63,532 nt of DNA from positions 1 to 63,532 of the forward strand of contig JAITLL010000063.1 of assembly GCA_031277915.1 (NCBI GenBank), in the 5' to 3' direction. Every line of letters begins with the position of its first letter. The stretch's first letter is position 1. The stretch comes from Acinetobacter sp. (GTDB lineage: Bacteria; Pseudomonadota; Gammaproteobacteria; Pseudomonadales; Moraxellaceae). Shown here piece after piece: positions 1 through 63,532 of the stretch. Made by a program: the position numbers and the translations under genes. The notes under the pieces were generated by a model. That model had not been told where the DNA came from. It worked only from the letters and a program-made list of their open reading frames with translations, and ran no database searches.

Positions 1-270
1 TAGTCGCAAACGACGAAACTTACGCTCTAGCTGCCTAAGGGCAGTTTGTCCGCTTCCTAGAATACTTGTGGTTTAGGAACCCGACCGTAGCGCACGCACA
101 CAAGTCCGTATAGAGTCAAGCCTCGGGGCTTTATACCAAACTTAGAGGATCGCAACTTGTACCCTGTTCGTCGGGTCACTTGGTGTTAAAACAATAGACG
201 ATATCTAAGCATGTAGTATTCTCGAGCGTAATGCTGGCGGACGCGGGTTCAACTCCCGCCATCTCCACCA
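1..270 (+). ncRNA. ssrA: tmRNA, 3' part (5' end outside window)
   Basis: tmRNA rescues stalled ribosomes. The tag reading frame starts at position 6 and encodes ANDETYALAA followed by TAA at 36-38, the usual proteobacterial degradation tag. The RNA ends with a T-arm-like sequence (GGTTCAACTCCCGCC) and CCA at 268-270. The tRNA-like 5' half lies upstream of the window. Its 3' end is the integration target of the element that follows. Confidence 0.95.
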
Positions 271-272
271 AA
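257..272 (+). repeat. attL-like site at the 3' end of ssrA
   Basis: The last bases of ssrA, CGCCATCTCCACCAAA, recur with one base deleted at 9317-9331. An integrase gene starts 180 bp inside. This is the usual layout of an island inserted in the tmRNA 3' end. The exact crossover cannot be fixed from one sequence. Confidence 0.6.
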
Positions 273-316
273 TACTTAAATTTATATAACTCAGTATGAC
301 GTTATATAAGACTAAA

Positions 317-348
317 AGCCTTAACTATCAGTAGTTAGGGCTTTTTTT
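317..348 (+). terminator. Rho-independent terminator after ssrA, supplied by the element
   Basis: An 11-bp stem (AGCCTTAACTA / TAGTTAGGGCT, one G-U pair) with a four-base loop and a seven-T tract. It lies inside the integrated element, so ssrA now terminates on element DNA. A second terminator that looks like the original one is found at 9342-9371. Confidence 0.75.
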
Positions 349-449
349 ATGCCTGTATATGCAATTATATGGGGTAACTTATAGTTTGTATGATTGTATA
401 GTGTGATGTATAGTTTGAGTTCACTTGTTCTTACTATACAAGAATCAAT

Positions 450-1691
450 ATGAAAAGAACTGATCCTATTAAAAAGCCAATGAAAGATACAGTTCTTTCA
501 TCGCTAGAACCTGAAGCAGATACAGAGTATAGAATCAATGATGGTGATAATCTTTATTTTGTTGTTAGCCCTAAAGGTAATAAAAGATGGGATTTTAGAT
601 ACAAGAAGCCATTAACTCAAAAGTGGAACTGGATGGGCTTAGGTGCTTATCCCGAAGTGAGTGGTAAGTTAGCTAGACAAAAAGCAGCAGCAGCTAGGGA
701 ATTGCTTGCTGATGGTATTGACCCGAAAGAGCATCGTGACCAAGAAAAACAAGCATTGTTAAACAGTGATCAATTCAGCTTTAAAAGTTTGGCGGTTGAG
801 TATTGTAAAAACAAAAAGTGGACAGACGGTACAAGAACTCGAAATGAGGGAGCATTGAATAATCATGTTTATCCATTAATGGGCAGTCGTGATTATAGAA
901 GGATCACTAAAAAAGAATGGTTAGACCTAATTAGAGACATACAAAAAAAGCTACACCCTAGAACAGGTAAGCCAATTGTAGAAATGGGCAATCGTATTAG
1001 AGGGTTGTGTAGAGACATTTATGATCTAGCAGAAGTAACAGGGCGAATTGAATTTAACCCATTATCAGGTCTTGAAAAGTTTATAGAGAAGCATAAACAG
1101 CAGAATATGGATTCTGTGAAGATTGATGAGTTGCCAAAATTGCTTGTTGATATTAGAGCATACCCAAGCCGTGTAACCTCGATAGGATTACAACTTTTAA
1201 GTATGGTAGCTTGTAGACCAACAGAGTTAAGAGAAGCTACATGGGATGAGTTTAATCTCGAGAAAGCCTTATGGACTATTCCATCCAAGCGAATGAAAAA
1301 AAGGATTGAGCATACAATACCATTGCCAACTCAAGCCCTTATTCTACTGAATGAATTGAAATCATATTCTGGTAACAGTGCCTATCTATTTAAGAGTCGT
1401 AGTGATTCAAACAGACCTGTATCTAATAATACATTTAACAAAGCCTTAAAGAGTATGGGCTATCAGGGTAAACAAACACCTCATGGTTTCAGACATATCT
1501 TTTCAACAGAATTAAGAGAGCAAGGTTTTGATCGTGATCATGTAGAAGCTGCTTTAGCTCATAAAGTTGGTGGTGTTGAGGGAGTTTATAACAAAGCGAT
1601 TTATGTTGAGCCAAGAAAAGCAATGTTACAAAGATGGGCTGATTACTTGGATGGTTTGGTTGATGCAGAGATGAAAAGAGAAGTTGCTTAA
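450..1691 (+). CDS. tyrosine-type site-specific integrase, P4 family
   Basis: Integrase of 413 residues that recombines the element into the ssrA 3' end. The N-terminal part (about 1-100) is the DUF4102 arm-binding domain typical of P4-like integrases, with GLGAYPEVS at 63-71. The C-terminal catalytic domain shows R256 (ACRPTE), H345 and R348 (HGFRH), H371 (LAHK) and tyrosine Y380 (GVYNKA), so the active site is complete. The length is usual for the family. It is the first gene inside the left attachment site, pointing away from ssrA. Confidence 0.93.
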   Translation: MKRTDPIKKPMKDTVLSSLEPEADTEYRINDGDNLYFVVSPKGNKRWDFRYKKPLTQKWNWMGLGAYPEVSGKLARQKAAAARELLADGIDPKEHRDQEKQALLNSDQFSFKSLAVEYCKNKKWTDGTRTRNEGALNNHVYPLMGSRDYRRITKKEWLDLIRDIQKKLHPRTGKPIVEMGNRIRGLCRDIYDLAEVTGRIEFNPLSGLEKFIEKHKQQNMDSVKIDELPKLLVDIRAYPSRVTSIGLQLLSMVACRPTELREATWDEFNLEKALWTIPSKRMKKRIEHTIPLPTQALILLNELKSYSGNSAYLFKSRSDSNRPVSNNTFNKALKSMGYQGKQTPHGFRHIFSTELREQGFDRDHVEAALAHKVGGVEGVYNKAIYVEPRKAMLQRWADYLDGLVDAEMKREVA

Positions 1692-1993
1692 GCTACAAGT
1701 TGTGGTGATATTTTAAAAAATAGCATTGAAATTATTTTACCCCTCTATTGTTGTGCTTAACCTATGAATAGATAAATTCTTAATTGTAATTAGTGTGTTA
1801 CACGGAAGCTGAAGATGAGAAGTAAGATTAATTAACATGTAATGATTGTAGCTAAGTAATTGATTTTAAATTGTTACTAGAGTTACTTAGGGGGTATGTT
1901 TTATTACTTTATATCTTATGTAGGTAAGTGTTTGAAATCTTGTGAATTAGTTAATGTGTTAAAGCCAGTAGAGAAATATTCTTCATAAAACTG

Positions 1994-2053
1994 TTGACAA
2001 ATATTTTTAACTTGTATACATTTATCCGCCTGTCTGATTTGGCAGACGTTTTT
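1994..2053 (+). promoter_or_regulatory. sigma70-like promoter running straight into a terminator hairpin
   Basis: The 605-bp gap 1692-2296 holds no gene that I can support. Within it TTGACA (1994-1999) is followed after 17 bp by TACATT (2017-2022). Only about ten bases further a hairpin GTCTG-ATTTGG-CAGAC with a T tract ends near 2053. A transcript from here would be very short unless anti-terminated, or the hairpin may end a transcript entering from the integrase side. The rest of the gap is AT-rich with no visible feature. Confidence 0.35.
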
Positions 2054-2296
2054 TTAATAAAAAACATAATTGATTATTTAAACCAACACTAATAATCGCA
2101 ATACATCTAATTGAAATTTACTCAGCAATAAGTGCACTAAACTTACCGCATCTTCTTCTGTAGCTATATTCGTTATTACTATCATGTCCTAGATATTCTT
2201 TTAAAGAATAAATCTATGCGATAGCTATTGCCTTTTTAGTGTTGAGCACAGGGTTGGTTAAATACTAACTAGAAACTAAAAATACAAAGGAGGGCT

Positions 2297-3046
2297 ATGG
2301 TAGGAAGTACAGAATATAAAGACTTCATAATACTTAATAAAGAGATGAATAAAGATAATTTAGATTCAATGATTAACGTTTTATCAAGGGCTAAAGATAC
2401 AATGATAAATCCTAGGATGCTTCATTTTGTATCAGAAATTGTAGATATTGATGCATTTCCAAATAAATTTATTCAATCATTTAAAGAAAAATTTATTAGT
2501 GAAGTAAAGTTAAGAAATAAAGAACATAAAAAGGAATGGGTGCCGACTGATAAAGTTAAATATTATCAGAGAAGGAAAATTCCTAAAATCGAGTTATTTT
2601 ATAGTATTGAATCAAAAATCATCAAAGTTAGTGAATATGAAAAGTATTTGCATGAAGAGGGGAATAGTGAGCGTATATATCATCATATCCATATCATGAT
2701 AATAGTGGATATTGGTCATAATGATTATGGACGTAATGAGATAAAAATTTGTGTTAATAAAGCAATCTCAAGAATCTCTGGTTTAGAGGAGGTTGTATAT
2801 GAAGATTGTGTATGTACCAAAAATTATCGAGTAGTCTCACTAGGATTTCTAAAGTTACGAGATAGTAATAGCAAGGTCAAAGTTGAGACTGAGTTTATTG
2901 ACTATTATTGGCATGATCTAAAAAACGAATTTGAGGATGCAATAATTAGGGCATCTTATTTGTGTAAAACAGAACAGAAGCTTTTACTACCTGAACGATT
3001 TCAAAAGGGTAATAGCTTTAATATCACTAGAGGAAAAAGGAGTTAA
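2297..3046 (+). CDS. inovirus Gp2 / YagK-YfjJ-like HUH replication protein
   Basis: A 249-residue protein with hydrophobic-flanked H130-I-H132 in YHHIHIMIIVD and a downstream Y221 in RASYLCKTEQK. That pattern resembles the HUH and tyrosine motifs of inovirus Gp2/YagK-YfjJ proteins, which nick DNA for rolling-circle replication. The start has a strong ribosome site (AAAGGAGGG, 6 bp away). Its place between integrase and an AlpA-like gene fits a replication function in a small integrative element. The family call is by motif recall only, and the N-terminal 100 residues are unassigned. Confidence 0.55.
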   Translation: MVGSTEYKDFIILNKEMNKDNLDSMINVLSRAKDTMINPRMLHFVSEIVDIDAFPNKFIQSFKEKFISEVKLRNKEHKKEWVPTDKVKYYQRRKIPKIELFYSIESKIIKVSEYEKYLHEEGNSERIYHHIHIMIIVDIGHNDYGRNEIKICVNKAISRISGLEEVVYEDCVCTKNYRVVSLGFLKLRDSNSKVKVETEFIDYYWHDLKNEFEDAIIRASYLCKTEQKLLLPERFQKGNSFNITRGKRS

Positions 3047-3218
3047 AACATGAGTTTTTAATTAATTGAAAATAAAGTCTTGGAAATGACATCCAAACTT
3101 TAATTCTAAGCATGATTTAAGCATGTTATAGAGCGATTTTGAATGAAGCTATAGTTACCTACCAGACAGGTAAGAACTATGGCTATTTTTATGGGTAAAA
3201 TAAACAAATGAGGTAAAA

Positions 3219-3542
3219 ATGGAATTAGATTTAAATGAGAAATATCGTGTGATAACTGATGAGTACAACTTTATTTTACAAGAGAAAAGAATTATTGGGA
3301 GTAAAAAACCAGCTACAAGATCACCTGATGCTTGTAATGTAGGTAAAGTCAAATATACAAACCTTGGGTATTACTCAAACTTATCAAGTTTGGTGCATGG
3401 TTTGATAACTCGCGAAATTAGAATTTCGGAAGTAGATGAGATTAGCAAGATTGAGGAGTTAATTAATACTTGTACTAAAGAGATTGTAGATAAAATTAGC
3501 TTGCATGGTATTAAAAAAGAAGTTGCTAACTATGAACAATAG
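3219..3542 (+). CDS. small hypothetical protein, DUF5405-like
   Basis: A 107-residue protein with no signal or membrane segment. The layout of an N-terminal beta-type segment (KYRVITDEYNFILQEKRI), then LGYYSNLSSLVHGLI, then a helical C-terminus, resembles DUF5405 proteins common in phage-like integrative elements between replication and regulatory genes. A GAGGTAAAA ribosome site precedes the ATG. Function is unknown, and it probably belongs to the same unit as the genes either side. Confidence 0.6.
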   Translation: MELDLNEKYRVITDEYNFILQEKRIIGSKKPATRSPDACNVGKVKYTNLGYYSNLSSLVHGLITREIRISEVDEISKIEELINTCTKEIVDKISLHGIKKEVANYEQ

Positions 3543-3602
3543 TTTTTTAAGAACATTAACACAAAATTTATTAACTAAAAATTAAGGAGGAAAATATACA
3601 AA

Positions 3603-3896
3603 ATGAATCAAGTAGAAATCAATGGAGGACAGTTAAGCAGTGTATTAGATCGTAAGCTACGTATAACAATAAATGAAGTTTGTGAAATTTTATCGATAAA
3701 AAGAGATAAGTTGGGGAAATTAATGAAAAATGATCCTACTTTTCCTATTGGAATAAAAGAAGGTACAACAAGGCAGGCTTCTGTATATTTTGATGTTGCT
3801 GAAATTAGGCATTGGTGGGCAAAAAAGGTAATGAATGCCAGAGAGTATAGTATTGATTCTAACTCTATGACATTGGATGAAAAGACTTGTTGTTAA
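3603..3896 (+). CDS. AlpA-like helix-turn-helix regulator / excisionase
   Basis: A 97-residue protein with a MerR/AlpA-type winged helix: LRITINEVCEILSIKRDKLGK (about 21-41), then FPIGIKEG, then VYFDVAEIRHWWAKK (about 61-75). AlpA proteins switch on excision of P4-like elements or act as excisionases. A strong AAGGAGG site lies about 14 bp upstream of the ATG. The position after the replication genes fits this role. The direct target cannot be read from sequence. Confidence 0.7.
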   Translation: MNQVEINGGQLSSVLDRKLRITINEVCEILSIKRDKLGKLMKNDPTFPIGIKEGTTRQASVYFDVAEIRHWWAKKVMNAREYSIDSNSMTLDEKTCC

Positions 3897-3906
3897 TGGA
3901 TATAAG

Positions 3907-4479
3907 TTAAAATAGGTTAATATCAGTTTTTTTAGGAACGGCTTTATAGGTGCCAGAATTATTTGACCATCTTAATGCGGAAAATCCACTTCTGATACGA
4001 TGTCCTATCCATCTGGTATCAATTATATTATGAGATGATTTAGGTGGGTTTACTAATAGTAGAGAACCCATAAAATTTAACCATTCTTTATGAGTGAGTA
4101 ACTTTGAAGAATAACCATGAAATGAGTTGCCACTAGAATAAAAAACCATATTGGATAATATTTTATAATCAATGAAATTTTTTAATCTATAATAAACATC
4201 AATATTAAGATTATCGATAGAAAAATCTATCATTGGAATGTGAAATGTTTTTCCATGTTTTGTTTTTATAATTGAATGAAAAGCTAGTTCTTGGTCATAT
4301 TCAAGAGAGTAAATCATATTATTAACAAAATTTAAGTCAAAACTATAACCTGACACTTGAGTAATAATTCTCTCATCTGATAAAGAGTCTGGTAAATAGA
4401 TATATTTAGATAGTGAGTAAATTGACTCACTATCTAAAAAACTTTCTAAGAAGAAAAATGGATGATCAGTATTTATCAT
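3907..4479 (-). CDS. hypothetical protein with archaeo-eukaryotic primase-like motifs
   Basis: A 190-residue protein that overlaps the upstream dGTPase-like gene by 4 bp, so the two are translationally coupled. I see an acidic motif IPMIDFSID (D85, D89), a motif YSSGNSFHGY (S115-H121) resembling the sxH motif II of archaeo-eukaryotic primases, and IIDTRWIGHRI...ALRWSNNSG (D154, R170), resembling their motif III and the LRxPxS element. The first motif is spaced DxxxD rather than the usual DxD, so it may be divergent or inactive. It is shorter than most primase-polymerases. The family call is tentative. Confidence 0.45.
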   Translation of the reverse strand: MINTDHPFFFLESFLDSESIYSLSKYIYLPDSLSDERIITQVSGYSFDLNFVNNMIYSLEYDQELAFHSIIKTKHGKTFHIPMIDFSIDNLNIDVYYRLKNFIDYKILSNMVFYSSGNSFHGYSSKLLTHKEWLNFMGSLLLVNPPKSSHNIIDTRWIGHRIRSGFSALRWSNNSGTYKAVPKKTDINLF

Positions 4480-5912
4480 TGAATCCTTATACCTTCTAAT
4501 AGTTGATACATTTCTAAAGCAAAGTCATCAGTCATGCCAGAAATATAATCAACAATTAAGTGTGCTCTATATTGAATTTCATTGATTTTATCATGTTCTA
4601 CACAATGTAAGTATTTTCTAACATGTGTTCTCGGCAAGCGTCTAAACAAACGTAGCTCAAAGTTAAGGTTCAAGTCTTTGGGTTCTTTGCCTTCAGAGTT
4701 TTCACCTTTAATTAGGCAATTAAATTCATCATAAGATAAATCCATTAATACTTTAAAGTGTTCTAAGAGCCCATGAATAATATTTCGTCCAGCTAGTTCA
4801 ATTTTTTCTGCTGACTCATGAGAATATATATTTGTTTTAGCAAATAAAAATACTTTCTTAAGAATTTTTGCAATATCCGTTTCTTTTTCAATTAATTTTA
4901 TATTTTCTTCTCCTTTTAATATTCCATCCATTTTATTACAGAAATTTCTTGCAGCTTCTTTTACTGCCGCATTAATAATAGAAGTCTTAAACTTAAGGAA
5001 GTTTATATTACTCTTATCTTCCTCATCATTTTCCTCATCCTCACTTATAATGAATTTTTCAATATTAAATATTTTTTTTATATCGATAGGTGTTTTTTCA
5101 GAAGCAAGTTTTTCAAAAAATTTAGCAAAAACTGAAAGAATTTTCTTTTCGGTTACGATTTGTTTTTCAATGGCATCTTCTAAATCGCTCATAGAGTATG
5201 CGATTGAATCGGCAGTATCCATTATTTTCATCAATGGAAACTCTTTACCTTTTTCCCACTTAATATGCTCGCAAGCTTTCTCATAACTTGAATAACAAAG
5301 TTTAAAGAGACCAATTTTACCATCTTTCTCGGAATCTATTGTATAGGGATATTTTACAGTAGAAAGTAGTAAAGAACAGGTTAAGTTTAGGCCATGGGCT
5401 TCATTGCCACTTAATAATCTGATTAATCTAAAACCTTGAGGGTTACCATCAAATTCACAAAGATCAGCATTATTAAAATTTTTAATTTCAGTGTCTTTAA
5501 ACCACTGTTGAATTGCTGCTTCACCTAGATGACCAAATGGAGGATTACCAATATCATGTAATAAACAGGCAGTTTCTACAGTATTAACAAAAGCTGTTGT
5601 TTTTTCAAAATCTAATTCTTTAACACCATACTCTTTCTGAAGTATTGAGAAGATCTCTTGAGCAATATAACGACCAATATGTGATACTTCAATAGAATGG
5701 GTTAATCTACTACGTACAGAAGCATTTGCTTCTAAAGGAAAAACCTGAGCTTTTTGTTGTAATCGTCTAAAAGCTGGGGAGTTAATTACTCTGCCTTTAT
5801 CACTTTCAGTGGCTTCTAATAGGGTTTCTTGTCCTTTGCTTGAATCACGTAAACGTATTGGTTGAATGTATGATAATAATTGGTTCAGTTGTGATGGAGT
5901 TACTTGTTTCAT
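4476..5912 (-). CDS. dGTPase-like HD-domain dNTP triphosphohydrolase
   Basis: A 478-residue protein of the deoxynucleotide triphosphohydrolase family, which hydrolyses dNTPs to nucleoside and triphosphate. The HD-domain ligands are visible: FRRLQQKAQVFPLE (48-61) with H72 in LTHSIEV, H119-D120 in LLHDIGNPPFGH, and the later MDTADSIAYSMSDLEDA segment with the last acidic ligand. The protein is near the family's usual length. It sits on an integrative element and is coupled to a primase-like gene, which suggests a phage-defence role through nucleotide depletion rather than housekeeping. That role is inference. Confidence 0.8.
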   Translation of the reverse strand: MKQVTPSQLNQLLSYIQPIRLRDSSKGQETLLEATESDKGRVINSPAFRRLQQKAQVFPLEANASVRSRLTHSIEVSHIGRYIAQEIFSILQKEYGVKELDFEKTTAFVNTVETACLLHDIGNPPFGHLGEAAIQQWFKDTEIKNFNNADLCEFDGNPQGFRLIRLLSGNEAHGLNLTCSLLLSTVKYPYTIDSEKDGKIGLFKLCYSSYEKACEHIKWEKGKEFPLMKIMDTADSIAYSMSDLEDAIEKQIVTEKKILSVFAKFFEKLASEKTPIDIKKIFNIEKFIISEDEENDEEDKSNINFLKFKTSIINAAVKEAARNFCNKMDGILKGEENIKLIEKETDIAKILKKVFLFAKTNIYSHESAEKIELAGRNIIHGLLEHFKVLMDLSYDEFNCLIKGENSEGKEPKDLNLNFELRLFRRLPRTHVRKYLHCVEHDKINEIQYRAHLIVDYISGMTDDFALEMYQLLEGIRIQ

Positions 5913-6009
5913 AAAGTATTTTAGTATAAAAATGTTTTTTAAATTTTACCATATATAAAATTTGTTTAGCATAAATTACTAACCAAAAGTTAAATAAATA
6001 TTATTAAAT

Positions 6010-6037
6010 TAAAAAATAAAAGCCTCGTTAGAGGCTT
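6010..6037 (-). terminator. terminator after the XRE-ImmA gene
   Basis: An inverted repeat AAGCCTC-TAAC-GAGGCTT (minus-strand reading) followed by a T-rich tract, 9 bp beyond the stop codon of the minus-strand regulator-protease gene. Confidence 0.7.
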
Positions 6038-6045
6038 AAGTAATT

Positions 6046-7152
6046 TTATAGTATACGAAGTTTTGAACGTAAACGATTTGCGATTTTATCAGAATCTAGT
6101 TTTTCTGAGACTAGATTAAATGTCCAGTCATCAATTTCATCTGGAAGTATTTGTAATTCTTTAGCTAAATCATATCGATTCATGCCTTCAGACTTTAATA
6201 AACTAAAAATTTTGCTTAATAGTAAGGATTTCTCATAGTCAGACGGTTCAGGTTCATTCTGTTTACCTCGAACAGAAAGTTGTCTATTTATTTCCCTATA
6301 ACTCCACTCTGTCATTAGATTAAGGTCATTTAATCTATAGGCAAGTGCTGCGGCTGAGACGTTATAGTATTTTTTCAACTTTATAATGGAAGACATGTCT
6401 GGCATAGAGGGAGCTAAAGCATAAATACTTTCTCTAGGCATTAAAAATGAAGAAGCAAACATATTAGCTTCTTTTTCAATATTATTTTCATTTGAAGATT
6501 CATCAGCAAATGTTGGACCATGTCTATGCATGACTAGATGTGCTAATTCATGTGCAGCATCAAATCGACACCTTTCAGCCGTTTTACTAATGTTTAAAAA
6601 AATAATAGGCCTTTTCCCATTCCATAGACAACAAGCATCAACATCACGAATATTTAAAGCAAAAGTAAAAACTAAGATACCCTTTGCTTCAAGCAAACCA
6701 ATCAAATGCTCAATAGGTTCATTACCTAAACCCCATTGAGCTCTTACATATTCAGCACAACTTTCAGGCGTCATTGGACTACCAGACATAATTTCCTGAG
6801 CATCTGGAATATCTGGAACAGGTAAGTCAAAGTTTTGCTCAATCCACTCAGCAAGAAGTTGAATTAATCTAGCATGAGCTAAGGCCATTCTTTTTTTAGC
6901 AGAAGTTAATCTTGATAGTGAGCGGAAGCTAACAGCTGCTGTTGGAATAGCATCTAGATCATCACCATAAAAAAATATCTCGGGAAAATTCAATTCCGTG
7001 CACATTTTTTTAATCATTAATGGATCTGGATTAGTTGTGCCATTTTCATAGTTTTTTAAATGGCGCTCAGAAATATTTAATTTATCTGCTAATTGCCGTT
7101 TAGTCAGACCTCTCGTATTTCTGGCAATATCCAGACGAGTAGCATTAAACAT
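6046..7152 (-). CDS. XRE-family regulator fused to an ImmA/IrrE metallopeptidase domain
   Basis: A 368-residue protein. Residues 1-60 form an XRE helix-turn-helix (RGLTKRQLADKLNISERHLKNYENG). The middle and C-terminal part is an ImmA/IrrE zinc peptidase with HELAH at 201-205 and a glutamate in EKEANMFA near 228 as likely third ligand. I chose the ATG at 7152 because the helix-turn-helix begins there, and it lies directly behind the stop codon of the upstream gene; a longer frame to 7245 would overlap that gene. Such proteins repress mobile-element genes and are relieved by proteolysis. The partner gene upstream is probably part of the same switch or toxin-antitoxin-like pair. Confidence 0.88.
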   Translation of the reverse strand: MFNATRLDIARNTRGLTKRQLADKLNISERHLKNYENGTTNPDPLMIKKMCTELNFPEIFFYGDDLDAIPTAAVSFRSLSRLTSAKKRMALAHARLIQLLAEWIEQNFDLPVPDIPDAQEIMSGSPMTPESCAEYVRAQWGLGNEPIEHLIGLLEAKGILVFTFALNIRDVDACCLWNGKRPIIFLNISKTAERCRFDAAHELAHLVMHRHGPTFADESSNENNIEKEANMFASSFLMPRESIYALAPSMPDMSSIIKLKKYYNVSAAALAYRLNDLNLMTEWSYREINRQLSVRGKQNEPEPSDYEKSLLLSKIFSLLKSEGMNRYDLAKELQILPDEIDDWTFNLVSEKLDSDKIANRLRSKLRIL

Positions 7153-7153
7153 T

Positions 7154-7822
7154 TTACTTACGTTTCCTAGCAACACTAATTTCAGGTTGTGATGAGTTGT
7201 TTCTCTTAGCTTCCAGCAGTTTATCGAGATTTGGTGTTTTTCCACTTAATGGAATTTCACCAATGAAAATACGTTCATGATAACTTGCAATGTGCTTGCA
7301 ATCAGCTGTCATAGCATTTGGTCTAGATAATTCAAGATACAGTTTTTCTTCGTCTCGGTAGTGGAGGAGAGTCCAATAGGATTGATTAGGTAATTCTTCA
7401 AATAATGGTAGCACTATTGAATCTTTGTGCTGTTTAACCATGTCTTCAATAAATTTTGTACCTTTAGCATTTTTGTTAGTGGGTAGATTCGGTGGCTGAT
7501 CGATACATACCCCTTGTGTTGCTGACATTATTACAATACAGGTTCCTAAATCAGGAGCGATAGTTGCTTCTCTATTGTGAATACTACTTTTGCTCCATCC
7601 ATAAGCTTTAAGTTGATCTCTTAATGATTTAACAAAATTATGATAAAGATACACGCCATATGCATTGTTTGCATTATTTCTCGTTATCTGAGATGCATGA
7701 GTTACAGCGGACGTAGCGACAGATTTTAATAACTCAATAGATAGACCTTCACCAATTGCTTGTAAACGTTCATTAGCTGGTTCGTAGTCTGGATAAGTAA
7801 TAATTTTCTGAACTTTTTGCAC
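7154..7822 (-). CDS. hypothetical protein, partner of the XRE-ImmA gene
   Basis: A soluble-looking protein of about 222 residues ending one base before the ATG of the XRE-ImmA gene, so the two form an operon. I propose the GTG at 7820-7822, which has a good upstream AAGGGAT site. The open frame extends upstream to 8056, but that part is AT-rich with no protein character. No family is recognised. The frame has a helical region (EGLSIELLKSVATSAVTHASQITRN) and a beta-rich C-terminal half. XRE-ImmA genes are often paired with a gene they control, but the function here is unknown. Confidence 0.65.
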   Translation of the reverse strand: MQKVQKIITYPDYEPANERLQAIGEGLSIELLKSVATSAVTHASQITRNNANNAYGVYLYHNFVKSLRDQLKAYGWSKSSIHNREATIAPDLGTCIVIMSATQGVCIDQPPNLPTNKNAKGTKFIEDMVKQHKDSIVLPLFEELPNQSYWTLLHYRDEEKLYLELSRPNAMTADCKHIASYHERIFIGEIPLSGKTPNLDKLLEAKRNNSSQPEISVARKRK

Positions 7823-8034
7823 AGGAATGTATCCCTTGAAAAATGCTGGATTTCCGATAATTCTACACAAAATGAGGAAATTGACAATCAGAATGTGTGC
7901 AGTTTTGATTGTATTTGTAATTTTTTCATAAATTCGTTCATTAGAGGATATTGATCTTTGTTTATATATATGAATTTTATATATTTTTAAGTTAAAGCTC
8001 TCTTCAGTAGTTACTTTTAAGAGCTTTATTAATT

Positions 8035-8664
8035 TTATTCTAAATATAATCTCCATTTACCCCCTTCATCATTTATATAGTATTTGTATTTGTAATTATT
8101 GCAATTTACTCGAATTTTCTTTTCATCTCTAGTTTGTGCCATTGAGCTGACACTGTCACATTTGTAGTCGTTAAGTCTTATAAATGCAATTACAACTTTG
8201 ACTTGATCTTGATTGAGCTGATCATCAATTAGTGCATCTTTTTCAATTAACTGTGCATTTTCACTCTTCTCTTCCTTTGTTCGCTTTTTATTATTTTGAA
8301 TATCTTCATTGATATTCGAAGTAGAAGTCTTTGTTTTTTCATTTGAATTATTATTAGTACTATACGATTCAGAAGTGGTGTTATCTTCGAAACTACTATT
8401 AAAGGAAAAGACTGAGATAATAAATATTAAAAGAAAAATCCAAAACAAATTAAAAAAGTTAAAGCTCTTTTCAGTTTTTGAGCTTCCAGTAGTAAAGTTT
8501 TTATTATCATGATCTAGGTTTGGCAGAGGTGGAGGTGTAACAGTTGGGGGCCAATTTGAGGATTTAAGTTTAAAGCTTTCCTCTATAGGAAAACCACAGT
8601 GAGGACAAGTTTTTGCTTGATTACTTATTTCTCGTTTGCACTCTGGGCATAATATTAAAGCCAT
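8035..8664 (-). CDS. zinc-ribbon single-pass membrane protein
   Basis: A 209-residue protein. Residues 1-25 hold a zinc ribbon with two CxxC pairs (CPECKRE and CPHCGFP). A membrane segment (FFNLFWIFLLIFIISVF) near residue 75-95 follows, then a Ser/Asn/Lys-rich linker and a C-terminal domain with two further cysteines (YKCDSV and RVNCNNY). The ATG at 8664 is chosen because a strong GGGGGAAAA site precedes it and the zinc ribbon starts right there. No specific function is recognised. It lies upstream of the XRE-ImmA pair on the same strand. Confidence 0.75.
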   Translation of the reverse strand: MALILCPECKREISNQAKTCPHCGFPIEESFKLKSSNWPPTVTPPPLPNLDHDNKNFTTGSSKTEKSFNFFNLFWIFLLIFIISVFSFNSSFEDNTTSESYSTNNNSNEKTKTSTSNINEDIQNNKKRTKEEKSENAQLIEKDALIDDQLNQDQVKVVIAFIRLNDYKCDSVSSMAQTRDEKKIRVNCNNYKYKYYINDEGGKWRLYLE

Positions 8665-8798
8665 AATTTTCCCCCGTAATAGTTTAGGTATAGCTATGTT
8701 TATGAAAGTGTTCATTACCTATCTAACTGTATTGATCATTTGGAAAAACTAGTAGATAGCCTAAGAAGTAAACATAAAGGATAGTATTTTAATATACT

Positions 8799-8844
8799 TG
8801 TACCTATTTTGGGTAAATTTAATTTGTACCATAAAAAGGTACAA
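8799..8844 (+). promoter_or_regulatory. paired operators, one covering the start codon of the XRE repressor gene
   Basis: TTGTACC-7 bp-GGTACAA (8824-8844) is a perfect 7-bp inverted repeat, and its last base is the A of the ATG at 8844. A second half-conserved copy begins with TTGTACC at 8799, followed by GGGTAAA. A -10-like TATACT lies at its left edge. The layout suggests autoregulation by the XRE protein and a very short or leaderless transcript. Confidence 0.6.
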
Positions 8845-9092
8845 TGACAAATAGTATCCATACCAATGAGATGAGTGCTTTGTGTGATTGGCTTAAAGAG
8901 CAACGTATTACACAAAAATTAACTATGCGGGAATTATCAGAACGCCTAGGTAAGCCTCATTCATATGTACAAAAAGTTGAGCAAGGCGAACGGCGTTTAG
9001 ATGTCGTAGAATATATTTGGTACTGTACAGCTCTAAAGATTGATCCTCATGCTGGTGTGCAACTTGTCTTGGCAATAGTAAAAGATCAATAA
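8844..9092 (+). CDS. small XRE-family transcriptional regulator
   Basis: An 82-residue single-domain helix-turn-helix protein (LKEQRITQKLTMRELSERLG, PHSYVQKVEQGERRL). Its length is typical of small repressors of mobile elements. There is no ribosome site at normal distance because the perfect palindrome TTGTACC/GGTACAA occupies the space up to the ATG. It is the last gene before the right attachment site and points towards it. Confidence 0.85.
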   Translation: MTNSIHTNEMSALCDWLKEQRITQKLTMRELSERLGKPHSYVQKVEQGERRLDVVEYIWYCTALKIDPHAGVQLVLAIVKDQ

Positions 9093-9316
9093 ATTTATCC
9101 TTTTAAGAGATTTTGTCTTGTATCGCATGGTATATCATTAGTTTTATATTTAATTTATTCTAAAAATTAATGGTTTAAATTTTATTTCGTCAGTGGGTTG
9201 ATGGAATTGAACAGGACTTTAATAAGAATATTTATGTATAGTCTGGTGTATAGTTGTTAAATTATAACTAATTATAATTGTTTTAAATCAATTGTTTATA
9301 TATGTTGGTAAGTAGA

Positions 9317-9331
9317 CGCCATCCCACCAAA
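9317..9331 (+). repeat. attR-like site closing the ssrA element
   Basis: CGCCATCCCACCAAA matches the ssrA end at 257-272 except for one deleted T. It lies 11 bp before a terminator that looks like the original ssrA terminator. The segment 9093-9316 between the XRE gene and this site is AT-rich and holds no gene that I can see. Confidence 0.55.
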
Positions 9332-9341
9332 ATTCGTGAAA

Positions 9342-9371
9342 AACCCTGAAACGAAAGTTTCGGGGTTTTTT
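9342..9371 (+). terminator. displaced native ssrA terminator
   Basis: An 11-bp stem AACCCTGAAAC / GTTTCGGGGTT closed by a GAAA tetraloop and followed by a T tract. No plus-strand gene ends here. Its position right after the attR-like site suggests it ended ssrA transcripts before the element inserted. Confidence 0.65.
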
Positions 9372-9387
9372 CTTTTTAAGATTCAAA

Positions 9388-12300
9388 TTATTAAATCATC
9401 TATGCGATGAGCAACAGCGTGGATCGGCTCAATTGATCTAGCTTTCTTTTCTAAATCATCTATGCGATGACGAACAAGACATCAATTTTCTTAAGGCCTG
9501 TAATTTTTTTCTAAATCATCTATGCGATGACGAACGAATTTTTTAGGGCTTCCAAACGGTCATTGTATTTCTAAATCATCTATGCGATGACGAACGTGGG
9601 TCCTTTGGATCAGTCGGCGGATTTGTTTTTCTAAATCATCTATGCGATGACGAACAAGTGTAAATAACAGATTTGCTGGCTTTTGGGTTTCTAAATCATC
9701 TATGCGATGACGAACTGGGTAGCAGCTTAGGTTCGAATAGAAACTCTTTTCTAAATCATCTATGCGATGACGAACTTGGGCGTAGAAACGGCGTTAAAAC
9801 ATTTAATTTTCTAAATCATCTATGCGATGACGAACGACCTTTACCGTCTGTAATTTTTGTGCCTGCTTTTCTAAATCATCTATGCGATGACGAACGAGCC
9901 AAGCAACTGAGCGGCTTGCATTTGGGTTTTCTAAATCATCTATGCGATGACGAACTTTTAGCTTATGCTGGCGCTTAAACCAAAGTTTTTCTAAATCATC
10001 TATGCGATGACGAACAATCAGCATCAAATTGCTGAGGATTTTGTATATTTCTAAATCATCTATGCGATGACGAACAACAAGAGTTGCAGTAAATGTCGTA
10101 TAAGATGTTTCTAAATCATCTATGCGATGACGAACATGAGGAACTTGATTTCGGTAATCAGAAAGCATTTCTAAATCATCTATGCGATGACGAACGTTCC
10201 AGTACTCCCGCAGCACTATGTTGCATGTTTCTAAATCATCTATGCGATGACGAACTTCCAAAAGAAAGCTTGGTTGCAAACCTAGATTTTCTAAATCATC
10301 TATGCGATGACGAACGTCTGGCTCATGACTGAAATCTACCTTCACACTTTCTAAATCATCTATGCGATGACGAACCAAATTACTTCTCTTTGTCACTGGT
10401 GCACTATTTTCTAAATCATCTATGCGATGACGAACGTCTAGCCTTATCAGCTAAAGTCATATTTGAATTTCTAAATCATCTATGCGATGACGAACCCGTT
10501 GATGGTATTTATGGTTCAGCTACGTTATTTCTAAATCATCTATGCGATGACGAACTTGATCTTTACAAGCTCAAAGCGGTCAATATATTTCTAAATCATC
10601 TATGCGATGACGAACGTAAAGATGCATATAAAGCTGCGCTGCCAACATTTCTAAATCATCTATGCGATGACGAACGGTTTAGATCTTCTAATTCACGACA
10701 ATCATTATTTCTAAATCATCTATGCGATGACGAACGGATCGGTTTCACCTTCCCAAGAGAAACCTGCATTTCTAAATCATCTATGCGATGACGAACCTTT
10801 TTGTTTAATTAAAACCGTGACCCGACACTTTCTAAATCATCTATGCGATGACGAACTCAACAAGGCCATGATGCGTTGTCTGGTTAAATTTCTAAATCAT
10901 CTATGCGATGACGAACTGTGATCCATTCGATATTCCTGATCATTGGATTTTCTAAATCATCTATGCGATGACGAACGTTACCGCCCACCTGTTTTAAAAA
11001 CCGAAAGTTTTCTAAATCATCTATGCGATGACGAACATAACCCCACTCCACCATCGTCATTTCAATATTTTCTAAATCATCTATGCGATGACGAACTTGG
11101 GTGTTTGGGTTTAGATATCTCGCTACTTTTTCTAAATCATCTATGCGATGACGAACGTCTTGACGTTTTGACAAACGTTGACCTGTTCTTTCTAAATCAT
11201 CTATGCGATGACGAACATTATGGGAAAGTCTCTCCACATTTCTGGACTTTTCTAAATCATCTATGCGATGACGAACTCGTTACCCGCATTATTACCCGTT
11301 TTTTTCGATTTCTAAATCATCTATGCGATGACGAACCGCAGCAGCTTTACCGAGAACTATATGAATTATTTCTAAATCATCTATGCGATGACGAACGGAT
11401 GTGTTTAAGCGCCAAGATGTTCAAGATCTTTCTAAATCATCTATGCGATGACGAACTTGGGAATGTTGCGAAATGAGCGCCCTTGTAATTTCTAAATCAT
11501 CTATGCGATGACGAACTGAAAATCAGGGAAAATATGACTCAGCTAAAATTTCTAAATCATCTATGCGATGACGAACGATGTGATTGTTAAATCTTTGCTT
11601 AAAGCTGGTTTCTAAATCATCTATGCGATGACGAACCTGTGACTTTGACTATCAAGCCCAATGGTCGTTTTCTAAATCATCTATGCGATGACGAACCATT
11701 AAGCCATGAGGATACTGGCATTATTACTTTTCTAAATCATCTATGCGATGACGAACTACCTGTGTTGCTAGAGGAACTATGTGCTCAATTTCTAAATCAT
11801 CTATGCGATGACGAACAATTTTATTTCTCTGTTGCTAATTCAATGGCTTTTCTAAATCATCTATGCGATGACGAACGTATGTCTCAAAGAAAAACTTCAC
11901 TGGATTATTTTCTAAATCATCTATGCGATGACGAACCCGAAGTTTAAAAACCGTGGTGATGTAATTAGTTTCTAAATCATCTATGCGATGACGAACTGAT
12001 TGATATTTTGTACCATTTGCTTGAGGTTTTTCTAAATCATCTATGCGATGACGAACGTCTTTCTTAAATAATCGCACAACACCTTGAGTTTCTAAATCAT
12101 CTATGCGATGACGAACTTTGAAGCCTTCAATGATGCTTATAACGCAATTTTCTAAATCATCTATGCGATGACGAACGTTCCCGTTTAAGCTGAGCCATTA
12201 ATTCTTGATTTCTAAATCATCTATGCGATGACGAACATCTGCTGTGTACCAACTGGTGGCAACTGGTCTTTCTAAATCATCTATGCGATGACGAACATGA

Positions 12301-12536
12301 AATGTGGCGTTATGCCATGAACCTTTAATTTCTAAATCATCTATGCGATGACGAACACCCGTACAGCTCAGGTCATCATGGACACAATTTTCTAAATCAT
12401 CTATGCGATGACGAACGCCAATTAAATGATTTGTGTATTTGTGATTTTTTTCTAAATCATCTATGCGATGACGAACTTAACACTGTCGAATGTTCAACGT
12501 TTCGGGTTTTTCTAAATCATCTATGCGATGACGAAC
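9388..12536 (-). CRISPR. CRISPR1, type I-F array, 53 repeats / 52 spacers
   Basis: 28-bp repeats recur every 60 bp with 32-bp spacers. One spacer (10736-10768) is 33 bp and shifts the register. On the minus strand the repeat begins GTTCGTCATCGCATAGATGA and ends TTTAGAAA, giving a 5-bp stem TCATC/GATGA around loop GCATA. The repeat at 9388-9415 is degenerate at both ends, marking the leader-distal, oldest end; the other 52 repeats look identical. The transcript runs on the minus strand from the leader beside cas1 towards the ssrA terminator. No duplicate spacers were noticed by eye. Confidence 0.98.
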
Positions 12537-12633
12537 TAGAGTTAAGTTAAAACAAAACTCTTAAAATCAATTATATAAGTTTTTAATGAGTGAAAATACT
12601 TCGTTATGATGTACTTGGGTTAAATGCATGATT
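12537..12633 (-). promoter_or_regulatory. leader of CRISPR1
   Basis: AT-rich sequence between the newest repeat and the end of cas1. Its repeat-proximal 28 bp (12537-12564) match the equivalent 28 bp of the second array's leader (17608-17635) at 26 positions. The conserved block starts TTAAGAGTTTTGTTTT and ends CTCTA against the repeat. This should contain the integration-guiding leader end. Confidence 0.75.
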
Positions 12634-13587
12634 TTATTTGATTTTACTACATATGTCAGTAATGAAACTAAACATGTAATCTAAAATATCTTGGTCTTGG
12701 CATGTTTCAATAAGCTGCATTCGGAATTCTTTTTGATTTAATCCTTTTGCTGCACATGTAAAAGCGATTGGCATCACAAAAGCATCTTTAACCAGATCGG
12801 CTAGGTCAAAGACTAGGCCTCCGCGACGTGTTTTACCATGCAAAATAGGGAGGGCAAAGCTAATTCCCATTCCATTTAAAGCAACTGCTGCATAGCCATA
12901 GGCAATATAGTTTCCATGATCGAGGTAGCTGTTGGCTATATCAGCAATAGTGTCATGAGAGTTTTTTCCTTCATCACGAATAAACTCAACTCCAAAGCCT
13001 TTAGCAAGTTGCTTGTATAATGTTTTGGCCCAACGTCCTTCGGCTGCAAGTAATTCTTGTTGACTTTCGGAGCGATCAATATCTTGTTTGAACGTATTTA
13101 AAGCATTTTCATCAATATAAATACCAGATTGAATCAAAACAAAATTCTTTTTCCATGATTGTGATACGAGGGCAATACGTTCAAGTAATAATATTTTTGC
13201 CATGAGTAAGCGTGCGTCATCTTCTAACCATGCTCTCATCCAAATTTGCATATATTCAGTAGGGCGGTATTCACTTTGGGGCGCTAAAAATGTTAAGTCT
13301 AATGATGAAAATAAAGGGGAACCGCCAGAACCGCAAAACCCAACCATGACATTAGATTCCGCTAAGCGTCTGGCAGCCGCATCTGTTAATGAGCTGCCTT
13401 TGCCAAGTAGTAAAAAGGCGGTGTTTTTCTCTGGAATATTATAAAAATATTCCACAGGTTGTGAGTTCTCCGTCAAGTAAACAATTCGATCATCTTTTAA
13501 AACGACACGAACTCTTTCGAGATAAAATACGCAGGCACGCTTTGAAAGCATAAGTGGGCGGCTGCGTTCTTGACGGAGTTGACTCAT
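12634..13587 (-). CDS. cas1: type I-F CRISPR integrase Cas1
   Basis: A 317-residue Cas1, the catalytic subunit of the spacer-acquisition complex, which in type I-F works with the Cas2-Cas3 fusion. The N-terminal beta domain includes RACVFYLERVRVVLKDDRIVYLTE. The catalytic helical domain includes the LLLERIALVSQSWKK and SYLDHGNYIAYGYAAVALNGMGI segments with the family's His. It is the last gene of the minus-strand cas block, 11 bp after cas6f, and abuts the CRISPR1 leader. In the usual I-F order cas1 comes first, directly before cas3, so its place here is rearranged. Confidence 0.93.
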   Translation of the reverse strand: MSQLRQERSRPLMLSKRACVFYLERVRVVLKDDRIVYLTENSQPVEYFYNIPEKNTAFLLLGKGSSLTDAAARRLAESNVMVGFCGSGGSPLFSSLDLTFLAPQSEYRPTEYMQIWMRAWLEDDARLLMAKILLLERIALVSQSWKKNFVLIQSGIYIDENALNTFKQDIDRSESQQELLAAEGRWAKTLYKQLAKGFGVEFIRDEGKNSHDTIADIANSYLDHGNYIAYGYAAVALNGMGISFALPILHGKTRRGGLVFDLADLVKDAFVMPIAFTCAAKGLNQKEFRMQLIETCQDQDILDYMFSFITDICSKIK

Positions 13588-13598
13588 ATTATATTTCC

Positions 13599-14210
13599 TT
13601 AAAAGACGGGTAGGGCAAAAGGACTTTCCTTACGGGCAAGCCCATAGCTATCTGGCAGTCCGTATCCCGCGTTTTCGCTGTCCTGCACATCAATAATGAC
13701 TGTAAAACCATGACCTGTACTGCTGACCACCTGAAAGAAGGGCATTCCTTTGGCAGTTTTTAAGCGTCTATCTCTTAAAGGTTCATTTTGATGAGAAAGC
13801 TTTGTGCGTTCGGCTTTCTGAGTTGGAATACGAAACTTTCGATAACTTTTCCAACCAGAAATTTTGGCAGCAGGAACAGGGATTGCGACACCCAAAACGG
13901 TATAATCGCGAATTTTCCAGTGTCCTTTAATTGCCTCGATTAGCTCATCTAACTCATCCTGTTTTTCTGCAAAAATTCGCAAAATATCAAAGTTAGGTTT
14001 AGCTGAACGACCATGTTTTTTTTCAAACTGTTCCTGCTTCGCTTTCAATTTATCGGATATCTCCAACGCAAGAGCATAATGCGCAGGCAATTTCCGAAAT
14101 GCACCATGAATGACGGTGTAAATTTGATTACGAATATGACCAAGTTTTAAATCCGTATCATCAGATGATTCAATAACACGGATATCCAGATAGTAATTGG
14201 CATCCATCAT
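13599..14210 (-). CDS. cas6f: type I-F crRNA endonuclease Cas6f (Csy4)
   Basis: A 203-residue Csy4. It cuts the pre-crRNA at the 3' side of the repeat stem and stays on the crRNA as part of the Csy complex. It starts MMDANYYLDIRVIES, with the likely catalytic His in IHGAFRKL, and has the arginine-rich helix KLSHQNEPLRDRRLKTAKGMPFF used for RNA-stem recognition. Its ATG overlaps the csy3 stop by one base (TAATG), so it is translationally coupled. The length is slightly above the typical 187 residues. Confidence 0.93.
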   Translation of the reverse strand: MMDANYYLDIRVIESSDDTDLKLGHIRNQIYTVIHGAFRKLPAHYALALEISDKLKAKQEQFEKKHGRSAKPNFDILRIFAEKQDELDELIEAIKGHWKIRDYTVLGVAIPVPAAKISGWKSYRKFRIPTQKAERTKLSHQNEPLRDRRLKTAKGMPFFQVVSSTGHGFTVIIDVQDSENAGYGLPDSYGLARKESPFALPVF

Positions 14211-15271
14211 TATTCACCCTCGGAGTACACGCCACCACGAATTAAACATGCAATCAGGAACATGCCTTTATCGCTATTTACATCTAGTTCATCAATTTCT
14301 TTTAAAATATCGAATGCAGAAACTTTGTCTTTACCTACGCGATAGAAAATCTGACCTTCTAAGTTTGCACCGTTAGGCTCTACTGCAATTGGTTTTTCAT
14401 CGTTTTCTTTAAATAGTGGATACCAAGTATCAATTGTTCTTAGTGCATTTCCGATTTTTTGGTCACGTAATGCGGCTTGACCTAGATATTGGTTGTCATT
14501 TGCTTTGTGGTCTGGCTTTTTCGGTGTTAATTGATATAGAGATCGAGAGAAACCTTTTGGTTTATCTTCTAAGTAATTCTGAGATGGGAAAACTTCTACA
14601 CCACCCATTCCAAAGTCAACAATCGCTTCAATATGCAATGCTGCACTTGTGGATTCGCCAGTAATTCCTTTTAACAAAATGTCTGCTAGTTTTTGTTCTT
14701 GTTCAGACGGTTGATCAAAACTCTTAAGGTTATAAGAAAGAGCATCAAAGCTAAATGTTTCAGGGTAGTCTTGAGCAGTCACTTGAATGGTAATACTTTC
14801 AGCGACAATACGGTTACGCCATAACCAGCGGCCATTCACGATATTACGTACATAACGACGCACAACTTCTTTAAGTCCATCGCTTTCTTTGGCGCGATTT
14901 ACAAAATTTAAGAAAGCTTGGCGGAAATTATATTCTTCGGTTTTATCGGCACCAGCTTTAGAAGCACTTGCAAATAGTACATAGCTCAAGTCAATAAAAC
15001 GGAAATCCCATTTCACCAAAAGTTTCGCTTTAGGTTGTAATTTTGCAGATTCAGTAAGCTGGATATTAGTGACTTCACGAGCTAGTGAATTACCTGTTGC
15101 AGCCCCTTTTTCTTTGTTACCTGCTACGTTTTGAGTTCCTCGAATACCGTGATACATCACATGTAAAGGTTCTTGTTTGCCATCTTCAAATAAATTAAAA
15201 AAAGCCCCATCACTCACCACTGTACCACGTTGTAAAGAAAGGCTACCTGGTAATTTCTTAAAAATTGTCAT
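14210..15271 (-). CDS. csy3: type I-F Cascade backbone protein Csy3 (Cas7f)
   Basis: A 353-residue Csy3, present in six copies along the crRNA in the type I-F surveillance complex. The start MTIFKKLPGSLSLQRGTVVSDGAFF and the segment RYVRNIVNGRWLWRNRI are characteristic. It lies 29 bp after csy2 and is coupled to cas6f. Length and features match a functional protein. Confidence 0.95.
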   Translation of the reverse strand: MTIFKKLPGSLSLQRGTVVSDGAFFNLFEDGKQEPLHVMYHGIRGTQNVAGNKEKGAATGNSLAREVTNIQLTESAKLQPKAKLLVKWDFRFIDLSYVLFASASKAGADKTEEYNFRQAFLNFVNRAKESDGLKEVVRRYVRNIVNGRWLWRNRIVAESITIQVTAQDYPETFSFDALSYNLKSFDQPSEQEQKLADILLKGITGESTSAALHIEAIVDFGMGGVEVFPSQNYLEDKPKGFSRSLYQLTPKKPDHKANDNQYLGQAALRDQKIGNALRTIDTWYPLFKENDEKPIAVEPNGANLEGQIFYRVGKDKVSAFDILKEIDELDVNSDKGMFLIACLIRGGVYSEGE

Positions 15272-15300
15272 GTGAAAAATTCCTTATGTTTAAAAGTGAG

Positions 15301-16194
15301 TTATGCATTAATGTAATTTTGTTTTAAAAGAAAAATGTCGTCTTGCGGCCAGTGGTAGGTCCACAATAATTTTTGCAAGTTATGCCAAGTGTCATCCTCA
15401 GCCTCAGTATTTCTCCTTAGAATCTCACCTAAAGAAAAATACTGAACAATGCCGGTAAGCGGTTCTGCATAGGCATGTGCTGTCGTTTCCTGATTTTGTG
15501 CTTGGCGAATACCAGCTCGTTGGTCTGTGGGTGGCTCAAGTAGGGCATAACCCAAATTAGTTGCCGATATCCAACTTAAATTTTGGTCATTAAAGAACGT
15601 TCTAAGCGCATCTGCTTTTAATGCCAATAGTTGGGTAAATGCTTGAACACGATTAATTTGTTTACGTTGCTGATATTCAATAAGCAAATCTTGTCGATCT
15701 AAAATGGCAAATCCAGTTTTGATTTTCTTTAAGGCAGTTTCTAATTCATTTTCAGCATGTGTCGTAATTTCTAAAAACTCGATAATTTGTCCGCCAGCAA
15801 AACGGCTACGTTTCAGTATATTTGTTAGTTTTTCTGGACTAATGCGAGAGCTAGAAAATTTGATAACAAGGCTAAACTCTAAATGACAAGATGCGGTTGG
15901 TTGTAAAGACAATATTGGACGTTTGGCTGATTTTTTACCAATATAATCTTGCATATTTATATATGTTGCAGCTCTGCGTTGAGCAGGTGTAAAGCGCCCA
16001 TAGGCTTGCCCACCTAAACGTTGTTGGTCATGATGAATATAAATAATGCCTTCTTCTTTAGTACCTAATTGTCTTGCCAAATGATGTGCAAACATATTGG
16101 CTGCAAACAAAGGTACTCCACCTAATAAAACGCCATTGGTTTGCATATTTGCATTTTGTACTCGCATACGAGGAATAACGACATAACGACTCAT
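15301..16194 (-). CDS. csy2: type I-F Cascade subunit Csy2 (Cas5f)
   Basis: A 297-residue Csy2, which with Csy1 holds the 5' handle of the crRNA and takes part in PAM recognition. The start YVVIPRMRVQNANMQTNGVLL and the segment RFAGGQIIEF fit the family. Its ATG overlaps the end of csy1 by 4 bp. No frameshift or truncation is seen. Confidence 0.93.
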   Translation of the reverse strand: MSRYVVIPRMRVQNANMQTNGVLLGGVPLFAANMFAHHLARQLGTKEEGIIYIHHDQQRLGGQAYGRFTPAQRRAATYINMQDYIGKKSAKRPILSLQPTASCHLEFSLVIKFSSSRISPEKLTNILKRSRFAGGQIIEFLEITTHAENELETALKKIKTGFAILDRQDLLIEYQQRKQINRVQAFTQLLALKADALRTFFNDQNLSWISATNLGYALLEPPTDQRAGIRQAQNQETTAHAYAEPLTGIVQYFSLGEILRRNTEAEDDTWHNLQKLLWTYHWPQDDIFLLKQNYINA

Positions 16195-17354
16195 CGAACA
16201 ATCTCCCGTAAGCGGCGGGCGATATAACCTTCTGAATTGCTATCTAGGCTAATCGTTACAGTTTCATTATTTATTTCTATATCAAAAGTTTCATTGGTGA
16301 TTTTTCTAGCAAGATAATCAGAGAACTTTATTCTCCAGTTATCATCTCTTAGTTCTGGATCAATCAAACCTTGTAAAACAAACGAAAGGCTCGGATGAAC
16401 CCAGAATGAAGGGCGTTCAATTTCTTCCATACTTGGTAGAATTGATTCAGCCTCTTCTAAAATATTTTTTTGGAAAGTCGCTTGTCTTAATACATCTTTA
16501 GCAAGGATATTCAGGAAAATAATTTCCTGATCTCGTACATCCCGATTAGTAGAAGGAGCGAAAATCTCGAGGTCATGCCAATTTTGAATAGTATTCGTTG
16601 CAGTAATAACAAGTTGGCGATTTAAAATTTCTGACCACTCTTTAATTGCTTCTTTTGCCCGTTTAGTTCCATTAAGCAGTTTTATTTTGCGGGATAGACG
16701 TATCGTAAATCCGTTATAGAAAATCGCTAATGCTTGGCGTACTTTTTCACTTGCTTGAGGAGCATCAACTGTAATAGGGCGTTGCATTGAACGAACGAGG
16801 CTTCCCACATTTTGTGGATTGGCTCCGCCTATGCCAAAAACAGCAGTTTGAATGCGGTTAAACTCACTGTCTTTTTCTTTGCGTAATTCATTTACAGCAT
16901 CAACTTCTTGGTTCACCAGATAATTTACACCAGCAGCAGTAAGTGGACTTACTGAAACGTATTTACCATTTTTTGGAATTAAAAGCTGGCGCATACGTAT
17001 ATCAATGTTTTCTGTACCTGCTTGATACGGCTCATTAAAAATAGATGAAATGGATGGCTTGAGCTGTTCCACTTGTTGTTGAAACTCAGCATCTTCTAAA
17101 TTGATCTCATTATCAATCATGGCAGCTTTTACGACTTTAAAAGTACTCGCATTTTTTGCATCGCCTTGATAATCAGTAGGAATAAGGAAGTCTTCATTTA
17201 ATAAAGTTCGAGCACTAAGATAGGGTAAATCAAGTGCTTGTTGCTTACTTAAACGAATTCCACCTTTTTCAATATTGGAATTAATCGTCTTTAAACTAAA
17301 GTGTACCGATTCTTCTAAAGCGTTTATAAAAATATCAGTTTGTGGTTCAGGCAT
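16191..17354 (-). CDS. csy1: type I-F Cascade large subunit Csy1 (Cas8f)
   Basis: A 387-residue Csy1, the subunit that recognises the protospacer-adjacent motif in target DNA. Segments GGANPQNVGSLV and PSFWVHPSLSF are typical of Cas8f. It is slightly shorter than the Pseudomonas protein. It is the first gene of the csy1-csy2-csy3-cas6f-cas1 unit, transcribed away from the second array. In the common I-F layout cas3 lies directly upstream on the same strand; here an array and a strand switch separate them. Confidence 0.92.
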   Translation of the reverse strand: MPEPQTDIFINALEESVHFSLKTINSNIEKGGIRLSKQQALDLPYLSARTLLNEDFLIPTDYQGDAKNASTFKVVKAAMIDNEINLEDAEFQQQVEQLKPSISSIFNEPYQAGTENIDIRMRQLLIPKNGKYVSVSPLTAAGVNYLVNQEVDAVNELRKEKDSEFNRIQTAVFGIGGANPQNVGSLVRSMQRPITVDAPQASEKVRQALAIFYNGFTIRLSRKIKLLNGTKRAKEAIKEWSEILNRQLVITATNTIQNWHDLEIFAPSTNRDVRDQEIIFLNILAKDVLRQATFQKNILEEAESILPSMEEIERPSFWVHPSLSFVLQGLIDPELRDDNWRIKFSDYLARKITNETFDIEINNETVTISLDSNSEGYIARRLREIVR

Positions 17355-17635
17355 TATCTTCCCCGTTTTTGTTATCTAGCCAATTTTTAACACATTATTT
17401 GAAAAATTAAAGTGTTGAAGCAGAGATATGCGACAAATTAAGTCGTAAAGACAATTGGATAAAAATATTATATGCTTCATAAATTTAGCCTAAGACGATT
17501 AGGTTATATTCTTAGAAAATTAGAAAAATTAATATAATTCAATAGATTACATTGTTGTTCTATTTTGAAGGTTTTTGATTCATTAAAACTTTATATTATT
17601 GTTTTTTTTAAGAGTTTTGTTTTTACTTAGCTCTA
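17355..17635. promoter_or_regulatory. divergent region: csy operon promoter and CRISPR2 leader
   Basis: 281 bp of AT-rich DNA between csy1 (minus) and the second array (plus). It must hold the promoter of the csy-cas1 unit on one strand and the CRISPR2 leader on the other. The last 28 bp (17608-17635) are nearly identical to the leader end of CRISPR1. I cannot assign the individual -35/-10 boxes with confidence. Confidence 0.65.
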
Positions 17636-18203
17636 GTTGTTCATCGTATAGATGATTTAGAAATTAAGGGCACAGCAGGCGGCGAGGCGATGCAGGTTGT
17701 TCATCGTATAGATGATTTAGAAACTCAAAACGTACTTCAAATGTACCTTCTTGGGGTTGTTCATCGTATAGATGATTTAGAAATTTAGCCGCAAGAGGAA
17801 CCATTAACCAAGAAGGTTGTTCATCGTATAGATGATTTAGAAAAGATTGAGGACATTTAGTCGGAGGATCAGGAAGTTGTTCATCGTATAGATGATTTAG
17901 AAATGCAGATCATGTAAGAGGGGAAGGAATACGAGGTTGTTCATCGTATAGATGATTTAGAAAATTGATAGCCAAATAGCGCCACAACGCTTAATGTTAT
18001 TCATCGTATAGATGATTTAGAAAAGAAATTGCAAGTGCAGCCATGCTGACAAATGGTTATTCATCGCATAGATGGTTTAGAAATCCACCTTGCAATTCGG
18101 CGAAATGTGGTTTTTGTTGTTCATCGCCTAGATGATTTAGAAACAATATTTCGGAGTTCCACAACGCCGCAGACGATTATTCATCGCCTAGATGATTTAA
18201 AAG
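17636..18203 (+). CRISPR. CRISPR2, 10 repeats, decaying towards cas2-3
   Basis: 28-bp repeats at 17636 and every 60 bp to 18176, with 32-bp spacers. Repeats 1-6 begin GTTGTTCATCGTATAGATGA and keep the TTTAGAAA end. Repeats 7-10 change progressively (GTTAT start, loops GCATA and GCCTA, final TTTAAAAG). A barely recognisable trace follows near 18236. The stem TCATC/GATGA is kept with loop GTATA, the loop most common in type I-F repeats, whereas CRISPR1 has GCATA. It is transcribed towards cas2-3, which starts 125 bp beyond. Confidence 0.95.
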
Positions 18204-18327
18204 AGTTTCTTTCAAAATTTAAGACGACGTATTTTGTCGTTAAAAGGCTGTATTAAGCTGATAAAAACTTTCTCTTTTTAAAACAAAATATTATATTTTT
18301 ATTATATTCGAAATTTAACAATAAACT

Positions 18328-21300
18328 ATGCATGTCATTCTTATCTCTGCTTGTGAAAAAAGAGCTTTAAAGAAAACTCGAGCGATCTTGGATAGCTATG
18401 CTATTCGTACAGGACATTCATCTTGGCAAGCACCAATGACAATGGAAGGTTTAAAAGAAATTCGTAGCGCATTAAAAAAAGTAGCCACCCGACAAAGTGC
18501 TGTAGCCGCTTACATTAATTTTGGTGTGCGAAGAATGAAGCTTGCATGGGTTGTGGGAGCAAAACATAAATTTGCACACGATGGTGCATACCCAGTGGCT
18601 TCAACTAAAAAACAGCAAAAGTTATTGATGCTAGATGAATGGGGCAAAGTAAGTAGCTTGTTGGCAGGTGCAGCAGGAGACATGCATGATATTGGTAAAG
18701 CTTCACAACATTTTCAGAACAAATTAAGTCCAGAAATGGCGGGACAAAAAATTAAAGATGACATTCGACATGAATGGCTGTCTTTAAAACTATTACAACA
18801 ACTCAGAAAAAATGGATGGGACTGGCAGCTTGCTTGGAAGAATTTAGAAAAAGGTTTAGATAAATTTACTTTAGGTGATCGGCAAGAAATAGAACAGGGA
18901 ATCCAAAATGAATTAGAAGCAGTCGATTATTTGGTTGTTACGCATCATGGATTATTAGGGGTGGAAGAAGCTTTAAAAAATGATCCACTCGCATTACCTC
19001 ACTATGAAAATCATGTTCGTACATTGGTTCCAAGTCATGAGCAACTTACCTGTGCAGGTGAGTTACCAGACTCTATTTTTAAAAGTCATCAAAAACGTAT
19101 GCAGCGTTTAACTGCATTAATACTAAAGCAAAAAACAGATCAGCTTTTGTATTGGAAAGCTTTAGCTCTGCATTCACGAGCAGCGCTCATTCATGCCGAT
19201 CATATTGTCTCGGCACAACAATATTCTTTGCAAAAACCTGAAAATGTATCGTTATTTGCAAATACCAAGCTTAAAACTATAGACCAAGACAAGAAAGCCA
19301 AATTACAAGATCAACCACTAGAATGGCATTTACACCAAGTCGGAGATCGGGCTTCACGCATTGCAGTTCAAATGATGACTGATTTGAGTTTATCTGGTCT
19401 ATCTGAGCAAACAGTTGAATATATTTGCCAGCCAACAACTCACCCACGTTTCCAATGGCAAAATATCGCAGCAAATTCATTGCAAAAAAATATACAGAAG
19501 CACCCTGAAACGCCGGCACTGGTATTTAATATTGCAGGGACAGGAAGTGGTAAAACCCGCATGAATTTGCGCGCTGCGTGTACTTTACGACCAGATGACC
19601 CAAGAATAGCGATTGCACTTAATTTGCGTTCTTTAACTTTACAGACTGGGCATGCACTTAAAACGTCGATGAATCTATCGGAAGATGAAATTGCAGTGAT
19701 TATTGGGGATACTGTTACTCAGACTTTATTCGATCAAAGTAAAGAGAAAATGGAGTTTGTTGATGAAGATGAAAATCATCCAGAGCCTATTTTTGATGCT
19801 TGGGGTGAGGACTGTGATTTACCTGAATGGTTACATCCATTATTTACGGTTGAAAGAAATGGGCGCAAAGTTTTAGATCAAAAGGAAACTACAATCCTCG
19901 CTTCGCCATTATTAGTTTCAACCATTGATTATCTGATTGCAGCGGGTGAGCCTCATAGACAAGGACATCACGTTAAAGCATTACTTAGAATGATGAGTAG
20001 TGACTTGATTTTAGATGAAGTTGATGGCTATGAACCTAAAGCATTGATTGCTGTGTTGCGTTTAGTTCAGTTAGCTGCAATGTATGGTCGAAATGTTATT
20101 TGTTCGTCGGCAACCTTATCACTTACAGTTGCCAAAACAATTCATCGGGCTTTTGAGTCGGGTATACAGATGCGGGCGGCTCTCTATGGAAATGAGAAAA
20201 AATCAATCATTGCGATTATTGATAATGAGCTTAAACCGCAGGTCTGGTTAGAACGATCAAATCAAAAATCAGAATTTAATACAATCTACCAAAAGCATTT
20301 AGATAATTTACAAGTTCACTTGCTCTCTAAGCCTACTCATCGTCTGGCTCAACTGCTTTCATTACCTGAAACTACGGTTTTATCGTGGAAACAGTCAGTA
20401 CTAGAAGCAGTTAAGCAACTTCATCAAGAGCATGCATGGAATTTTAAAAAGACTGAAAAGAAAATTTCTTTGGGGCTTATACGGGTTGCTAATATTAAAC
20501 ATGCAATTCGACTTGCCCATTTTTTATCAGATCATTTACCCGAGGCAAAAGTAGCTTGTTATCATGCGAATGACTGGCTTATCTCAAGATTTTATAAAGA
20601 GCAACGTTTAGATCAGCTTTTAACACGTCATAAAGACGGTAAAAAAAGAAAAACTGGTAATGAGCAGATCGAGCAAGATGATGAAATTATTGACCTCATT
20701 CAAAAATCTAATTCTCTAAATATTCCATTTATTGTGATTGCAACACCAGTGGAAGAAGTCGGGCGAGATCATGATTTTGATTGGGCTATTATTGATGCAT
20801 CAAGTGTACAGTCAATTGTACAAACGGCTGGCCGAGTCAACCGTCATCGATTAGAAAAAGTACAGCAACCCAATATTATGATTCCACAGTGGAATTATCG
20901 TTATTGTGAACGACGTGATATTGAAAAACTTAAGCAACAAAGTAAACAGCGCAGACCTGTATTTGTATACCCTGGTTATGAAGGATATGGTTTATCTGTA
21001 ACTTCAACTTATTCATCTCAAGATTTAAAAGAGCTTTTGCCGTGGGATCATCAATCTCAATTAGTCATTAATGCTCGATTGCGTTTTGATCAAGTAAATT
21101 GTTTATTTGCAAAACATGATGATCAACAAATAGGAAATTTTTGCCAAAATTATTTTAATGATCAAGGAGAGCAGTTATTTTCTCGGTCAGATGTAGACGC
21201 AAGTATCATGACAGAGAATATTTATAATTTAACGCCTTTACGTGAACGTAACTATCAAGAAACCTATATGTTTGAGTGGGCTGAGAGCTTGATTGTGAAA

Positions 21301-21564
21301 AAGCAAGTTTATGGTTTTGATGAAAAAGCGACTAAAACTTTAAAATATCCAAAATATGGTTTGGTATGGGATCAAGTGAAGTTCGAAGAAATTCCTGCTA
21401 AACCACAAGCATGGTTAGCACTAACGCCACAACAAATGAAAGATTACTGTTATGAGTACCAAATTGCCAATGAGCAAGGCTGCCGTATATCTTTAACACG
21501 TTATAATGGAGATCAAATACCTACTTGGTCTTATGATTATGGCTTTGGGGTTATGCAAAAATGA
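18328..21564 (+). CDS. cas3: type I-F Cas2-Cas3 fusion nuclease-helicase
   Basis: A 1078-residue fusion. Residues 1-95 are the Cas2-like part (MHVILISACEKRALKKTRAILDSYAIR). The HD nuclease shows H120-D121 (AGDMHDIGKASQHF) and THHGLLG further on. The helicase has Walker A AGTGSGKT near 404, the DEVD box near 563, the SATLSL motif and the TAGRVNRHR motif VI. It degrades DNA marked by the Csy complex and joins Cas1 in spacer uptake. It is on the opposite strand from all other cas genes, behind CRISPR2, and may be served by the array transcript as well as by a promoter in the 72-bp AT-rich gap upstream. Confidence 0.95.
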   Translation: MHVILISACEKRALKKTRAILDSYAIRTGHSSWQAPMTMEGLKEIRSALKKVATRQSAVAAYINFGVRRMKLAWVVGAKHKFAHDGAYPVASTKKQQKLLMLDEWGKVSSLLAGAAGDMHDIGKASQHFQNKLSPEMAGQKIKDDIRHEWLSLKLLQQLRKNGWDWQLAWKNLEKGLDKFTLGDRQEIEQGIQNELEAVDYLVVTHHGLLGVEEALKNDPLALPHYENHVRTLVPSHEQLTCAGELPDSIFKSHQKRMQRLTALILKQKTDQLLYWKALALHSRAALIHADHIVSAQQYSLQKPENVSLFANTKLKTIDQDKKAKLQDQPLEWHLHQVGDRASRIAVQMMTDLSLSGLSEQTVEYICQPTTHPRFQWQNIAANSLQKNIQKHPETPALVFNIAGTGSGKTRMNLRAACTLRPDDPRIAIALNLRSLTLQTGHALKTSMNLSEDEIAVIIGDTVTQTLFDQSKEKMEFVDEDENHPEPIFDAWGEDCDLPEWLHPLFTVERNGRKVLDQKETTILASPLLVSTIDYLIAAGEPHRQGHHVKALLRMMSSDLILDEVDGYEPKALIAVLRLVQLAAMYGRNVICSSATLSLTVAKTIHRAFESGIQMRAALYGNEKKSIIAIIDNELKPQVWLERSNQKSEFNTIYQKHLDNLQVHLLSKPTHRLAQLLSLPETTVLSWKQSVLEAVKQLHQEHAWNFKKTEKKISLGLIRVANIKHAIRLAHFLSDHLPEAKVACYHANDWLISRFYKEQRLDQLLTRHKDGKKRKTGNEQIEQDDEIIDLIQKSNSLNIPFIVIATPVEEVGRDHDFDWAIIDASSVQSIVQTAGRVNRHRLEKVQQPNIMIPQWNYRYCERRDIEKLKQQSKQRRPVFVYPGYEGYGLSVTSTYSSQDLKELLPWDHQSQLVINARLRFDQVNCLFAKHDDQQIGNFCQNYFNDQGEQLFSRSDVDASIMTENIYNLTPLRERNYQETYMFEWAESLIVKKQVYGFDEKATKTLKYPKYGLVWDQVKFEEIPAKPQAWLALTPQQMKDYCYEYQIANEQGCRISLTRYNGDQIPTWSYDYGFGVMQK

Positions 21565-21938
21565 AAAAAATTAGTGTCGTAAATTAGACCTATACCATAA
21601 CAGACATTGATTTTAATATCTCTCTGAGATCTATTAATTCTTTATGATCTAACTGATTAAATTTATTTTAATTATTTATTTTTAATAATTCTTTTTATTT
21701 AAACTTTTTCTTAATAAATGTCTCATTAGATATGGAATATTTCATCCGTAAAGCATGGTTTTCTGACTAACTTGTTATTTATTAGATTGTTTTTAAAATT
21801 ATATAAAGTATTTATTGAATTCTATGTTGATAGTGCTGAATATTATTTTAAATTTTAATTAAACCTATTAAAACAACAGTTTATTTGAAAATAAAACATA
21901 ATAATATATATTAATAATGTAACATTATATTTTTTCTC

Positions 21939-21967
21939 TTGAAAGTATAAAATTTAAACGATATAAA
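21939..21967 (+). promoter_or_regulatory. strong sigma70-type promoter of the mini-peptide cluster
   Basis: TTGAAA (21939-21944), 17-bp spacer, TATAAA (21962-21967), about 58 bp before the first mini-gene. The remaining part of the 460-bp gap behind cas3 (21565-21938) is very AT-rich and shows no gene or clear structure. Confidence 0.65.
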
Positions 21968-22024
21968 AGCTATGCAGATATATTTATATGTGTGCATATA
22001 TTAATTTATAAAGGAAGTATCATC

Positions 22025-22075
22025 ATGAAAAATCGTAAAAAAAATGCTGAATACCTAGGTACTTTACTAGGTTAA
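22025..22075 (+). CDS. mini-peptide copy 1, candidate precursor
   Basis: Encodes MKNRKKNAEYLGTLLG (16 residues) and TAA. It has an AAAGGAAG ribosome site 9 bp before the ATG and is the first of four copies behind the promoter at 21939. The peptide has a basic N-terminal half and a leucine/glycine-rich C-terminal half, like a short leader plus core. It is not recognised as any described precursor. Position before a peptidase-like gene and an amino-acid exporter suggests a processed, exported product. Confidence 0.75.
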   Translation: MKNRKKNAEYLGTLLG

Positions 22076-22122
22076 TTTAGTAACCGAAGCAAAAATATCA
22101 ATTTTATAAAGGAAGTATCATC

Positions 22123-22173
22123 ATGAAAAATCGCAAGAAAAATGCTGAATACCTAGGCACTTTACTAGGTTAA
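22123..22173 (+). CDS. mini-peptide copy 2, candidate precursor
   Basis: Encodes exactly the same 16 residues as copy 1. Three codons differ and all are synonymous: Arg CGT to CGC, Lys AAA to AAG, Gly GGT to GGC. The ribosome site is unchanged. Confidence 0.75.
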   Translation: MKNRKKNAEYLGTLLG

Positions 22174-22219
22174 TTTAGTAACCGAAGCAAAATATCAATT
22201 TTATAAAGGAAGTATCATC

Positions 22220-22270
22220 ATGAAAAATCGTAAGAAAAATGCTGAATACCTAGGTACTTTACTAGGTTAA
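22220..22270 (+). CDS. mini-peptide copy 3, candidate precursor
   Basis: Same peptide as copies 1 and 2. It differs from copy 1 only in one Lys codon (AAG) and from copy 2 in the Arg and Gly codons, all synonymous. The trailer reads TTTAGTAACTGAAGC, one base different from copies 1 and 2. Confidence 0.75.
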   Translation: MKNRKKNAEYLGTLLG

Positions 22271-22316
22271 TTTAGTAACTGAAGCAAAATATCACTTTTA
22301 TAAAGGAAGCACGATC

Positions 22317-22367
22317 ATGAAAAATCGCAAAAAAAATGCTGAATACCTAGGTACATTATTAGGTTAA
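22317..22367 (+). CDS. mini-peptide copy 4, candidate precursor
   Basis: Same peptide again. It differs from copy 1 by synonymous changes at Arg (CGC), Thr (ACA) and Leu (TTA), although its non-coding flanks have diverged most. That contrast points to selection on the peptide itself. It is the last copy before the hairpin at 22383. Confidence 0.75.
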   Translation: MKNRKKNAEYLGTLLG

Positions 22368-22382
22368 TTGAGTATCCTCGAC

Positions 22383-22420
22383 AAAAATAGTATGTCTATA
22401 TTAATAGACATACTATTTTT
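22383..22420 (+). terminator. terminator-like hairpin between mini-genes and enzyme genes
   Basis: A long perfect inverted repeat, AAAAATAGTATGTCTA and its complement TAGACATACTATTTTT, around a short AT loop, ending in a T tract. It would end most transcripts after the four mini-genes and let a minority read into the enzyme and exporter genes, a common arrangement in ribosomal-peptide clusters. The stem is AT-rich, so its strength is uncertain. Confidence 0.6.
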
Positions 22421-22460
22421 AAAAAATTAATAAAGAATAATAATTTAAAGGAATATAGCT

Positions 22461-23543
22461 ATGGAAGTTATTAGCATTCGTCCAAATCTTATTAAAACTT
22501 TTAATAACCCAAATAATGATTATTTTTGTATAGTAACGAATGAGTCTTTGGAAGATAAAATTAAAATTACTGATGATTCTAACTATATTGAAAGTAAGAT
22601 TATTTTATATAAACCTAATGATAAGTTTGAAAACTTACTGGAAAGTGTAATACCTGAAAATTCTCATGTATTAGTTATTTCTCCTGATGTTTTTTTTCAA
22701 TCACCCGATCAGAAACATATTGGAAGCAAAAGAAAATTGATTGCTATGGCATGCAATTCAACTCCAACGGATATAAATGCCATAAAGCATTTTATGGAAA
22801 TAATTGAAAATACTGATCCAGATAGCCAACAGGAATTTGCTGATAGATTCTTTAATATTGGTGAAGATTCAGATTTTTTAAGCTTTGTAGACCCAGTGAA
22901 TAATACATTAGCAACATTTAATCATTTAGATGAAAGTTATCTATGGAGTGAGCAGGCTGGTCATTTAGGATATGGAGAGCAACAATTAGCTCCAGCAGGG
23001 GAAATTAGTGTTTTACCTTTGAGAATTCAAGAGTTTGATGAAACTTTACGTTTAGATTTTAACGGCACAATCGCATTACATGGAGTTCCGATTTTACATA
23101 ATGGAACTGTAAGCTTCTTGCGAGAAGATCAAAAAAGAATATTTGATCAACTGATAGAGATTAAACATAACCCTATTATTGCCACTGTTGAAAATGGCGT
23201 TATCACTGCTCTTAGTGATCCAACGGGTAAATGTCCAAATGCTCTAAATATGTTAAATAGTATGTTTACTGTAGATTCCAGATATAGAATTCTTTGGGAA
23301 ATTGGGTTTGGTGTAAATACACACAATAAAATACTCGATGGAAACCAAGCTATGAATGAAACCTTTGGTAATACTGATGGTGCTATACATTTTGGTTTGG
23401 GTTTAACGCCATACACACAATATCATTTAGATATAATTTGCCCAAATACCGTGGTTAAAAACAATAAGAATGAATATTTGATTGGAAAAGAAGGGAAAAA
23501 GATATTACGAAATAAATCAATTGGATGCCCTTGTATAGAATGA
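22461..23543 (+). CDS. M29-aminopeptidase-like enzyme of the mini-peptide cluster
   Basis: A 360-residue protein. The C-terminal half resembles the metal site of M29 (aminopeptidase T/AmpS) enzymes: APAGE (E181), WEIGFGVN (E280), DGAIHFGLG (H310) and YHLDI (H322, D324), in the order of the family's five ligands. The N-terminal 150 residues look like the family's variable alpha/beta part. The protein is about 50 residues shorter than typical M29 enzymes and ends with an unusual CPC motif (356-358). There is a ribosome site AAAGGAATA before the ATG. It is coupled to azlC by an ATGA overlap, so it probably cleaves or modifies the mini-peptides or a product from them. The family call is from motif recall. 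Confidence 0.6.
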   Translation: MEVISIRPNLIKTFNNPNNDYFCIVTNESLEDKIKITDDSNYIESKIILYKPNDKFENLLESVIPENSHVLVISPDVFFQSPDQKHIGSKRKLIAMACNSTPTDINAIKHFMEIIENTDPDSQQEFADRFFNIGEDSDFLSFVDPVNNTLATFNHLDESYLWSEQAGHLGYGEQQLAPAGEISVLPLRIQEFDETLRLDFNGTIALHGVPILHNGTVSFLREDQKRIFDQLIEIKHNPIIATVENGVITALSDPTGKCPNALNMLNSMFTVDSRYRILWEIGFGVNTHNKILDGNQAMNETFGNTDGAIHFGLGLTPYTQYHLDIICPNTVVKNNKNEYLIGKEGKKILRNKSIGCPCIE

Positions 23544-24205
23544 TAACTAATACATCATTGCTAAGCAGAAGTATACCTGTTTGCTTAGCATTAACACCTA
23601 TCGGTTTATTATTTGGTATTCTCGCTGGTCAACAGAATCTTCATCATTATGAGGTTCTATTATTAAGTATTCTCGGATTTTCAGGTAGTGGGCAGTTTGC
23701 ACTCTTAAGTTTTTATCAGAATAACTTTATAGATATTGGATATTTAACAGCATTTTTACTTATATTAAGTATGAATGTTAGATATATTCCAATGACATTA
23801 ATAAGTACTCCAAAAGATATTAAACTAAGTTCAAAAATTTTTTATTGCCATATACTTTCTGATGAATCTTTTGCTACTGAGAGATACACAGATACATATC
23901 ATGATCATCTCAAAATCCGATTATATATTTTCTTTACATGGGTGATATCTACTTTAGCTGGTCAGATATTATCGTCATATATACCTGATTATATATTAAG
24001 TTATTTAAATGTATCATTTCCTATTTCTGCAATTTTGTTTACTTTAAGTTTTATTAATATAAAAATTAAAACTACGAAAAATAATATTAAGGTCATATTT
24101 GTTCTATTTTTAGTGACTGTTTTATCCTTCTTTATTTTTGGAGAAAGATTTTTTTGGATACCAGCAATTCTAACTAATTATATTATTTTTAGGAAATTTA
24201 AATGA
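23540..24205 (+). CDS. azlC: AzlC-family branched-chain amino-acid exporter, large subunit
   Basis: A 221-residue inner-membrane protein with several hydrophobic segments and the AzlC signature (PIGLLFGILAGQQNLHHYEVLLLSI, then FSGSGQFALLSFY). AzlC-AzlD pairs export branched-chain amino acids or analogues. I chose the ATG at 23540 because it overlaps the stop of the preceding gene as ATGA; an upstream ATG at 23525 is in frame. It overlaps azlD by 4 bp. Location behind a peptide array and a peptidase-like gene is unusual for this family. Confidence 0.85.
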   Translation: MITNTSLLSRSIPVCLALTPIGLLFGILAGQQNLHHYEVLLLSILGFSGSGQFALLSFYQNNFIDIGYLTAFLLILSMNVRYIPMTLISTPKDIKLSSKIFYCHILSDESFATERYTDTYHDHLKIRLYIFFTWVISTLAGQILSSYIPDYILSYLNVSFPISAILFTLSFINIKIKTTKNNIKVIFVLFLVTVLSFFIFGERFFWIPAILTNYIIFRKFK

Positions 24206-24516
24206 ATACAAAACTATTAATTGGTGTTGTAATATTATTTTCTATAAGTGTTATTGTCAGAATAGCACCTGCATTTGTAAAAAATAGACTGAATAGTGAA
24301 ACATTAGACAATATTGAGCAAGTTTTACCAATATGTGTTTTTATACCTATGTCTGTCTATTTTTTTATAACTGAAATACAGAAAAACTTTTTACCAGCTA
24401 TTCTTTCATTCATATTTATATTTATCTTGTTGCAGATTAAAAGTAATAATCTTGTGACAATTGTTGGTTCGATACTGTTATTTATTTTTATTAAGAATTT
24501 TACAAACTTGAATTAA
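24202..24516 (+). CDS. azlD: AzlD-family small subunit of the exporter
   Basis: A 104-residue protein with about four membrane segments. It matches the small AzlD partner in size, position and character (PAFVKNRLNSETLDNIEQVLPICVFIPMSVYFF). Its ATG overlaps the azlC stop (ATGA). Its stop codon directly abuts the stop of the convergent VOC gene with no base between. Confidence 0.8.
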   Translation: MNTKLLIGVVILFSISVIVRIAPAFVKNRLNSETLDNIEQVLPICVFIPMSVYFFITEIQKNFLPAILSFIFIFILLQIKSNNLVTIVGSILLFIFIKNFTNLN

Positions 24517-24900
24517 TCATTCTCTTAAAACTGCTTCAATATTGTTACCATCCATATCAATGAGAAAAGAGGCATAATAATTACTACTATAGTTCAAGCG
24601 ATAGCCTGGTTTTCCATTATCTTTGGCTCCAATTTCTAAACCTATTTTATGAAAAGCAATGACCTCATCTTTTGATTTAGCTGAAAAAGCAAGATGTACT
24701 TTACTATGGATACTGTCTTCTGAACTACTCGCTATCCAGAAATAAACTCTATTATTCATTCCAAAGCCATACGCAATTATATTTTCATTATCATCTTTTC
24801 TTTTTTTTAAACATTTGTATCCTATACTCTCTAAGAGATAAGTATAAAAATTATAAGCTAAATCTAAATTAGTTACTTTTAATTCAATGTGATCTATCAT
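24517..24900 (-). CDS. VOC (glyoxalase/bleomycin-resistance) family protein
   Basis: A 127-residue protein with the glyoxalase fold pattern: MIDHIELKVTNLDLAYNFYTYLLESIGY at the start, VHLAFSAKSKDEV in the middle and FLIDMDGNNIEAVL at the end, giving H4, H69 and E124 as possible metal ligands. VOC proteins isomerise, cleave or bind small molecules. It is convergent with azlD and may or may not belong to the peptide cluster. No specific substrate can be named. Confidence 0.85.
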   Translation of the reverse strand: MIDHIELKVTNLDLAYNFYTYLLESIGYKCLKKRKDDNENIIAYGFGMNNRVYFWIASSSEDSIHSKVHLAFSAKSKDEVIAFHKIGLEIGAKDNGKPGYRLNYSSNYYASFLIDMDGNNIEAVLRE

Positions 24901-25125
24901 AATTATATCTATTAATTATTAAATAATATTTAATCTAACATGAAATTCATACAATATGAATATATTACTGTAGAACGGACTCAGAAGGTCGATAAATAAG
25001 TCTACATCTTAGTCATGATCAGTTAGCTTTGCCTAAGGTCTCCTTGCTTTAGGAAAAATTAATTTTTCATATACTTAGAATGCAATGCCATTACAACTTC
25101 TCTTACTTTATCTTTGAGTGGATTA

Positions 25126-25142
25126 CATCCCAACAAAAATTC
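25126..25142 (+). repeat. third att-like sequence
   Basis: CATCCCAACAAAAATTC resembles the attR-like site continuation CATCCCACCAAAATTC (9320-9335), differing by one substitution and one extra A. In both places a terminator follows within 10-20 bp. It could mark the far end of a second ssrA-associated insertion that carries the CRISPR and peptide genes. A chance match is possible in AT-rich DNA. Confidence 0.35.
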
Positions 25143-25148
25143 TCAATA

Positions 25149-25178
25149 AAAAAGCCACTTATGATAAGTGGCTTTTTT
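25149..25178 (-). terminator. bidirectional-looking terminator after the lipoprotein genes
   Basis: Stem AAGCCACTTA / TAAGTGGCTT with A and T tracts on its two sides. It lies just beyond the stop of the minus-strand lipoprotein gene at 25188 and would end that operon. Confidence 0.75.
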
Positions 25179-25187
25179 ATTGACTCA

Positions 25188-25670
25188 TCATTTACGGCAA
25201 TCGTCAGGTCCTAACTCATCTTTGGTATAAGTAGAATTTATTTTTTTTAACCAGACTTGCTCTTTTGAGTTAAGCCAAGCATAAATATCTTTATAGTTAT
25301 TTTGTTCTTCAGGCGAGATTACATCTTTAGTTTCACGTGCGAATTTCGCCATCCAGCAGATTTGATTTAACTTACGAGTATTCAAACTTTCTTCAATAAC
25401 ATAACTATTTCCAGCTCCTTCCTCAAAAGCTTTTAATACATCTGCATTTGTTAATGTTGCATAAACTAAAGATTTAGTGACATCACTATTTTTTTCTTGA
25501 AGAGCATATCTATACACTCTGTAATTTGTAGTTATTACATTGACTGCGCCACGGCCTGCATTAACTAAAGCTTCTCTATCGCTATTTACTTGGGTATTTG
25601 CACAACCATTCATGAAAAGCATAAACAGAGGGGCACAGATAAATTTAATATAAGTTCTGTTTGCCGACAT
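25188..25670 (-). CDS. lipoprotein, paralogue of its upstream neighbour (candidate immunity protein)
   Basis: A 160-residue protein with a lipoprotein signal (LFMLFMNGC, lipid cysteine 23) followed by ANTQVN. It is clearly homologous to the 163-residue protein upstream: both have SREA/HREA..GAV, an LNQ(I/L)CW motif, YAW.(N/D)(S/A)K..WLKK and a DELG..DCRK end. No known family is recognised. Position downstream of a PAAR gene and a putative effector suggests periplasmic immunity, with duplication giving a second specificity. Confidence 0.75.
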   Translation of the reverse strand: MSANRTYIKFICAPLFMLFMNGCANTQVNSDREALVNAGRGAVNVITTNYRVYRYALQEKNSDVTKSLVYATLTNADVLKAFEEGAGNSYVIEESLNTRKLNQICWMAKFARETKDVISPEEQNNYKDIYAWLNSKEQVWLKKINSTYTKDELGPDDCRK

Positions 25671-25746
25671 TATTTGGATCTCTATTGTGTTCTCTGTTTT
25701 ATATAGCGAGAGGCCCTGAAAAATTTAGGGCCATTTTATGGAATAA

Positions 25747-26238
25747 TTATTTACGACAATCATTTTCACCGAGTTCATCTTTGCTATAAGACGCATTCAG
25801 CTTTTTTAGCCAAACAGATTGTTTAGCATCCACCCAAGCATAAACTCTTTGATAATCAGCTTGAGATTGAGGGGATAAGTCATTTTTATAATGCTGAAGA
25901 AATTTAGTTGTCCAACATAATTGATTTAGTTTTGCTAAAGATAGATCTTCTTCAATGACAAAATTATTTCCCACTTCTTTTTCAAGCTCTTTTAAAACTC
26001 CCATTTTCTTTAAAGTGGTATAAAGTAAAGCAGTTGTCACCTTATTCTTCTCGTTAGCAATTGCATTCTTATAGACTGGTTGGTCCATAATCAGCATATC
26101 TACTGCTCCACGTGTTGAATTAATAACAGCTTCTCTATGGTTATTAACTTGCGTATTGGCACATCCGCTAATAGCTAGATAAAATATAGAGATTAGGGTT
26201 ATTTTTAACGGGCTAATAGAGCCCTTTTTCACGAACAT
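25747..26238 (-). CDS. lipoprotein, paralogue of its downstream neighbour (candidate immunity protein)
   Basis: A 163-residue protein with an N-terminal signal ending in the lipobox LAISGC and the same ANTQVN sequence after the cysteine. It overlaps the end of the putative effector gene by 26 bp, so it belongs to the same operon. Three further conserved features (LNQLCW, WLKKLNASYSKDELG, final DCRK) are shared with the copy downstream. The role as immunity protein is inferred from gene order only. Confidence 0.75.
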   Translation of the reverse strand: MFVKKGSISPLKITLISIFYLAISGCANTQVNNHREAVINSTRGAVDMLIMDQPVYKNAIANEKNKVTTALLYTTLKKMGVLKELEKEVGNNFVIEEDLSLAKLNQLCWTTKFLQHYKNDLSPQSQADYQRVYAWVDAKQSVWLKKLNASYSKDELGENDCRK

Positions 26239-26908
26239 TAATAGGATCTCCTGAATATTCTCTAGATTGTTTCATTATTTGAATCATCTTAGGATTAAAG
26301 TCTTGGTTAAAGACTTTTTTAAACATTTCACGATTAATGAATAATGGTCCGTCATTCATTCTTAATTGTGCCAAATCAGTACTAGCTCGTGCTGCATTTA
26401 ACTTTGCAAAAGTATCTTTTAGGTCTTCAATTTTTGAGTAAATTTCTTTACCTTGATCAAATTTGCTTAAGTTACGAAGTTCAAGCAGCTCATCGACAGC
26501 AAATGCACTTAGAAATCGAACTTTAAACGCCGTTTGCTGAAATTCACCAACAATCCGAGCACCTTCTTTCATTGCATGTTTGAGTACATAATTATGAAAC
26601 TTTATGTACATTCGAGTATGAAAAGCAGGATCAGACATATTACTTTCAGGAAGTTTATTAACATCCCATTCCATGCCAAAACGCACTGCCATTAATAACT
26701 CAATGGTGTTTCCTACCTCAGCCCATTGGTTGATGTTCATCATAAAGTTATAGGGCCTAGCCATATAATAATTTCGGATTTTAATATGGTCATTGCAAAG
26801 AGGCTCTGTTATTTCACAAACTTTCTCTTCATGAGGGTAAGCATCCCAAGCAGGTGATGAGCCCGGTATATTACGACTGTATGGATTTCCTAAATTATTA
26901 TCTGACAT
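26213..26908 (-). CDS. hypothetical protein behind a PAAR gene, candidate type VI effector
   Basis: A soluble protein of about 231 residues, rich in helices, with no signal peptide and no family that I recognise. The ATG at 26908 is preferred over the GTG at 26920; either way it lies at the end of the PAAR gene and is coupled to it. Such genes right after a PAAR gene and before lipoproteins are often cargo toxins carried on the type VI spike. No catalytic motif can be named, so a chaperone or adaptor role is also possible. Confidence 0.6.
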   Translation of the reverse strand: MSDNNLGNPYSRNIPGSSPAWDAYPHEEKVCEITEPLCNDHIKIRNYYMARPYNFMMNINQWAEVGNTIELLMAVRFGMEWDVNKLPESNMSDPAFHTRMYIKFHNYVLKHAMKEGARIVGEFQQTAFKVRFLSAFAVDELLELRNLSKFDQGKEIYSKIEDLKDTFAKLNAARASTDLAQLRMNDGPLFINREMFKKVFNQDFNPKMIQIMKQSREYSGDPINVREKGLY

Positions 26909-26910
26909 TC

Positions 26911-27450
26911 TTAATTCCACTCAGCCATAGGCTTAGATAAATCAAAAGTTGTTAAATCGATTTCTTTGGCTTCTGTACCTGTTTTAATTAACTTGGTATA
27001 ACCGCTTTTATCTGTAAACCCTTCGATTTCAGTGCCGTCAGGACCTTTTAATTTAAAATATTGTTGTGCAAGTGGTTTACTAGTCTCTTGATCTTTAAGC
27101 TGAAACTTAAGCCCATGTTCATCAGTTTGAGGTACAAAACTATCTTGAGCTTTACTCGCTGGTGAACTTTGTGCAGAACCGCCACCATTATCTTGAACTA
27201 CTAAGTTTTGTTGAGGTAGTAATTTACATCCACAAGAAAGCGAATCGTTAACACGGGCAGCAGCTTTACCAAAGATTTGCATATACGGGTCGCCAGAAAC
27301 AATCGTTGCGACAATTTTATGGGTGGGGCAAGTAGCTTTGTCACCGACACAGGCAACGGGAATACCGTCAACTAGGAACATGCTGTTCCCTGAAATTACT
27401 TGACCACCGCCAGTAGTGGGGCAGCCTATTGTTATATATGGTGTTGCCAA
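26911..27450 (-). CDS. PAAR-domain type VI secretion spike protein with C-terminal extension
   Basis: A 179-residue protein. Residues 1-95 are a PAAR domain (TIGCPTTGGGQVISGNSMFLVDG, CVGDKATCPTH, MQIFGKAAARVNDSLSCGC), which caps the VgrG spike. After a Ser/Gln-rich linker the C-terminal 65 residues (LKFQLKDQETSKPLAQQYFKLKGPDGTEIEGFTDKSGYTKLI) look like a small beta domain used to dock cargo. No VgrG gene is present in this window. It leads the operon PAAR - candidate effector - two lipoproteins. Confidence 0.9.
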   Translation of the reverse strand: MATPYITIGCPTTGGGQVISGNSMFLVDGIPVACVGDKATCPTHKIVATIVSGDPYMQIFGKAAARVNDSLSCGCKLLPQQNLVVQDNGGGSAQSSPASKAQDSFVPQTDEHGLKFQLKDQETSKPLAQQYFKLKGPDGTEIEGFTDKSGYTKLIKTGTEAKEIDLTTFDLSKPMAEWN

Positions 27451-27633
27451 ATTTATTTATTCCTTCTTATCTTCAGAAAGTGCCAAAATCATACCAAAGA
27501 GGGGGTAGACAGTACTGTATATTTTTATTGTTCAGTTAAGAACTATTCCCTCCAAGGCCCCCGTGCCACAACAGAACTTTAATTTTTTGCGCTGATTTAA
27601 AGTAATTTACCGTTGCGACACAGAGATAAGGGA

Positions 27634-27652
27634 GCTAAGCCAAACGCTTAGC
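27634..27652 (-). repeat. hairpin over the end of the small secreted protein gene
   Basis: A perfect 6-bp stem GCTAAG/CTTAGC, read on the minus strand as GCTAAGCGTTTGGCTTAGC, covering the stop codon at 27648. A nearly identical sequence is at 29214-29232, near the paralogous gene. No T tract follows. Confidence 0.5.
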
Positions 27653-27932
27653 CCATGTCTTCTTTATCGCACCGCCGCATCACACTAAAAAAAGTAGGGG
27701 CAAAGTCCTGTGGGAGAGCAGGACTTTGCAAACTGATATGTTCTAGACGTTGCATGAGCTGAGGCGAATAGGCTTCTTCAAGCCGTTGGTAAATACAGTC
27801 GCAACTGGCTTGAGTGTGCCCACCAGACAGGCAAATTTCTTCAAAATCCTGCTGAGTGTGAATGTCGCAACCAGAAACACCGTAATCGCCTATTAAAAGG
27901 CTTAAAGCCAAAATAGGTTTATAAAGTTTCAT
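27648..27932 (-). CDS. small cysteine-rich secreted protein, paralogue of the gene at 29364
   Basis: A 94-residue protein with an N-terminal signal (MKLYKPILALSLLIGDYGVSG; the following cysteine may be a lipid site). The mature part has CLSGGH..ASCDCIYQRLEEAYSPQLMQRLEHISLQSP..P.DF and a last cysteine MRRC. The same pattern recurs in the 91-residue protein encoded at 29364-29639. The family is not recognised; the four shared cysteines suggest disulfide bonding outside the cytoplasm. Confidence 0.7.
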   Translation of the reverse strand: MKLYKPILALSLLIGDYGVSGCDIHTQQDFEEICLSGGHTQASCDCIYQRLEEAYSPQLMQRLEHISLQSPALPQDFAPTFFSVMRRCDKEDMG

Positions 27933-28189
27933 ATTATTCTCATGATAATTTTAACTATGTTATTAATAAAAAATAAGCCGCTTATATTTAAAGCATTAAA
28001 ATCATTTTTTTGGATGTAATTAATCCACCTATAAAATAAGGAAAAGAAAATGATTAAAATTTTAAAATAAAAATAATTTATAAATTTAAAAAATTAGATA
28101 ATAGAAAACCTAAATTTTAAATAAATCAAAGTTTATAGGGGAGAGGGGATAAGTTTATATAGTGGCATGGTCAACTCCTTAAAATTTAT

Positions 28190-28432
28190 GGAGTCCTACC
28201 ACCAGATCACCGTCAATTGATTTAGGTGGTAGAACGGAAGAGGGTTGACAGACTGGGCATACAAGCCAGCACGCGCAAGCGCGTCCCCCTCCCGTCCTAC
28301 CTCAACGGTAAGGGGGAGTGCGGGTTGCGCACAAGTCTCATACTCAGGAGAGAATGTACCTGATACGCTGTATACTCGGTCTGTCAAAACCGACTGGCAA
28401 TGTAGGCCAGCGAGACCATAATAATCATAAGT
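28190..28432 (-). ncRNA. GC-rich structured RNA-like element
   Basis: The 762-bp gap 27933-28694 is AT-rich apart from this block, which is full of inverted repeats: TACCACC/GGTGGTA, ACGCGC-AA-GCGCGT, CCCCCT/AGGGGG and CTGGC/GCCAG. A long-range pair, GGTTGACAGAC near 28244 with GTCTGTCAAAACC near 28379, encloses about 130 bases. The composition and layout remind me of the C4-antisense-RNA-like small RNAs reported in several copies in Acinetobacter genomes, but I cannot confirm that. The strand is uncertain. The flanks show nothing else. Confidence 0.5.
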
Positions 28433-28694
28433 TTTTAACAGGTCAATTCAATTTAAATAAAATATTATAAAAATTTTAATTATAGTTTTATATTTTAATT
28501 AAACTCAAAAATTAATCTATTAAAATAGATAAATGAGCAAAGATAATAAAGTTAAACTAAACCATTATATAAAATTTAAAATGTATGAAAGTTATTCATA
28601 AATATACAGTGCTGTTCTTAGTCTTTATGAGGCTTATCATTTATTTTTTCTATAAAAATGAGTATTCTATTTCGAAATTAAAGAACTTGAAGAT

Positions 28695-29192
28695 ATGAAA
28701 AAATTACTTTTATGTGGGGCTGTTGCGGTTTGTACTACATTACATGCTGAAAATTTAACTTCAGTGAATGATATCTATAAATTAAGTGATCCAAGTGATG
28801 CCGCTTATAGTCGTATTAACCAGAGTTCTAATAAATCTGTTAGAGAACTTGGACAAAATACGGCAGGCCCAAGTGAGGAAGCTGTGTTTCAACTGCGGCA
28901 CAAGAAGCGTGAGATCGAAAGAAAAGATGCATTGTGTAAAGCTGCTTTCGAGATGGCTGATAATATTATGAATGAGCGTCAAGCTGGGGTGAGTAAAGCA
29001 ATCCAGCTACAGTCAAATTTGCAGACTGCTTATAGATCTCCTGAGTACACAAAATATCAGGTGTATTTAATAAATAAAGCCTACGATGAGCCTGTTTATA
29101 CAAAAAAAGTAGCAACATATTATGTGAGTAAGGAATTTGCCTATAAATCATTTTTTGAATGCAAAAAAAGTGTATATAGCTTAATTCCATAA
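28695..29192 (+). CDS. hypothetical secreted protein
   Basis: A 165-residue protein with a clear signal peptide (MKKLLLCGAVAVCTTLHAEN, cleavage after HA). The mature part is helical and charged, with two cysteines (DALCKAAFE and FFECKKS) that could form a disulfide. The start is supported by the signal peptide and the upstream GAAGAT. No family is recognised, and the neighbours give no clear functional hint. Confidence 0.75.
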   Translation: MKKLLLCGAVAVCTTLHAENLTSVNDIYKLSDPSDAAYSRINQSSNKSVRELGQNTAGPSEEAVFQLRHKKREIERKDALCKAAFEMADNIMNERQAGVSKAIQLQSNLQTAYRSPEYTKYQVYLINKAYDEPVYTKKVATYYVSKEFAYKSFFECKKSVYSLIP

Positions 29193-29213
29193 GCTGAAAG
29201 GCGGTTTTTAAAA

Positions 29214-29232
29214 GCTAAGCGTTGAGCTTAGC
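29214..29232. repeat. second copy of the GCTAAG hairpin
   Basis: GCTAAGCGTTGAGCTTAGC, 17 of 19 bases identical to the minus-strand reading of 27634-27652. It lies downstream of both the plus-strand gene ending at 29192 and the minus-strand gene at 29364. Confidence 0.5.
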
Positions 29233-29238
29233 TTGAAC

Positions 29239-29298
29239 TTAAAACGTATAACGGTAATGAATAAATACGCGGTGCAGGTCCCAATTTTTAGGCGTCAT
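29239..29298 (-). pseudogene. remnant of an outer-membrane beta-barrel gene (last 19 codons)
   Basis: Read on the minus strand this stretch encodes MTPKNWDLHRVFIHYRYTF and a stop. Alternating hydrophobic residues and a terminal phenylalanine are the signature of the last strand of outer-membrane barrels. Upstream of it the frame is lost in AT-rich DNA. It looks like the decayed 3' end of a porin-like gene; with so short a piece this remains tentative. Confidence 0.4.
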
Positions 29299-29363
29299 GC
29301 CAATTATTTTATCTAAAATAAAAATTAAAAAACTTGTCTATTTGCTTTAATGAACTCGTAAAT

Positions 29364-29639
29364 TTAGGACCGACACTTTTGCATCGTACGCTGCATAGTC
29401 TTTACAAAATCACGCGGTACTTCTGGGCTTTGTAGACTTAAACTTCCAAGTTTATGCATAAATTTAGGCGAGTATTGGCGCTCTAAACGGTGGTAAATAC
29501 ACAGACAAGTTGCGCGGCTATGCCCGGCTGCGATGCATTTTAAGTAAAAGTCACGTTGTGCAGGATGCTTGTAGCCAGCAGAGGCAATCGATACAAATAA
29601 TAATCCACCCAAAAAAACTGAAAAATTATAAAAAGACAT
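29364..29639 (-). CDS. small cysteine-containing secreted protein, paralogue of the gene at 27648
   Basis: A 91-residue protein with a signal peptide (MSFYNFSVFLGGLLFVSIASAG). It shares CIAAGHSRATCLCIYHRLERQYSPKF and SLQSPEVPRDF..TM....C with the 94-residue protein 1.7 kb away, on the same strand. The two genes flank the GC-rich element and the secreted-protein gene, pointing to a local duplication. Function unknown. The 306-bp gap to the next gene (29640-29945) is AT-rich and shows no further feature. Confidence 0.7.
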   Translation of the reverse strand: MSFYNFSVFLGGLLFVSIASAGYKHPAQRDFYLKCIAAGHSRATCLCIYHRLERQYSPKFMHKLGSLSLQSPEVPRDFVKTMQRTMQKCRS

Positions 29640-29945
29640 ATCCCTTCTCTTTGTTTTTTCTTTATCAACTACTTAGCACAATAGTATTTGTGCGAAATAT
29701 TGGCAAAACTCACGCCTTCATCATAGTTAGAACAGTTTTAGAGGTCAAATTGATTTGAAGATGAAAAACATTTTGCGGTTTAAAAAGAGACAAATCACAT
29801 TGTTGCTGTTTTGAAGACAGTGTTGCGACATTAAACACCCTATGTTTTTACATGCTTTTTTGTTTTTATAAATGCTTTAGCTTTGATTTGTTTTTAAATT
29901 TTTAAAACATCTTTGTAATGACTTTAAAATAACAGGATGCAGCTT

Positions 29946-30653
29946 ATGCCAGAGACCTCAATTCATCAAGAGACACAAAGTACGTGGGCAGTATGTCGAG
30001 ATCCTGTTTTACTCACCATGGTGGGTGGGGCAATTGATACCATTGGCTATATTGCGCTATTTGGTTTTTTTACAGCGCATGTCACAGGTAACTTGGTGTT
30101 GGCAGGAGCAGCCTTAGTAAAGGGCGGTACAGGGGTCTGGATTAAACTTGCTGCTATTCCATTGTTTATTTTGACGGTGATGATTACCAAACTGTTAATT
30201 GACCGTAGTCAGGTCAAACACAAAACGTTGTCTTATTTATTTTTATTTGAAGCTATTTTTCTATGTGCATTTATGGTTTCAGGACTTTACTTCGAGCCAT
30301 TTAAAAATGCCGATGCGATTACAGTTGCGCTCACAGGTGGACTTGGTTTAATTGCCTTGGCTATTCGTAATACTTCAAGTAAAACCCTCATTAAAAATAT
30401 TAGCCCAAGTACCATGATGACCGGTAACACCACACAGCTTGGGATTGATATTGCCAACTTGCTTAAAAACAATAATGCTGCCAATCGGGCAAGCTTGCTT
30501 AAAAGTGCCAGTATCGTAATTGGCTTTGTGATAGGTGCTTTGATGGGAGCTGTACTTTATGTCTATTTTGACTTTTGGAGTGTAGCGCCGTTTATTTTGC
30601 CTATTTTTTATTTTTCATATTTAGCATCCAAGCAAAAATTTAATCAAGCTTAG
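29946..30653 (+). CDS. DUF1275 (YoaK-like) inner-membrane protein
   Basis: A 235-residue membrane protein with about six hydrophobic segments. The start of the family domain is visible as GGAIDTIGYIALFGFFTAHVTGNLVLAGAAL, with MTGNTTQLGIDIA later. I use the ATG at 29946 because the ACAGGA ribosome site stands 8 bp before it and overlaps the ATG at 29937. The substrate of DUF1275 proteins is unknown. It is a single gene followed by its own terminator. Confidence 0.88.
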   Translation: MPETSIHQETQSTWAVCRDPVLLTMVGGAIDTIGYIALFGFFTAHVTGNLVLAGAALVKGGTGVWIKLAAIPLFILTVMITKLLIDRSQVKHKTLSYLFLFEAIFLCAFMVSGLYFEPFKNADAITVALTGGLGLIALAIRNTSSKTLIKNISPSTMMTGNTTQLGIDIANLLKNNNAANRASLLKSASIVIGFVIGALMGAVLYVYFDFWSVAPFILPIFYFSYLASKQKFNQA

Positions 30654-30669
30654 TCAAAATGCGTGAACT

Positions 30670-30697
30670 AAAAGCCTGAAAAACAATTCAGGCTTTT
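30670..30697 (+). terminator. terminator after the DUF1275 gene
   Basis: Stem AAAAGCCTGA / TCAGGCTTTT, located 17 bp beyond the stop codon. Confidence 0.75.
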
Positions 30698-30799
30698 GTC
30701 TATAAATTGAGAGAAATGGAAGTAAGGCGAAAATTGTTCGTCGAATGCTTTACAGGCATAATGACGAGTGGGGAAATACATTCGCGAAAGGAATGCATA

Positions 30800-32710
30800 A
30801 TGACAAAGTCTGGCCATTATTTCATGCTCACAATAATGGGACTGCTTAGCGGTTGTCAGGTTATTCATTTAAAAGAAAGTAACTTAAGCAGCGCCTTAAA
30901 AAGTAAAAATGAAAGCATTCTGACCGACGGCACTTTAAGCCATCAAACTCAAAACTTGCTGTACTTGGTCAAAAAAAATGAAAAAACCTGCCTGCAAAAT
31001 TTTGATGATTGTTTAAAGCAGGTTCAAAGCCTGTCTGAAAATAGCAACCGTGAAGAGCGTTATGCCGCACTTAGTGAAATTTACTTGGCAAAAGCTTTAG
31101 ATGTCGGGCATAGCAGTCAGTGTAATAGCAGTAAAAGTAATAGTTGTGTTGAGCAAGAGCTGGCTTTATATGATAAAAGCTTGCGCTATAGCTATGTCTA
31201 TTTGTTCGACTCTGAAGAATCACCTTTCGATCGGGTATTTGACCATCGTCAAAATCAGGTGCGTATTTTTTATAACGTAGCTTTGTCGAAGCTCATGACC
31301 ACGTATTTTAATCATTTAAATACGAATCATTTTCCGCCTTTGCTCAAAGCAGATGGACATGAGTACCATGTCAATTTTGACCATGCGGTAGATGTACAAA
31401 ATATTGAAGTCGATACTTTCCGCTCCAGCTATAACATGAACTTTTCAGGGTTTAATACTGTCAACCGTAAGGATGGTTTAGGCGCAGAATTTATTGTGGG
31501 GCGTAAAGAGCATGATGCAAATCATGGCTTTATTTTAAACCCCGATGCTTTTTATGCTCACCAGACGAATCCAAATATTCATTTGCCTCGGTTTTTTCCA
31601 GTCACTGCTATTGCTTACCCAAAACAAAAAGCAACAGCAGATCAGGTGATTGCTGGAGCAGATTTAGAAATTGCCATGTTCGACCCATATCGACAAGACC
31701 GTGTAAAAGTTGAAGGTGTGGACTATCCACTCACCGCAAACTATTCGGCACCTTATGGGCTTTGGCTGTCAAAATATAATTTAGGTGCAGCGGGCTATTG
31801 GTCTTTAGTGAATAAAGAATCTAATTTGATCATGCCGCATTTATATATGTTGGAACCTTTTAACCCCAATAAAAAAATCATTGTATTTATTCATGGTTTG
31901 GCCAGTAGTCCAGAGGCTTGGGTGAGCTTAACCAATGACATTATGGGCGATGCTGAATTAAGGCAAAACTATCAAGTTTGGCAGGTGTTTTATTCAACCA
32001 ATATGCCGATTTTTGAAAGTCGTTTTCAGATTTATTCTTTGCTGAATCAGGCTTTTCAAAACATTGCCAAAGACAGTTATGCTGCACATGATGCGGTGTT
32101 AGTCGGGCATAGTATGGGTGGAGTGATTAGCCGCCTATTGGTAAGCGATGCCGATGTTTCAGAGCTAGCCATGCAAAAAATGAATGAAGCACAGTTAAAC
32201 CGTTTAAAAGAAAATCCAATAATTCGAGAGCGGTTTCAGTTCAAAACTTTGCCCTATTTTAAGCGGGTTGTTTTTGTTTCGGCACCGCATCATGGTACTG
32301 ACTACGCCGACCGCTGGTTTACTCAAATTGCCCGCCGTGTTATCCGTTTACCAGCCGATTTCTTTATTGCGGTCGAAATGAGAGATGAGAAAAATACAAA
32401 GCTCAGAAAAGGTTTAATTGAAAACGGAGCGAGTAATTTAAGTCGTTCCTCTAACTTTATGCAGCTTACGCAAGCCATTCAGCCTTCGTCCAACGTGGTC
32501 TATCATTCGATTATGGGCAATATTGATGGCACGACTGATAAGTTAAAAAGCAGCGATGGAATTGTACCGTATCAAAGTTCACATTTAGGTGGTGAACAGT
32601 CGGAACTGATGATTAAGGGCGGGCATTCAATTCAAACTACCCCAGAAGCGATTTTAGAATTACGCCGTATTTTACGGTTGCATTTAAAGCAGTCACAGCC
32701 TTTAAAGTAG
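30800..32710 (+). CDS. lipoprotein alpha/beta-hydrolase, lipase-like
   Basis: A 636-residue protein starting at the ATG with the lipoprotein signal MTKSGHYFMLTIMGLLSGC (lipid cysteine 19) and an AAAGGAA site before it; upstream in-frame codons are not part of the protein. The N-terminal 300 residues are an accessory domain. The C-terminal half is an alpha/beta-hydrolase with the oxyanion segment IIVFIHGLASSPEAW, nucleophile serine in GHSMGG, SAPHHGTDYADRW, and a likely catalytic histidine in KGGHSIQ near the end. It probably acts as an outer-membrane-anchored esterase or lipase. Its substrate is unknown. Confidence 0.85.
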   Translation: MTKSGHYFMLTIMGLLSGCQVIHLKESNLSSALKSKNESILTDGTLSHQTQNLLYLVKKNEKTCLQNFDDCLKQVQSLSENSNREERYAALSEIYLAKALDVGHSSQCNSSKSNSCVEQELALYDKSLRYSYVYLFDSEESPFDRVFDHRQNQVRIFYNVALSKLMTTYFNHLNTNHFPPLLKADGHEYHVNFDHAVDVQNIEVDTFRSSYNMNFSGFNTVNRKDGLGAEFIVGRKEHDANHGFILNPDAFYAHQTNPNIHLPRFFPVTAIAYPKQKATADQVIAGADLEIAMFDPYRQDRVKVEGVDYPLTANYSAPYGLWLSKYNLGAAGYWSLVNKESNLIMPHLYMLEPFNPNKKIIVFIHGLASSPEAWVSLTNDIMGDAELRQNYQVWQVFYSTNMPIFESRFQIYSLLNQAFQNIAKDSYAAHDAVLVGHSMGGVISRLLVSDADVSELAMQKMNEAQLNRLKENPIIRERFQFKTLPYFKRVVFVSAPHHGTDYADRWFTQIARRVIRLPADFFIAVEMRDEKNTKLRKGLIENGASNLSRSSNFMQLTQAIQPSSNVVYHSIMGNIDGTTDKLKSSDGIVPYQSSHLGGEQSELMIKGGHSIQTTPEAILELRRILRLHLKQSQPLK

Positions 32711-32728
32711 AAATTTTATTTCAAAAAA

Positions 32729-32758
32729 AACCACTGCTGAACTGGGTCAACAGTGGTT
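32729..32758. terminator. bidirectional terminator between convergent genes
   Basis: Inverted repeat AACCACTGCTGA / TCAACAGTGGTT with one mismatch and an A tract on the left. It serves the lipase gene on the plus strand and the permease gene on the minus strand. Confidence 0.7.
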
Positions 32759-32765
32759 GAAATGA

Positions 32766-34100
32766 TTAATTAAGCTGGTTTTGCTTAAGCGATTTTTTAT
32801 GCTCAAAGTAGCTGATTGAAAAAATAACCAAGCCGACCAAATACAACACTACAGACAAGAGTAATAAATCTAACCCTGCGGCATAGAGCAACCAAAGCGC
32901 ATAAATTGAAGCAACACTAGCAATAGCAATATGTGGTGTGCGTTTATGGCGAATCGATTCTTTAAGATAAAAAGCCGACACCAGAAAATAAGGCAGCAAA
33001 ATCATGACCGATGAAATCAATAAAAGCTGGGTGTAGTTTTTATTGAAAAAATACACAGCAATGAGAGAACCTTGTACGACAATGGTGGTTAGCCAAAGTG
33101 ATGAAATGGGTACATTGTTTTGATTATTCTTTAAAAATAATTTAGGGAATGCGCCATTTTTTGCAGCCAAAAATGGAATTTCAGTTGCAAATAACGTCCA
33201 GCTTAAATAAGACGAAGAAACTGAAATAATAAGCCCGATGGTAATAACGATTGTGCCTGGTAAACCGATCAGTTGCTGCAAAATGGTTGCCATTGATGGG
33301 TTATGCATGCCCGCAAGCGCTTCACGACTCACCACGCCATAAGCCAATACGGTCACCATCACGTAAAAACTTAACGCCAGTAACACACCTAAAATGGTTG
33401 CTTTACCAATGTCATAGCGGTTTTTTGCACGCGATGATAAAACCACAGCACCCTCAATACCCGTAAATACCCAAAGGGTAATCAGCATCAGGTCTTTCAC
33501 TTGCTGCCAAAGTGGCACTTTTAAAGAGAAGTCATTTAAGTTGAGCTTGAATAAATCAAACTTAAAGGCAATGAAAGTAAAGAAGATAAAAACCACCATT
33601 GGAATGATTTTGGCAATGGTGGCCAATAAATTTACAACAGCCGCTTCTTTAATGCCTCGGCTCACTAACCAGTGCACCAGCCATACAAAAATGCTTGAGC
33701 CAATCAGAGAGTAGAGTGTATTACCTTCACCAAAAATAATATGGTCTTTGCTGTCGGTAAACATACCAACGCCTGAAAAGGCAATGACCACATAACCGAC
33801 AATACCAATGGTGGTACACAACCAATAACCCCACGCCGAGCAAAAACCGATCAGGTCTCCAAAACCTTCACGTGCATAGTTATAAATACCACCGTCTAAA
33901 TCTGGTCGTTGACGCGTTAAATGTAATAGCGTGAGCGCCAAGAAAATAATGCCGACCCCAGTAATGAGCCATGCAACAAGAAGGGCAGAGCCGTTGGCAA
34001 CCTGAGCCATATTTTGCGGTAGGCTAAATACACCTGACCCCACCATAGAGCTAAATACCAGCGCTGTAAGAGACAATAGTCCAATTTTGGCAGCAGACAT
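32766..34100 (-). CDS. APC-superfamily amino-acid permease/antiporter
   Basis: A 444-residue inner-membrane transporter with about twelve membrane segments. SSMVGSGVFSLPQNMA near the start is the APC substrate-binding motif, and GGIYNYAREGFGDLIGFCSAWGYW resembles arginine/ornithine antiporters. It is 5 bp downstream of mmuM, so the pair forms an operon. This could make it an importer for a methyl donor such as S-methylmethionine, although the sequence looks closer to the basic amino-acid antiporter group. Confidence 0.85.
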   Translation of the reverse strand: MSAAKIGLLSLTALVFSSMVGSGVFSLPQNMAQVANGSALLVAWLITGVGIIFLALTLLHLTRQRPDLDGGIYNYAREGFGDLIGFCSAWGYWLCTTIGIVGYVVIAFSGVGMFTDSKDHIIFGEGNTLYSLIGSSIFVWLVHWLVSRGIKEAAVVNLLATIAKIIPMVVFIFFTFIAFKFDLFKLNLNDFSLKVPLWQQVKDLMLITLWVFTGIEGAVVLSSRAKNRYDIGKATILGVLLALSFYVMVTVLAYGVVSREALAGMHNPSMATILQQLIGLPGTIVITIGLIISVSSSYLSWTLFATEIPFLAAKNGAFPKLFLKNNQNNVPISSLWLTTIVVQGSLIAVYFFNKNYTQLLLISSVMILLPYFLVSAFYLKESIRHKRTPHIAIASVASIYALWLLYAAGLDLLLLSVVLYLVGLVIFSISYFEHKKSLKQNQLN

Positions 34101-34105
34101 GGCAT

Positions 34106-34984
34106 TTATTCTTTAAAAAATTGAGAAAGTTCAGCAATGTGTTCTGGGCCAATACCGCAGCAACCGCCAACCAGACTTGCACCTGTTTTTTGCCATTGTT
34201 GAGCAAAACCAAGATAAGCTGGCGCATCTAAGTCTTTACGAATTTCATCCAGACCATCGTTGGCGGTAGCGCTTTCATCTTGCGGTGGGAACGCGTTGGC
34301 ATAAGCACCAATTTGTATAGACTCTGGAATAAGCTTTTTAATTTCATTAATCGCCTGCAAAATCACTTCAGGCTGGCAGCAGTTAAACAATACGGCTTTG
34401 GCATTTGATTTGTTTATAAACTCAGCGACTTGTTGCATGTTTTCGCCTGAACGAAGGAGTGCTTGTTCATGTTTGATTTCGTCTTGTAGCGTGAACGATA
34501 CCCAATAGTCTTTGCCATCTTGTGGTAACAAGGCATGCACTGTTTCAACTTCTTTTAAGCAAGACTGAGTTTCAGCGAGCCAGAAATCAACTTCTGGTGC
34601 CAATGTGTTAATGATGGGCTCAGCAAGGTTTTTAGCTTGTTCAGGTTGGAACAAGTCGGCGCGGTAAGAACCAAATAACGGTGGTAAACAGCCTGCAATT
34701 TTGACATTTTTGCCGCTTTCTTTAACCGCATTTTTTGCTTGTTCAATCGCAACTTTAATTAAACGGACGCCGTCAGTTTCAAAGCGTTCTTGACCAATGT
34801 GAAATGGTACAACAGCGTAGTTGTTAGTCGTAATGACTTCTGCACCCGCGTTAATAAAGTCGAGATGTACTTCTTTTACGGTTTCAGGGGCTTCAATCAG
34901 TGCAAGCGCAGACCATTCTGGTTGACGAAATGGAGCGCCACGACGGGCCAATTCACGACCTAAACCGCCATCTAAAATTTTCAT
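34106..34984 (-). CDS. mmuM: homocysteine S-methyltransferase
   Basis: A 292-residue cytoplasmic enzyme transferring a methyl group to homocysteine to give methionine, using S-methylmethionine or S-adenosylmethionine. The start ILDGGLGRELARRG, the first zinc cysteine in LFNCCQPE and the final zinc pair in GGCCGIGPEHI are all present. It is the first gene of an operon with the downstream permease. Length and motifs match the family fully. Confidence 0.92.
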   Translation of the reverse strand: MKILDGGLGRELARRGAPFRQPEWSALALIEAPETVKEVHLDFINAGAEVITTNNYAVVPFHIGQERFETDGVRLIKVAIEQAKNAVKESGKNVKIAGCLPPLFGSYRADLFQPEQAKNLAEPIINTLAPEVDFWLAETQSCLKEVETVHALLPQDGKDYWVSFTLQDEIKHEQALLRSGENMQQVAEFINKSNAKAVLFNCCQPEVILQAINEIKKLIPESIQIGAYANAFPPQDESATANDGLDEIRKDLDAPAYLGFAQQWQKTGASLVGGCCGIGPEHIAELSQFFKE

Positions 34985-35200
34985 AAATTACAACGTAAAG
35001 GGAGAAAAATAATTCAGCTAATCTAGCGTGTAGATGAGGTGTGTTCAATCGCGAATATGCTCGATATATTTCTAAATAAATTAGATTGTTATGAATATTT
35101 TTTCTTAAAAGAAATTCTGTAGATGATGTTCAGTTTTACTGATGAACTTCATGTGAAAACGAACGTGTATTAATTGGAAAATATAGAATGAAAAATGCCT

Positions 35201-35671
35201 TTATAACGCACCATATTGCTGCCAGCTTTGACCTGTGTCTTGGGTTTTATAATAGGCTTGCAGTTGTTTAAGCTGTGCAAAGTGTATACCTGACCAAATG
35301 AATAGACTGATCAATATTAAAATCTTAAATAAATTACGAAGTTTATTTAGGTGGACAAAAGCCAGCAGAACAAAAAACAGTGCAGGTAAAAATATCAAGA
35401 ATTGAATAGGGGAGAAAAATAAATGTGCAGTACTCAAATATAACGCGGCTGCACTGATGAGCACATTTAAAACAGAACAGATTTTTTGGTACTTGCCGAG
35501 CTTAAACACATAAGCCGTTATGGTCAGTAACACCGCTGAGCTGACATAAATTGCCGTACCACCAATCATCCACATATAAAACCCGCTTACCAAAAGATAG
35601 GTCAGTAGCAAAACAAGCACGAGCTTAAAACAAAATGACAAGAGGCGAGGTGATGATTTTAAAGGCGTCAT
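35201..35671 (-). CDS. hypothetical inner-membrane protein
   Basis: A 156-residue protein with four to five hydrophobic segments (for example FKLVLVLLLTYLLVSGFYMWM and FLIFLPALFFVLLAFV) and no soluble domain. No family recognised. The gene stands alone between mmuM and mqo on the same strand. Confidence 0.7.
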   Translation of the reverse strand: MTPLKSSPRLLSFCFKLVLVLLLTYLLVSGFYMWMIGGTAIYVSSAVLLTITAYVFKLGKYQKICSVLNVLISAAALYLSTAHLFFSPIQFLIFLPALFFVLLAFVHLNKLRNLFKILILISLFIWSGIHFAQLKQLQAYYKTQDTGQSWQQYGAL

Positions 35672-35707
35672 AGCTAGTCTAAATATCTCAACTGTGGTCT
35701 AAAAAAA

Positions 35708-35739
35708 CAAAAGGATGAATCGAAATTCATCCTTTTGAT
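35708..35739 (-). terminator. terminator after mqo
   Basis: A perfect 12-bp stem CAAAAGGATGAA / TTCATCCTTTTG around TCGAAA, 24 bp beyond the mqo stop, with a T tract on the minus strand. Confidence 0.8.
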
Positions 35740-35762
35740 ATTTTACTTATACATCATCAAAC

Positions 35763-37403
35763 TTAGTTTGCTTTTGCAACAGGAGCAGCAGCAGTTTCAT
35801 CGTTTGCAGCTTTAAACGGAGATGTATAGTTCAAGCCAAGTGTAGAACTTGTGTACTGACGAACTTTGTCGAGTAACGCAGGGTCTTTACTTAAGTCTTG
35901 CTTATAAGAAACCACAATTTCATGAAGCTTCTGGTTCCACTTACCTTCAGTTTGCTGTGGGAATGCTTTTTCAAGCAAGTTCAGCATGATGTATGGAGAA
36001 GTCGAAGCACCCGGAGACGCACCTAACAATGCAGTTACAGCGCCGTCTTTAGAAGCAAAGATTTCTGTACCGAATTGAAGCGTTGCAGGTTTACCTGGTT
36101 CTTTCTTGATGATCTGAACACGTTGACCACCTTGGCTTAAACGCCAGTCTTCAGCTTTCGCATCTGGGTAGTATTTACGAAGTTCATTTAGACGGTCTTG
36201 GTCTGACATCATTACTTGGCTTACCAAGTATTTCACAAGATCAAGGTTTTCCAAGCCAACAGTCGTCATTGGTAAAACGTTGTTTTTGTTGGTAGATGCA
36301 AGTAAGTCAAGCTGAGAACCGTTTTTCAGGAACTTGTTTGAATAGGTTGCAAATGGGCCAAACAATACATATTTTTTACCGTCGATATAACGTGTATCAA
36401 TATGTGGTACAGACATTGGCGGCGCGCCAAGTTCAGCACGGCCATATACTTTTGCGGTATGTTGAGAAGTAATTGCTGGGTTATCAGTAATTAAGAACTC
36501 ACCACCTACAGGGAAGCCAGCATATTGTTTTGCTTCTGGTAAACCAGTAAGTTGCAATAATTTAACCGCTGCACCACCTGCACCGATAAACACAAAACGT
36601 GTTTTAACGTGATCTGTTTTACCAGTTTTCAAATCTTTGAAAGTTACAGTCCAAGTTTTGTCATCATTTTGGCTGATGCCAGAAACTTCAGTTGAAGTCT
36701 GTAATTTGAAATTTGGATTTTGGTTTAAGTGTTTCACTAACTGGTTCGTGATTGAACCGTAGTTTACGTCTGAACCAACTTCCATACGAGTCGCTGCAAC
36801 TTTTTGAGTTGGGTCACGATCGTTCATAACTAAAGGTGCCCATTGCTTAATCACGGCTGGGTCTTCAGTAAATTTCATACCTTTGAACAACGGGCTTTGA
36901 ATCATGGCAGCATAACGTTTTTCTAAGAACTGAACGTTATCGCCCCAAACGAAAGCAATGTGTGGAACAGGGTTAATGAATGATTTTGGTTCAGCTAAAA
37001 CGCCTTGTTTTACCTGATATGACCAGAACTGTTTTGCCACTTCAAATTGAGAAGCAACTTTTTCAGCTTTGACAATTTCCATCTTACCGTTTTTTTCTTC
37101 GGTATAGTTCATTTCCATAAAGCCAGAGTGGCCTGTTCCGGCATTGTTAAAGCCGTTTGAACTTTCTTGAGCAACTTGGTCAAGACGTTCATACATACGA
37201 ATTTGCCAGTTTGGTTCAAGCTCTGTGAAATAAGTACCAAGAGTAGCACTCATGATGCCGCCGCCAACAAGAACAGCATCAACAACAGGCTCATCTTTTG
37301 CAGTTTGTACTTGTTTTGACGCAATCGGTCTGAACAAGAAAACGATACCTGCAATTAAAATAAGAATGATTAATACCAGAAGGTATTTCAAAAACTTTTT
37401 CAT
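35763..37403 (-). CDS. mqo: malate:quinone oxidoreductase
   Basis: A 546-residue membrane-associated FAD enzyme that oxidises malate to oxaloacetate and reduces quinone, part of the citric acid cycle. An N-terminal hydrophobic anchor ([18 protein letters not shown]) precedes the FAD-binding [19 protein letters not shown]. Segments GNKFLKNGS-like [15 protein letters not shown] and [22 protein letters not shown] are typical of Mqo. The alanine-rich tail is extra. The 510-bp gap upstream (37404-37913) is AT-rich; it holds the mqo promoter and the betA terminator hairpin and no gene. Confidence 0.95.
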
Positions 37404-37873
37404 GTAAGGGGGACCTTAAAATAAGTTATTTGAGTCACTTAAGGTGTGAGGAAACCTAGACAGCGTATCCAGACAAAATGGATATAAATGCGAAAGTAAA
37501 ATTCTCCAAAACAGAGAACTTTAAAAAAAGAAAAATTACTTGGGATTATCGCAAACACTGTATATTTTAGACTAATTTTGCATTGACAAGACAATTTTTA
37601 TAATAAATGGGTTCTATCAAAATCATAAATATGCTTTATATTTGATCAAATTAAGCTTTTATAAGATAATTTTTTATGTATTGTTATTATTTAAATATTT
37701 GAAATTTAAATAGTAATTTTATTGTGGTTGAATTTTGATCATTTAAGGGGTTTTTGCTTATAAAAATAAGATAATTTTTATTTTATGCCATATTTATGTA
37801 AATGTTCAGCTTGTAGTCGCTTATTTTTTATCATACATAGTTCTTATTAATATTGACCTTTACATATGAAATA

Positions 37874-37906
37874 AAGGGCATATTTCTGTATAAAAAATAT
37901 GCCCTT
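37874..37906 (-). terminator. hairpin after betA
   Basis: A 10-bp stem AAGGGCATAT / ATATGCCCTT directly behind the betA stop, with a moderately T-rich end on the minus strand. Confidence 0.6.
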
Positions 37907-37913
37907 AACGGTT

Positions 37914-39572
37914 TTATGATGCTACATAGAACGGTGCAGTTGAACGTGGTAACGCTTCACGTCCACGAATTTGATCTGCAATTTTCTCGGCAATCATAAT
38001 GGTGGTTGCATTTAAGTTACCGGTAATAATCAGCGGCATAATTGAGGCATCGACTACGCGTAAACCCTGCATACCATGTACGCGACCTTGACCATCTACA
38101 ACAGCCATTTCATCCTCACCCATCTTACAGCTACAAGATGGATGGTAAGCTGTTTCTGCATGGTTACGAACAAAGTCGTCAAGCTCTGCATCGGATTGCA
38201 AATGTTTGCCCGGACTAATTTCTTCACCACGGTATGGGTCAAGTGCAGGTTGCTGCATAATTTCACGCGTGATACGAATTGCATCACGGAATTCACGCCA
38301 GTCTTGTTCAGTAGACATGTAGTTAAACAAGATACTTGGATGTTCAAACGGATCTTTTGATTTAAGTCTAATACGACCACGTGAAGGGGAACGCATTGAA
38401 CCTACGTGTGCTTGGAAGCCGTGTTCTTTTACGGCATTACTACCGTTGTAGTTAATGGCAACTGGCAAGAAATGGTACTGAATATTTGGCCATGTGAACT
38501 CATCTGAACTACGAATAAATCCACCCGCTTCAAACTGGTTACTTGCACCAATACCTGTGCCGTTAAACAGCCACTCGGCACCAATCGCAGGTTGGTTATA
38601 CCATTTCAAGGCAGGGTATAACGAAACAGGTTGCTTACATTTATATTGCAAGTACATTTCTAAGTGGTCTTGCAAGTTTTCACCTACACCTGGCAAATCA
38701 TGAACGACATCAATGTCCATTGATTTTAAGAAATTGCTTTCGCCAACACCCGAGCGCTGTAAAATTTGTGGAGAAGCAATTGCACCGGCACATAACAAGA
38801 CTTCGCGTTTTGCCAAGGCACGTTGTAAGTTGTTTTGGTCAGCACCAATAATGTATTCCACACCAATTGCTTGTTTTTGGTTAAACAAGATTTTATTGGT
38901 TGTCGCATGGGTCAAAATGGTCAGGTTTGGACGACCTTTTGCCATATCCAAATAACCACGTGCAGTGCTTGAACGACGACCTTTAGGGGTAACCGTGCGA
39001 TCCATTGGACCAAAGCCTTCTTGTTGGTAACCATTTAAGTCGTCTGTACGTGGGTAACCTGCTTGTACGCCTGCTTCAACCATGGCATGGAACAACACAT
39101 TGTTGCCATTTTTAGGGGTAGCAACGGAAACAGGGCCACTGTCACCATGGTAGTCATTTCCACCAATGTCACGAGTTTCAGCTTTTTTGTAATAAGGTAA
39201 ACAATCGGCATAAGTCCAGTTTTCTAGACCTTTATGAGTTGCCCATTGTTCTAAGTCCATCGCGTTACCGCGGATATAGCACATACCATTAATTAATGAT
39301 GAGCCACCTAAACCTTTACCACGACCACATTCCATACGGCGGTTATTCATGTGTGGCTCTGGGTCGGTTAAATAAGCCCAGTTATAGCGACGGCCTTGAA
39401 GAGGGTAGGCCAAAGCTGCCGGCATTTGTGTACGGAAATCCAAACGATAATCCGGGCCACCCGCTTCTAATAATAAAACGGAGGTATCTTTGTCTTCGGT
39501 AAGACGTGCAGCGAGTACATTTCCGGCAGATCCTGCGCCAATAATAATGTAATCATATTCTTTAATATTCAT
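37914..39572 (-). CDS. betA: choline dehydrogenase
   Basis: A 552-residue GMC-family flavoprotein that oxidises choline to betaine aldehyde (and further to betaine). The start is the ATG at 39572, where the FAD-binding [19 protein letters not shown] begins; the frame upstream has no ribosome site. [14 protein letters not shown] and the C-terminal HPSCSCKMG with its catalytic histidine are present, and [13 protein letters not shown] closes the FAD site. It lies 95 bp after betB in the betI-betB-betA operon. Product: the osmoprotectant pathway. Confidence 0.95.
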
Positions 39573-39667
39573 AACTATCCTTTTTTTACTAACAGTTTGC
39601 CTGAGCAATCTATAAAGACTGCTCGGCATATGTGATTTAGATTGAAGTGTTTAGAGCGATTGAGACA

Positions 39668-41140
39668 TTAAAAAATGCTTTGATAATCGCCGAGTTCAAC
39701 TTGAATAGATTTGATACGGGTATAGTGCCCAAGTGTAGTGAGACCATTTTCACGGCCTACGCCAGATTGTTTGTAGCCACCTACTGGCATCTCGGCAGGC
39801 GATTCGCCCCACGTGTTAATCCAGCAAATACCTGCTTCAATTTGGTGAATAATGCGGTGAGCGCGGCTAATGTCTTGAGTGACCACACCGGCAGCTAAAC
39901 CAAAGGTCGTGTCGTTGGCACGTTGCACCACTTCTTCTTCAGTCTCATAGCTTAAGATGCTCATGACTGGTCCAAAAATTTCTTCTTGAACAATCGCCAT
40001 TTGGTCAGTGCAGTCGCTAAATACGGTTGGGAGCACATAAGCGCCTTTTGCAAGTTCGCCTTCGGTCGCACGGCCGCCACCAATTAATAATTTAGCGCCT
40101 TGTTGTTTGCCTGACTCAATGAAAGACAACACTTTTTCCATGTGAGGGAAGCTGGTGAGTGGGCCGAAGTTTGTGTCTTCAGCCATTGGGTCACCCATGC
40201 GAATACGTTTTACACGCTCTACAACGGCTTTTTCAAAATCGGCTAAAAGTGATTTTGGAACAAATACGCGAGTACCGTTGGTACATACCTGACCTGAGCT
40301 AAAGAAGTTCGCCATAACTGCAATATCTGCTGCGCGGTTAAGGTCAGCATCTTCACAAATAATCAGTGGTGACTTACCACCCAGCTCCATAGTCACTTCT
40401 TTAAGTGTAGAGCCAGCAGCACTTGCCATCACTTTTTTGCCGGTTTCTACACCACCCGTAAATGAGATTTTTTCAATTACAGGATGTTCAGTGAGCCATT
40501 GACCAATTTCACGGCCAGCACCTTGTACAACGTTAAATACGCCGTCTGGTAAACCAGCTTCTGTATAGATTTCTGCAAGTTTAAATGCAGTAAGTGGTGT
40601 GGTTTCACTTGGTTTGAAAATCATAGCGTTGCCGGCTGCAAGAGCAGGGGCAGATTTCCATAGAGCAATTTGAATTGGATAGTTCCAGGCCCCAATACCT
40701 GCAACCACGCCTAAAGGTTCACGGCGTGTATAAAAGAAACTTGATTCGCGAAGTGGAACTTGTTCGCCCTGAATGGCCGTTGCAAGTCCTGCGTAGTATT
40801 CGAGTACATCTGCACCAGTCACAATATCGACTGTAGATGTTTCGCTATAGGCTTTACCGGTATCTAAGGTTTCAAGACGGGCAAGCTCATCATTACGTTC
40901 ACGAAGAATATCGACAGCGCGGCGTAAAATACGTGAACGCTCCATAGCGGTCATAGCTGCCCAGATTTTTTGTCCTTGTTGGGCACTTTTTACAGCAGCT
41001 TCAATATCTTGCTCAGATGCTTGTTCAAGAGTCGCGATAATTTCGCCGTTGGCAGGGTTAATACTATTAAATGTTTTACCACTGGTTGCTTTAACGTAGC
41101 GTCCATGAATATACAACTGATGAACTTGTGCATCACTCAT
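39668..41140 (-). CDS. betB: betaine aldehyde dehydrogenase
   Basis: A 490-residue NAD(P)-dependent aldehyde dehydrogenase that makes glycine betaine. The ATG at 41140 is used ([16 protein letters not shown]), with a good GGAGAGA site. It has [12 protein letters not shown] for the cofactor, glutamate in MELGGKSPL and the catalytic cysteine in [14 protein letters not shown]. The gene overlaps the end of betI by 8 bp, so translation is coupled. Confidence 0.95.
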
Positions 41141-41756
41141 TTTGTCTCTCCTGCAAAGGCTTGTTCGCAAATTGCAATTGCGTTTTTACATAATCGTAAG
41201 CAATGGAACGGGCAAGGTTGCTGTCAAATTCGTTATGACGGCTTAAACTGCCTCGTAGCCATAATCCATCAATCAATGCTGCCAAACCTCGAGCGGCAAC
41301 ACTGGCCTGTTTCTCTTCCATTAACTTGAGAAAATAAAACTTCAAGTTGGAGTACAGGCGTTGATCATTAATCTTTTGCAAGCGGCTTAAGTCCGGTACG
41401 TGCATACTTGCAGACCAAAAGTCTAACCAGACCCGCATTGCTTTTTCATTGACCTGACTAATGTCAAAGTTAGAGTCAATAATTGCCTTAAGCTGGCTTT
41501 CCGGATGCGAATCTGCTTCTGCTCTGTACTGTTCGGTTTTCCGACGCAGAACATTCAGCATTTCTTGCATACAGGTATTTATTAATCCCTGTTTGTCGCC
41601 AAAATAATGGCTGACGATACCGGTCGACAGCTCGGCTTTTTTTGCAATTTGTGCAATGGTGGTATTGGATAACCCCACTTCATAAATTACGTCGAGTGCG
41701 GCGTTCATAATTTCTTCACGGCGCACATGCTCTGGTTTAACTCTGCGTTTAGTCAT
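41133..41756 (-). CDS. betI: TetR-family repressor of choline-betaine genes
   Basis: A 207-residue TetR regulator. The helix-turn-helix is in [33 protein letters not shown] (about 27-59), the characteristic BetI sequence. It represses bet genes until choline is present. It leads the betI-betB-betA operon, and a 48-bp perfect palindrome lies 76 bp upstream between it and betT1. Confidence 0.95.
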
Positions 41757-41832
41757 GTTTATCCATATTTAGCCCTTTTTAGAGGGGCTTTAAATTCAAC
41801 ATTTTGCTTTGCAGAGCATCATAGCATTTTTT

Positions 41833-41880
41833 TATGATACTTTTTATTGATTGAACGTTCAATCAATAAAAAGTATCATA
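41833..41880. promoter_or_regulatory. 48-bp perfect palindrome, probable BetI operator
   Basis: 24 bases on each side of the centre at 41856/41857 are perfectly complementary. The centre TTGATTGAACGTTCAATCAA has the symmetry and ATTGAACGTTCAAT core expected for a TetR-type BetI site. It lies between the divergent betIBA and betT1 genes and can control both. Confidence 0.8.
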
Positions 41881-42022
41881 TGTAAAAATCAATGAATTTT
41901 TGAATCTTATTTCGGAGTGGAAGAGATAGAATCAGAAGTTCTTAAGGATAGGATGATGCGCATAAGTCCAGTACTTATCACGTTATTTTTGAAAAAATAC
42001 ACCGATTGCAAGGAGCAATAAG

Positions 42023-43645
42023 ATGGTGTTGAAAGGTAATGGATATTCTTCAAACCATATTCGGTTAAATCGTTTCGTATTTTGGAGTTCAGCAGTCAGT
42101 ATCGGCATTTTTGGCCTCTTATTTGTACTGTTTCCAGAAAAAAGTCAGTTTTGGCTGACCTATGTACAAGAGCAGGTAAATCACTTTTTCGGGTGGTATT
42201 ACATGCTGGTGATTGTGGTGTGTTTAGGCTTTGTGGCTTGGCTTGCCTTCTCAAAAGTTGGGCAAATTCCGTTAGGTAAAGATGACGACAAACCCGAGTT
42301 TGGCTATTTGGCCTGGACATCAATGCTGTTTTCGGCAGGGATTGGTATTGCGCTCCTGTACTATGGTGTTGCAGAGCCTGTTGACCATTTTCTAAGACCG
42401 CCAGAAGGTGAGGCCGGCACCATTCAAGCCGCGCGAAATGCCATGACCAATAGTTTTTTGCATTGGGGTATTCATGGCTGGGTACTTTATGCTTTGCTTG
42501 GCGTGACTTTAGGTTACTTTGCCTTTAGAAAAGATTTACCTCTCGCATTGCGCTCGGCACTTTATCCAATTTTCGGAGAACGAGTTCATGGCTTGGTGGG
42601 TGATTTTGTCGATGGCTTTGGTATTTTAGCGACAGTGATTTCGCTTGTGACTAACTTGGGTATTGGTGCTTTAGTATTAGTTTCAGGTATTTGCTATTTA
42701 ATACCTGAAATACCACATAGCTCTGCAACCTTAATTACAGCTGTTCTCGTCATGATGAGTGTTGCGACCATCACAACAGTGGTTGGTATTGAAAAAGGTT
42801 TGGCATGGTTATCGCGCATTAATTTGCGTTTGCTCTATGCCTTGCTTTTATTTGTATTTTTAACAGGGCCAACTAACCACTTGTTAAATGGTCTTGTTCA
42901 AAATGTGGGTGACTATCTCAACCATTTTATTGGTAAAAGTTTTGATATGTATTTGTACAATCAAAAAGCCAGTGGATGGTTGGGTTCATGGACCGTATTT
43001 TATTGGGCATGGTGGATTGCCTGGGCACCTTTTGTAGGTATGTTTATTGCCCGAATTTCCAAAGGTCGAACCATTCGAGAAGTGGTTTTAGGTGTCTGTC
43101 TCATTCCATTAGGGTTTACCTTGGCTTGGATTTCGATTTTTGGAAACACTGCAATTTACTTTATTCTCAATCAAAAACATAAAGTTTTAGGTGATATGGT
43201 TTTAAGTGATCCAGCGTTGTCATTATTTAAATTACTCGAATATCTCCCATTTAATCCATACATTGCGGGGATTGTTGTTGTAATTTGTTTCGTTTTATTT
43301 TTGACCCCTGTTGGCTCTGGTACACTAATGATCGCCAATTTGTCCTCGAAAGGGGGCACCAGTGATAGTGATTCACCGATCTGGTTACGCATCTTTTGGT
43401 CTGTGGTCATCACCATTGTCAGTATCGGTTTACTCTTAGCCGGTAGTTTCAACTCCATGCAAAGTGCAGTGGTGTTATGTGGTTTACCATTTTCAGTCAT
43501 TATTTTGTTTTATATGTTTGGTTTAGCCAAAGCCTTAAAGCAAGATGAGTTTGACCCGAATGTTGCGAAAAAGCAGTTAGCTATTTCAAAAGACATTTCT
43601 ATTCCATCGAATTGTGACCAGAATAAAGTGACTGAGGTTTTATAA
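42023..43645 (+). CDS. betT1: BCCT-family choline transporter, short C-terminus
   Basis: A 540-residue inner-membrane transporter of the betaine-choline-carnitine family, with twelve membrane segments. The family signature is seen in SWTVFYWAWWIAWAPFVGMFIARISKGRTIREV, and MLFSAGIGIALLYYGVAEP is the conserved substrate/ion region. The C-terminal tail is short, which in Acinetobacter BetT1 goes with transport that does not respond to osmolarity. It starts the divergent unit betT1-betT2. Confidence 0.92.
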   Translation: MVLKGNGYSSNHIRLNRFVFWSSAVSIGIFGLLFVLFPEKSQFWLTYVQEQVNHFFGWYYMLVIVVCLGFVAWLAFSKVGQIPLGKDDDKPEFGYLAWTSMLFSAGIGIALLYYGVAEPVDHFLRPPEGEAGTIQAARNAMTNSFLHWGIHGWVLYALLGVTLGYFAFRKDLPLALRSALYPIFGERVHGLVGDFVDGFGILATVISLVTNLGIGALVLVSGICYLIPEIPHSSATLITAVLVMMSVATITTVVGIEKGLAWLSRINLRLLYALLLFVFLTGPTNHLLNGLVQNVGDYLNHFIGKSFDMYLYNQKASGWLGSWTVFYWAWWIAWAPFVGMFIARISKGRTIREVVLGVCLIPLGFTLAWISIFGNTAIYFILNQKHKVLGDMVLSDPALSLFKLLEYLPFNPYIAGIVVVICFVLFLTPVGSGTLMIANLSSKGGTSDSDSPIWLRIFWSVVITIVSIGLLLAGSFNSMQSAVVLCGLPFSVIILFYMFGLAKALKQDEFDPNVAKKQLAISKDISIPSNCDQNKVTEVL

Positions 43646-43765
43646 CCTCAACCGATCACATCTATATATTATTTTTTGCGTTTAAAGTCGTCTTTTCATT
43701 GTTTTAAATAAGAGTGAAAAGACGAAATTAAATATTTTGTTTTTATTTTATTCCTTGAGGATTGT

Positions 43766-45832
43766 ATGGCAACAGATAATCCAAGAGCAGTTGATGATTT
43801 AACATTATCTAAATCTAAAAAAGACCCGCTCAACCGTGTGGTTTTTTATTTTTCAGCTGTACTTATTTTAATTTTTTCTCTCGTTACTTTTTTCTTTAAC
43901 GATTTTGCAAATAGAGTCATGAACACCGTACTCCAGTGGGTAACGTCAACTTTCGGCTGGTACTACTTACTGGCCGCAACGTTGTATATGGTGTTTGTCA
44001 TTTTCATTGCCTGTTCCAGATACGGTGAAATTAAACTTGGTCCAAAACACTCAAAGCCTGAGTTTAGTCTACTGAGTTGGTCTGCCATGCTGTTTTCGGC
44101 AGGTATTGGTATCGATTTAATGTTCTTCTCGGTCGCCGAACCATTATCTCATTATATGCAACCACCTGTTGGAGTAGGCCAGACCTATGAAGCTGCACGG
44201 CAAAGTATGGTGTGGACCCTATTTCACTATGGTTTGACCGGATGGTGTATGTATGCCTTGATTGGTATGGCACTTGGCTATTTCAGTTATCGCTATAACT
44301 TACCGCTCACCATTCGTTCAGCACTTTATCCAATTTTTGGGCACAGGATTAATGGGGTAATCGGTCATAGTGTTGATACTGCCGCCGTGATTGGAACAAT
44401 TTTTGGTATTGCGACCACTTGCGGGATTGGCGTAGTACAGCTGAATTATGGTTTACATGTTTTATTAGGACTGCCAGAGAATATCTGGATGCAGTTTGCC
44501 CTCATTGCCACTGCGGTCGGTATTAGTATTATTTCGGTGACTTCTGGCGTCAATAAAGGTCTTCGGATTTTATCTGAAATCAATATTTATGTATCGATTG
44601 GGCTTTTGCTGTTTATTTTATTCTTGGGAAATACCGAGTTTTTACTCAATGCGTTGGTACAAAATATTGGCGACTATTTAACTCGATTCCCGACCTTAGC
44701 CCTTCAAAGTTTTGCTTTTGAGCAACCTAAAAAGTGGATGAGCAGTTGGACTTTGTTCTTCTGGGCATGGTGGATTGCTTGGTCTCCATTTGTAGGGTTA
44801 TTTTTGGCTCGAATTTCAAGAGGGCGTACCATTCGTGAGTTCGTCTGCGGGACTTTAATTATTCCTCTCTTATTTACCTTAACGTGGTTATCTATTTTTG
44901 GTAATAGTGCATTACATAGCGTTATTTTTGAAGGCAACCAAACTTTGGCTGCAACGGTATTATCCAATCCTGCACATGGTTTTTATGACCTTTTAGCGCA
45001 GTACCCGGGTTTTACCTTTATTGCTTCAATTGCAACAGTTACAGGTCTTTTATTCTATGTGACTTCTGCTGACTCGGGTGCTTTGGTTTTAGGTAACTTC
45101 ACCACTAAGCTTACTCATATTGATAATGATGCGCCGCGTTGGTTAAGTGTGTTTTGGGCAATTGCCATTGGTTTGCTCACGCTAGCCATGCTTATGACCA
45201 ACGGGATTACCGCTTTGCAAAATGCAACCATCATTATGGGATTGCCGTTTAGTTTTGTGATGTTCCTAGTCATGGCGGGTCTTTATAAGTCACTCAGACT
45301 TGAGGACTACAGGCACGCAAGCCGGAGTATGAACGCAGCACCTGTAGTGGGGAACGTCGACATTCTTAACTGGAAAAAGCGTTTAACCCGTGTAATGCAT
45401 CATCCCGGAACGTCTGAAACTAAACGTATGTTAGATGATGTTTGTTATCCGGCAGTTCAAGCTGTTGCAGATGAACTGATGAAGCAAGGTATGAATGTTG
45501 ATGTGCAGCAAACTCCACTTGAAGATGAAGAAGCACTTTATCACCTCGATATCACCATTCATTTGGAAGAAGAGCAAAACTTCGTTTATCAAATCTGGCC
45601 AGTTCGTTATAGCGCGCCTAACTTTAGTCAACGTGTAAAACGAGGCAAACAGTTCTATTACCGTTTGGAAACTTATCTTTATGAAGGCTCTCAAGACAAT
45701 GATCTTGTAGGTTACAGTAAAGAACAGGTTATTAATGACATCTTAGATAAATATGAAAGACATATGACTTTCTTACATATTAATCGTATTAGCCCAGGGA
45801 ACCGTCCATTGTTCCCAGATCCGCAAGTTTAA
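43766..45832 (+). CDS. betT2: BCCT-family choline transporter, long C-terminus
   Basis: A 688-residue BCCT transporter. The membrane core matches its upstream neighbour (MLFSAGIGIDLMFFSVAEPLSHY, SWTLFFWAWWIAWSPFVGLFLARISRGRTIREF). The additional C-terminal cytoplasmic domain of about 160 residues (from about 525) is the kind that senses osmotic stress in BetT proteins. It lies 120 bp after betT1, and the pair thus gives basal and stress-controlled choline uptake. Confidence 0.92.
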   Translation: MATDNPRAVDDLTLSKSKKDPLNRVVFYFSAVLILIFSLVTFFFNDFANRVMNTVLQWVTSTFGWYYLLAATLYMVFVIFIACSRYGEIKLGPKHSKPEFSLLSWSAMLFSAGIGIDLMFFSVAEPLSHYMQPPVGVGQTYEAARQSMVWTLFHYGLTGWCMYALIGMALGYFSYRYNLPLTIRSALYPIFGHRINGVIGHSVDTAAVIGTIFGIATTCGIGVVQLNYGLHVLLGLPENIWMQFALIATAVGISIISVTSGVNKGLRILSEINIYVSIGLLLFILFLGNTEFLLNALVQNIGDYLTRFPTLALQSFAFEQPKKWMSSWTLFFWAWWIAWSPFVGLFLARISRGRTIREFVCGTLIIPLLFTLTWLSIFGNSALHSVIFEGNQTLAATVLSNPAHGFYDLLAQYPGFTFIASIATVTGLLFYVTSADSGALVLGNFTTKLTHIDNDAPRWLSVFWAIAIGLLTLAMLMTNGITALQNATIIMGLPFSFVMFLVMAGLYKSLRLEDYRHASRSMNAAPVVGNVDILNWKKRLTRVMHHPGTSETKRMLDDVCYPAVQAVADELMKQGMNVDVQQTPLEDEEALYHLDITIHLEEEQNFVYQIWPVRYSAPNFSQRVKRGKQFYYRLETYLYEGSQDNDLVGYSKEQVINDILDKYERHMTFLHINRISPGNRPLFPDPQV

Positions 45833-45843
45833 GGGGAGTATGC

Positions 45844-46458
45844 ATGGTTTCACCATATCTGCATTCTTTTGCTTTATTTTTCTCTTTGCTCAATCCATTT
45901 TTGATGAGCATTTATATGATTGGCTTAATTCGCCATTCAGACGCCAAGGTGTTTAACAAGGCACTTATACAGGGTAGTTTGATTGCTTTTGTCGTGTTCA
46001 TGCTATTTGCATGGGGCGGCGAAACAATTTTTAGTAAATACCTGAATGTTCGCTTTGAAGCTTTCCAAATTTTTGGAGGGCTTATCTTTTTGGTGATTGG
46101 CTATCGTTATGTGTTTCAGGGTGCCGATACCATTGGTGAAATGCGCGGCGCACCAGAACATTTGGCTGGCACTATTGCTATGCCTTTTATGATTGGACCG
46201 GGCACTATCAGTGCTGCGGTGGTCACAGGAATAGGTATGTCAATTGTAGAGGCAGCCTTAGTCATTGCCTTCACTCTTTTTCTAACCTGTAGTATTTTGA
46301 TTTTGATGAAATTTTCACATGATCATTTGCGCTATAAACATGCAAAATATATCGATCGCTATTTCGATATCGTCGGGCGTTTATCTGCTTTATTAATTGG
46401 TACGATTGCGATTGATATGATTATTAATGGCGTGACAGGGGTAATTAATAAAGTATAG
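45844..46458 (+). CDS. MarC-family inner-membrane protein
   Basis: A 204-residue membrane protein with six hydrophobic segments. FSLLNPFLMSIYMIGL at the start and GTIAMPFMIGPGTISAAVV in the middle match the MarC signature. It lies 11 bp after betT2 and is probably cotranscribed with it. The substrate of MarC proteins is not established, and an older link to multidrug resistance is not supported. Confidence 0.88.
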   Translation: MVSPYLHSFALFFSLLNPFLMSIYMIGLIRHSDAKVFNKALIQGSLIAFVVFMLFAWGGETIFSKYLNVRFEAFQIFGGLIFLVIGYRYVFQGADTIGEMRGAPEHLAGTIAMPFMIGPGTISAAVVTGIGMSIVEAALVIAFTLFLTCSILILMKFSHDHLRYKHAKYIDRYFDIVGRLSALLIGTIAIDMIINGVTGVINKV

Positions 46459-46477
46459 CAAGACGTTCATAAAATCC

Positions 46478-46520
46478 TGCTATGTCATTTAAAACTGAAA
46501 AAATGGCATAGCATTTTTTT
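46478..46520 (+). terminator. terminator after the betT1-betT2-marC unit
   Basis: Stem TGCTATGTCATTT / AAATGGCATAGCA with one mismatch, followed by seven T residues. Confidence 0.8.
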
Positions 46521-46718
46521 ACTCTTTTTGCTGCTTATCTCTCCCTTTATTTAAGAAAAACTAAAAAATGATTAAAAATAAACGATTAAAAAACGCGATT
46601 TTAAAAAAATAATGAGCAATATTAAAAAATACGATGCTATGTAGTGGATTTAAACATGTTTTTTTTATGAATAATCAACCATAATATTTACTGAGCTTGT
46701 TTGAGACAGAGTTGAGTC

Positions 46719-47234
46719 ATGCCTACATTAGATGAAATGACAACAGTAACTGACGATCAGTCAGAATTATCCATGTCAGTTTTAATGACACCCGACATGG
46801 CAAATTTTTCAGGTAATGTTCATGGTGGAACAATTCTAAAATTTTTAGACCAAGTAGCATATGCTTGTGCAAGCCGTTATTCGGGTAGTTATGTTGTGAC
46901 CTTATCTGTAGATAAAGTTAATTTTAAAGAACCGATTTATGTAGGTGAGCTTGTTACATTTTTAGCAAGTGTTAACCATGTAGGACGTACTTCAATGGAA
47001 GTGGGTATCCGAGTGGAAGCCCAAAATATTCAAAAACGTAGCATTCGTCATACCAATAGCTGTTATTTCACTATGGTTGCTGTAGATGAAAAGGGTAAGC
47101 CGTGTGAAGTACCACAATTAAATCTGAATACTGAGTGGAAACGCTGCCGATTTGAAGCAGCAGAACATCGTAAAGTTTTGCGTTTACAAGAAAATCATAA
47201 TCCTTCTTGTAGTATGTATAAGAAAACTTCTTAA
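46719..47234 (+). CDS. acyl-CoA thioesterase, hotdog fold
   Basis: A 171-residue protein with the hotdog signature MTPDMANFSGNVHGGTILKFLDQVAYACASRYSG, typical of YciA/BFIT-like acyl-CoA hydrolases. They release CoA from fatty acyl-CoA in the cytoplasm. The catalytic aspartate would be in FLDQVAYACA. I keep the first ATG at 46719; one at 46737 is possible. It is a single gene followed by a strong terminator. Confidence 0.88.
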   Translation: MPTLDEMTTVTDDQSELSMSVLMTPDMANFSGNVHGGTILKFLDQVAYACASRYSGSYVVTLSVDKVNFKEPIYVGELVTFLASVNHVGRTSMEVGIRVEAQNIQKRSIRHTNSCYFTMVAVDEKGKPCEVPQLNLNTEWKRCRFEAAEHRKVLRLQENHNPSCSMYKKTS

Positions 47235-47235
47235 A

Positions 47236-47280
47236 AAAAAAAGATCGAACCGCAGCATGGTTCGATCTTTTTTTGTTTTT
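47236..47280 (+). terminator. terminator after the thioesterase gene
   Basis: An 11-bp stem AAGATCGAACC / GGTTCGATCTT flanked by an A tract and a T tract, so it may work in both directions. Confidence 0.85.
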
Positions 47281-47351
47281 TTACCTGAAATTAACGTCCT
47301 GTTTCATTCCAGTAAAATTATCTCTGAGCTTGGAGGAGAGTACAGAGATAA

Positions 47352-47546
47352 TTAATGAGTTGCAGGAGCAACTTCAGAAGCAGAACCTACCGCTTCAGAT
47401 GCAGCATTTGCAGTGTTTGCTTGTTCTTGAGTTGAAACTACAACTTTATCTTCAGGAGCATGAACTTTATCATGTTTAGAAGCAGCAAAAGTTGAAGCAG
47501 CAGTTAAAGCGAGAGTAGTAGCGAGTAAAGTTTTAGCTAATTTCAT
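47352..47546 (-). CDS. small secreted protein of unknown function
   Basis: A 64-residue protein: signal peptide MKLAKTLLATTLALTAASTFA cleaved after AASTFA, then a low-complexity mature part of about 43 residues rich in Ala, Val, Glu and Ser. The ATG has an AAGGA site upstream. Small exported proteins of this sort are frequent in Acinetobacter. The 496-bp gap behind it (47547-48042) is AT-rich with no gene visible; promoters for both flanking genes must be there. Confidence 0.75.
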   Translation of the reverse strand: MKLAKTLLATTLALTAASTFAASKHDKVHAPEDKVVVSTQEQANTANAASEAVGSASEVAPATH

Positions 47547-48042
47547 TTTATGGCATCCTTAAATCTATTGATAAATAAATTAAACTTAATAGTCCATACA
47601 TCAAATATGTATTTGAGAACGATTAAGCTAGGAGACATGCTAAGCCGCACTGAGCATTACATCAATTAACTTAACAATCTATTACGGCTATCTTAACAAT
47701 ATGAAATATATGACCCGTTTATGTGCGTCTAATGTAAAATTAAAGTGCTAATTACGGTCTAAAAATGTGAAAGAATATTTCCTGTTGGGTAAAAAAAACT
47801 CAAGTTAGTTACAGAAACAAAACACTCTGGCATGAATTATGAATGTCCATAAATAGAATATTCCGTTTAATTGTTTATTATTTAAAGTTAATTTAGATAC
47901 TTAATGAGATTTATGTCTCATTTTTAGTGTTTGAACTGAATAATTGAAAAGTATATCTTCAAAATGAAAAAATATTTTCATGATATATAAACAGTGATAT
48001 ACCTTAAAACAGATTTTAAAACCTTGTTGATTTGAGCCGCTT

Positions 48043-49041
48043 GTGAAATTAATTGCCCAAAAAACTGTTCCTACCCATATTATTTCAGGATTTTTAGGGG
48101 CTGGGAAAACGACCTTGTTGCAGCATTTATTAAGCCAGAAACCTAAAGATGAAGTATGGGCTGTATTAATGAATGAGTTTGGGCAAATTGGGGTAGACCA
48201 GAAACTCTTACCGCAAGAACAAGGTTATGCCGTAAAAGAATTATTAGGTGGCTGTTTATGTTGTAGTAGCCAACTTCCTATGCATATTGCTTTAGCCCGG
48301 TTGTTAAATGAACAAAAGCCAGACCGACTATTTATTGAACCGACTGGGCTTGGGCATCCTTCGCAATTATTTGATCAGTTAACTGAACCTCATTGGCAAA
48401 ATAGCTTGGCTATACGTGCATTGGTGACGGTTGTCGATGGTAGTCGTTTGCATGACACCAATTGGGTTAAACAAAACCTTTATGAGAACCAGTTAAAAGC
48501 TGCCCAGATTGTGGTGGTGTCTCATGCTGACATGATGACTTTTGAAGATGATCCAGCGCTTGATGAGCTTCAAAAAGAATATCAGCCTTATGGGCAGCAG
48601 TGGTTGAAGAGCGAACATGGCCAACTTGAGCTTGAGCAAATAGATGTAGCTGCTCGTCTAACTGAACGATCTATACAACCTTTGCTTAAGATTCAAAAGC
48701 AAATGACTGAAGCCGAGGCTGCAAAAGAAATTCATCAATTGCCTTATCATTATGTTGAGTCTGCGCAGGGTTACATTGTTGCAGGTTGGAAATTACCTAA
48801 ACGTTGGAAATTCGAATTTTATGCTTTGCTCGATTTACTCTGTGCACAGCAAGATTGGCTACGTATTAAAGGTATTTTCAATACCGATCAGGGCTGGAAA
48901 ACATTTAACTTTAATCCTGAGCAGTTTAATTACAAGTCGGGCGAAGAAAGTATTGATAACCGCATAGAAATCATTGGTCAACATAATCATGACTGGTTCG
49001 CATTTGAAACAGACTTATTAGCTTGCAGAATTGATGAATAG
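48043..49041 (+). CDS. COG0523 (CobW/ZigA-like) metal-chaperone GTPase
   Basis: A 332-residue GTPase of the G3E family. The P-loop SGFLGAGKTTLL (about 16-27), the metal motif GGCLCC near 69-74 and the base-recognition segment VVSHADMM (in place of NKxD) are visible. These enzymes insert zinc or other metals into client proteins. The start is GTG at 48043. No Zur-box was recognised upstream, so regulation by zinc is not shown. The C-terminal CobW domain is complete. Confidence 0.88.
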   Translation: MKLIAQKTVPTHIISGFLGAGKTTLLQHLLSQKPKDEVWAVLMNEFGQIGVDQKLLPQEQGYAVKELLGGCLCCSSQLPMHIALARLLNEQKPDRLFIEPTGLGHPSQLFDQLTEPHWQNSLAIRALVTVVDGSRLHDTNWVKQNLYENQLKAAQIVVVSHADMMTFEDDPALDELQKEYQPYGQQWLKSEHGQLELEQIDVAARLTERSIQPLLKIQKQMTEAEAAKEIHQLPYHYVESAQGYIVAGWKLPKRWKFEFYALLDLLCAQQDWLRIKGIFNTDQGWKTFNFNPEQFNYKSGEESIDNRIEIIGQHNHDWFAFETDLLACRIDE

Positions 49042-49070
49042 AGAACATTGAAAAATAGCTCAATGTTCTC
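49041..49070. terminator. inverted repeat between convergent genes
   Basis: A perfect 10-bp stem GAGAACATTG / CAATGTTCTC around ten AT-rich bases, starting on the last base of the GTPase stop. There is no T tract, so termination is likely but not certain. Confidence 0.5.
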
Positions 49071-49082
49071 AAAGGGAGACAT

Positions 49083-50345
49083 TTAGTTTTTTATATTAAG
49101 TATCTGTTTTGCTTGTTGATGATCGATGTCTTTTTCCCAATGTGCAATGACTACGGTAGCAACGCAGTTACCAATGAGGTTTGTACAAGCACGGATGATT
49201 CCAATAAACCAATCTACAGACAGTAAAAGTACTAAGCCAATTGCAGGTAAGCTTGGAATAACTGAAAGTGTAGCCGCAAGAATGACTAAAGCTGACCCAG
49301 GAATACCATGTGCACCTTTAGAGGTAATCAGTGAAACTAGCAAAATAGCTAACAAGTCATGCATGGAAAGATCGATATTGCAGGCCTGTGCAATAAAGAT
49401 CACACCTAAAGTTAAGTAAATTGAAAAGCCATCTAAGTTAAAAGAATAACCGGTTGGAATAACCAGACCCACAGTTGAATCTTTAATTCCCAAGTTTTTG
49501 AGCTTTTTCATCACTTGCGGAAGAACTGAGTCTGAAGATGCAGTACCTAAAACAATGGCAAGTTCATCTTTTAAATAGCCCACAAATTTGAAAATATTGA
49601 GACCCGTAAGTTTTAGAATTGAACCTAGAACAATTACAACGAATACAATGCAGGTCGTGTAAAACAGTAAAACTAAATAACCAAGTTGTAAGAGCGAGTC
49701 TAAACCAAATTTAGCAGTGGTATAGGCAACTGAGCCAAACACGCCGAGAGGTGCCAAACAGATAATCAGCCCCATAATTTTAAAGAAGACTTCAGAGAAT
49801 GCTTCAAGTGCCTGACGTACCAATTCTGCTAAATGTTTAGGAATTAAAAGTAAAGAGATGCCAAATAAAATCGCGATGAGTAAAACTTGTAAAATATCAC
49901 CGTTAGCAAAAGCAGCAGTGAATGTTTTCGGAATAATGTTGAGTAGAAACTCCGAACCTGTATGCATGCCATGAGCGCGTTCAGTATAGGTACTTAAATC
50001 TTTAGCATCTAAATGGGTAATATCAATATTCATACCGATGCCTGGTTTAAAGACATAAGCAACAATAATTCCCAAAATTAAAGCAATACTGGTGACTACT
50101 TCAAAATAGAGAATCGTTTTTGCACCGACTTTGCCCATTTTTTTAATGTCGTTTGCACCATAGATTCCGAGCACCACAACACAAAAAACAATCGGAGCAA
50201 TTAACATTTTAATGAGAGAGATAAAACCGTCGCCGAGAGGTTTTAAAGCGAGCGAGAAATCATGAAAACTAAGCCCTACTGCAATTCCAAGAAGTAAAGC
50301 GCAGAGAACTTGTAGAAATAGACTACGTTTAAGTTTTTGCCACAT
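49083..50345 (-). CDS. dctA: dicarboxylate/amino-acid:cation symporter, DctA-like
   Basis: A 420-residue inner-membrane transporter of the DAACS family, with the start LFLQVLCALLLGIAVG, the serine-rich re-entrant loop LGTASSDSVLPQVMKKLKNLG, the TGYSFNLDG motif and DWFIGIIRACTNLIGNCVATVV near the end. It takes up C4-dicarboxylates (succinate, fumarate, malate) or acidic amino acids with sodium or protons. DctA is the likeliest family member; GltP-type glutamate transport cannot be excluded. Confidence 0.85.
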   Translation of the reverse strand: MWQKLKRSLFLQVLCALLLGIAVGLSFHDFSLALKPLGDGFISLIKMLIAPIVFCVVVLGIYGANDIKKMGKVGAKTILYFEVVTSIALILGIIVAYVFKPGIGMNIDITHLDAKDLSTYTERAHGMHTGSEFLLNIIPKTFTAAFANGDILQVLLIAILFGISLLLIPKHLAELVRQALEAFSEVFFKIMGLIICLAPLGVFGSVAYTTAKFGLDSLLQLGYLVLLFYTTCIVFVVIVLGSILKLTGLNIFKFVGYLKDELAIVLGTASSDSVLPQVMKKLKNLGIKDSTVGLVIPTGYSFNLDGFSIYLTLGVIFIAQACNIDLSMHDLLAILLVSLITSKGAHGIPGSALVILAATLSVIPSLPAIGLVLLLSVDWFIGIIRACTNLIGNCVATVVIAHWEKDIDHQQAKQILNIKN

Positions 50346-50535
50346 AAGTCATTAAATAGAGAGAAAGGGATACAAACCCTTTCAAGCAAAAAGCCCGCCA
50401 ACTTTGAAAGTACTTTGATGTTTTGGAATAAGATGCAAATTTAGAGTGAAAGAAGTTTTGTATTACTGAGTTTTTTCTATAATTTTTTAATTAAAATCGA
50501 GTATTCTTAGCGCCAAATTTTTGGACATATCAACT

Positions 50536-51066
50536 ATGGCGCTTAAAGCAACAATTTATAAAGCAGATTTGAATATTGCCAATATGGATGACCATATTTA
50601 TGGTGATTATCAACTGACGCTTGCCTTACATCCTTCAGAAACTCTAGAACGATTAATGGTTCGTGTCATGGCATTTGCACGTTTTGCCAGTGATAGCCTT
50701 GAGTTTACCAAAGATCTTTTTGAGACCGATGAGCCAGCACTCTGGCAAAAAGATTTAACAGGCCAGTTAGAAAACTGGATTGAAGTGGGTTTACCTTCTG
50801 AAGATAAAGTAAAAAAAGCCAGTGCCCGTTGTAAAAATGTGGCAATCGTTGCCTATGGTTCACAGGTCGAAGACTGGTGGAAGAAAAATAGTAAAATTAA
50901 AACATTGAGTAATGTTCAGGTCTGGCAAATCGCTTCTAAAAGTACTGCAGAGCTAGAGCAACTTTGTGAGCGCACTATGCAGTTGCAGTTAAATGTTATG
51001 GACTCAGAATGGACCGTACTTGGTGAAAATGGCCAAGCGAATGTCGTGTGGACTCAATTACAGTAA
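50536..51066 (+). CDS. yaeQ: YaeQ family protein
   Basis: A 176-residue protein that begins ALKATIYKADLNIANMDDHIYGDYQLTLALHPSET and matches YaeQ in length and sequence. The fold belongs to the restriction-endonuclease-like superfamily; its role is poorly known. I use the ATG at 50536; the frame starts at a TTG further up without a ribosome site. Confidence 0.9.
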   Translation: MALKATIYKADLNIANMDDHIYGDYQLTLALHPSETLERLMVRVMAFARFASDSLEFTKDLFETDEPALWQKDLTGQLENWIEVGLPSEDKVKKASARCKNVAIVAYGSQVEDWWKKNSKIKTLSNVQVWQIASKSTAELEQLCERTMQLQLNVMDSEWTVLGENGQANVVWTQLQ

Positions 51067-51153
51067 AATTGAAAAGCGCAACAAAACTTACAAGTTCACT
51101 TGCTAGACTAAAGATTGAGTCTGAACTGTGAAATTAAATGAAACGGAAATGTT

Positions 51154-51495
51154 ATGATCACTGAATTAGAAATTATCGATTTAAAAGTAGGCGAAGGTAA
51201 AGAAGCGGTTAAAGGTGCTCTAATTACGACTCACTATACGGGGTGGTTAGAAGACGGTACTCAATTTGATTCTTCGATTGATCGCGGAAATTATTTTGAA
51301 TGTGTGATTGGTACTGGTCGTGTCATTAAAGGGTGGGACCAAGGCATTATGGGTATGAAAGTTGGCGGAAAACGTAAACTTATTGTTCCTGCACATTTAG
51401 CGTATGGCGAACGTAAAATGGGTAAGATTATTCCGGCAAACTCAAATTTGATTTTTGAAATTGAATTATTTGATGTGAAAACCCGTGATGAATGA
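51154..51495 (+). CDS. FKBP-type peptidyl-prolyl cis-trans isomerase
   Basis: A 113-residue single FKBP domain without a signal peptide, so cytoplasmic. The family residues are seen in THYTGWLEDGTQFDSSIDRG, VIKGWDQGIMGMKVGGKRKL and PAHLAYGERKMG...NLIFEIEL. It assists folding around prolines. Between it and pgaB lies 236 bp of AT-rich DNA with no gene. Confidence 0.93.
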   Translation: MITELEIIDLKVGEGKEAVKGALITTHYTGWLEDGTQFDSSIDRGNYFECVIGTGRVIKGWDQGIMGMKVGGKRKLIVPAHLAYGERKMGKIIPANSNLIFEIELFDVKTRDE

Positions 51496-51731
51496 AATCA
51501 AAATTTTTAGATTTTGATTTTATATATGAGCTTTAAATATATATACATTAGTTATTTATATTTTAGCTTAATGAATATTTAAGATTATTTTCAGTTTATT
51601 TGATTATAAAGGTGAACTGAAAAACTGTTCTTTTGAGGCAGTCTGAACCTAAGAGCTAAACGAGTATAAGTTTTGGTCCTTAGGTTTAAATTTCACATAA
51701 ATAATCTATATTGCTATTGAGACGCTATTTC

Positions 51732-53726
51732 ATGATTACCCGCTTTGCATCTCCTTTGTTGAATCTAACGCTTGGCTTAGCTTTAGCAGGCTTGTCAGGT
51801 ATGGCATTAGCTAAGCCTCCTAAAATAGATGCTTCAGAACTTACTGTGATTGGCTATCATGAAATTACCGATACTAAGAATGCCTTAATTCCTCAATATG
51901 CAGTGACCACGAAACAATTTAGTGAGCATATTGATTGGCTGCAAAAAAATGGCTTCCATTTTATTACGGTAGACCAATTAATTCGTGCTCATCAGGGGAA
52001 GGTTTCATTACCGAGCAAGCCAGTTTTATTAACGGTAGATGATGGCTACCAGACTTTTTATCAAAATGCTTATCCGGTCATTAAAGCTAAAAAAATTCCG
52101 GTGGTACTTGCAGTTGTTGGTTCTTGGTTAGAACCAAAAGAAAATCAGAAAGTAGATTTTTCTGGTGAAGAAATTCCACGTGATAAAATCTTAAGCTGGC
52201 CTGAACTTAAAGAGATGCAAGATAGCGGTTTTGTTGAAATTGCAAGTCATAGCTATCATTTACACCGTGGTATTACAGGGAACCCGCAAGGCAACTCTGA
52301 ACCTGCAGCAACCACACGTTTTTATGATGTAAAAACCAAAACGTATGAAAACGACAAGGAATACCAAGCTCGTATTTATAATGATCTGAAAAAGAATAAT
52401 CAGTTACTCAAACAACATGGTATACGTTCGCCACGTATTATGGTGTGGCCATATGGTCGCTATAATATGCAAACGATTCAGATTGCTAAAAAGCTCGGTA
52501 TGCCAGTGACCATCACGCTTGATGATGGGGCAGATCATGCAAAACAGTCTCTACAAAATATGAGTCGTATTTTAGTAGAGGGTGGAATGAGTACCAATGA
52601 TTTGGCTCAAGAGATTAAGAACCGTGAATTAAATTTAACGGATAATAATCGTCCGCAAAAAATCATGCATGTTGATCTCGACTATATTTATGATCCAGAC
52701 CCGCAACAACAAGAGCGTAATTTAGGTAATTTACTCGACCGAATTAATGCGATGGGTGTAAATACAGTTTATTTGCAAGCTTTCGCAGATGCAGATGCTA
52801 ATGGTTCTGCCGATATGGTATACTTCCCAAATCGACATATGCCTATGCGTGCTGATTTATTCAACCGTGTTGCATGGCAAATTCAAACGCGTACTCCTGT
52901 AAGTCGTATTTATGCGTGGATGCCATTATTGGCATGGGAGTTACCAAAGACTGATCCTATATCTAAAGATCTAGTTGTGACTCAACAGGATAAAACGAGT
53001 GGGCATCTCAATATGGGATACATTCGCTTAAGTCCTTTTTCATCTGAAGCACGTCAAACCATCCGTGAAATATATGAAGATTTAGCGAAGTCATCATCTT
53101 TCAATGGAATTTTATTCCATGATGATGTGACTCTGTCTGATTATGAAGATGCAAGCCCTGATGCTTTAAAAGCGTATGCAGAACAAGGTTTACCAACAGA
53201 CTTGGCAAAAATTCGTGGAAATGACGGAGATTTGCAAAAGTGGACTGCATATAAAACAAAATATTTAGATGATTTTGCAATGCAGCTTGTTGATGAGGTA
53301 CGTCAATATGAACCGTTCCTGTTAACAGCACGTAATTTATATGCACAAGTGGCTTTAAAACCATATGCGGAAAATTGGTACTCTCAGTCACTTGAAGAGT
53401 CATTAAACCGTTATGATTTTACTGCCATTATGGCGATGCCTTATATGGAGAAAGTAGATAACGCAGATCAATTTTATAAAGATATGATTGATCGCGTTAA
53501 AAAATATCCAAATGGCATTAAGAAAACAGTTTTTGAGCTACAAGCAACAAATTGGCGTAACAACGAAAAGGTACCTTCAACTGAAATGGCTGCAACAATT
53601 CATTCTCTTTACCAACAAGGTGCAATGCATATTGCATACTATCCTGATGACCCAATTAAAGATCATCCGGATGTTAACGTGATGCATAAAGCATTTGCAG
53701 AAAAGCCATCTCGTCTTGTGCCATAG
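51732..53726 (+). CDS. pgaB: poly-beta-1,6-N-acetylglucosamine N-deacetylase PgaB
   Basis: A 664-residue protein, close to the E. coli PgaB length. A signal segment (LLNLTLGLALAGLSGMALA) leads to the NodB-type deacetylase domain with VIGYHEITD and LTVDDGYQTFY, the histidines in ASHSYHLH, and then a C-terminal glycoside-hydrolase-like domain (HVDLDYIYDPDPQQQERNLGNLLDRI). It partly deacetylates the biofilm polymer so it can be exported. The ATG at 51732 is used; the frame extends 21 bp upstream from a TTG. In E. coli pgaA stands directly before pgaB; no such gene is here. Confidence 0.93.
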   Translation: MITRFASPLLNLTLGLALAGLSGMALAKPPKIDASELTVIGYHEITDTKNALIPQYAVTTKQFSEHIDWLQKNGFHFITVDQLIRAHQGKVSLPSKPVLLTVDDGYQTFYQNAYPVIKAKKIPVVLAVVGSWLEPKENQKVDFSGEEIPRDKILSWPELKEMQDSGFVEIASHSYHLHRGITGNPQGNSEPAATTRFYDVKTKTYENDKEYQARIYNDLKKNNQLLKQHGIRSPRIMVWPYGRYNMQTIQIAKKLGMPVTITLDDGADHAKQSLQNMSRILVEGGMSTNDLAQEIKNRELNLTDNNRPQKIMHVDLDYIYDPDPQQQERNLGNLLDRINAMGVNTVYLQAFADADANGSADMVYFPNRHMPMRADLFNRVAWQIQTRTPVSRIYAWMPLLAWELPKTDPISKDLVVTQQDKTSGHLNMGYIRLSPFSSEARQTIREIYEDLAKSSSFNGILFHDDVTLSDYEDASPDALKAYAEQGLPTDLAKIRGNDGDLQKWTAYKTKYLDDFAMQLVDEVRQYEPFLLTARNLYAQVALKPYAENWYSQSLEESLNRYDFTAIMAMPYMEKVDNADQFYKDMIDRVKKYPNGIKKTVFELQATNWRNNEKVPSTEMAATIHSLYQQGAMHIAYYPDDPIKDHPDVNVMHKAFAEKPSRLVP

Positions 53727-53739
53727 ACGAGGCTGAAAC

Positions 53740-54996
53740 ATGACAATCTTTGCTGTAATATGGTCGCAAGCTTTAAAATTTGTTTTTTATTATCCATTGT
53801 TTATGTCATATCTATGGATGATTGGTGCGATCATATTCTATTGGAAGGAACGTAAGGCTCCCCCTTATGATCAACCAGCTCCATTAGAAAGTTATCCAAA
53901 AGTTGCTGTACTCATTCCTTGCTTTAACGAAGGTGATAATGCTGAGGAAACGATTAGCCATGCTTTAAAACTGGATTATCCTAATTTTGAAGTCATCGCG
54001 ATTAATGATGGTAGCTCGGATAATACGGGTGAAGTGCTGGATCGTTTAGCTGAACAATATGAAAAATTACGTGTTGTTCATCTTGCACAAAACCAAGGGA
54101 AAGCGATGGGCCTACAGGCGGGTAGCCTAATGACCGATGCCGAGTTTTTAATTGGTATTGATGGCGATGCTTTACTTGACCCGCATGCAGCAAAATGGAT
54201 GATTCGTCATTTTATTCAAAATCCAACAGTTGCAGCCGTGACTGGAAACCCCCGTATTCGTACACGTTCAACTTTATTAGGACGTATTCAAGTCGGTGAA
54301 TTTTCTTCGATTGTGGGAATGATTAAACGTGCACAACGTACATTTGGTCGCTTATTTACCGTATCTGGTGTAATTACAGCTTTTCGTAAGAGCGCAGTTC
54401 ACCAAGTCGATTATTGGTCACCGAATATGTTGACCGAAGATATCGACATTACTTGGAAGTTACAACGTGCAGGTTGGGACATTCGTTTTGAACCGAATGC
54501 TTTAGTCTGGATTTTGATGCCTGAAACCCTAAACGGATTGTGGAAACAGCGTTTACGTTGGGCAATGGGTGGGGCACAGGTATTAATTAAAAATATTGAT
54601 GTGTTCACCAAACCAAAATTGAATTTTTTATGGCCTCTCATGTTTGAGCTTTGCTTAACTTTAGTATGGTCATATTTAATGCTGGCAATGGCCTTGTTGT
54701 GGTTGGCACATTTTATTTTACCAGTGCCGGCATTAGCCGTTGTGAGTTCCCCATTTTTACCGTATGGTAGCGGTATTTTATTGGGGGCAACCTGTCTAAT
54801 TCAGTTTGCTTTAAGCAAATGGATGGATAGTCGTTATGAACCGCATCTAGGAAAAAATTATTTCTGGATGATCTGGTATCCATTGGTCTTTTGGCTAATC
54901 ACCATTTCGGCAACCATTGTGGCATTTCCAAAAGTCTTACGACGTGGAGATGAGAAACGAGCACGTTGGGTAAGCCCGGATCGGGGCATTCGTTAG
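53740..54996 (+). CDS. pgaC: poly-N-acetylglucosamine synthase PgaC
   Basis: A 418-residue inner-membrane GT2 glycosyltransferase polymerising N-acetylglucosamine from UDP-GlcNAc. Two N-terminal membrane segments precede the GT2 domain with VAVLIPCFNEG, AINDGSSDNT, the DxD-type GIDGDALL and the processive QRLRWAMGG motif (QxxRW). Three membrane segments follow. It lies 13 bp after pgaB. Confidence 0.95.
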   Translation: MTIFAVIWSQALKFVFYYPLFMSYLWMIGAIIFYWKERKAPPYDQPAPLESYPKVAVLIPCFNEGDNAEETISHALKLDYPNFEVIAINDGSSDNTGEVLDRLAEQYEKLRVVHLAQNQGKAMGLQAGSLMTDAEFLIGIDGDALLDPHAAKWMIRHFIQNPTVAAVTGNPRIRTRSTLLGRIQVGEFSSIVGMIKRAQRTFGRLFTVSGVITAFRKSAVHQVDYWSPNMLTEDIDITWKLQRAGWDIRFEPNALVWILMPETLNGLWKQRLRWAMGGAQVLIKNIDVFTKPKLNFLWPLMFELCLTLVWSYLMLAMALLWLAHFILPVPALAVVSSPFLPYGSGILLGATCLIQFALSKWMDSRYEPHLGKNYFWMIWYPLVFWLITISATIVAFPKVLRRGDEKRARWVSPDRGIR

Positions 54997-55040
54997 ATGA
55001 AATGCAAGAGTCATGAGATTTTAAAGATCGTGCTGTATTG

Positions 55041-55502
55041 ATGTCTGGGGAAAACCGCAGCACTTCGTTAGGTAAAAGAGAAATGAAGACAAATTCGTTG
55101 ATTATTGATTTACGTCGTCAATTACCGTGGCACAAGCGCTATGTTTCTACAACAAGCACAGCCATGATGTGGGGCGGTTGGTTGTTGTTGTGGCGTCCGT
55201 TTGTATTTATCTGGTTATTGGCGGAGCTGCAAAAAACTCATTTGGCACATCGTTTATTTAGTGCCTTTGGTGTGGGAATTGAGCATGGCTTTACAGCACT
55301 CGTTGCTTGTGCAATTGGTTTGTTGCTATGGAGTCATATTTTGCCTGAACGCCGTGTGGGTGGTGATGAACTTGACATGAAGCAGACAGATGATTATGCA
55401 CGCTACTTTGATCTACCTGAGCAAGAAATTGAACAGGGACGTAGCCAAAAAATTACGATAGTTCACCACGATGAATTAGGTAAAATTGTTAGAGTTGAAT
55501 AA
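55041..55502 (+). CDS. pgaD: PgaD, biofilm polymer synthase subunit
   Basis: A 153-residue membrane protein with two hydrophobic segments (TAMMWGGWLLLWRPFVFIWLLAEL and TALVACAIGLLLWSHIL), the layout of PgaD, which supports PgaC and binds cyclic-di-GMP with it. An in-frame ATG at 55083, just before RRQLPWHK, is an alternative start; I keep the first one, which has only a weak ribosome site. Last gene of pgaBCD. Confidence 0.85.
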   Translation: MSGENRSTSLGKREMKTNSLIIDLRRQLPWHKRYVSTTSTAMMWGGWLLLWRPFVFIWLLAELQKTHLAHRLFSAFGVGIEHGFTALVACAIGLLLWSHILPERRVGGDELDMKQTDDYARYFDLPEQEIEQGRSQKITIVHHDELGKIVRVE

Positions 55503-55514
55503 ATCTAATGAATA

Positions 55515-55550
55515 AAAGAAAGCCCACATCATGTGGGCTTTCTTTTTGCA
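55515..55550 (+). terminator. terminator after the pga genes
   Basis: A perfect stem AAAGAAAGCCCACAT / ATGTGGGCTTTCTTT with a T tract; it also serves the convergent minus-strand gene. Confidence 0.85.
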
Positions 55551-55582
55551 TATTCATTCTTATATAGTGATCAGAGTAGGTT

Positions 55583-56371
55583 TTATTTACCTTTAAAATG
55601 AGGTACACGCTTTTGTAGCATGGCAAAGACACCTTCTTGAACGTCTTCTGTTGTGAGTAAAGGCTGTAGATGATTTTGCAATTGATTAAAAGCAGCTTCA
55701 TAGCCTTCATTAATGGCTTCACGTGCAGAGGCAAGGGTGGCTTTTACAGCAAGTGGTGCAGCTTGAGCGATATGTTCCGCAAGTTCTATTGCACGGTTAA
55801 GCTCCGTGCCTTCTGGGCATATTTCTGTAATCAGGTTCATATCAAAAGCTGCTTTTGCATCAAAAGGGTCACCTGTAAGCAAGTAGCGCATAGCTTTGGC
55901 CCAACCCGCAGCTTGAGTAAAGCGTGCGGTCGCGCCGCCAAAAGGTAAGATGCCACGTTGGACTTCCATTTGAGCAAATTGAGTATTCTCACTTGCTAAA
56001 GCAATATCTGCATTAAGAAATAGTTCAATACCAGCCGTATAGCAATAACCTTGTACAGCCACAATTAATGGTTTACTCAGTTTTCGGCCAACTGTACCCC
56101 ACGGATTAATTTCTTCGTCATTAAAATCGAACACACCTGTAGCAAGCTTAGGTTGTAGTTCAACCAAATCTAACCCCGCCGTAAAATGGTCGCCGTGAGC
56201 AAAAATAATCGCACAGCGCAGGTCATTATTATTTTCATATTCGGTGAGTGCAAGTGATAAATCTTTAATAAGGTGGCTATCAAAGGCATTACGTTTTACT
56301 GCTCGATCTAGACCAATTAAAAAGATGTGACCGCGAGTTTCACGGCTGACTTTTCCTTCTTGATTTGACAT
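55583..56371 (-). CDS. enoyl-CoA hydratase/isomerase (crotonase) family protein
   Basis: A 262-residue crotonase-fold protein. Oxyanion-hole segments are AHGDHFTAGLDLVEL and VAVQGYCYTAGIELFLNADIALAS, followed by RGILPFGGATARFTQAAGW. The C-terminal part is typical (ATLASAREAINEGYEAA). In the usual position of the two catalytic glutamates one reads IELFL and RGILPFGG, so the exact reaction (hydration, isomerisation or other) cannot be given. Monocistronic. Confidence 0.87.
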   Translation of the reverse strand: MSNQEGKVSRETRGHIFLIGLDRAVKRNAFDSHLIKDLSLALTEYENNNDLRCAIIFAHGDHFTAGLDLVELQPKLATGVFDFNDEEINPWGTVGRKLSKPLIVAVQGYCYTAGIELFLNADIALASENTQFAQMEVQRGILPFGGATARFTQAAGWAKAMRYLLTGDPFDAKAAFDMNLITEICPEGTELNRAIELAEHIAQAAPLAVKATLASAREAINEGYEAAFNQLQNHLQPLLTTEDVQEGVFAMLQKRVPHFKGK

Positions 56372-56530
56372 ATTCTCATACTCTTTATTTGTCTTTTATT
56401 ATCTTTTAAACAATCATTTTAAAATGATCAAATATAATTTGTTGATGACTTGGTAATTAAAATAAAAGGATGTTGTCAGCATTAGTCAAAAGTGCAACCT
56501 AACATCATTGTTATGTCAGGTTGTATAAGC

Positions 56531-57475
56531 TTATACAGAGCGTCGTGAATACATCAATAGACCTAAACATAGCATGCTTAAACCTAAAATAAGATGTGAA
56601 CTAAGTTGTTCATGGTTAAACCATATTCCCCAAAAGGTAGCTAAAACAGGGGTGATAATGGTAATAAGTAGTACCGTCGTTGGCTGTAGTACTTTAATGA
56701 GTTGATAATAAAAAATCATGGCAAGTACAGAAGAAAAGACAGCACTGTAGAAAATTGCTAGTGAAATTTTCAGACTTGGAAGTTCAGTTGGAATATATGA
56801 CCAAAAGAAAGGCAATAAGCATATATAACCTATCCATGAGACAAGCGTAGCACCTGTCATTTGTATAATGGGGTGAATATGTGCTCCGACAGACTTTACA
56901 GCAAAAGTTGACAATACATAAAACAGCATAGCGATTAGCTCTAGCATAATACCGATGCGATTGAGCTGAAAACCTGATGAAGATAGTCCTAGTGTAAAAC
57001 TCATCCCGACAAGAGCAATACCGAGACCAAGCCACTGCCACGCTGAAAATCGTTCACGTCCTAATACAAAAGAACTGATGAGCCCTGATATTAATGGAGA
57101 GGTGCCGTAAATAATTGAAATCATGGCAGAGGGGACTTTATCTGCACCCATGTAGCAAAAAGCCATAGAACCAAATAAACCAATAGCTCCTGCACAATAA
57201 CTTAAAACTGCTTTTTGACTAAAGATAAGCTTTAAACGAAAAAATCTTAGACATAGTAAGGCAATCGGAATAGCGATGCTAAACCGAATAAATAATCCCC
57301 ATACCCAGTGAATTTCTTGTACTGTCCAGACGGCTGCGAGTGGTGTGAGCGACCAAATCATAATGACAGCAATAAATTGGCCGGCTGTAGCGAGTCGAGT
57401 TGGTGATGAGGATAATGCTACAGCCGGCTCAATCTGCGGGCTGGATGTACTCTGTTGTTCAAATAAAGGCTTCAT
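56531..57475 (-). CDS. EamA-family drug/metabolite transporter
   Basis: A 314-residue inner-membrane protein with ten membrane segments in two EamA repeats, seen in MIWSLTPLAAVWTVQEIHWVWGLFIRF and YGTSPLISGLISSFVLGRERFSAWQWLGLGIALVGMSF, then ITPVLATFWGIWFNHEQLSSHLILG. The family exports amino acids, metabolites or drugs; the substrate here is unknown. A terminator-like hairpin on the same strand stands just upstream of the start. Confidence 0.88.
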   Translation of the reverse strand: MKPLFEQQSTSSPQIEPAVALSSSPTRLATAGQFIAVIMIWSLTPLAAVWTVQEIHWVWGLFIRFSIAIPIALLCLRFFRLKLIFSQKAVLSYCAGAIGLFGSMAFCYMGADKVPSAMISIIYGTSPLISGLISSFVLGRERFSAWQWLGLGIALVGMSFTLGLSSSGFQLNRIGIMLELIAMLFYVLSTFAVKSVGAHIHPIIQMTGATLVSWIGYICLLPFFWSYIPTELPSLKISLAIFYSAVFSSVLAMIFYYQLIKVLQPTTVLLITIITPVLATFWGIWFNHEQLSSHLILGLSMLCLGLLMYSRRSV

Positions 57476-57522
57476 CTAAAGCTCCATAAAGTGATGTTTT
57501 GTATGATAAGGGGACATAAAAA

Positions 57523-57545
57523 AAGCCGCGTTTTTATGGCGGCTT
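57523..57545 (-). terminator. terminator-like hairpin in the leader of the EamA gene
   Basis: Minus-strand reading: AAGCCGC-9 bases-GCGGCTT, then a T tract, about 48 bp before the EamA start codon. It ends whatever is transcribed from 57570-57800 or acts as an attenuator. Apart from this hairpin and a doubtful short open frame (57569-57700, minus), the gap 57476-57873 shows nothing. Confidence 0.6.
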
Positions 57546-57873
57546 CTTAAGAAAAATCAGAGAAAATATTAAGTAAGTAACTTCTTGATTTTTTTATTCA
57601 AAGCGCCAAAATAAGGACGTCGGCAATTGACCACACAGAGCATAATCTCTGGGGCGTAGAATTGACGAGCTAGACAATAATGGGCTTTAGATAAAAACAT
57701 GATAAATATATTAAAAATATAGATAATATTTTTATAACATATAAATAGAAAAGTACAAATTAGATTCAAGCATGCAATATAGATTTTTTGAATACCTTAA
57801 ATTAGTTGTTTGCTTAGCGACATATTTTTCTCATAATACCTCGTCAAATTGAACTCAGTAAGAAGCTATTCTT

Positions 57874-58464
57874 ATGTCACCTTTAGAAATTTTTGCAGTC
57901 TTGATTAGCTTAATCGGAGTCGGATTAACTGTTATTCGGAACATGTGGTGTTGGCTGTTTAATTTCTTTGCTTTTGTTTTATATGCCTATTTGTTTTACG
58001 AATTTAAACTTTATGGTGAAACGATTTTGCAATTATTCTTTATGGCAGTAAATTTTTACGGTTTTTATTACTGGTTCAAAGGAAAGCAGCAAGATCATGA
58101 TATTCGTATAGATCCGATAGCGCCTAAAGTTGCAGTTTTTCAAATGATCATTGCCGCGGTAGGTGGCTTGCTTTTTGGTTTGATACTTAAAAACTTTACC
58201 GATGCAGCGGTGCCGATGCTCGACTCACAGCTTGCAGCATTTAGCTTGCTTGCAACTTATTGGACCAGTCGAAAGCATATTGCGACCTGGATACTTTGGG
58301 TGTTCGTGGACATTATTTATGTGGGCATGTTTATTTATAAAGATCTATTTTTAACTTCAGCTTTATATGCAGCCTTTGTGTTAATGGCAGCTTATGGTTG
58401 GTATCAATGGGAAAAGGTTAAAAGAAAGCAGATTGATCATATAGACCTGAAAAAAACTATTTAA
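57874..58464 (+). CDS. pnuC: PnuC-type nicotinamide riboside transporter
   Basis: A 196-residue inner-membrane protein with seven hydrophobic segments and the PnuC pattern: NMWCWLFNFFAFVLYAYLFYEFKLYGETILQLFFMAVNFYGFYYW, later LATYWTSRKHIATWILWVFVDIIYVGMFIYK. It brings in nicotinamide riboside or a related vitamin B3 form for NAD synthesis. Its neighbours give no other NAD gene. Confidence 0.92.
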   Translation: MSPLEIFAVLISLIGVGLTVIRNMWCWLFNFFAFVLYAYLFYEFKLYGETILQLFFMAVNFYGFYYWFKGKQQDHDIRIDPIAPKVAVFQMIIAAVGGLLFGLILKNFTDAAVPMLDSQLAAFSLLATYWTSRKHIATWILWVFVDIIYVGMFIYKDLFLTSALYAAFVLMAAYGWYQWEKVKRKQIDHIDLKKTI

Positions 58465-58510
58465 TGTATGAGAAAATATTAAAACAATAATCCTGTTTGG
58501 AAATTACTTG

Positions 58511-59104
58511 ATGGCCCATACTTTAAAAAAACTTTTACTTTGTTTATTTCTTTGTTCTGGTTATGCAAATGCTCAGGTTAATGCTATTCCTTTAAACCAG
58601 CTCAGTAAATTACCTGATTCGTGTCAGAAAGATGAACCTGCTGAAAATAATAAATTAGTTATACAAGCCTCACAGGTAAAAATACAAAGCTATTCTTGCT
58701 TTAAGCCCGATACAGATGAGCTGCTAGGCTATAATGTATTTGCTATTCATTTAGATAAAAATAAAACCTATTATTTTAAATCGCAAACACGGGATATATC
58801 CTCAATAGCTGGTCAGAACATACATAAAATTGATTCTGAAACCTTTGCCCTAGACAGCTATCAAGAGCGTGGCGGAAATTTCATTATTTTTTGGATAGCG
58901 AATTGGTCAAATATTTATACACAAGATATTAGTTATTATACGGATGATGAAGTCTCTATAGATAGTGTTATTAAAGACAACCAGATTTATTTACAGAAGA
59001 AAAAATATTTGAATAAAACTAAAAAAGTTGGATCTCCCTTAATCATTATGAAAGACAAACAAAAAGGTTTGATCATAAATAAGAGTAAGGCACAAAACTT
59101 TTAA
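58511..59104 (+). CDS. hypothetical secreted protein
   Basis: A protein of 197 residues with a signal peptide (HTLKKLLLCLFLCSGYANAQ, cleavage after ANA). The mature part is beta-rich with two cysteines (DSCQKDE, YSCFKPD). No family is recognised. It lies 46 bp after pnuC, and two further small genes follow closely on the same strand. Confidence 0.75.
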   Translation: MAHTLKKLLLCLFLCSGYANAQVNAIPLNQLSKLPDSCQKDEPAENNKLVIQASQVKIQSYSCFKPDTDELLGYNVFAIHLDKNKTYYFKSQTRDISSIAGQNIHKIDSETFALDSYQERGGNFIIFWIANWSNIYTQDISYYTDDEVSIDSVIKDNQIYLQKKKYLNKTKKVGSPLIIMKDKQKGLIINKSKAQNF

Positions 59105-59125
59105 ATCATTAATTTCTGGATTTTT

Positions 59126-59593
59126 ATGAAAAATTTAACTCATATATTTTTATTTTGTATTGGTTTTTTAGTAGCAACTACCTCTTATGCCCAAGTAGAT
59201 ATTAAGCCTTTGTGGCATGGTAAGGTATTAAACAATTTTGAAATTCCTTTAAATAACCTGAAAAAGCCAAAACAGGTTATTAAAGGTGACGCTGATGAAT
59301 GCAATGGTGGTTATTTCCCTGATCAGTGGATATATGACGATGGAGTGATATTCTCTACGGGTTCTTTAAATAAAGTATATGTGAGCCAGCAAAATGGTCT
59401 AAAGTATGGTTCTCGATTGTTTAATCATTTAACTACCGAGAATGAGTTTAAAAAATTTTTTGGTGAACAGATCTATATGATTAAAAAACATGTTTATTCT
59501 TTACAACCTTGGGAAGGTGGTAATGATAGTCTAGACTTTTATTTCCGTAATAGAAAACTACATTACTATACGCACTCTATTGATGACTGCTAA
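59126..59593 (+). CDS. hypothetical secreted protein
   Basis: A 155-residue protein with a signal peptide (THIFLFCIGFLVATTSYAQ, cleavage after SYA) and a compact mature domain holding cysteines in DECNGGYFPDQW and at the very C-terminus (DDC). Family unknown. It follows its neighbour by 21 bp and is probably in the same operon; the three proteins may act together. Confidence 0.75.
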   Translation: MKNLTHIFLFCIGFLVATTSYAQVDIKPLWHGKVLNNFEIPLNNLKKPKQVIKGDADECNGGYFPDQWIYDDGVIFSTGSLNKVYVSQQNGLKYGSRLFNHLTTENEFKKFFGEQIYMIKKHVYSLQPWEGGNDSLDFYFRNRKLHYYTHSIDDC

Positions 59594-59615
59594 CGATTAA
59601 ACGTTAAGAATAACC

Positions 59616-59915
59616 ATGATCCTGAATTTAGTCATATACAAACAGCAACAGTTTGATACGATGGCCAAAAAAATTATAGCTGAACCCGAAAAGTATATAG
59701 ATTTTAATTCAGTGTCAGATTTTTATAACGCTGCATGGCTCAAGGATTTTCCACAAGGCACTCAGGTTTCTGCGACTGGTTTAGATGATGGAGCCGAAGA
59801 GTTTTATGCAGTGGTACAGTATAAACAGCAGTACTTAAAGTTTGATATTAAAGAAAATTATTCAACACTGTGTTTTCAGGATATGAATGGTGAAATTTTT
59901 AAGCGTAATTTTTAA
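59616..59915 (+). CDS. hypothetical cytoplasmic protein
   Basis: A 99-residue soluble protein without signal or membrane segment (MAKKIIAEPEKYIDFNSVSDFYNAAWLKDFP, then QVSATGLDDGAEEFYAVVQYKQQYLKFDIKE). No family recognised. It lies 22 bp after two genes for secreted proteins; a small cytoplasmic partner after secreted products is reminiscent of effector-immunity or regulator pairs, but nothing more can be said. Confidence 0.65.
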   Translation: MILNLVIYKQQQFDTMAKKIIAEPEKYIDFNSVSDFYNAAWLKDFPQGTQVSATGLDDGAEEFYAVVQYKQQYLKFDIKENYSTLCFQDMNGEIFKRNF

Positions 59916-59933
59916 TTAATGAAATAAAAGCAT

Positions 59934-59963
59934 AAAAAAAGCGACTTAACGTCGCTTTTTTTT
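59934..59963. terminator. bidirectional terminator
   Basis: Stem AAAGCGACTTAACGTCGCTTT with A and T tracts on each side, placed between convergent genes and touching the stop of the IclR gene. Confidence 0.85.
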
Positions 59964-60774
59964 AATAGATAAATTTTGAAATTTTATCTGCTGTTTCAAT
60001 AACGAGGCTTGCGATATCTTCTTTAAAGGTCTTTTCATCGTAAGTGGTAATTGGACAACTGACCGAAAGGACTGCCACCATTTTTCCATTAGATTGTTTG
60101 AAAATAGGGGCGGCACAAGCAGCCATATCATGATTGTAATGACCCCAGCTCACCATCGACTTTTGGGTTTTTACATAACTCAATTTTTGTAAGAGCGCTT
60201 TCAAACTGGTTGGGGTAAGTTCTGAGTAACTGTCCCAGTCATTGAAATTACGATAGCGTTGTCGTACTTCAGCTTCTGGTAAATCTGACAATAACATTTG
60301 ACCAATGACCGTGGCATGAGCAGGCCAGCGAGTACCTAAACTAATATTGCTGGTAAAGGTTCCCATAGATTGAACGTTATTTACAAAAACAATGTGAGTA
60401 CCTTCTAAAACTGTCAGGTGTACTGCGAGTTTGGTTTGGTCACGTAGTTCTTTCATTAGTGGTGTAGATAAATCCAGTAATGAAAGTTTAGATAAACTGT
60501 TAAAACCAAGCTCCATGACTTTAGAATCGAGAGTATAAGTTTTTTGAGATGCTTTTCTTAAGTAACCGCAAGCTTCGAGTGTATAGATAAGACGAAATGC
60601 ACTAGAACGGTTCACTTCCAAAATTTCGGCAATTTCTGTAATCGTCATTTCTTGTGCTTGTTGATTAAATGCTTGCAAGATGGCTAAACCACGCACAAGC
60701 CCTGGTACTAAATACCGATCATCATTTTTTGTTGTTTCTGACTCTTGCGAATCTTCTTCAATCTCTAGGCTCAT
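59962..60774 (-). CDS. IclR-family transcriptional regulator
   Basis: A 270-residue regulator: winged helix-turn-helix in VRGLAILQAFNQQAQEMTITEIAEILEVNRSSAFRLIYTLEACGYL (about 30-75) and an IclR effector domain (GTRWPAHATVIGQMLLSDL, later CAAPIFKQSNGKMVAVLSVSCP). The ATG at 60774 with TAGGAAAA upstream is preferred to the longer frame from 60819. It is divergent from the Rieske gene cluster at 61048 and is its likely regulator; the 273-bp spacer is AT-rich and no operator could be assigned. Confidence 0.9.
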   Translation of the reverse strand: MSLEIEEDSQESETTKNDDRYLVPGLVRGLAILQAFNQQAQEMTITEIAEILEVNRSSAFRLIYTLEACGYLRKASQKTYTLDSKVMELGFNSLSKLSLLDLSTPLMKELRDQTKLAVHLTVLEGTHIVFVNNVQSMGTFTSNISLGTRWPAHATVIGQMLLSDLPEAEVRQRYRNFNDWDSYSELTPTSLKALLQKLSYVKTQKSMVSWGHYNHDMAACAAPIFKQSNGKMVAVLSVSCPITTYDEKTFKEDIASLVIETADKISKFIY

Positions 60775-61047
60775 TCGTGTTGTTTTCCTATAAATAAAAC
60801 AGGGTTCGAATTGGGGCATTATGCTTTATTTTAGAACTATTGTAATTATAAAGATGACATAAAACAATTTTTATATTTAAAACAATGTTTCCATTCTGAA
60901 ACGTAACAAATTATTTAAAATTTATTAATAAGATGATTTATATAATTATTTTTACTTTGACAAAAATTAACCAAGAGTATTATTCTTTGCTTATGTTTTG
61001 AAAATGAAATTAAGTTTTGTATATAAAACAAAACAAGGACGCAAGAT

Positions 61048-61353
61048 ATGAGTTGGATCTCAGTTTGTCAGCAAGGTGACGTTAGCGAAGATGAGCCGAA
61101 AGCCGTCGAAGTTGAAGGAAAGAAAATTGGCGTATTTTTTGTCGATGAAAATTACTTTGCTATCGAAAATGTTTGCCCTCATGCGTATGCCTTATTAACC
61201 GAAGGATTTATCGAAGATAAAACTGTTGAATGTCCATTGCACGAAGCAATTTTTGACATTCAGACAGGTGAGCTAAAAAGTGGACCCGGGTGTAGAAACC
61301 TATGTACGTACCCAGTTCGTGTTGAAGGACAGGATATTCAAATTCAACTCTAG
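61048..61353 (+). CDS. Rieske-type [2Fe-2S] ferredoxin
   Basis: A 101-residue soluble ferredoxin. The cluster ligands are C-x-H in ENVCPHAYALLTEG and C-x-x-H in VECPLHEAIFD. It carries electrons to the terminal oxygenase encoded at 61697. No separate reductase gene is in the window; it may lie beyond the right end. Confidence 0.92.
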   Translation: MSWISVCQQGDVSEDEPKAVEVEGKKIGVFFVDENYFAIENVCPHAYALLTEGFIEDKTVECPLHEAIFDIQTGELKSGPGCRNLCTYPVRVEGQDIQIQL

Positions 61354-61380
61354 TCCTCACATGTACAAGGAAGCAGAACA

Positions 61381-61680
61381 ATGAAGACATTTAATGAAAA
61401 GTTGGCAAGCTGGATTCATGCAAAGCCGGCAACCGAAGCAGGTATCAACAATATTCAAATTCCTGGTCAATCTGAATTGTTGGTTTGGCAGACACGTTAT
61501 AAAGAACCAACTCTCTACGAGCAAGATTTTGTAAAGCACTTGATACAAGCATTTTCTGCGGGCGCAACAGAGTTAGATGACGTTGTTTCTGAACTTAATC
61601 AACAGGGTTTCCGCTGTGAATCTGGTGATGAATGGACTTCTGCAAGCTTTACAGAAGAAATGCAACGTTTAGGTTATTGA
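61381..61680 (+). CDS. small recombinase-like helix-turn-helix protein of the oxygenase cluster
   Basis: A 99-residue protein. Its C-terminal half (FVKHLIQAFSAGATELDDVVSELNQQGFRCESGDEWTSASFTEEMQRLGY) looks like the DNA-binding segment of serine recombinases, but no catalytic domain exists. It lies between the ferredoxin and the oxygenase alpha subunit with 27- and 16-bp spacings, so it belongs to the operon. A structural or regulatory role for the oxygenase is possible. Confidence 0.75.
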   Translation: MKTFNEKLASWIHAKPATEAGINNIQIPGQSELLVWQTRYKEPTLYEQDFVKHLIQAFSAGATELDDVVSELNQQGFRCESGDEWTSASFTEEMQRLGY

Positions 61681-61696
61681 TTCAGGGAAGAATAAA

Positions 61697-62764
61697 ATGA
61701 ACGCAATCGTATCAACTTCACAAAGTGCTGAAGAATATTTAGAACTTGGTTTACGTGACCAATGGCATCCAGTTTTGGCAAGTTGGGAAGTCGCTGCTAA
61801 TCCGGTCGGAATTACCCGTTTAGGCGAAAATATTGTGGTTTGGCGTGATGCCGAAGGTCAGGTTCATGCACTTGAAGACCGCTGTCCACACCGCGGTGCT
61901 CGTCTTTCACTTGGTTGGAACTTGGGCGACCGAGTTGCTTGCTGGTATCACGGTGTTGAAGTTCGTGCTGATGGCGTAGTTGCTGATGTGCCAGCTGTTC
62001 ATGAATGTCCAATGACTGGAACTAAATGTTTAAAGAACTATCCGGTAATTGAGCAACATGGCGCAATCTTTATTTGGTTTGGTATTGATGCAAACGAACA
62101 GCCAAAACCGCTTGAGTTTCCAGAGCAACTTGCAAGCGAAGAGTGGAGCGCATTCCTTTGCCAAGCAGATTGGAAAGTAAACCATCAATACGCCATTGAT
62201 AACGTGATGGACCCAATGCATGGGACCTATTTACACTGTACTTCACATTCTATGGCAGATGGTGAACGTACCGCAGAGATGAAGCACCGTACCACCGATA
62301 ATGGCTTTGTTTTTGAAAAAGAAGGCCAAACTGGGGTGAACTTCGACTGGGTCGAATACGGTTCAACAGGTGCAAGTTGGTTACGTCTCTCAATTCCATA
62401 CCGCAAACAATTTGGCCCAGGTGGCGAATTCTGGATTGTGGGTTATGCAACTCCAATTGACGCTAACAATACTCGCGTATTTTTCTGGCGCTGCCGTAAG
62501 GTGAGTGGCTGGCAACGTAATGTATGGCGCTTCTTATATCGCAATCATTTAGAGCAGTTGCATTGGGATGTATTGGAACAAGACCGAATTATTTTAGAAA
62601 ACCTTGCACCAAATGCGCGTGAAAAAGAGTTCCTCTATCAACACGATGTTGGTCTTGCTCGTTTACGCCGTTTAATGAAAAAAGAAGCTGAGAAGCAATT
62701 AAAGAAAATTGCTGCGCTAAATGCATCAAACCGTATCGAGATGCAGGAAGAAGCTCATGGCTAA
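61697..62764 (+). CDS. Rieske non-heme iron ring-hydroxylating oxygenase, alpha subunit
   Basis: A 355-residue oxygenase. The Rieske ligands are C63-x-H65 (DRCPHRGARL) and C82-x-x-H85 (ACWYHG). The mononuclear iron site is in IDNVMDPMHGTYLHC, with two histidines, and a distal acidic ligand is expected near the C-terminal third. It hydroxylates or demethylates an aromatic or similar substrate; it resembles the VanA/DdmC-like single-component alpha subunits rather than those with a beta subunit, as none follows. Substrate unknown. Confidence 0.9.
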   Translation: MNAIVSTSQSAEEYLELGLRDQWHPVLASWEVAANPVGITRLGENIVVWRDAEGQVHALEDRCPHRGARLSLGWNLGDRVACWYHGVEVRADGVVADVPAVHECPMTGTKCLKNYPVIEQHGAIFIWFGIDANEQPKPLEFPEQLASEEWSAFLCQADWKVNHQYAIDNVMDPMHGTYLHCTSHSMADGERTAEMKHRTTDNGFVFEKEGQTGVNFDWVEYGSTGASWLRLSIPYRKQFGPGGEFWIVGYATPIDANNTRVFFWRCRKVSGWQRNVWRFLYRNHLEQLHWDVLEQDRIILENLAPNAREKEFLYQHDVGLARLRRLMKKEAEKQLKKIAALNASNRIEMQEEAHG

Positions 62765-63521
62765 TGTAGCGTTGCTGCAAGGCAAAAAAGTTTTAGTGAC
62801 TGGTGCTGCACGTGGTTTAGGCCGAGATTTCGCTCAAGCCATTGCTGAGGCAGGTGCTGAAGTTGTGATGGCAGATATTTTATCTGACTTGGTACAGCAA
62901 GAAGCACAAGCGTTACAGAAACAAGGGCTAAACGTTCATGCTGTTACCGTTGACCTTGCCAATGCAGACTCTATTGAAAATGCGGTTGTAAAAAGCGTGG
63001 AAGTATTACAAGGACTAGATGGCCTTGTGAACTGTGCTGCACTGGCAACCAATGTTGGTGGAAAAAATATGATTGATTACGATCCTGAACTTTGGGATCG
63101 GGTCATGAATATTAATGTGAAAGGCACATGGCTGATCAGTAAGGCATGTGTTCCCCATTTAAAGCAATCGGCTGCCGGCAAAATTATTAATGTTGCTTCC
63201 GATACAGCACTTTGGGGCGCACCAAACCTGATGGCTTATGTGGCGAGTAAAGGTGCAATTGTTGCCATGACACGTTCTATGGCAAGAGAGTTGGGGCAGT
63301 CCAATATCTGTGTCAATACATTGTCACCGGGGCTTACTCTGGTTGAAGCAACTGAATATGTGCCACAGGAACGTCACGATTTATATGTCAACGGAAGAGC
63401 GATTCAACGCCAACAACTTCCACAAGATTTAAATGGAACAGCATTGTATCTACTGTCGGATTTGTCCTCTTTTGTGACAGGTCAAAATATTCCGGTCAAT
63501 GGCGGTTTTGTCTTTAACTAA
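62757..63521 (+). CDS. short-chain dehydrogenase/reductase
   Basis: A 254-residue SDR. The ATG at 62757 overlaps the oxygenase stop by 8 bp (ATGGCTAA), so translation is coupled. It has the NAD(P) motif VTGAARGLGRDFA, NCAALA, catalytic serine in NVASDTALWG and YVASKGA (Tyr and Lys), and the ending VTGQNIPVNGGFVFN. It probably oxidises the product of the oxygenase. The remaining 11 bp to the window end contain a ribosome-site-like AAGGAG, so another gene of the operon should begin just beyond. Confidence 0.92.
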   Translation: MANVALLQGKKVLVTGAARGLGRDFAQAIAEAGAEVVMADILSDLVQQEAQALQKQGLNVHAVTVDLANADSIENAVVKSVEVLQGLDGLVNCAALATNVGGKNMIDYDPELWDRVMNINVKGTWLISKACVPHLKQSAAGKIINVASDTALWGAPNLMAYVASKGAIVAMTRSMARELGQSNICVNTLSPGLTLVEATEYVPQERHDLYVNGRAIQRQQLPQDLNGTALYLLSDLSSFVTGQNIPVNGGFVFN

Positions 63522-63532
63522 GGAGTAGTCAA

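Follow-up and report, generated by a model that had tools for sequence, protein, structure and literature searches.

A conserved 16-residue peptide encoded beside a CgnB-like enzyme and an AzlCD exporter in Acinetobacter points to a minimal crocagin-type pathway

Four short tandem genes occupy positions 22025-22367 of the window, the 63,532-nt stretch of Acinetobacter sp. DNA analysed here, and each encodes the same 16-residue peptide, MKNRKKNAEYLGTLLG. All lie on the forward strand and run from ATG to TAA (copy 1, 22025..22075; copy 2, 22123..22173; copy 3, 22220..22270; copy 4, 22317..22367), one in each of four head-to-tail units of 97-98 nt, and AAAGGAAG stands 5' of every copy (4/4). This array agrees with the initial annotation, as does the synonymous character of its coding differences: five coding sites vary among the copies and 5/5 are synonymous, a class that makes up 32/144 (22%) of the possible single substitutions in copy 1. 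Compared with the reference unit, the 97-nt unit of copy 4 shows 86% identity and that of copy 1 shows 88%, the latter because the upstream flank of copy 1 is non-repeat. The peptide is short and cationic, with a basic N-terminal half, a single Tyr, and a [K/R]xxxY motif followed by LGTLLG. The strong promoter proposed 5' of the array finds no support, as sigma-70-like matches show no excess over shuffled sequence (26 vs 23.8 +/- 4.5).

A perfect 17-bp hairpin (22383..22420, forward strand; arms 22383-22399 and 22404-22420) separates the array from the enzyme gene, again as first described. The whole array-enzyme spacer has a folding z of -6.0 against 100 mononucleotide shuffles. Nearly the same hairpin is present in loci L007 and L008, and one of different sequence lies at the same place in L009, L047, L003, and L010. 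The structure is unclear in L011 and L012, and the whole-spacer z of L014 is weak (-1.64); all z values refer to mononucleotide shuffles, and L006, L054, and L055 were folded without shuffles. Identity as a terminator was rejected, since a consensus scan found 0; that scan accepts only stems that contain at least three G-C pairs and are followed by a run of T, and the structure is therefore named only a hairpin.

Beyond the hairpin, the forward strand carries the gene for a CgnB-like enzyme of 360 residues (22461..23543), so named from its predicted fold and conserved ligands, followed by azlC (23540..24205; Pfam AzlC, 2.1e-22) and azlD (24202..24516; Pfam AzlD, 1.3e-06), which encode the large and small subunits of a branched-chain amino-acid exporter. 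The annotated coupling of these genes is confirmed by ATGA overlaps at 23540-23543 (enzyme/azlC) and 24202-24205 (azlC/azlD); the azlC start is set at the overlap, and its frame is also open from an ATG at 23525. In 7/7 proteobacterial loci, azlC and azlD lie 3' of the enzyme gene. A convergent gene on the reverse strand (24517..24900) encodes a glyoxalase/VOC-superfamily protein whose match falls just under the Pfam cut-off. A VOC-like ORF also adjoins azlD in L007, L008, and L009, is absent from that position in L047, and is not recognised there in L003 or L010. Because of its absence in L047, this gene is rejected as a core part of the cluster, and it may be an accessory or self-protection gene.

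The enzyme was initially called M29-like. Its predicted fold is indeed M29-related, but it matches 0 Pfam families at E <= 1, Peptidase_M29 included, and the predicted fold is closest to CgnB/CgnE and NicX, ahead of the M29 aminopeptidases (AmpS, AmpT, PepS), which have the same general fold but score lower in the structural comparison and lack the dedicated peptide gene found here. A related described system thus exists in CgnB/CgnE, the peptide-binding proteins of the known RiPP crocagin. NicX, a 2,5-dihydroxypyridine 5,6-dioxygenase that acts on small molecules through a mononuclear Fe site, fits the predicted fold as well as CgnB/CgnE do, but the window enzyme differs in keeping the six-ligand set of CgnB. 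In the structural model, residues E181, E280, E300, H310, H322, and D324 would form a dinuclear metal site equivalent to Glu161, Glu252, Glu274, His280, His291, and Asp293 of CgnB. The six ligands are invariant in 18/18 aligned type A/B1/C enzymes, an alignment of single-copy (types A and C) and first-paralogue (B1) proteins. Sequence similarity to CgnB stays below significance. In the PDB, profile A4 has no match at E <= 10, CgnB included. For the L012 enzyme alone, CgnB is the top PDB match, but a weak one (E 0.44), in which 5/6 ligands pair with CgnB residues and Glu161 falls outside the alignment. The enzyme ends in a Cys-Pro-Cys tail that is modelled with low confidence and is probably flexible.

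Three other Acinetobacter lineages, with 2-4 copies, and Paraburkholderia, with one copy, likewise encode these 16 residues 5' of an enzyme-azlC-azlD operon of the same kind, and peptide identity thereby spans two proteobacterial classes. The marine gammaproteobacterium IMCC1989 carries one copy of a two-residue variant (AE -> DA). Four copies are therefore no general rule, given the single copy in Paraburkholderia and IMCC1989. Recurrence of the peptide in the equivalent position in other genera indicates that the array is more than chance. Every nucleotide difference among 17 identical-peptide copies is synonymous; the search pattern demands an identical peptide, and the absence of variant copies in those arrays rests on small-ORF lists. 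A search for non-synonymous drift in related strains yielded only AE -> DA in IMCC1989, the sole peptide change within type A. The Acinetobacter genomes with the enzyme (5/176, one match per genome) are exactly those with the peptide (5/176), and a reversed control pattern gives 7 matches in the same 176 genomes. Enzyme loci devoid of mini-genes were also sought, and none was found, the peptide gene adjoining the enzyme gene in 24/24 loci examined across types A, B, and C. These data support a real peptide that belongs with the enzyme and is under strong purifying selection, as the initial annotation had proposed.

The enzyme is present in 2/96 relatives, in 1/398 Pseudomonadota with a single-sequence query and 3/398 with a profile query (two of the three weak), in 9/297 Streptomycetaceae (one weak), and in 2/396 Actinomycetota, both at loci already in the set. 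A scan of genome contigs gave 10 loci, and 9 of 72,556 plasmid records carry the enzyme; of these plasmid matches, H1, H2, H3, and H7 were examined, H4, H5, H6, and H8 were left out, and H9 is probably locus L054. The counts leave out the weak or partial matches G693 (E 7.8e-6), G101 (3.4e-7), and G289 (4.7e-4). No clear family member was found in the G693 and G289 regions; G101 has a 326-aa ORF next to apparent ligase and aminotransferase genes. Carriage as phage cargo was rejected: at a cut-off of E <= 0.01, a set of 50,697 phage records gave no match, and 0 of 6 pattern matches in viral contigs were confirmed.

Actinomycete relatives fall into two types. Type B comprises Streptomyces clusters with two enzyme paralogues, the peptide MKKIKVQKNRNYLGTLLG, whose gene lies between the two enzyme genes, and a mangotoxin-type oxidase. 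The second paralogue is metal-dead in 6/6 of these clusters; that of L053 retains the residue matching H310, and so has lost three ligands, not four. The catalytic subunit has no Cys tail, which is instead found on the metal-dead partner. MboA-like oxidase homologues occur in 6/6 type B clusters (E 3.7e-20 for the L048 copy), together with ATP-grasp ligases. Type C comprises actinomycete clusters, mostly with NRPS genes, whose peptide contains …SKYGKYDRLEG. NRPS homologues lie beside 9/11 type C loci; none was matched in the sequence covered beside L011 and L012, the latter a short stretch, and the peptides of these two loci are acidic overall (net -7). A TauD-type gene adjoins most type C loci. 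The residue after the peptide Tyr is Leu in types A and B and Asp or Gly in type C. In the tree of enzyme types, the joins of C and B2 carry a long-branch warning.

The crocagin cluster of Chondromyces crocatus likewise encodes a basic precursor of only 21 aa, CgnA, together with an enzyme of the same predicted fold, and in both systems duplicated clusters pair one metal-binding with one metal-dead copy. The two precursors share [K/R]xxxY around the modified, or here putatively modified, Tyr; passages of PMC10070186 place this motif at Lys16 and Tyr20 of CgnA and describe CgnB/CgnE as binding a precursor that is then converted. The portions of the crocagin literature covered report no product for single-copy members of the CgnB kind. 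Differences are also evident. Crocagin-like precursors conserve Trp after the Tyr, whereas the window peptide has Leu, and the crocagin pathway needs a CgnC-type Fe/2-oxoglutarate dioxygenase, for which Pfam searches of the operon genes, the VOC gene, and a further nine ORFs nearby found no candidate. No carbamoyltransferase, methyltransferase, CgnD protease, or other leader protease is recognised in the window operon, and no CgnE-like metal-dead paralogue was matched in the five Acinetobacter genomes with the enzyme. Tandem precursor copies, the AzlCD exporter, and the C-terminal CxC tail set the window cluster further apart. Since no crocagin-type dioxygenase was found in its operon, the cluster is best read as a variant of the crocagin kind.

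Pearlin and 3-thiaglutamate pathways use a ribosomal scaffold peptide to build a small amino-acid-like product. The role proposed for the present peptide shares that idea. Pfam searches of the operon and of nine neighbouring ORFs found no peptide aminoacyl-tRNA ligase. Mangotoxin clusters resemble type B in their MboA-like oxidase and ATP-grasp ligases, but their ligases assemble mangotoxin from free Leu, Ala, and Arg, and the portions of PMC13185094 covered mention no YLGTLLG-type peptide or CgnB-like protein. A literature search, whose scope did not extend to the PMC10070186 supplement with putative precursors, found no occurrence of AEYLGTLLG, YLGTLLG, or KYGKYDRLEG. Among the matches listed for scaffold peptides and RiPPs, AzlC is not mentioned.

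Several other roles for the peptide can be weighed against that of a precursor. It could activate or inhibit the enzyme or belong to it as a small, stable subunit, an improbable though not negligible alternative: extreme full-length conservation would suit a binding interface no less than a substrate, and the peptide gene accompanies every enzyme locus examined, but the tandem copies, as many as four, and the hairpin better suit a consumed substrate made in excess, and the fold relatives CgnB/CgnE, in the passages of PMC10070186 noted above, bind a precursor that gets converted. It is unlikely that the mini-genes specify a secreted signal or small bacteriocin trimmed by the enzyme, with AzlCD unrelated or carrying other cargo. 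The short, cationic peptide and the M29-related fold would fit such a role; against it, the 16 residues contain no signal-like hydrophobic stretch, the operon has no recognisable peptide exporter, all seven proteobacterial loci have azlC and azlD 3' of the enzyme gene, and the divergence typical of signal or immunity systems is not seen.

An ordinary aminopeptidase operon with amino-acid efflux, in which the peptide is incidental, is very unlikely. An M29-related protein and AzlCD could together clear peptides and amino acids, but peptide identity across two classes and peptide-enzyme co-occurrence argue otherwise, and the literal form of this reading is rejected on the missing Pfam match and the closer fold elsewhere. 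Least probable of all is a set of attenuator leader peptides regulating enzyme and exporter. Short ORFs and a hairpin 5' of a structural gene recall such a leader, yet all four copies are complete and have ribosome sites of their own, the peptide has no codon run, the gene for the same YLGTLLG peptide sits between two enzyme genes in Streptomyces, and synonymous codons vary where attenuators depend on particular codons; this reading was rejected on these grounds.

Taken together, the findings point to an undescribed pathway from a ribosome-made peptide to a small exported compound. A minimal crocagin-type cluster is considered probable: the peptide would serve as precursor, to be bound and modified by the CgnB-like enzyme, and AzlCD would export the product. 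Counting against it are the lack of significant sequence similarity to CgnB, the equally good fit of NicX to the fold, the absence of a recognised dioxygenase or leader protease from the operon, Leu in place of Trp after the Tyr, and the acidic peptides and unclear hairpins of L011 and L012. The basic N-terminal half of the peptide would be gripped by the acidic enzyme, leaving the region around the only Tyr as the core, and the two-metal site would act on the bound peptide, probably near this Tyr. The multiple mini-genes, together with the hairpin that precedes the enzyme gene, may keep the precursor in excess over the enzyme. Cellular peptidases would then free a small product, which AzlC/AzlD would pump out of the cell; AzlCD usually moves amino acids, so the modified peptide itself may be too large. 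In actinomycetes, the same peptide-enzyme pair may be wired into other pathways: in type B, a catalytic enzyme and its metal-dead partner would work alongside a mangotoxin-type oxidase, and in NRPS clusters the product would serve as a building block.

A bolder and rather doubtful proposal is that the peptide is feedstock for one non-protein amino acid or very small Tyr/Leu-derived unit, made without a partner oxidase, exported by AzlCD in proteobacteria and used by NRPS or amino-acid ligases in actinomycetes. The CgnB-like enzyme might then be a diiron oxygenase receiving electrons through its mobile C-terminal Cys-x-Cys tail, which in type B stands on the metal-dead partner as if working in trans. 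If true, this would give NRPS building blocks a ribosomal origin.

Three genes and a peptide form a very small setting for a CgnB-like protein on its own, so that what such a lone protein can do is open to direct test. Three kinds of cluster, NRPS ones included, are linked by the peptide motif that they share, and should the product prove to be a building block, ribosomal and non-ribosomal biosynthesis would be joined.

The cluster begins with four mini-genes (22025-22075, 22123-22173, 22220-22270 and 22317-22367) that form a tandem array with a repeat period of 97-98 nt. Each is preceded by the ribosome-binding site AAAGGAAG and each encodes MKNRKKNAEYLGTLLG; the four copies of one shared peptide that were proposed in the initial annotation are real. 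The hairpin predicted between the array and the enzyme gene was confirmed as perfect over 17 bp, and it is followed by the gene of the CgnB-like enzyme (22461-23543), whose proposed coupling to azlC and azlD is borne out by ATGA overlaps in the sequence. The strong promoter also claimed upstream of the mini-genes gave a signal no better than chance. GC content across positions 21500-25000 is 24-31%, against mostly 33-40% on either side, and this AT-richness relative to the flanks suggests that the cluster is an acquired island.

The order peptide-enzyme-azlC-azlD is kept in all seven proteobacterial loci, with AzlC and AzlD identified by Pfam in six of them (the Paraburkholderia AzlD scoring 0.1 bit below the curated cut-off) and in L008 by near-identity to L007. 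The number of peptide copies ranges from four in each of two Acinetobacter calcoaceticus strains (L007, L008), through two in A. rudis (L009) and in a further Acinetobacter locus (L047), to one in Paraburkholderia largidicola (L003) and one, encoding the variant MKNRKKNDAYLGTLLG, in gammaproteobacterium IMCC1989 (L010). Among the 17 copies encoding the identical peptide, 17 nucleotide sites vary and every change is synonymous; the enzymes of Paraburkholderia and the window share only 60% identity, with an identical peptide. Across 176 Acinetobacter genomes, a YLGTLLG-stop pattern gave 16 matches, spread over five genomes and each a short distance upstream of the enzyme gene; the reversed control pattern gave seven scattered matches. 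The enzyme-bearing genomes were exactly the same five, and no enzyme without mini-genes was found among the 176. A peptide-enzyme hairpin occurs in 7/7 proteobacterial loci, in at least five different sequences, which fits a precursor produced in excess over the enzyme.

Several neighbouring genes were also recorded. A VOC/glyoxalase-like gene (24517-24900, minus strand), convergent with azlD and similarly placed in L007, L008 and L009 (four of the seven proteobacterial loci), might serve self-protection or tailoring. The A. rudis cluster adjoins a gene for a PhzC-PhzF family protein (L009, 4571-5386, minus strand; Pfam 2.5e-43). Just upstream of the window cluster lies a type I-F Cas3 with Cas2-Cas3 fusion domains by Pfam (18328-21564); a weak Csy1-like protein is encoded at 16191-17354 (E 5.7e-4, below the cut-off), and a PAAR-motif protein, a type known from the tips of type VI secretion systems, at 26911-27450 on the minus strand (Pfam 1.1e-21).

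Profile searches revealed two further settings. In six Streptomycetaceae genomes (type B, L048-L053), two adjacent enzyme paralogues, one catalytic (B1) and one metal-dead (B2), flank the peptide MKKIKVQKNRNYLGTLLG in 6/6 cases, which in L053 reads …KKNGKYLGTLLG; in L049 the pair with its peptide spans 8797-11148, the peptide lying at 9933-9989. All six loci carry a haem-oxygenase-like oxidase (83-100% identity to the L048 copy); in the PDB, that L048 copy finds its best match in the mangotoxin acetylenase MboA (E 3.7e-20). ATP-grasp L-amino-acid ligase, DUF2817, M20, MFS and dehydrogenase genes are present in the type B loci tested (L049, L051, L053), and these clusters appear to encode a so far uncharacterised pathway of peptide or amino-acid type. 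In the actinomycete single-enzyme loci (type C), a peptide of 40-50 aa whose C terminus is …SKYGKYDRLEG or a variant of it precedes the enzyme in all 11 loci read, separated from it by a hairpin in nine. An NRPS homologue follows the enzyme in 9/11 (L004-L006, L013-L016, L054, L055), and the same nine have a GntD-like (TauD) dioxygenase gene nearby, making a ribosomal-NRPS hybrid possible; neither gene was found in L011 and L012. L004 additionally carries a radical SAM gene, together with an extra gene for adenylation.

The motif [K/R]xxxY is common to all nine peptide forms compared. In the enzyme tree, types A (the proteobacterial loci), B1, B2 and C each form one group and B1 is closest to A (95/91), with a long-branch warning attached to C and B2. 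A 326-aa protein in genome G101 (L078, 7128-8108, minus strand) is a possible distant relative, with ligase-like and aminotransferase-like neighbours by eye.

In crocagin biosynthesis, the basic 21-residue CgnA is bound by CgnB and CgnE, its Tyr and Trp are hydroxylated at Cbeta by CgnC, and CgnB has been proposed to catalyse elimination at Tyr via its metals, as described in PMC10070186. Like CgnA, the window peptide has a basic front, a single Tyr four residues past a Lys and a short tail, and the enzyme is acidic (net charge -19). From this CgnA-like build, the acidic enzyme and the hairpin, the peptide is taken as the probable substrate of the CgnB-like enzyme, which by analogy would act in the Tyr region, and AzlCD as the putative exporter of a small product. 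The window genome holds four AzlC matches besides that of the cluster, which scores lowest against the Pfam model; this fits a specialised cargo, short of showing it. Neither the operon genes nor nine neighbouring ORFs of the window yielded a 2-oxoglutarate dioxygenase, and in the proteobacterial loci the part of CgnC might be played by the two-metal enzyme itself, by a chromosomal oxidase, or there may be no oxidation whatever.

The CgnB-type family has been known since 2023 from PMC10070186, where single-copy homologues were also mined; its main text names neither AzlC, Acinetobacter nor Paraburkholderia. Every duplicated case reported there had a CgnC homologue, unlike type B, which has the MboA-like oxidase and in which the genes scanned, covering part of each cluster, included neither TauD nor any other 2-oxoglutarate dioxygenase. 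The window cluster looks like a crocagin-type precursor-enzyme pair. Unlike crocagin clusters, it has no CgnC among the genes scanned, no CgnE and no Tyr-Trp, and for want of these three cluster-level features it is not called a crocagin cluster; we file it as a variant of the crocagin kind.
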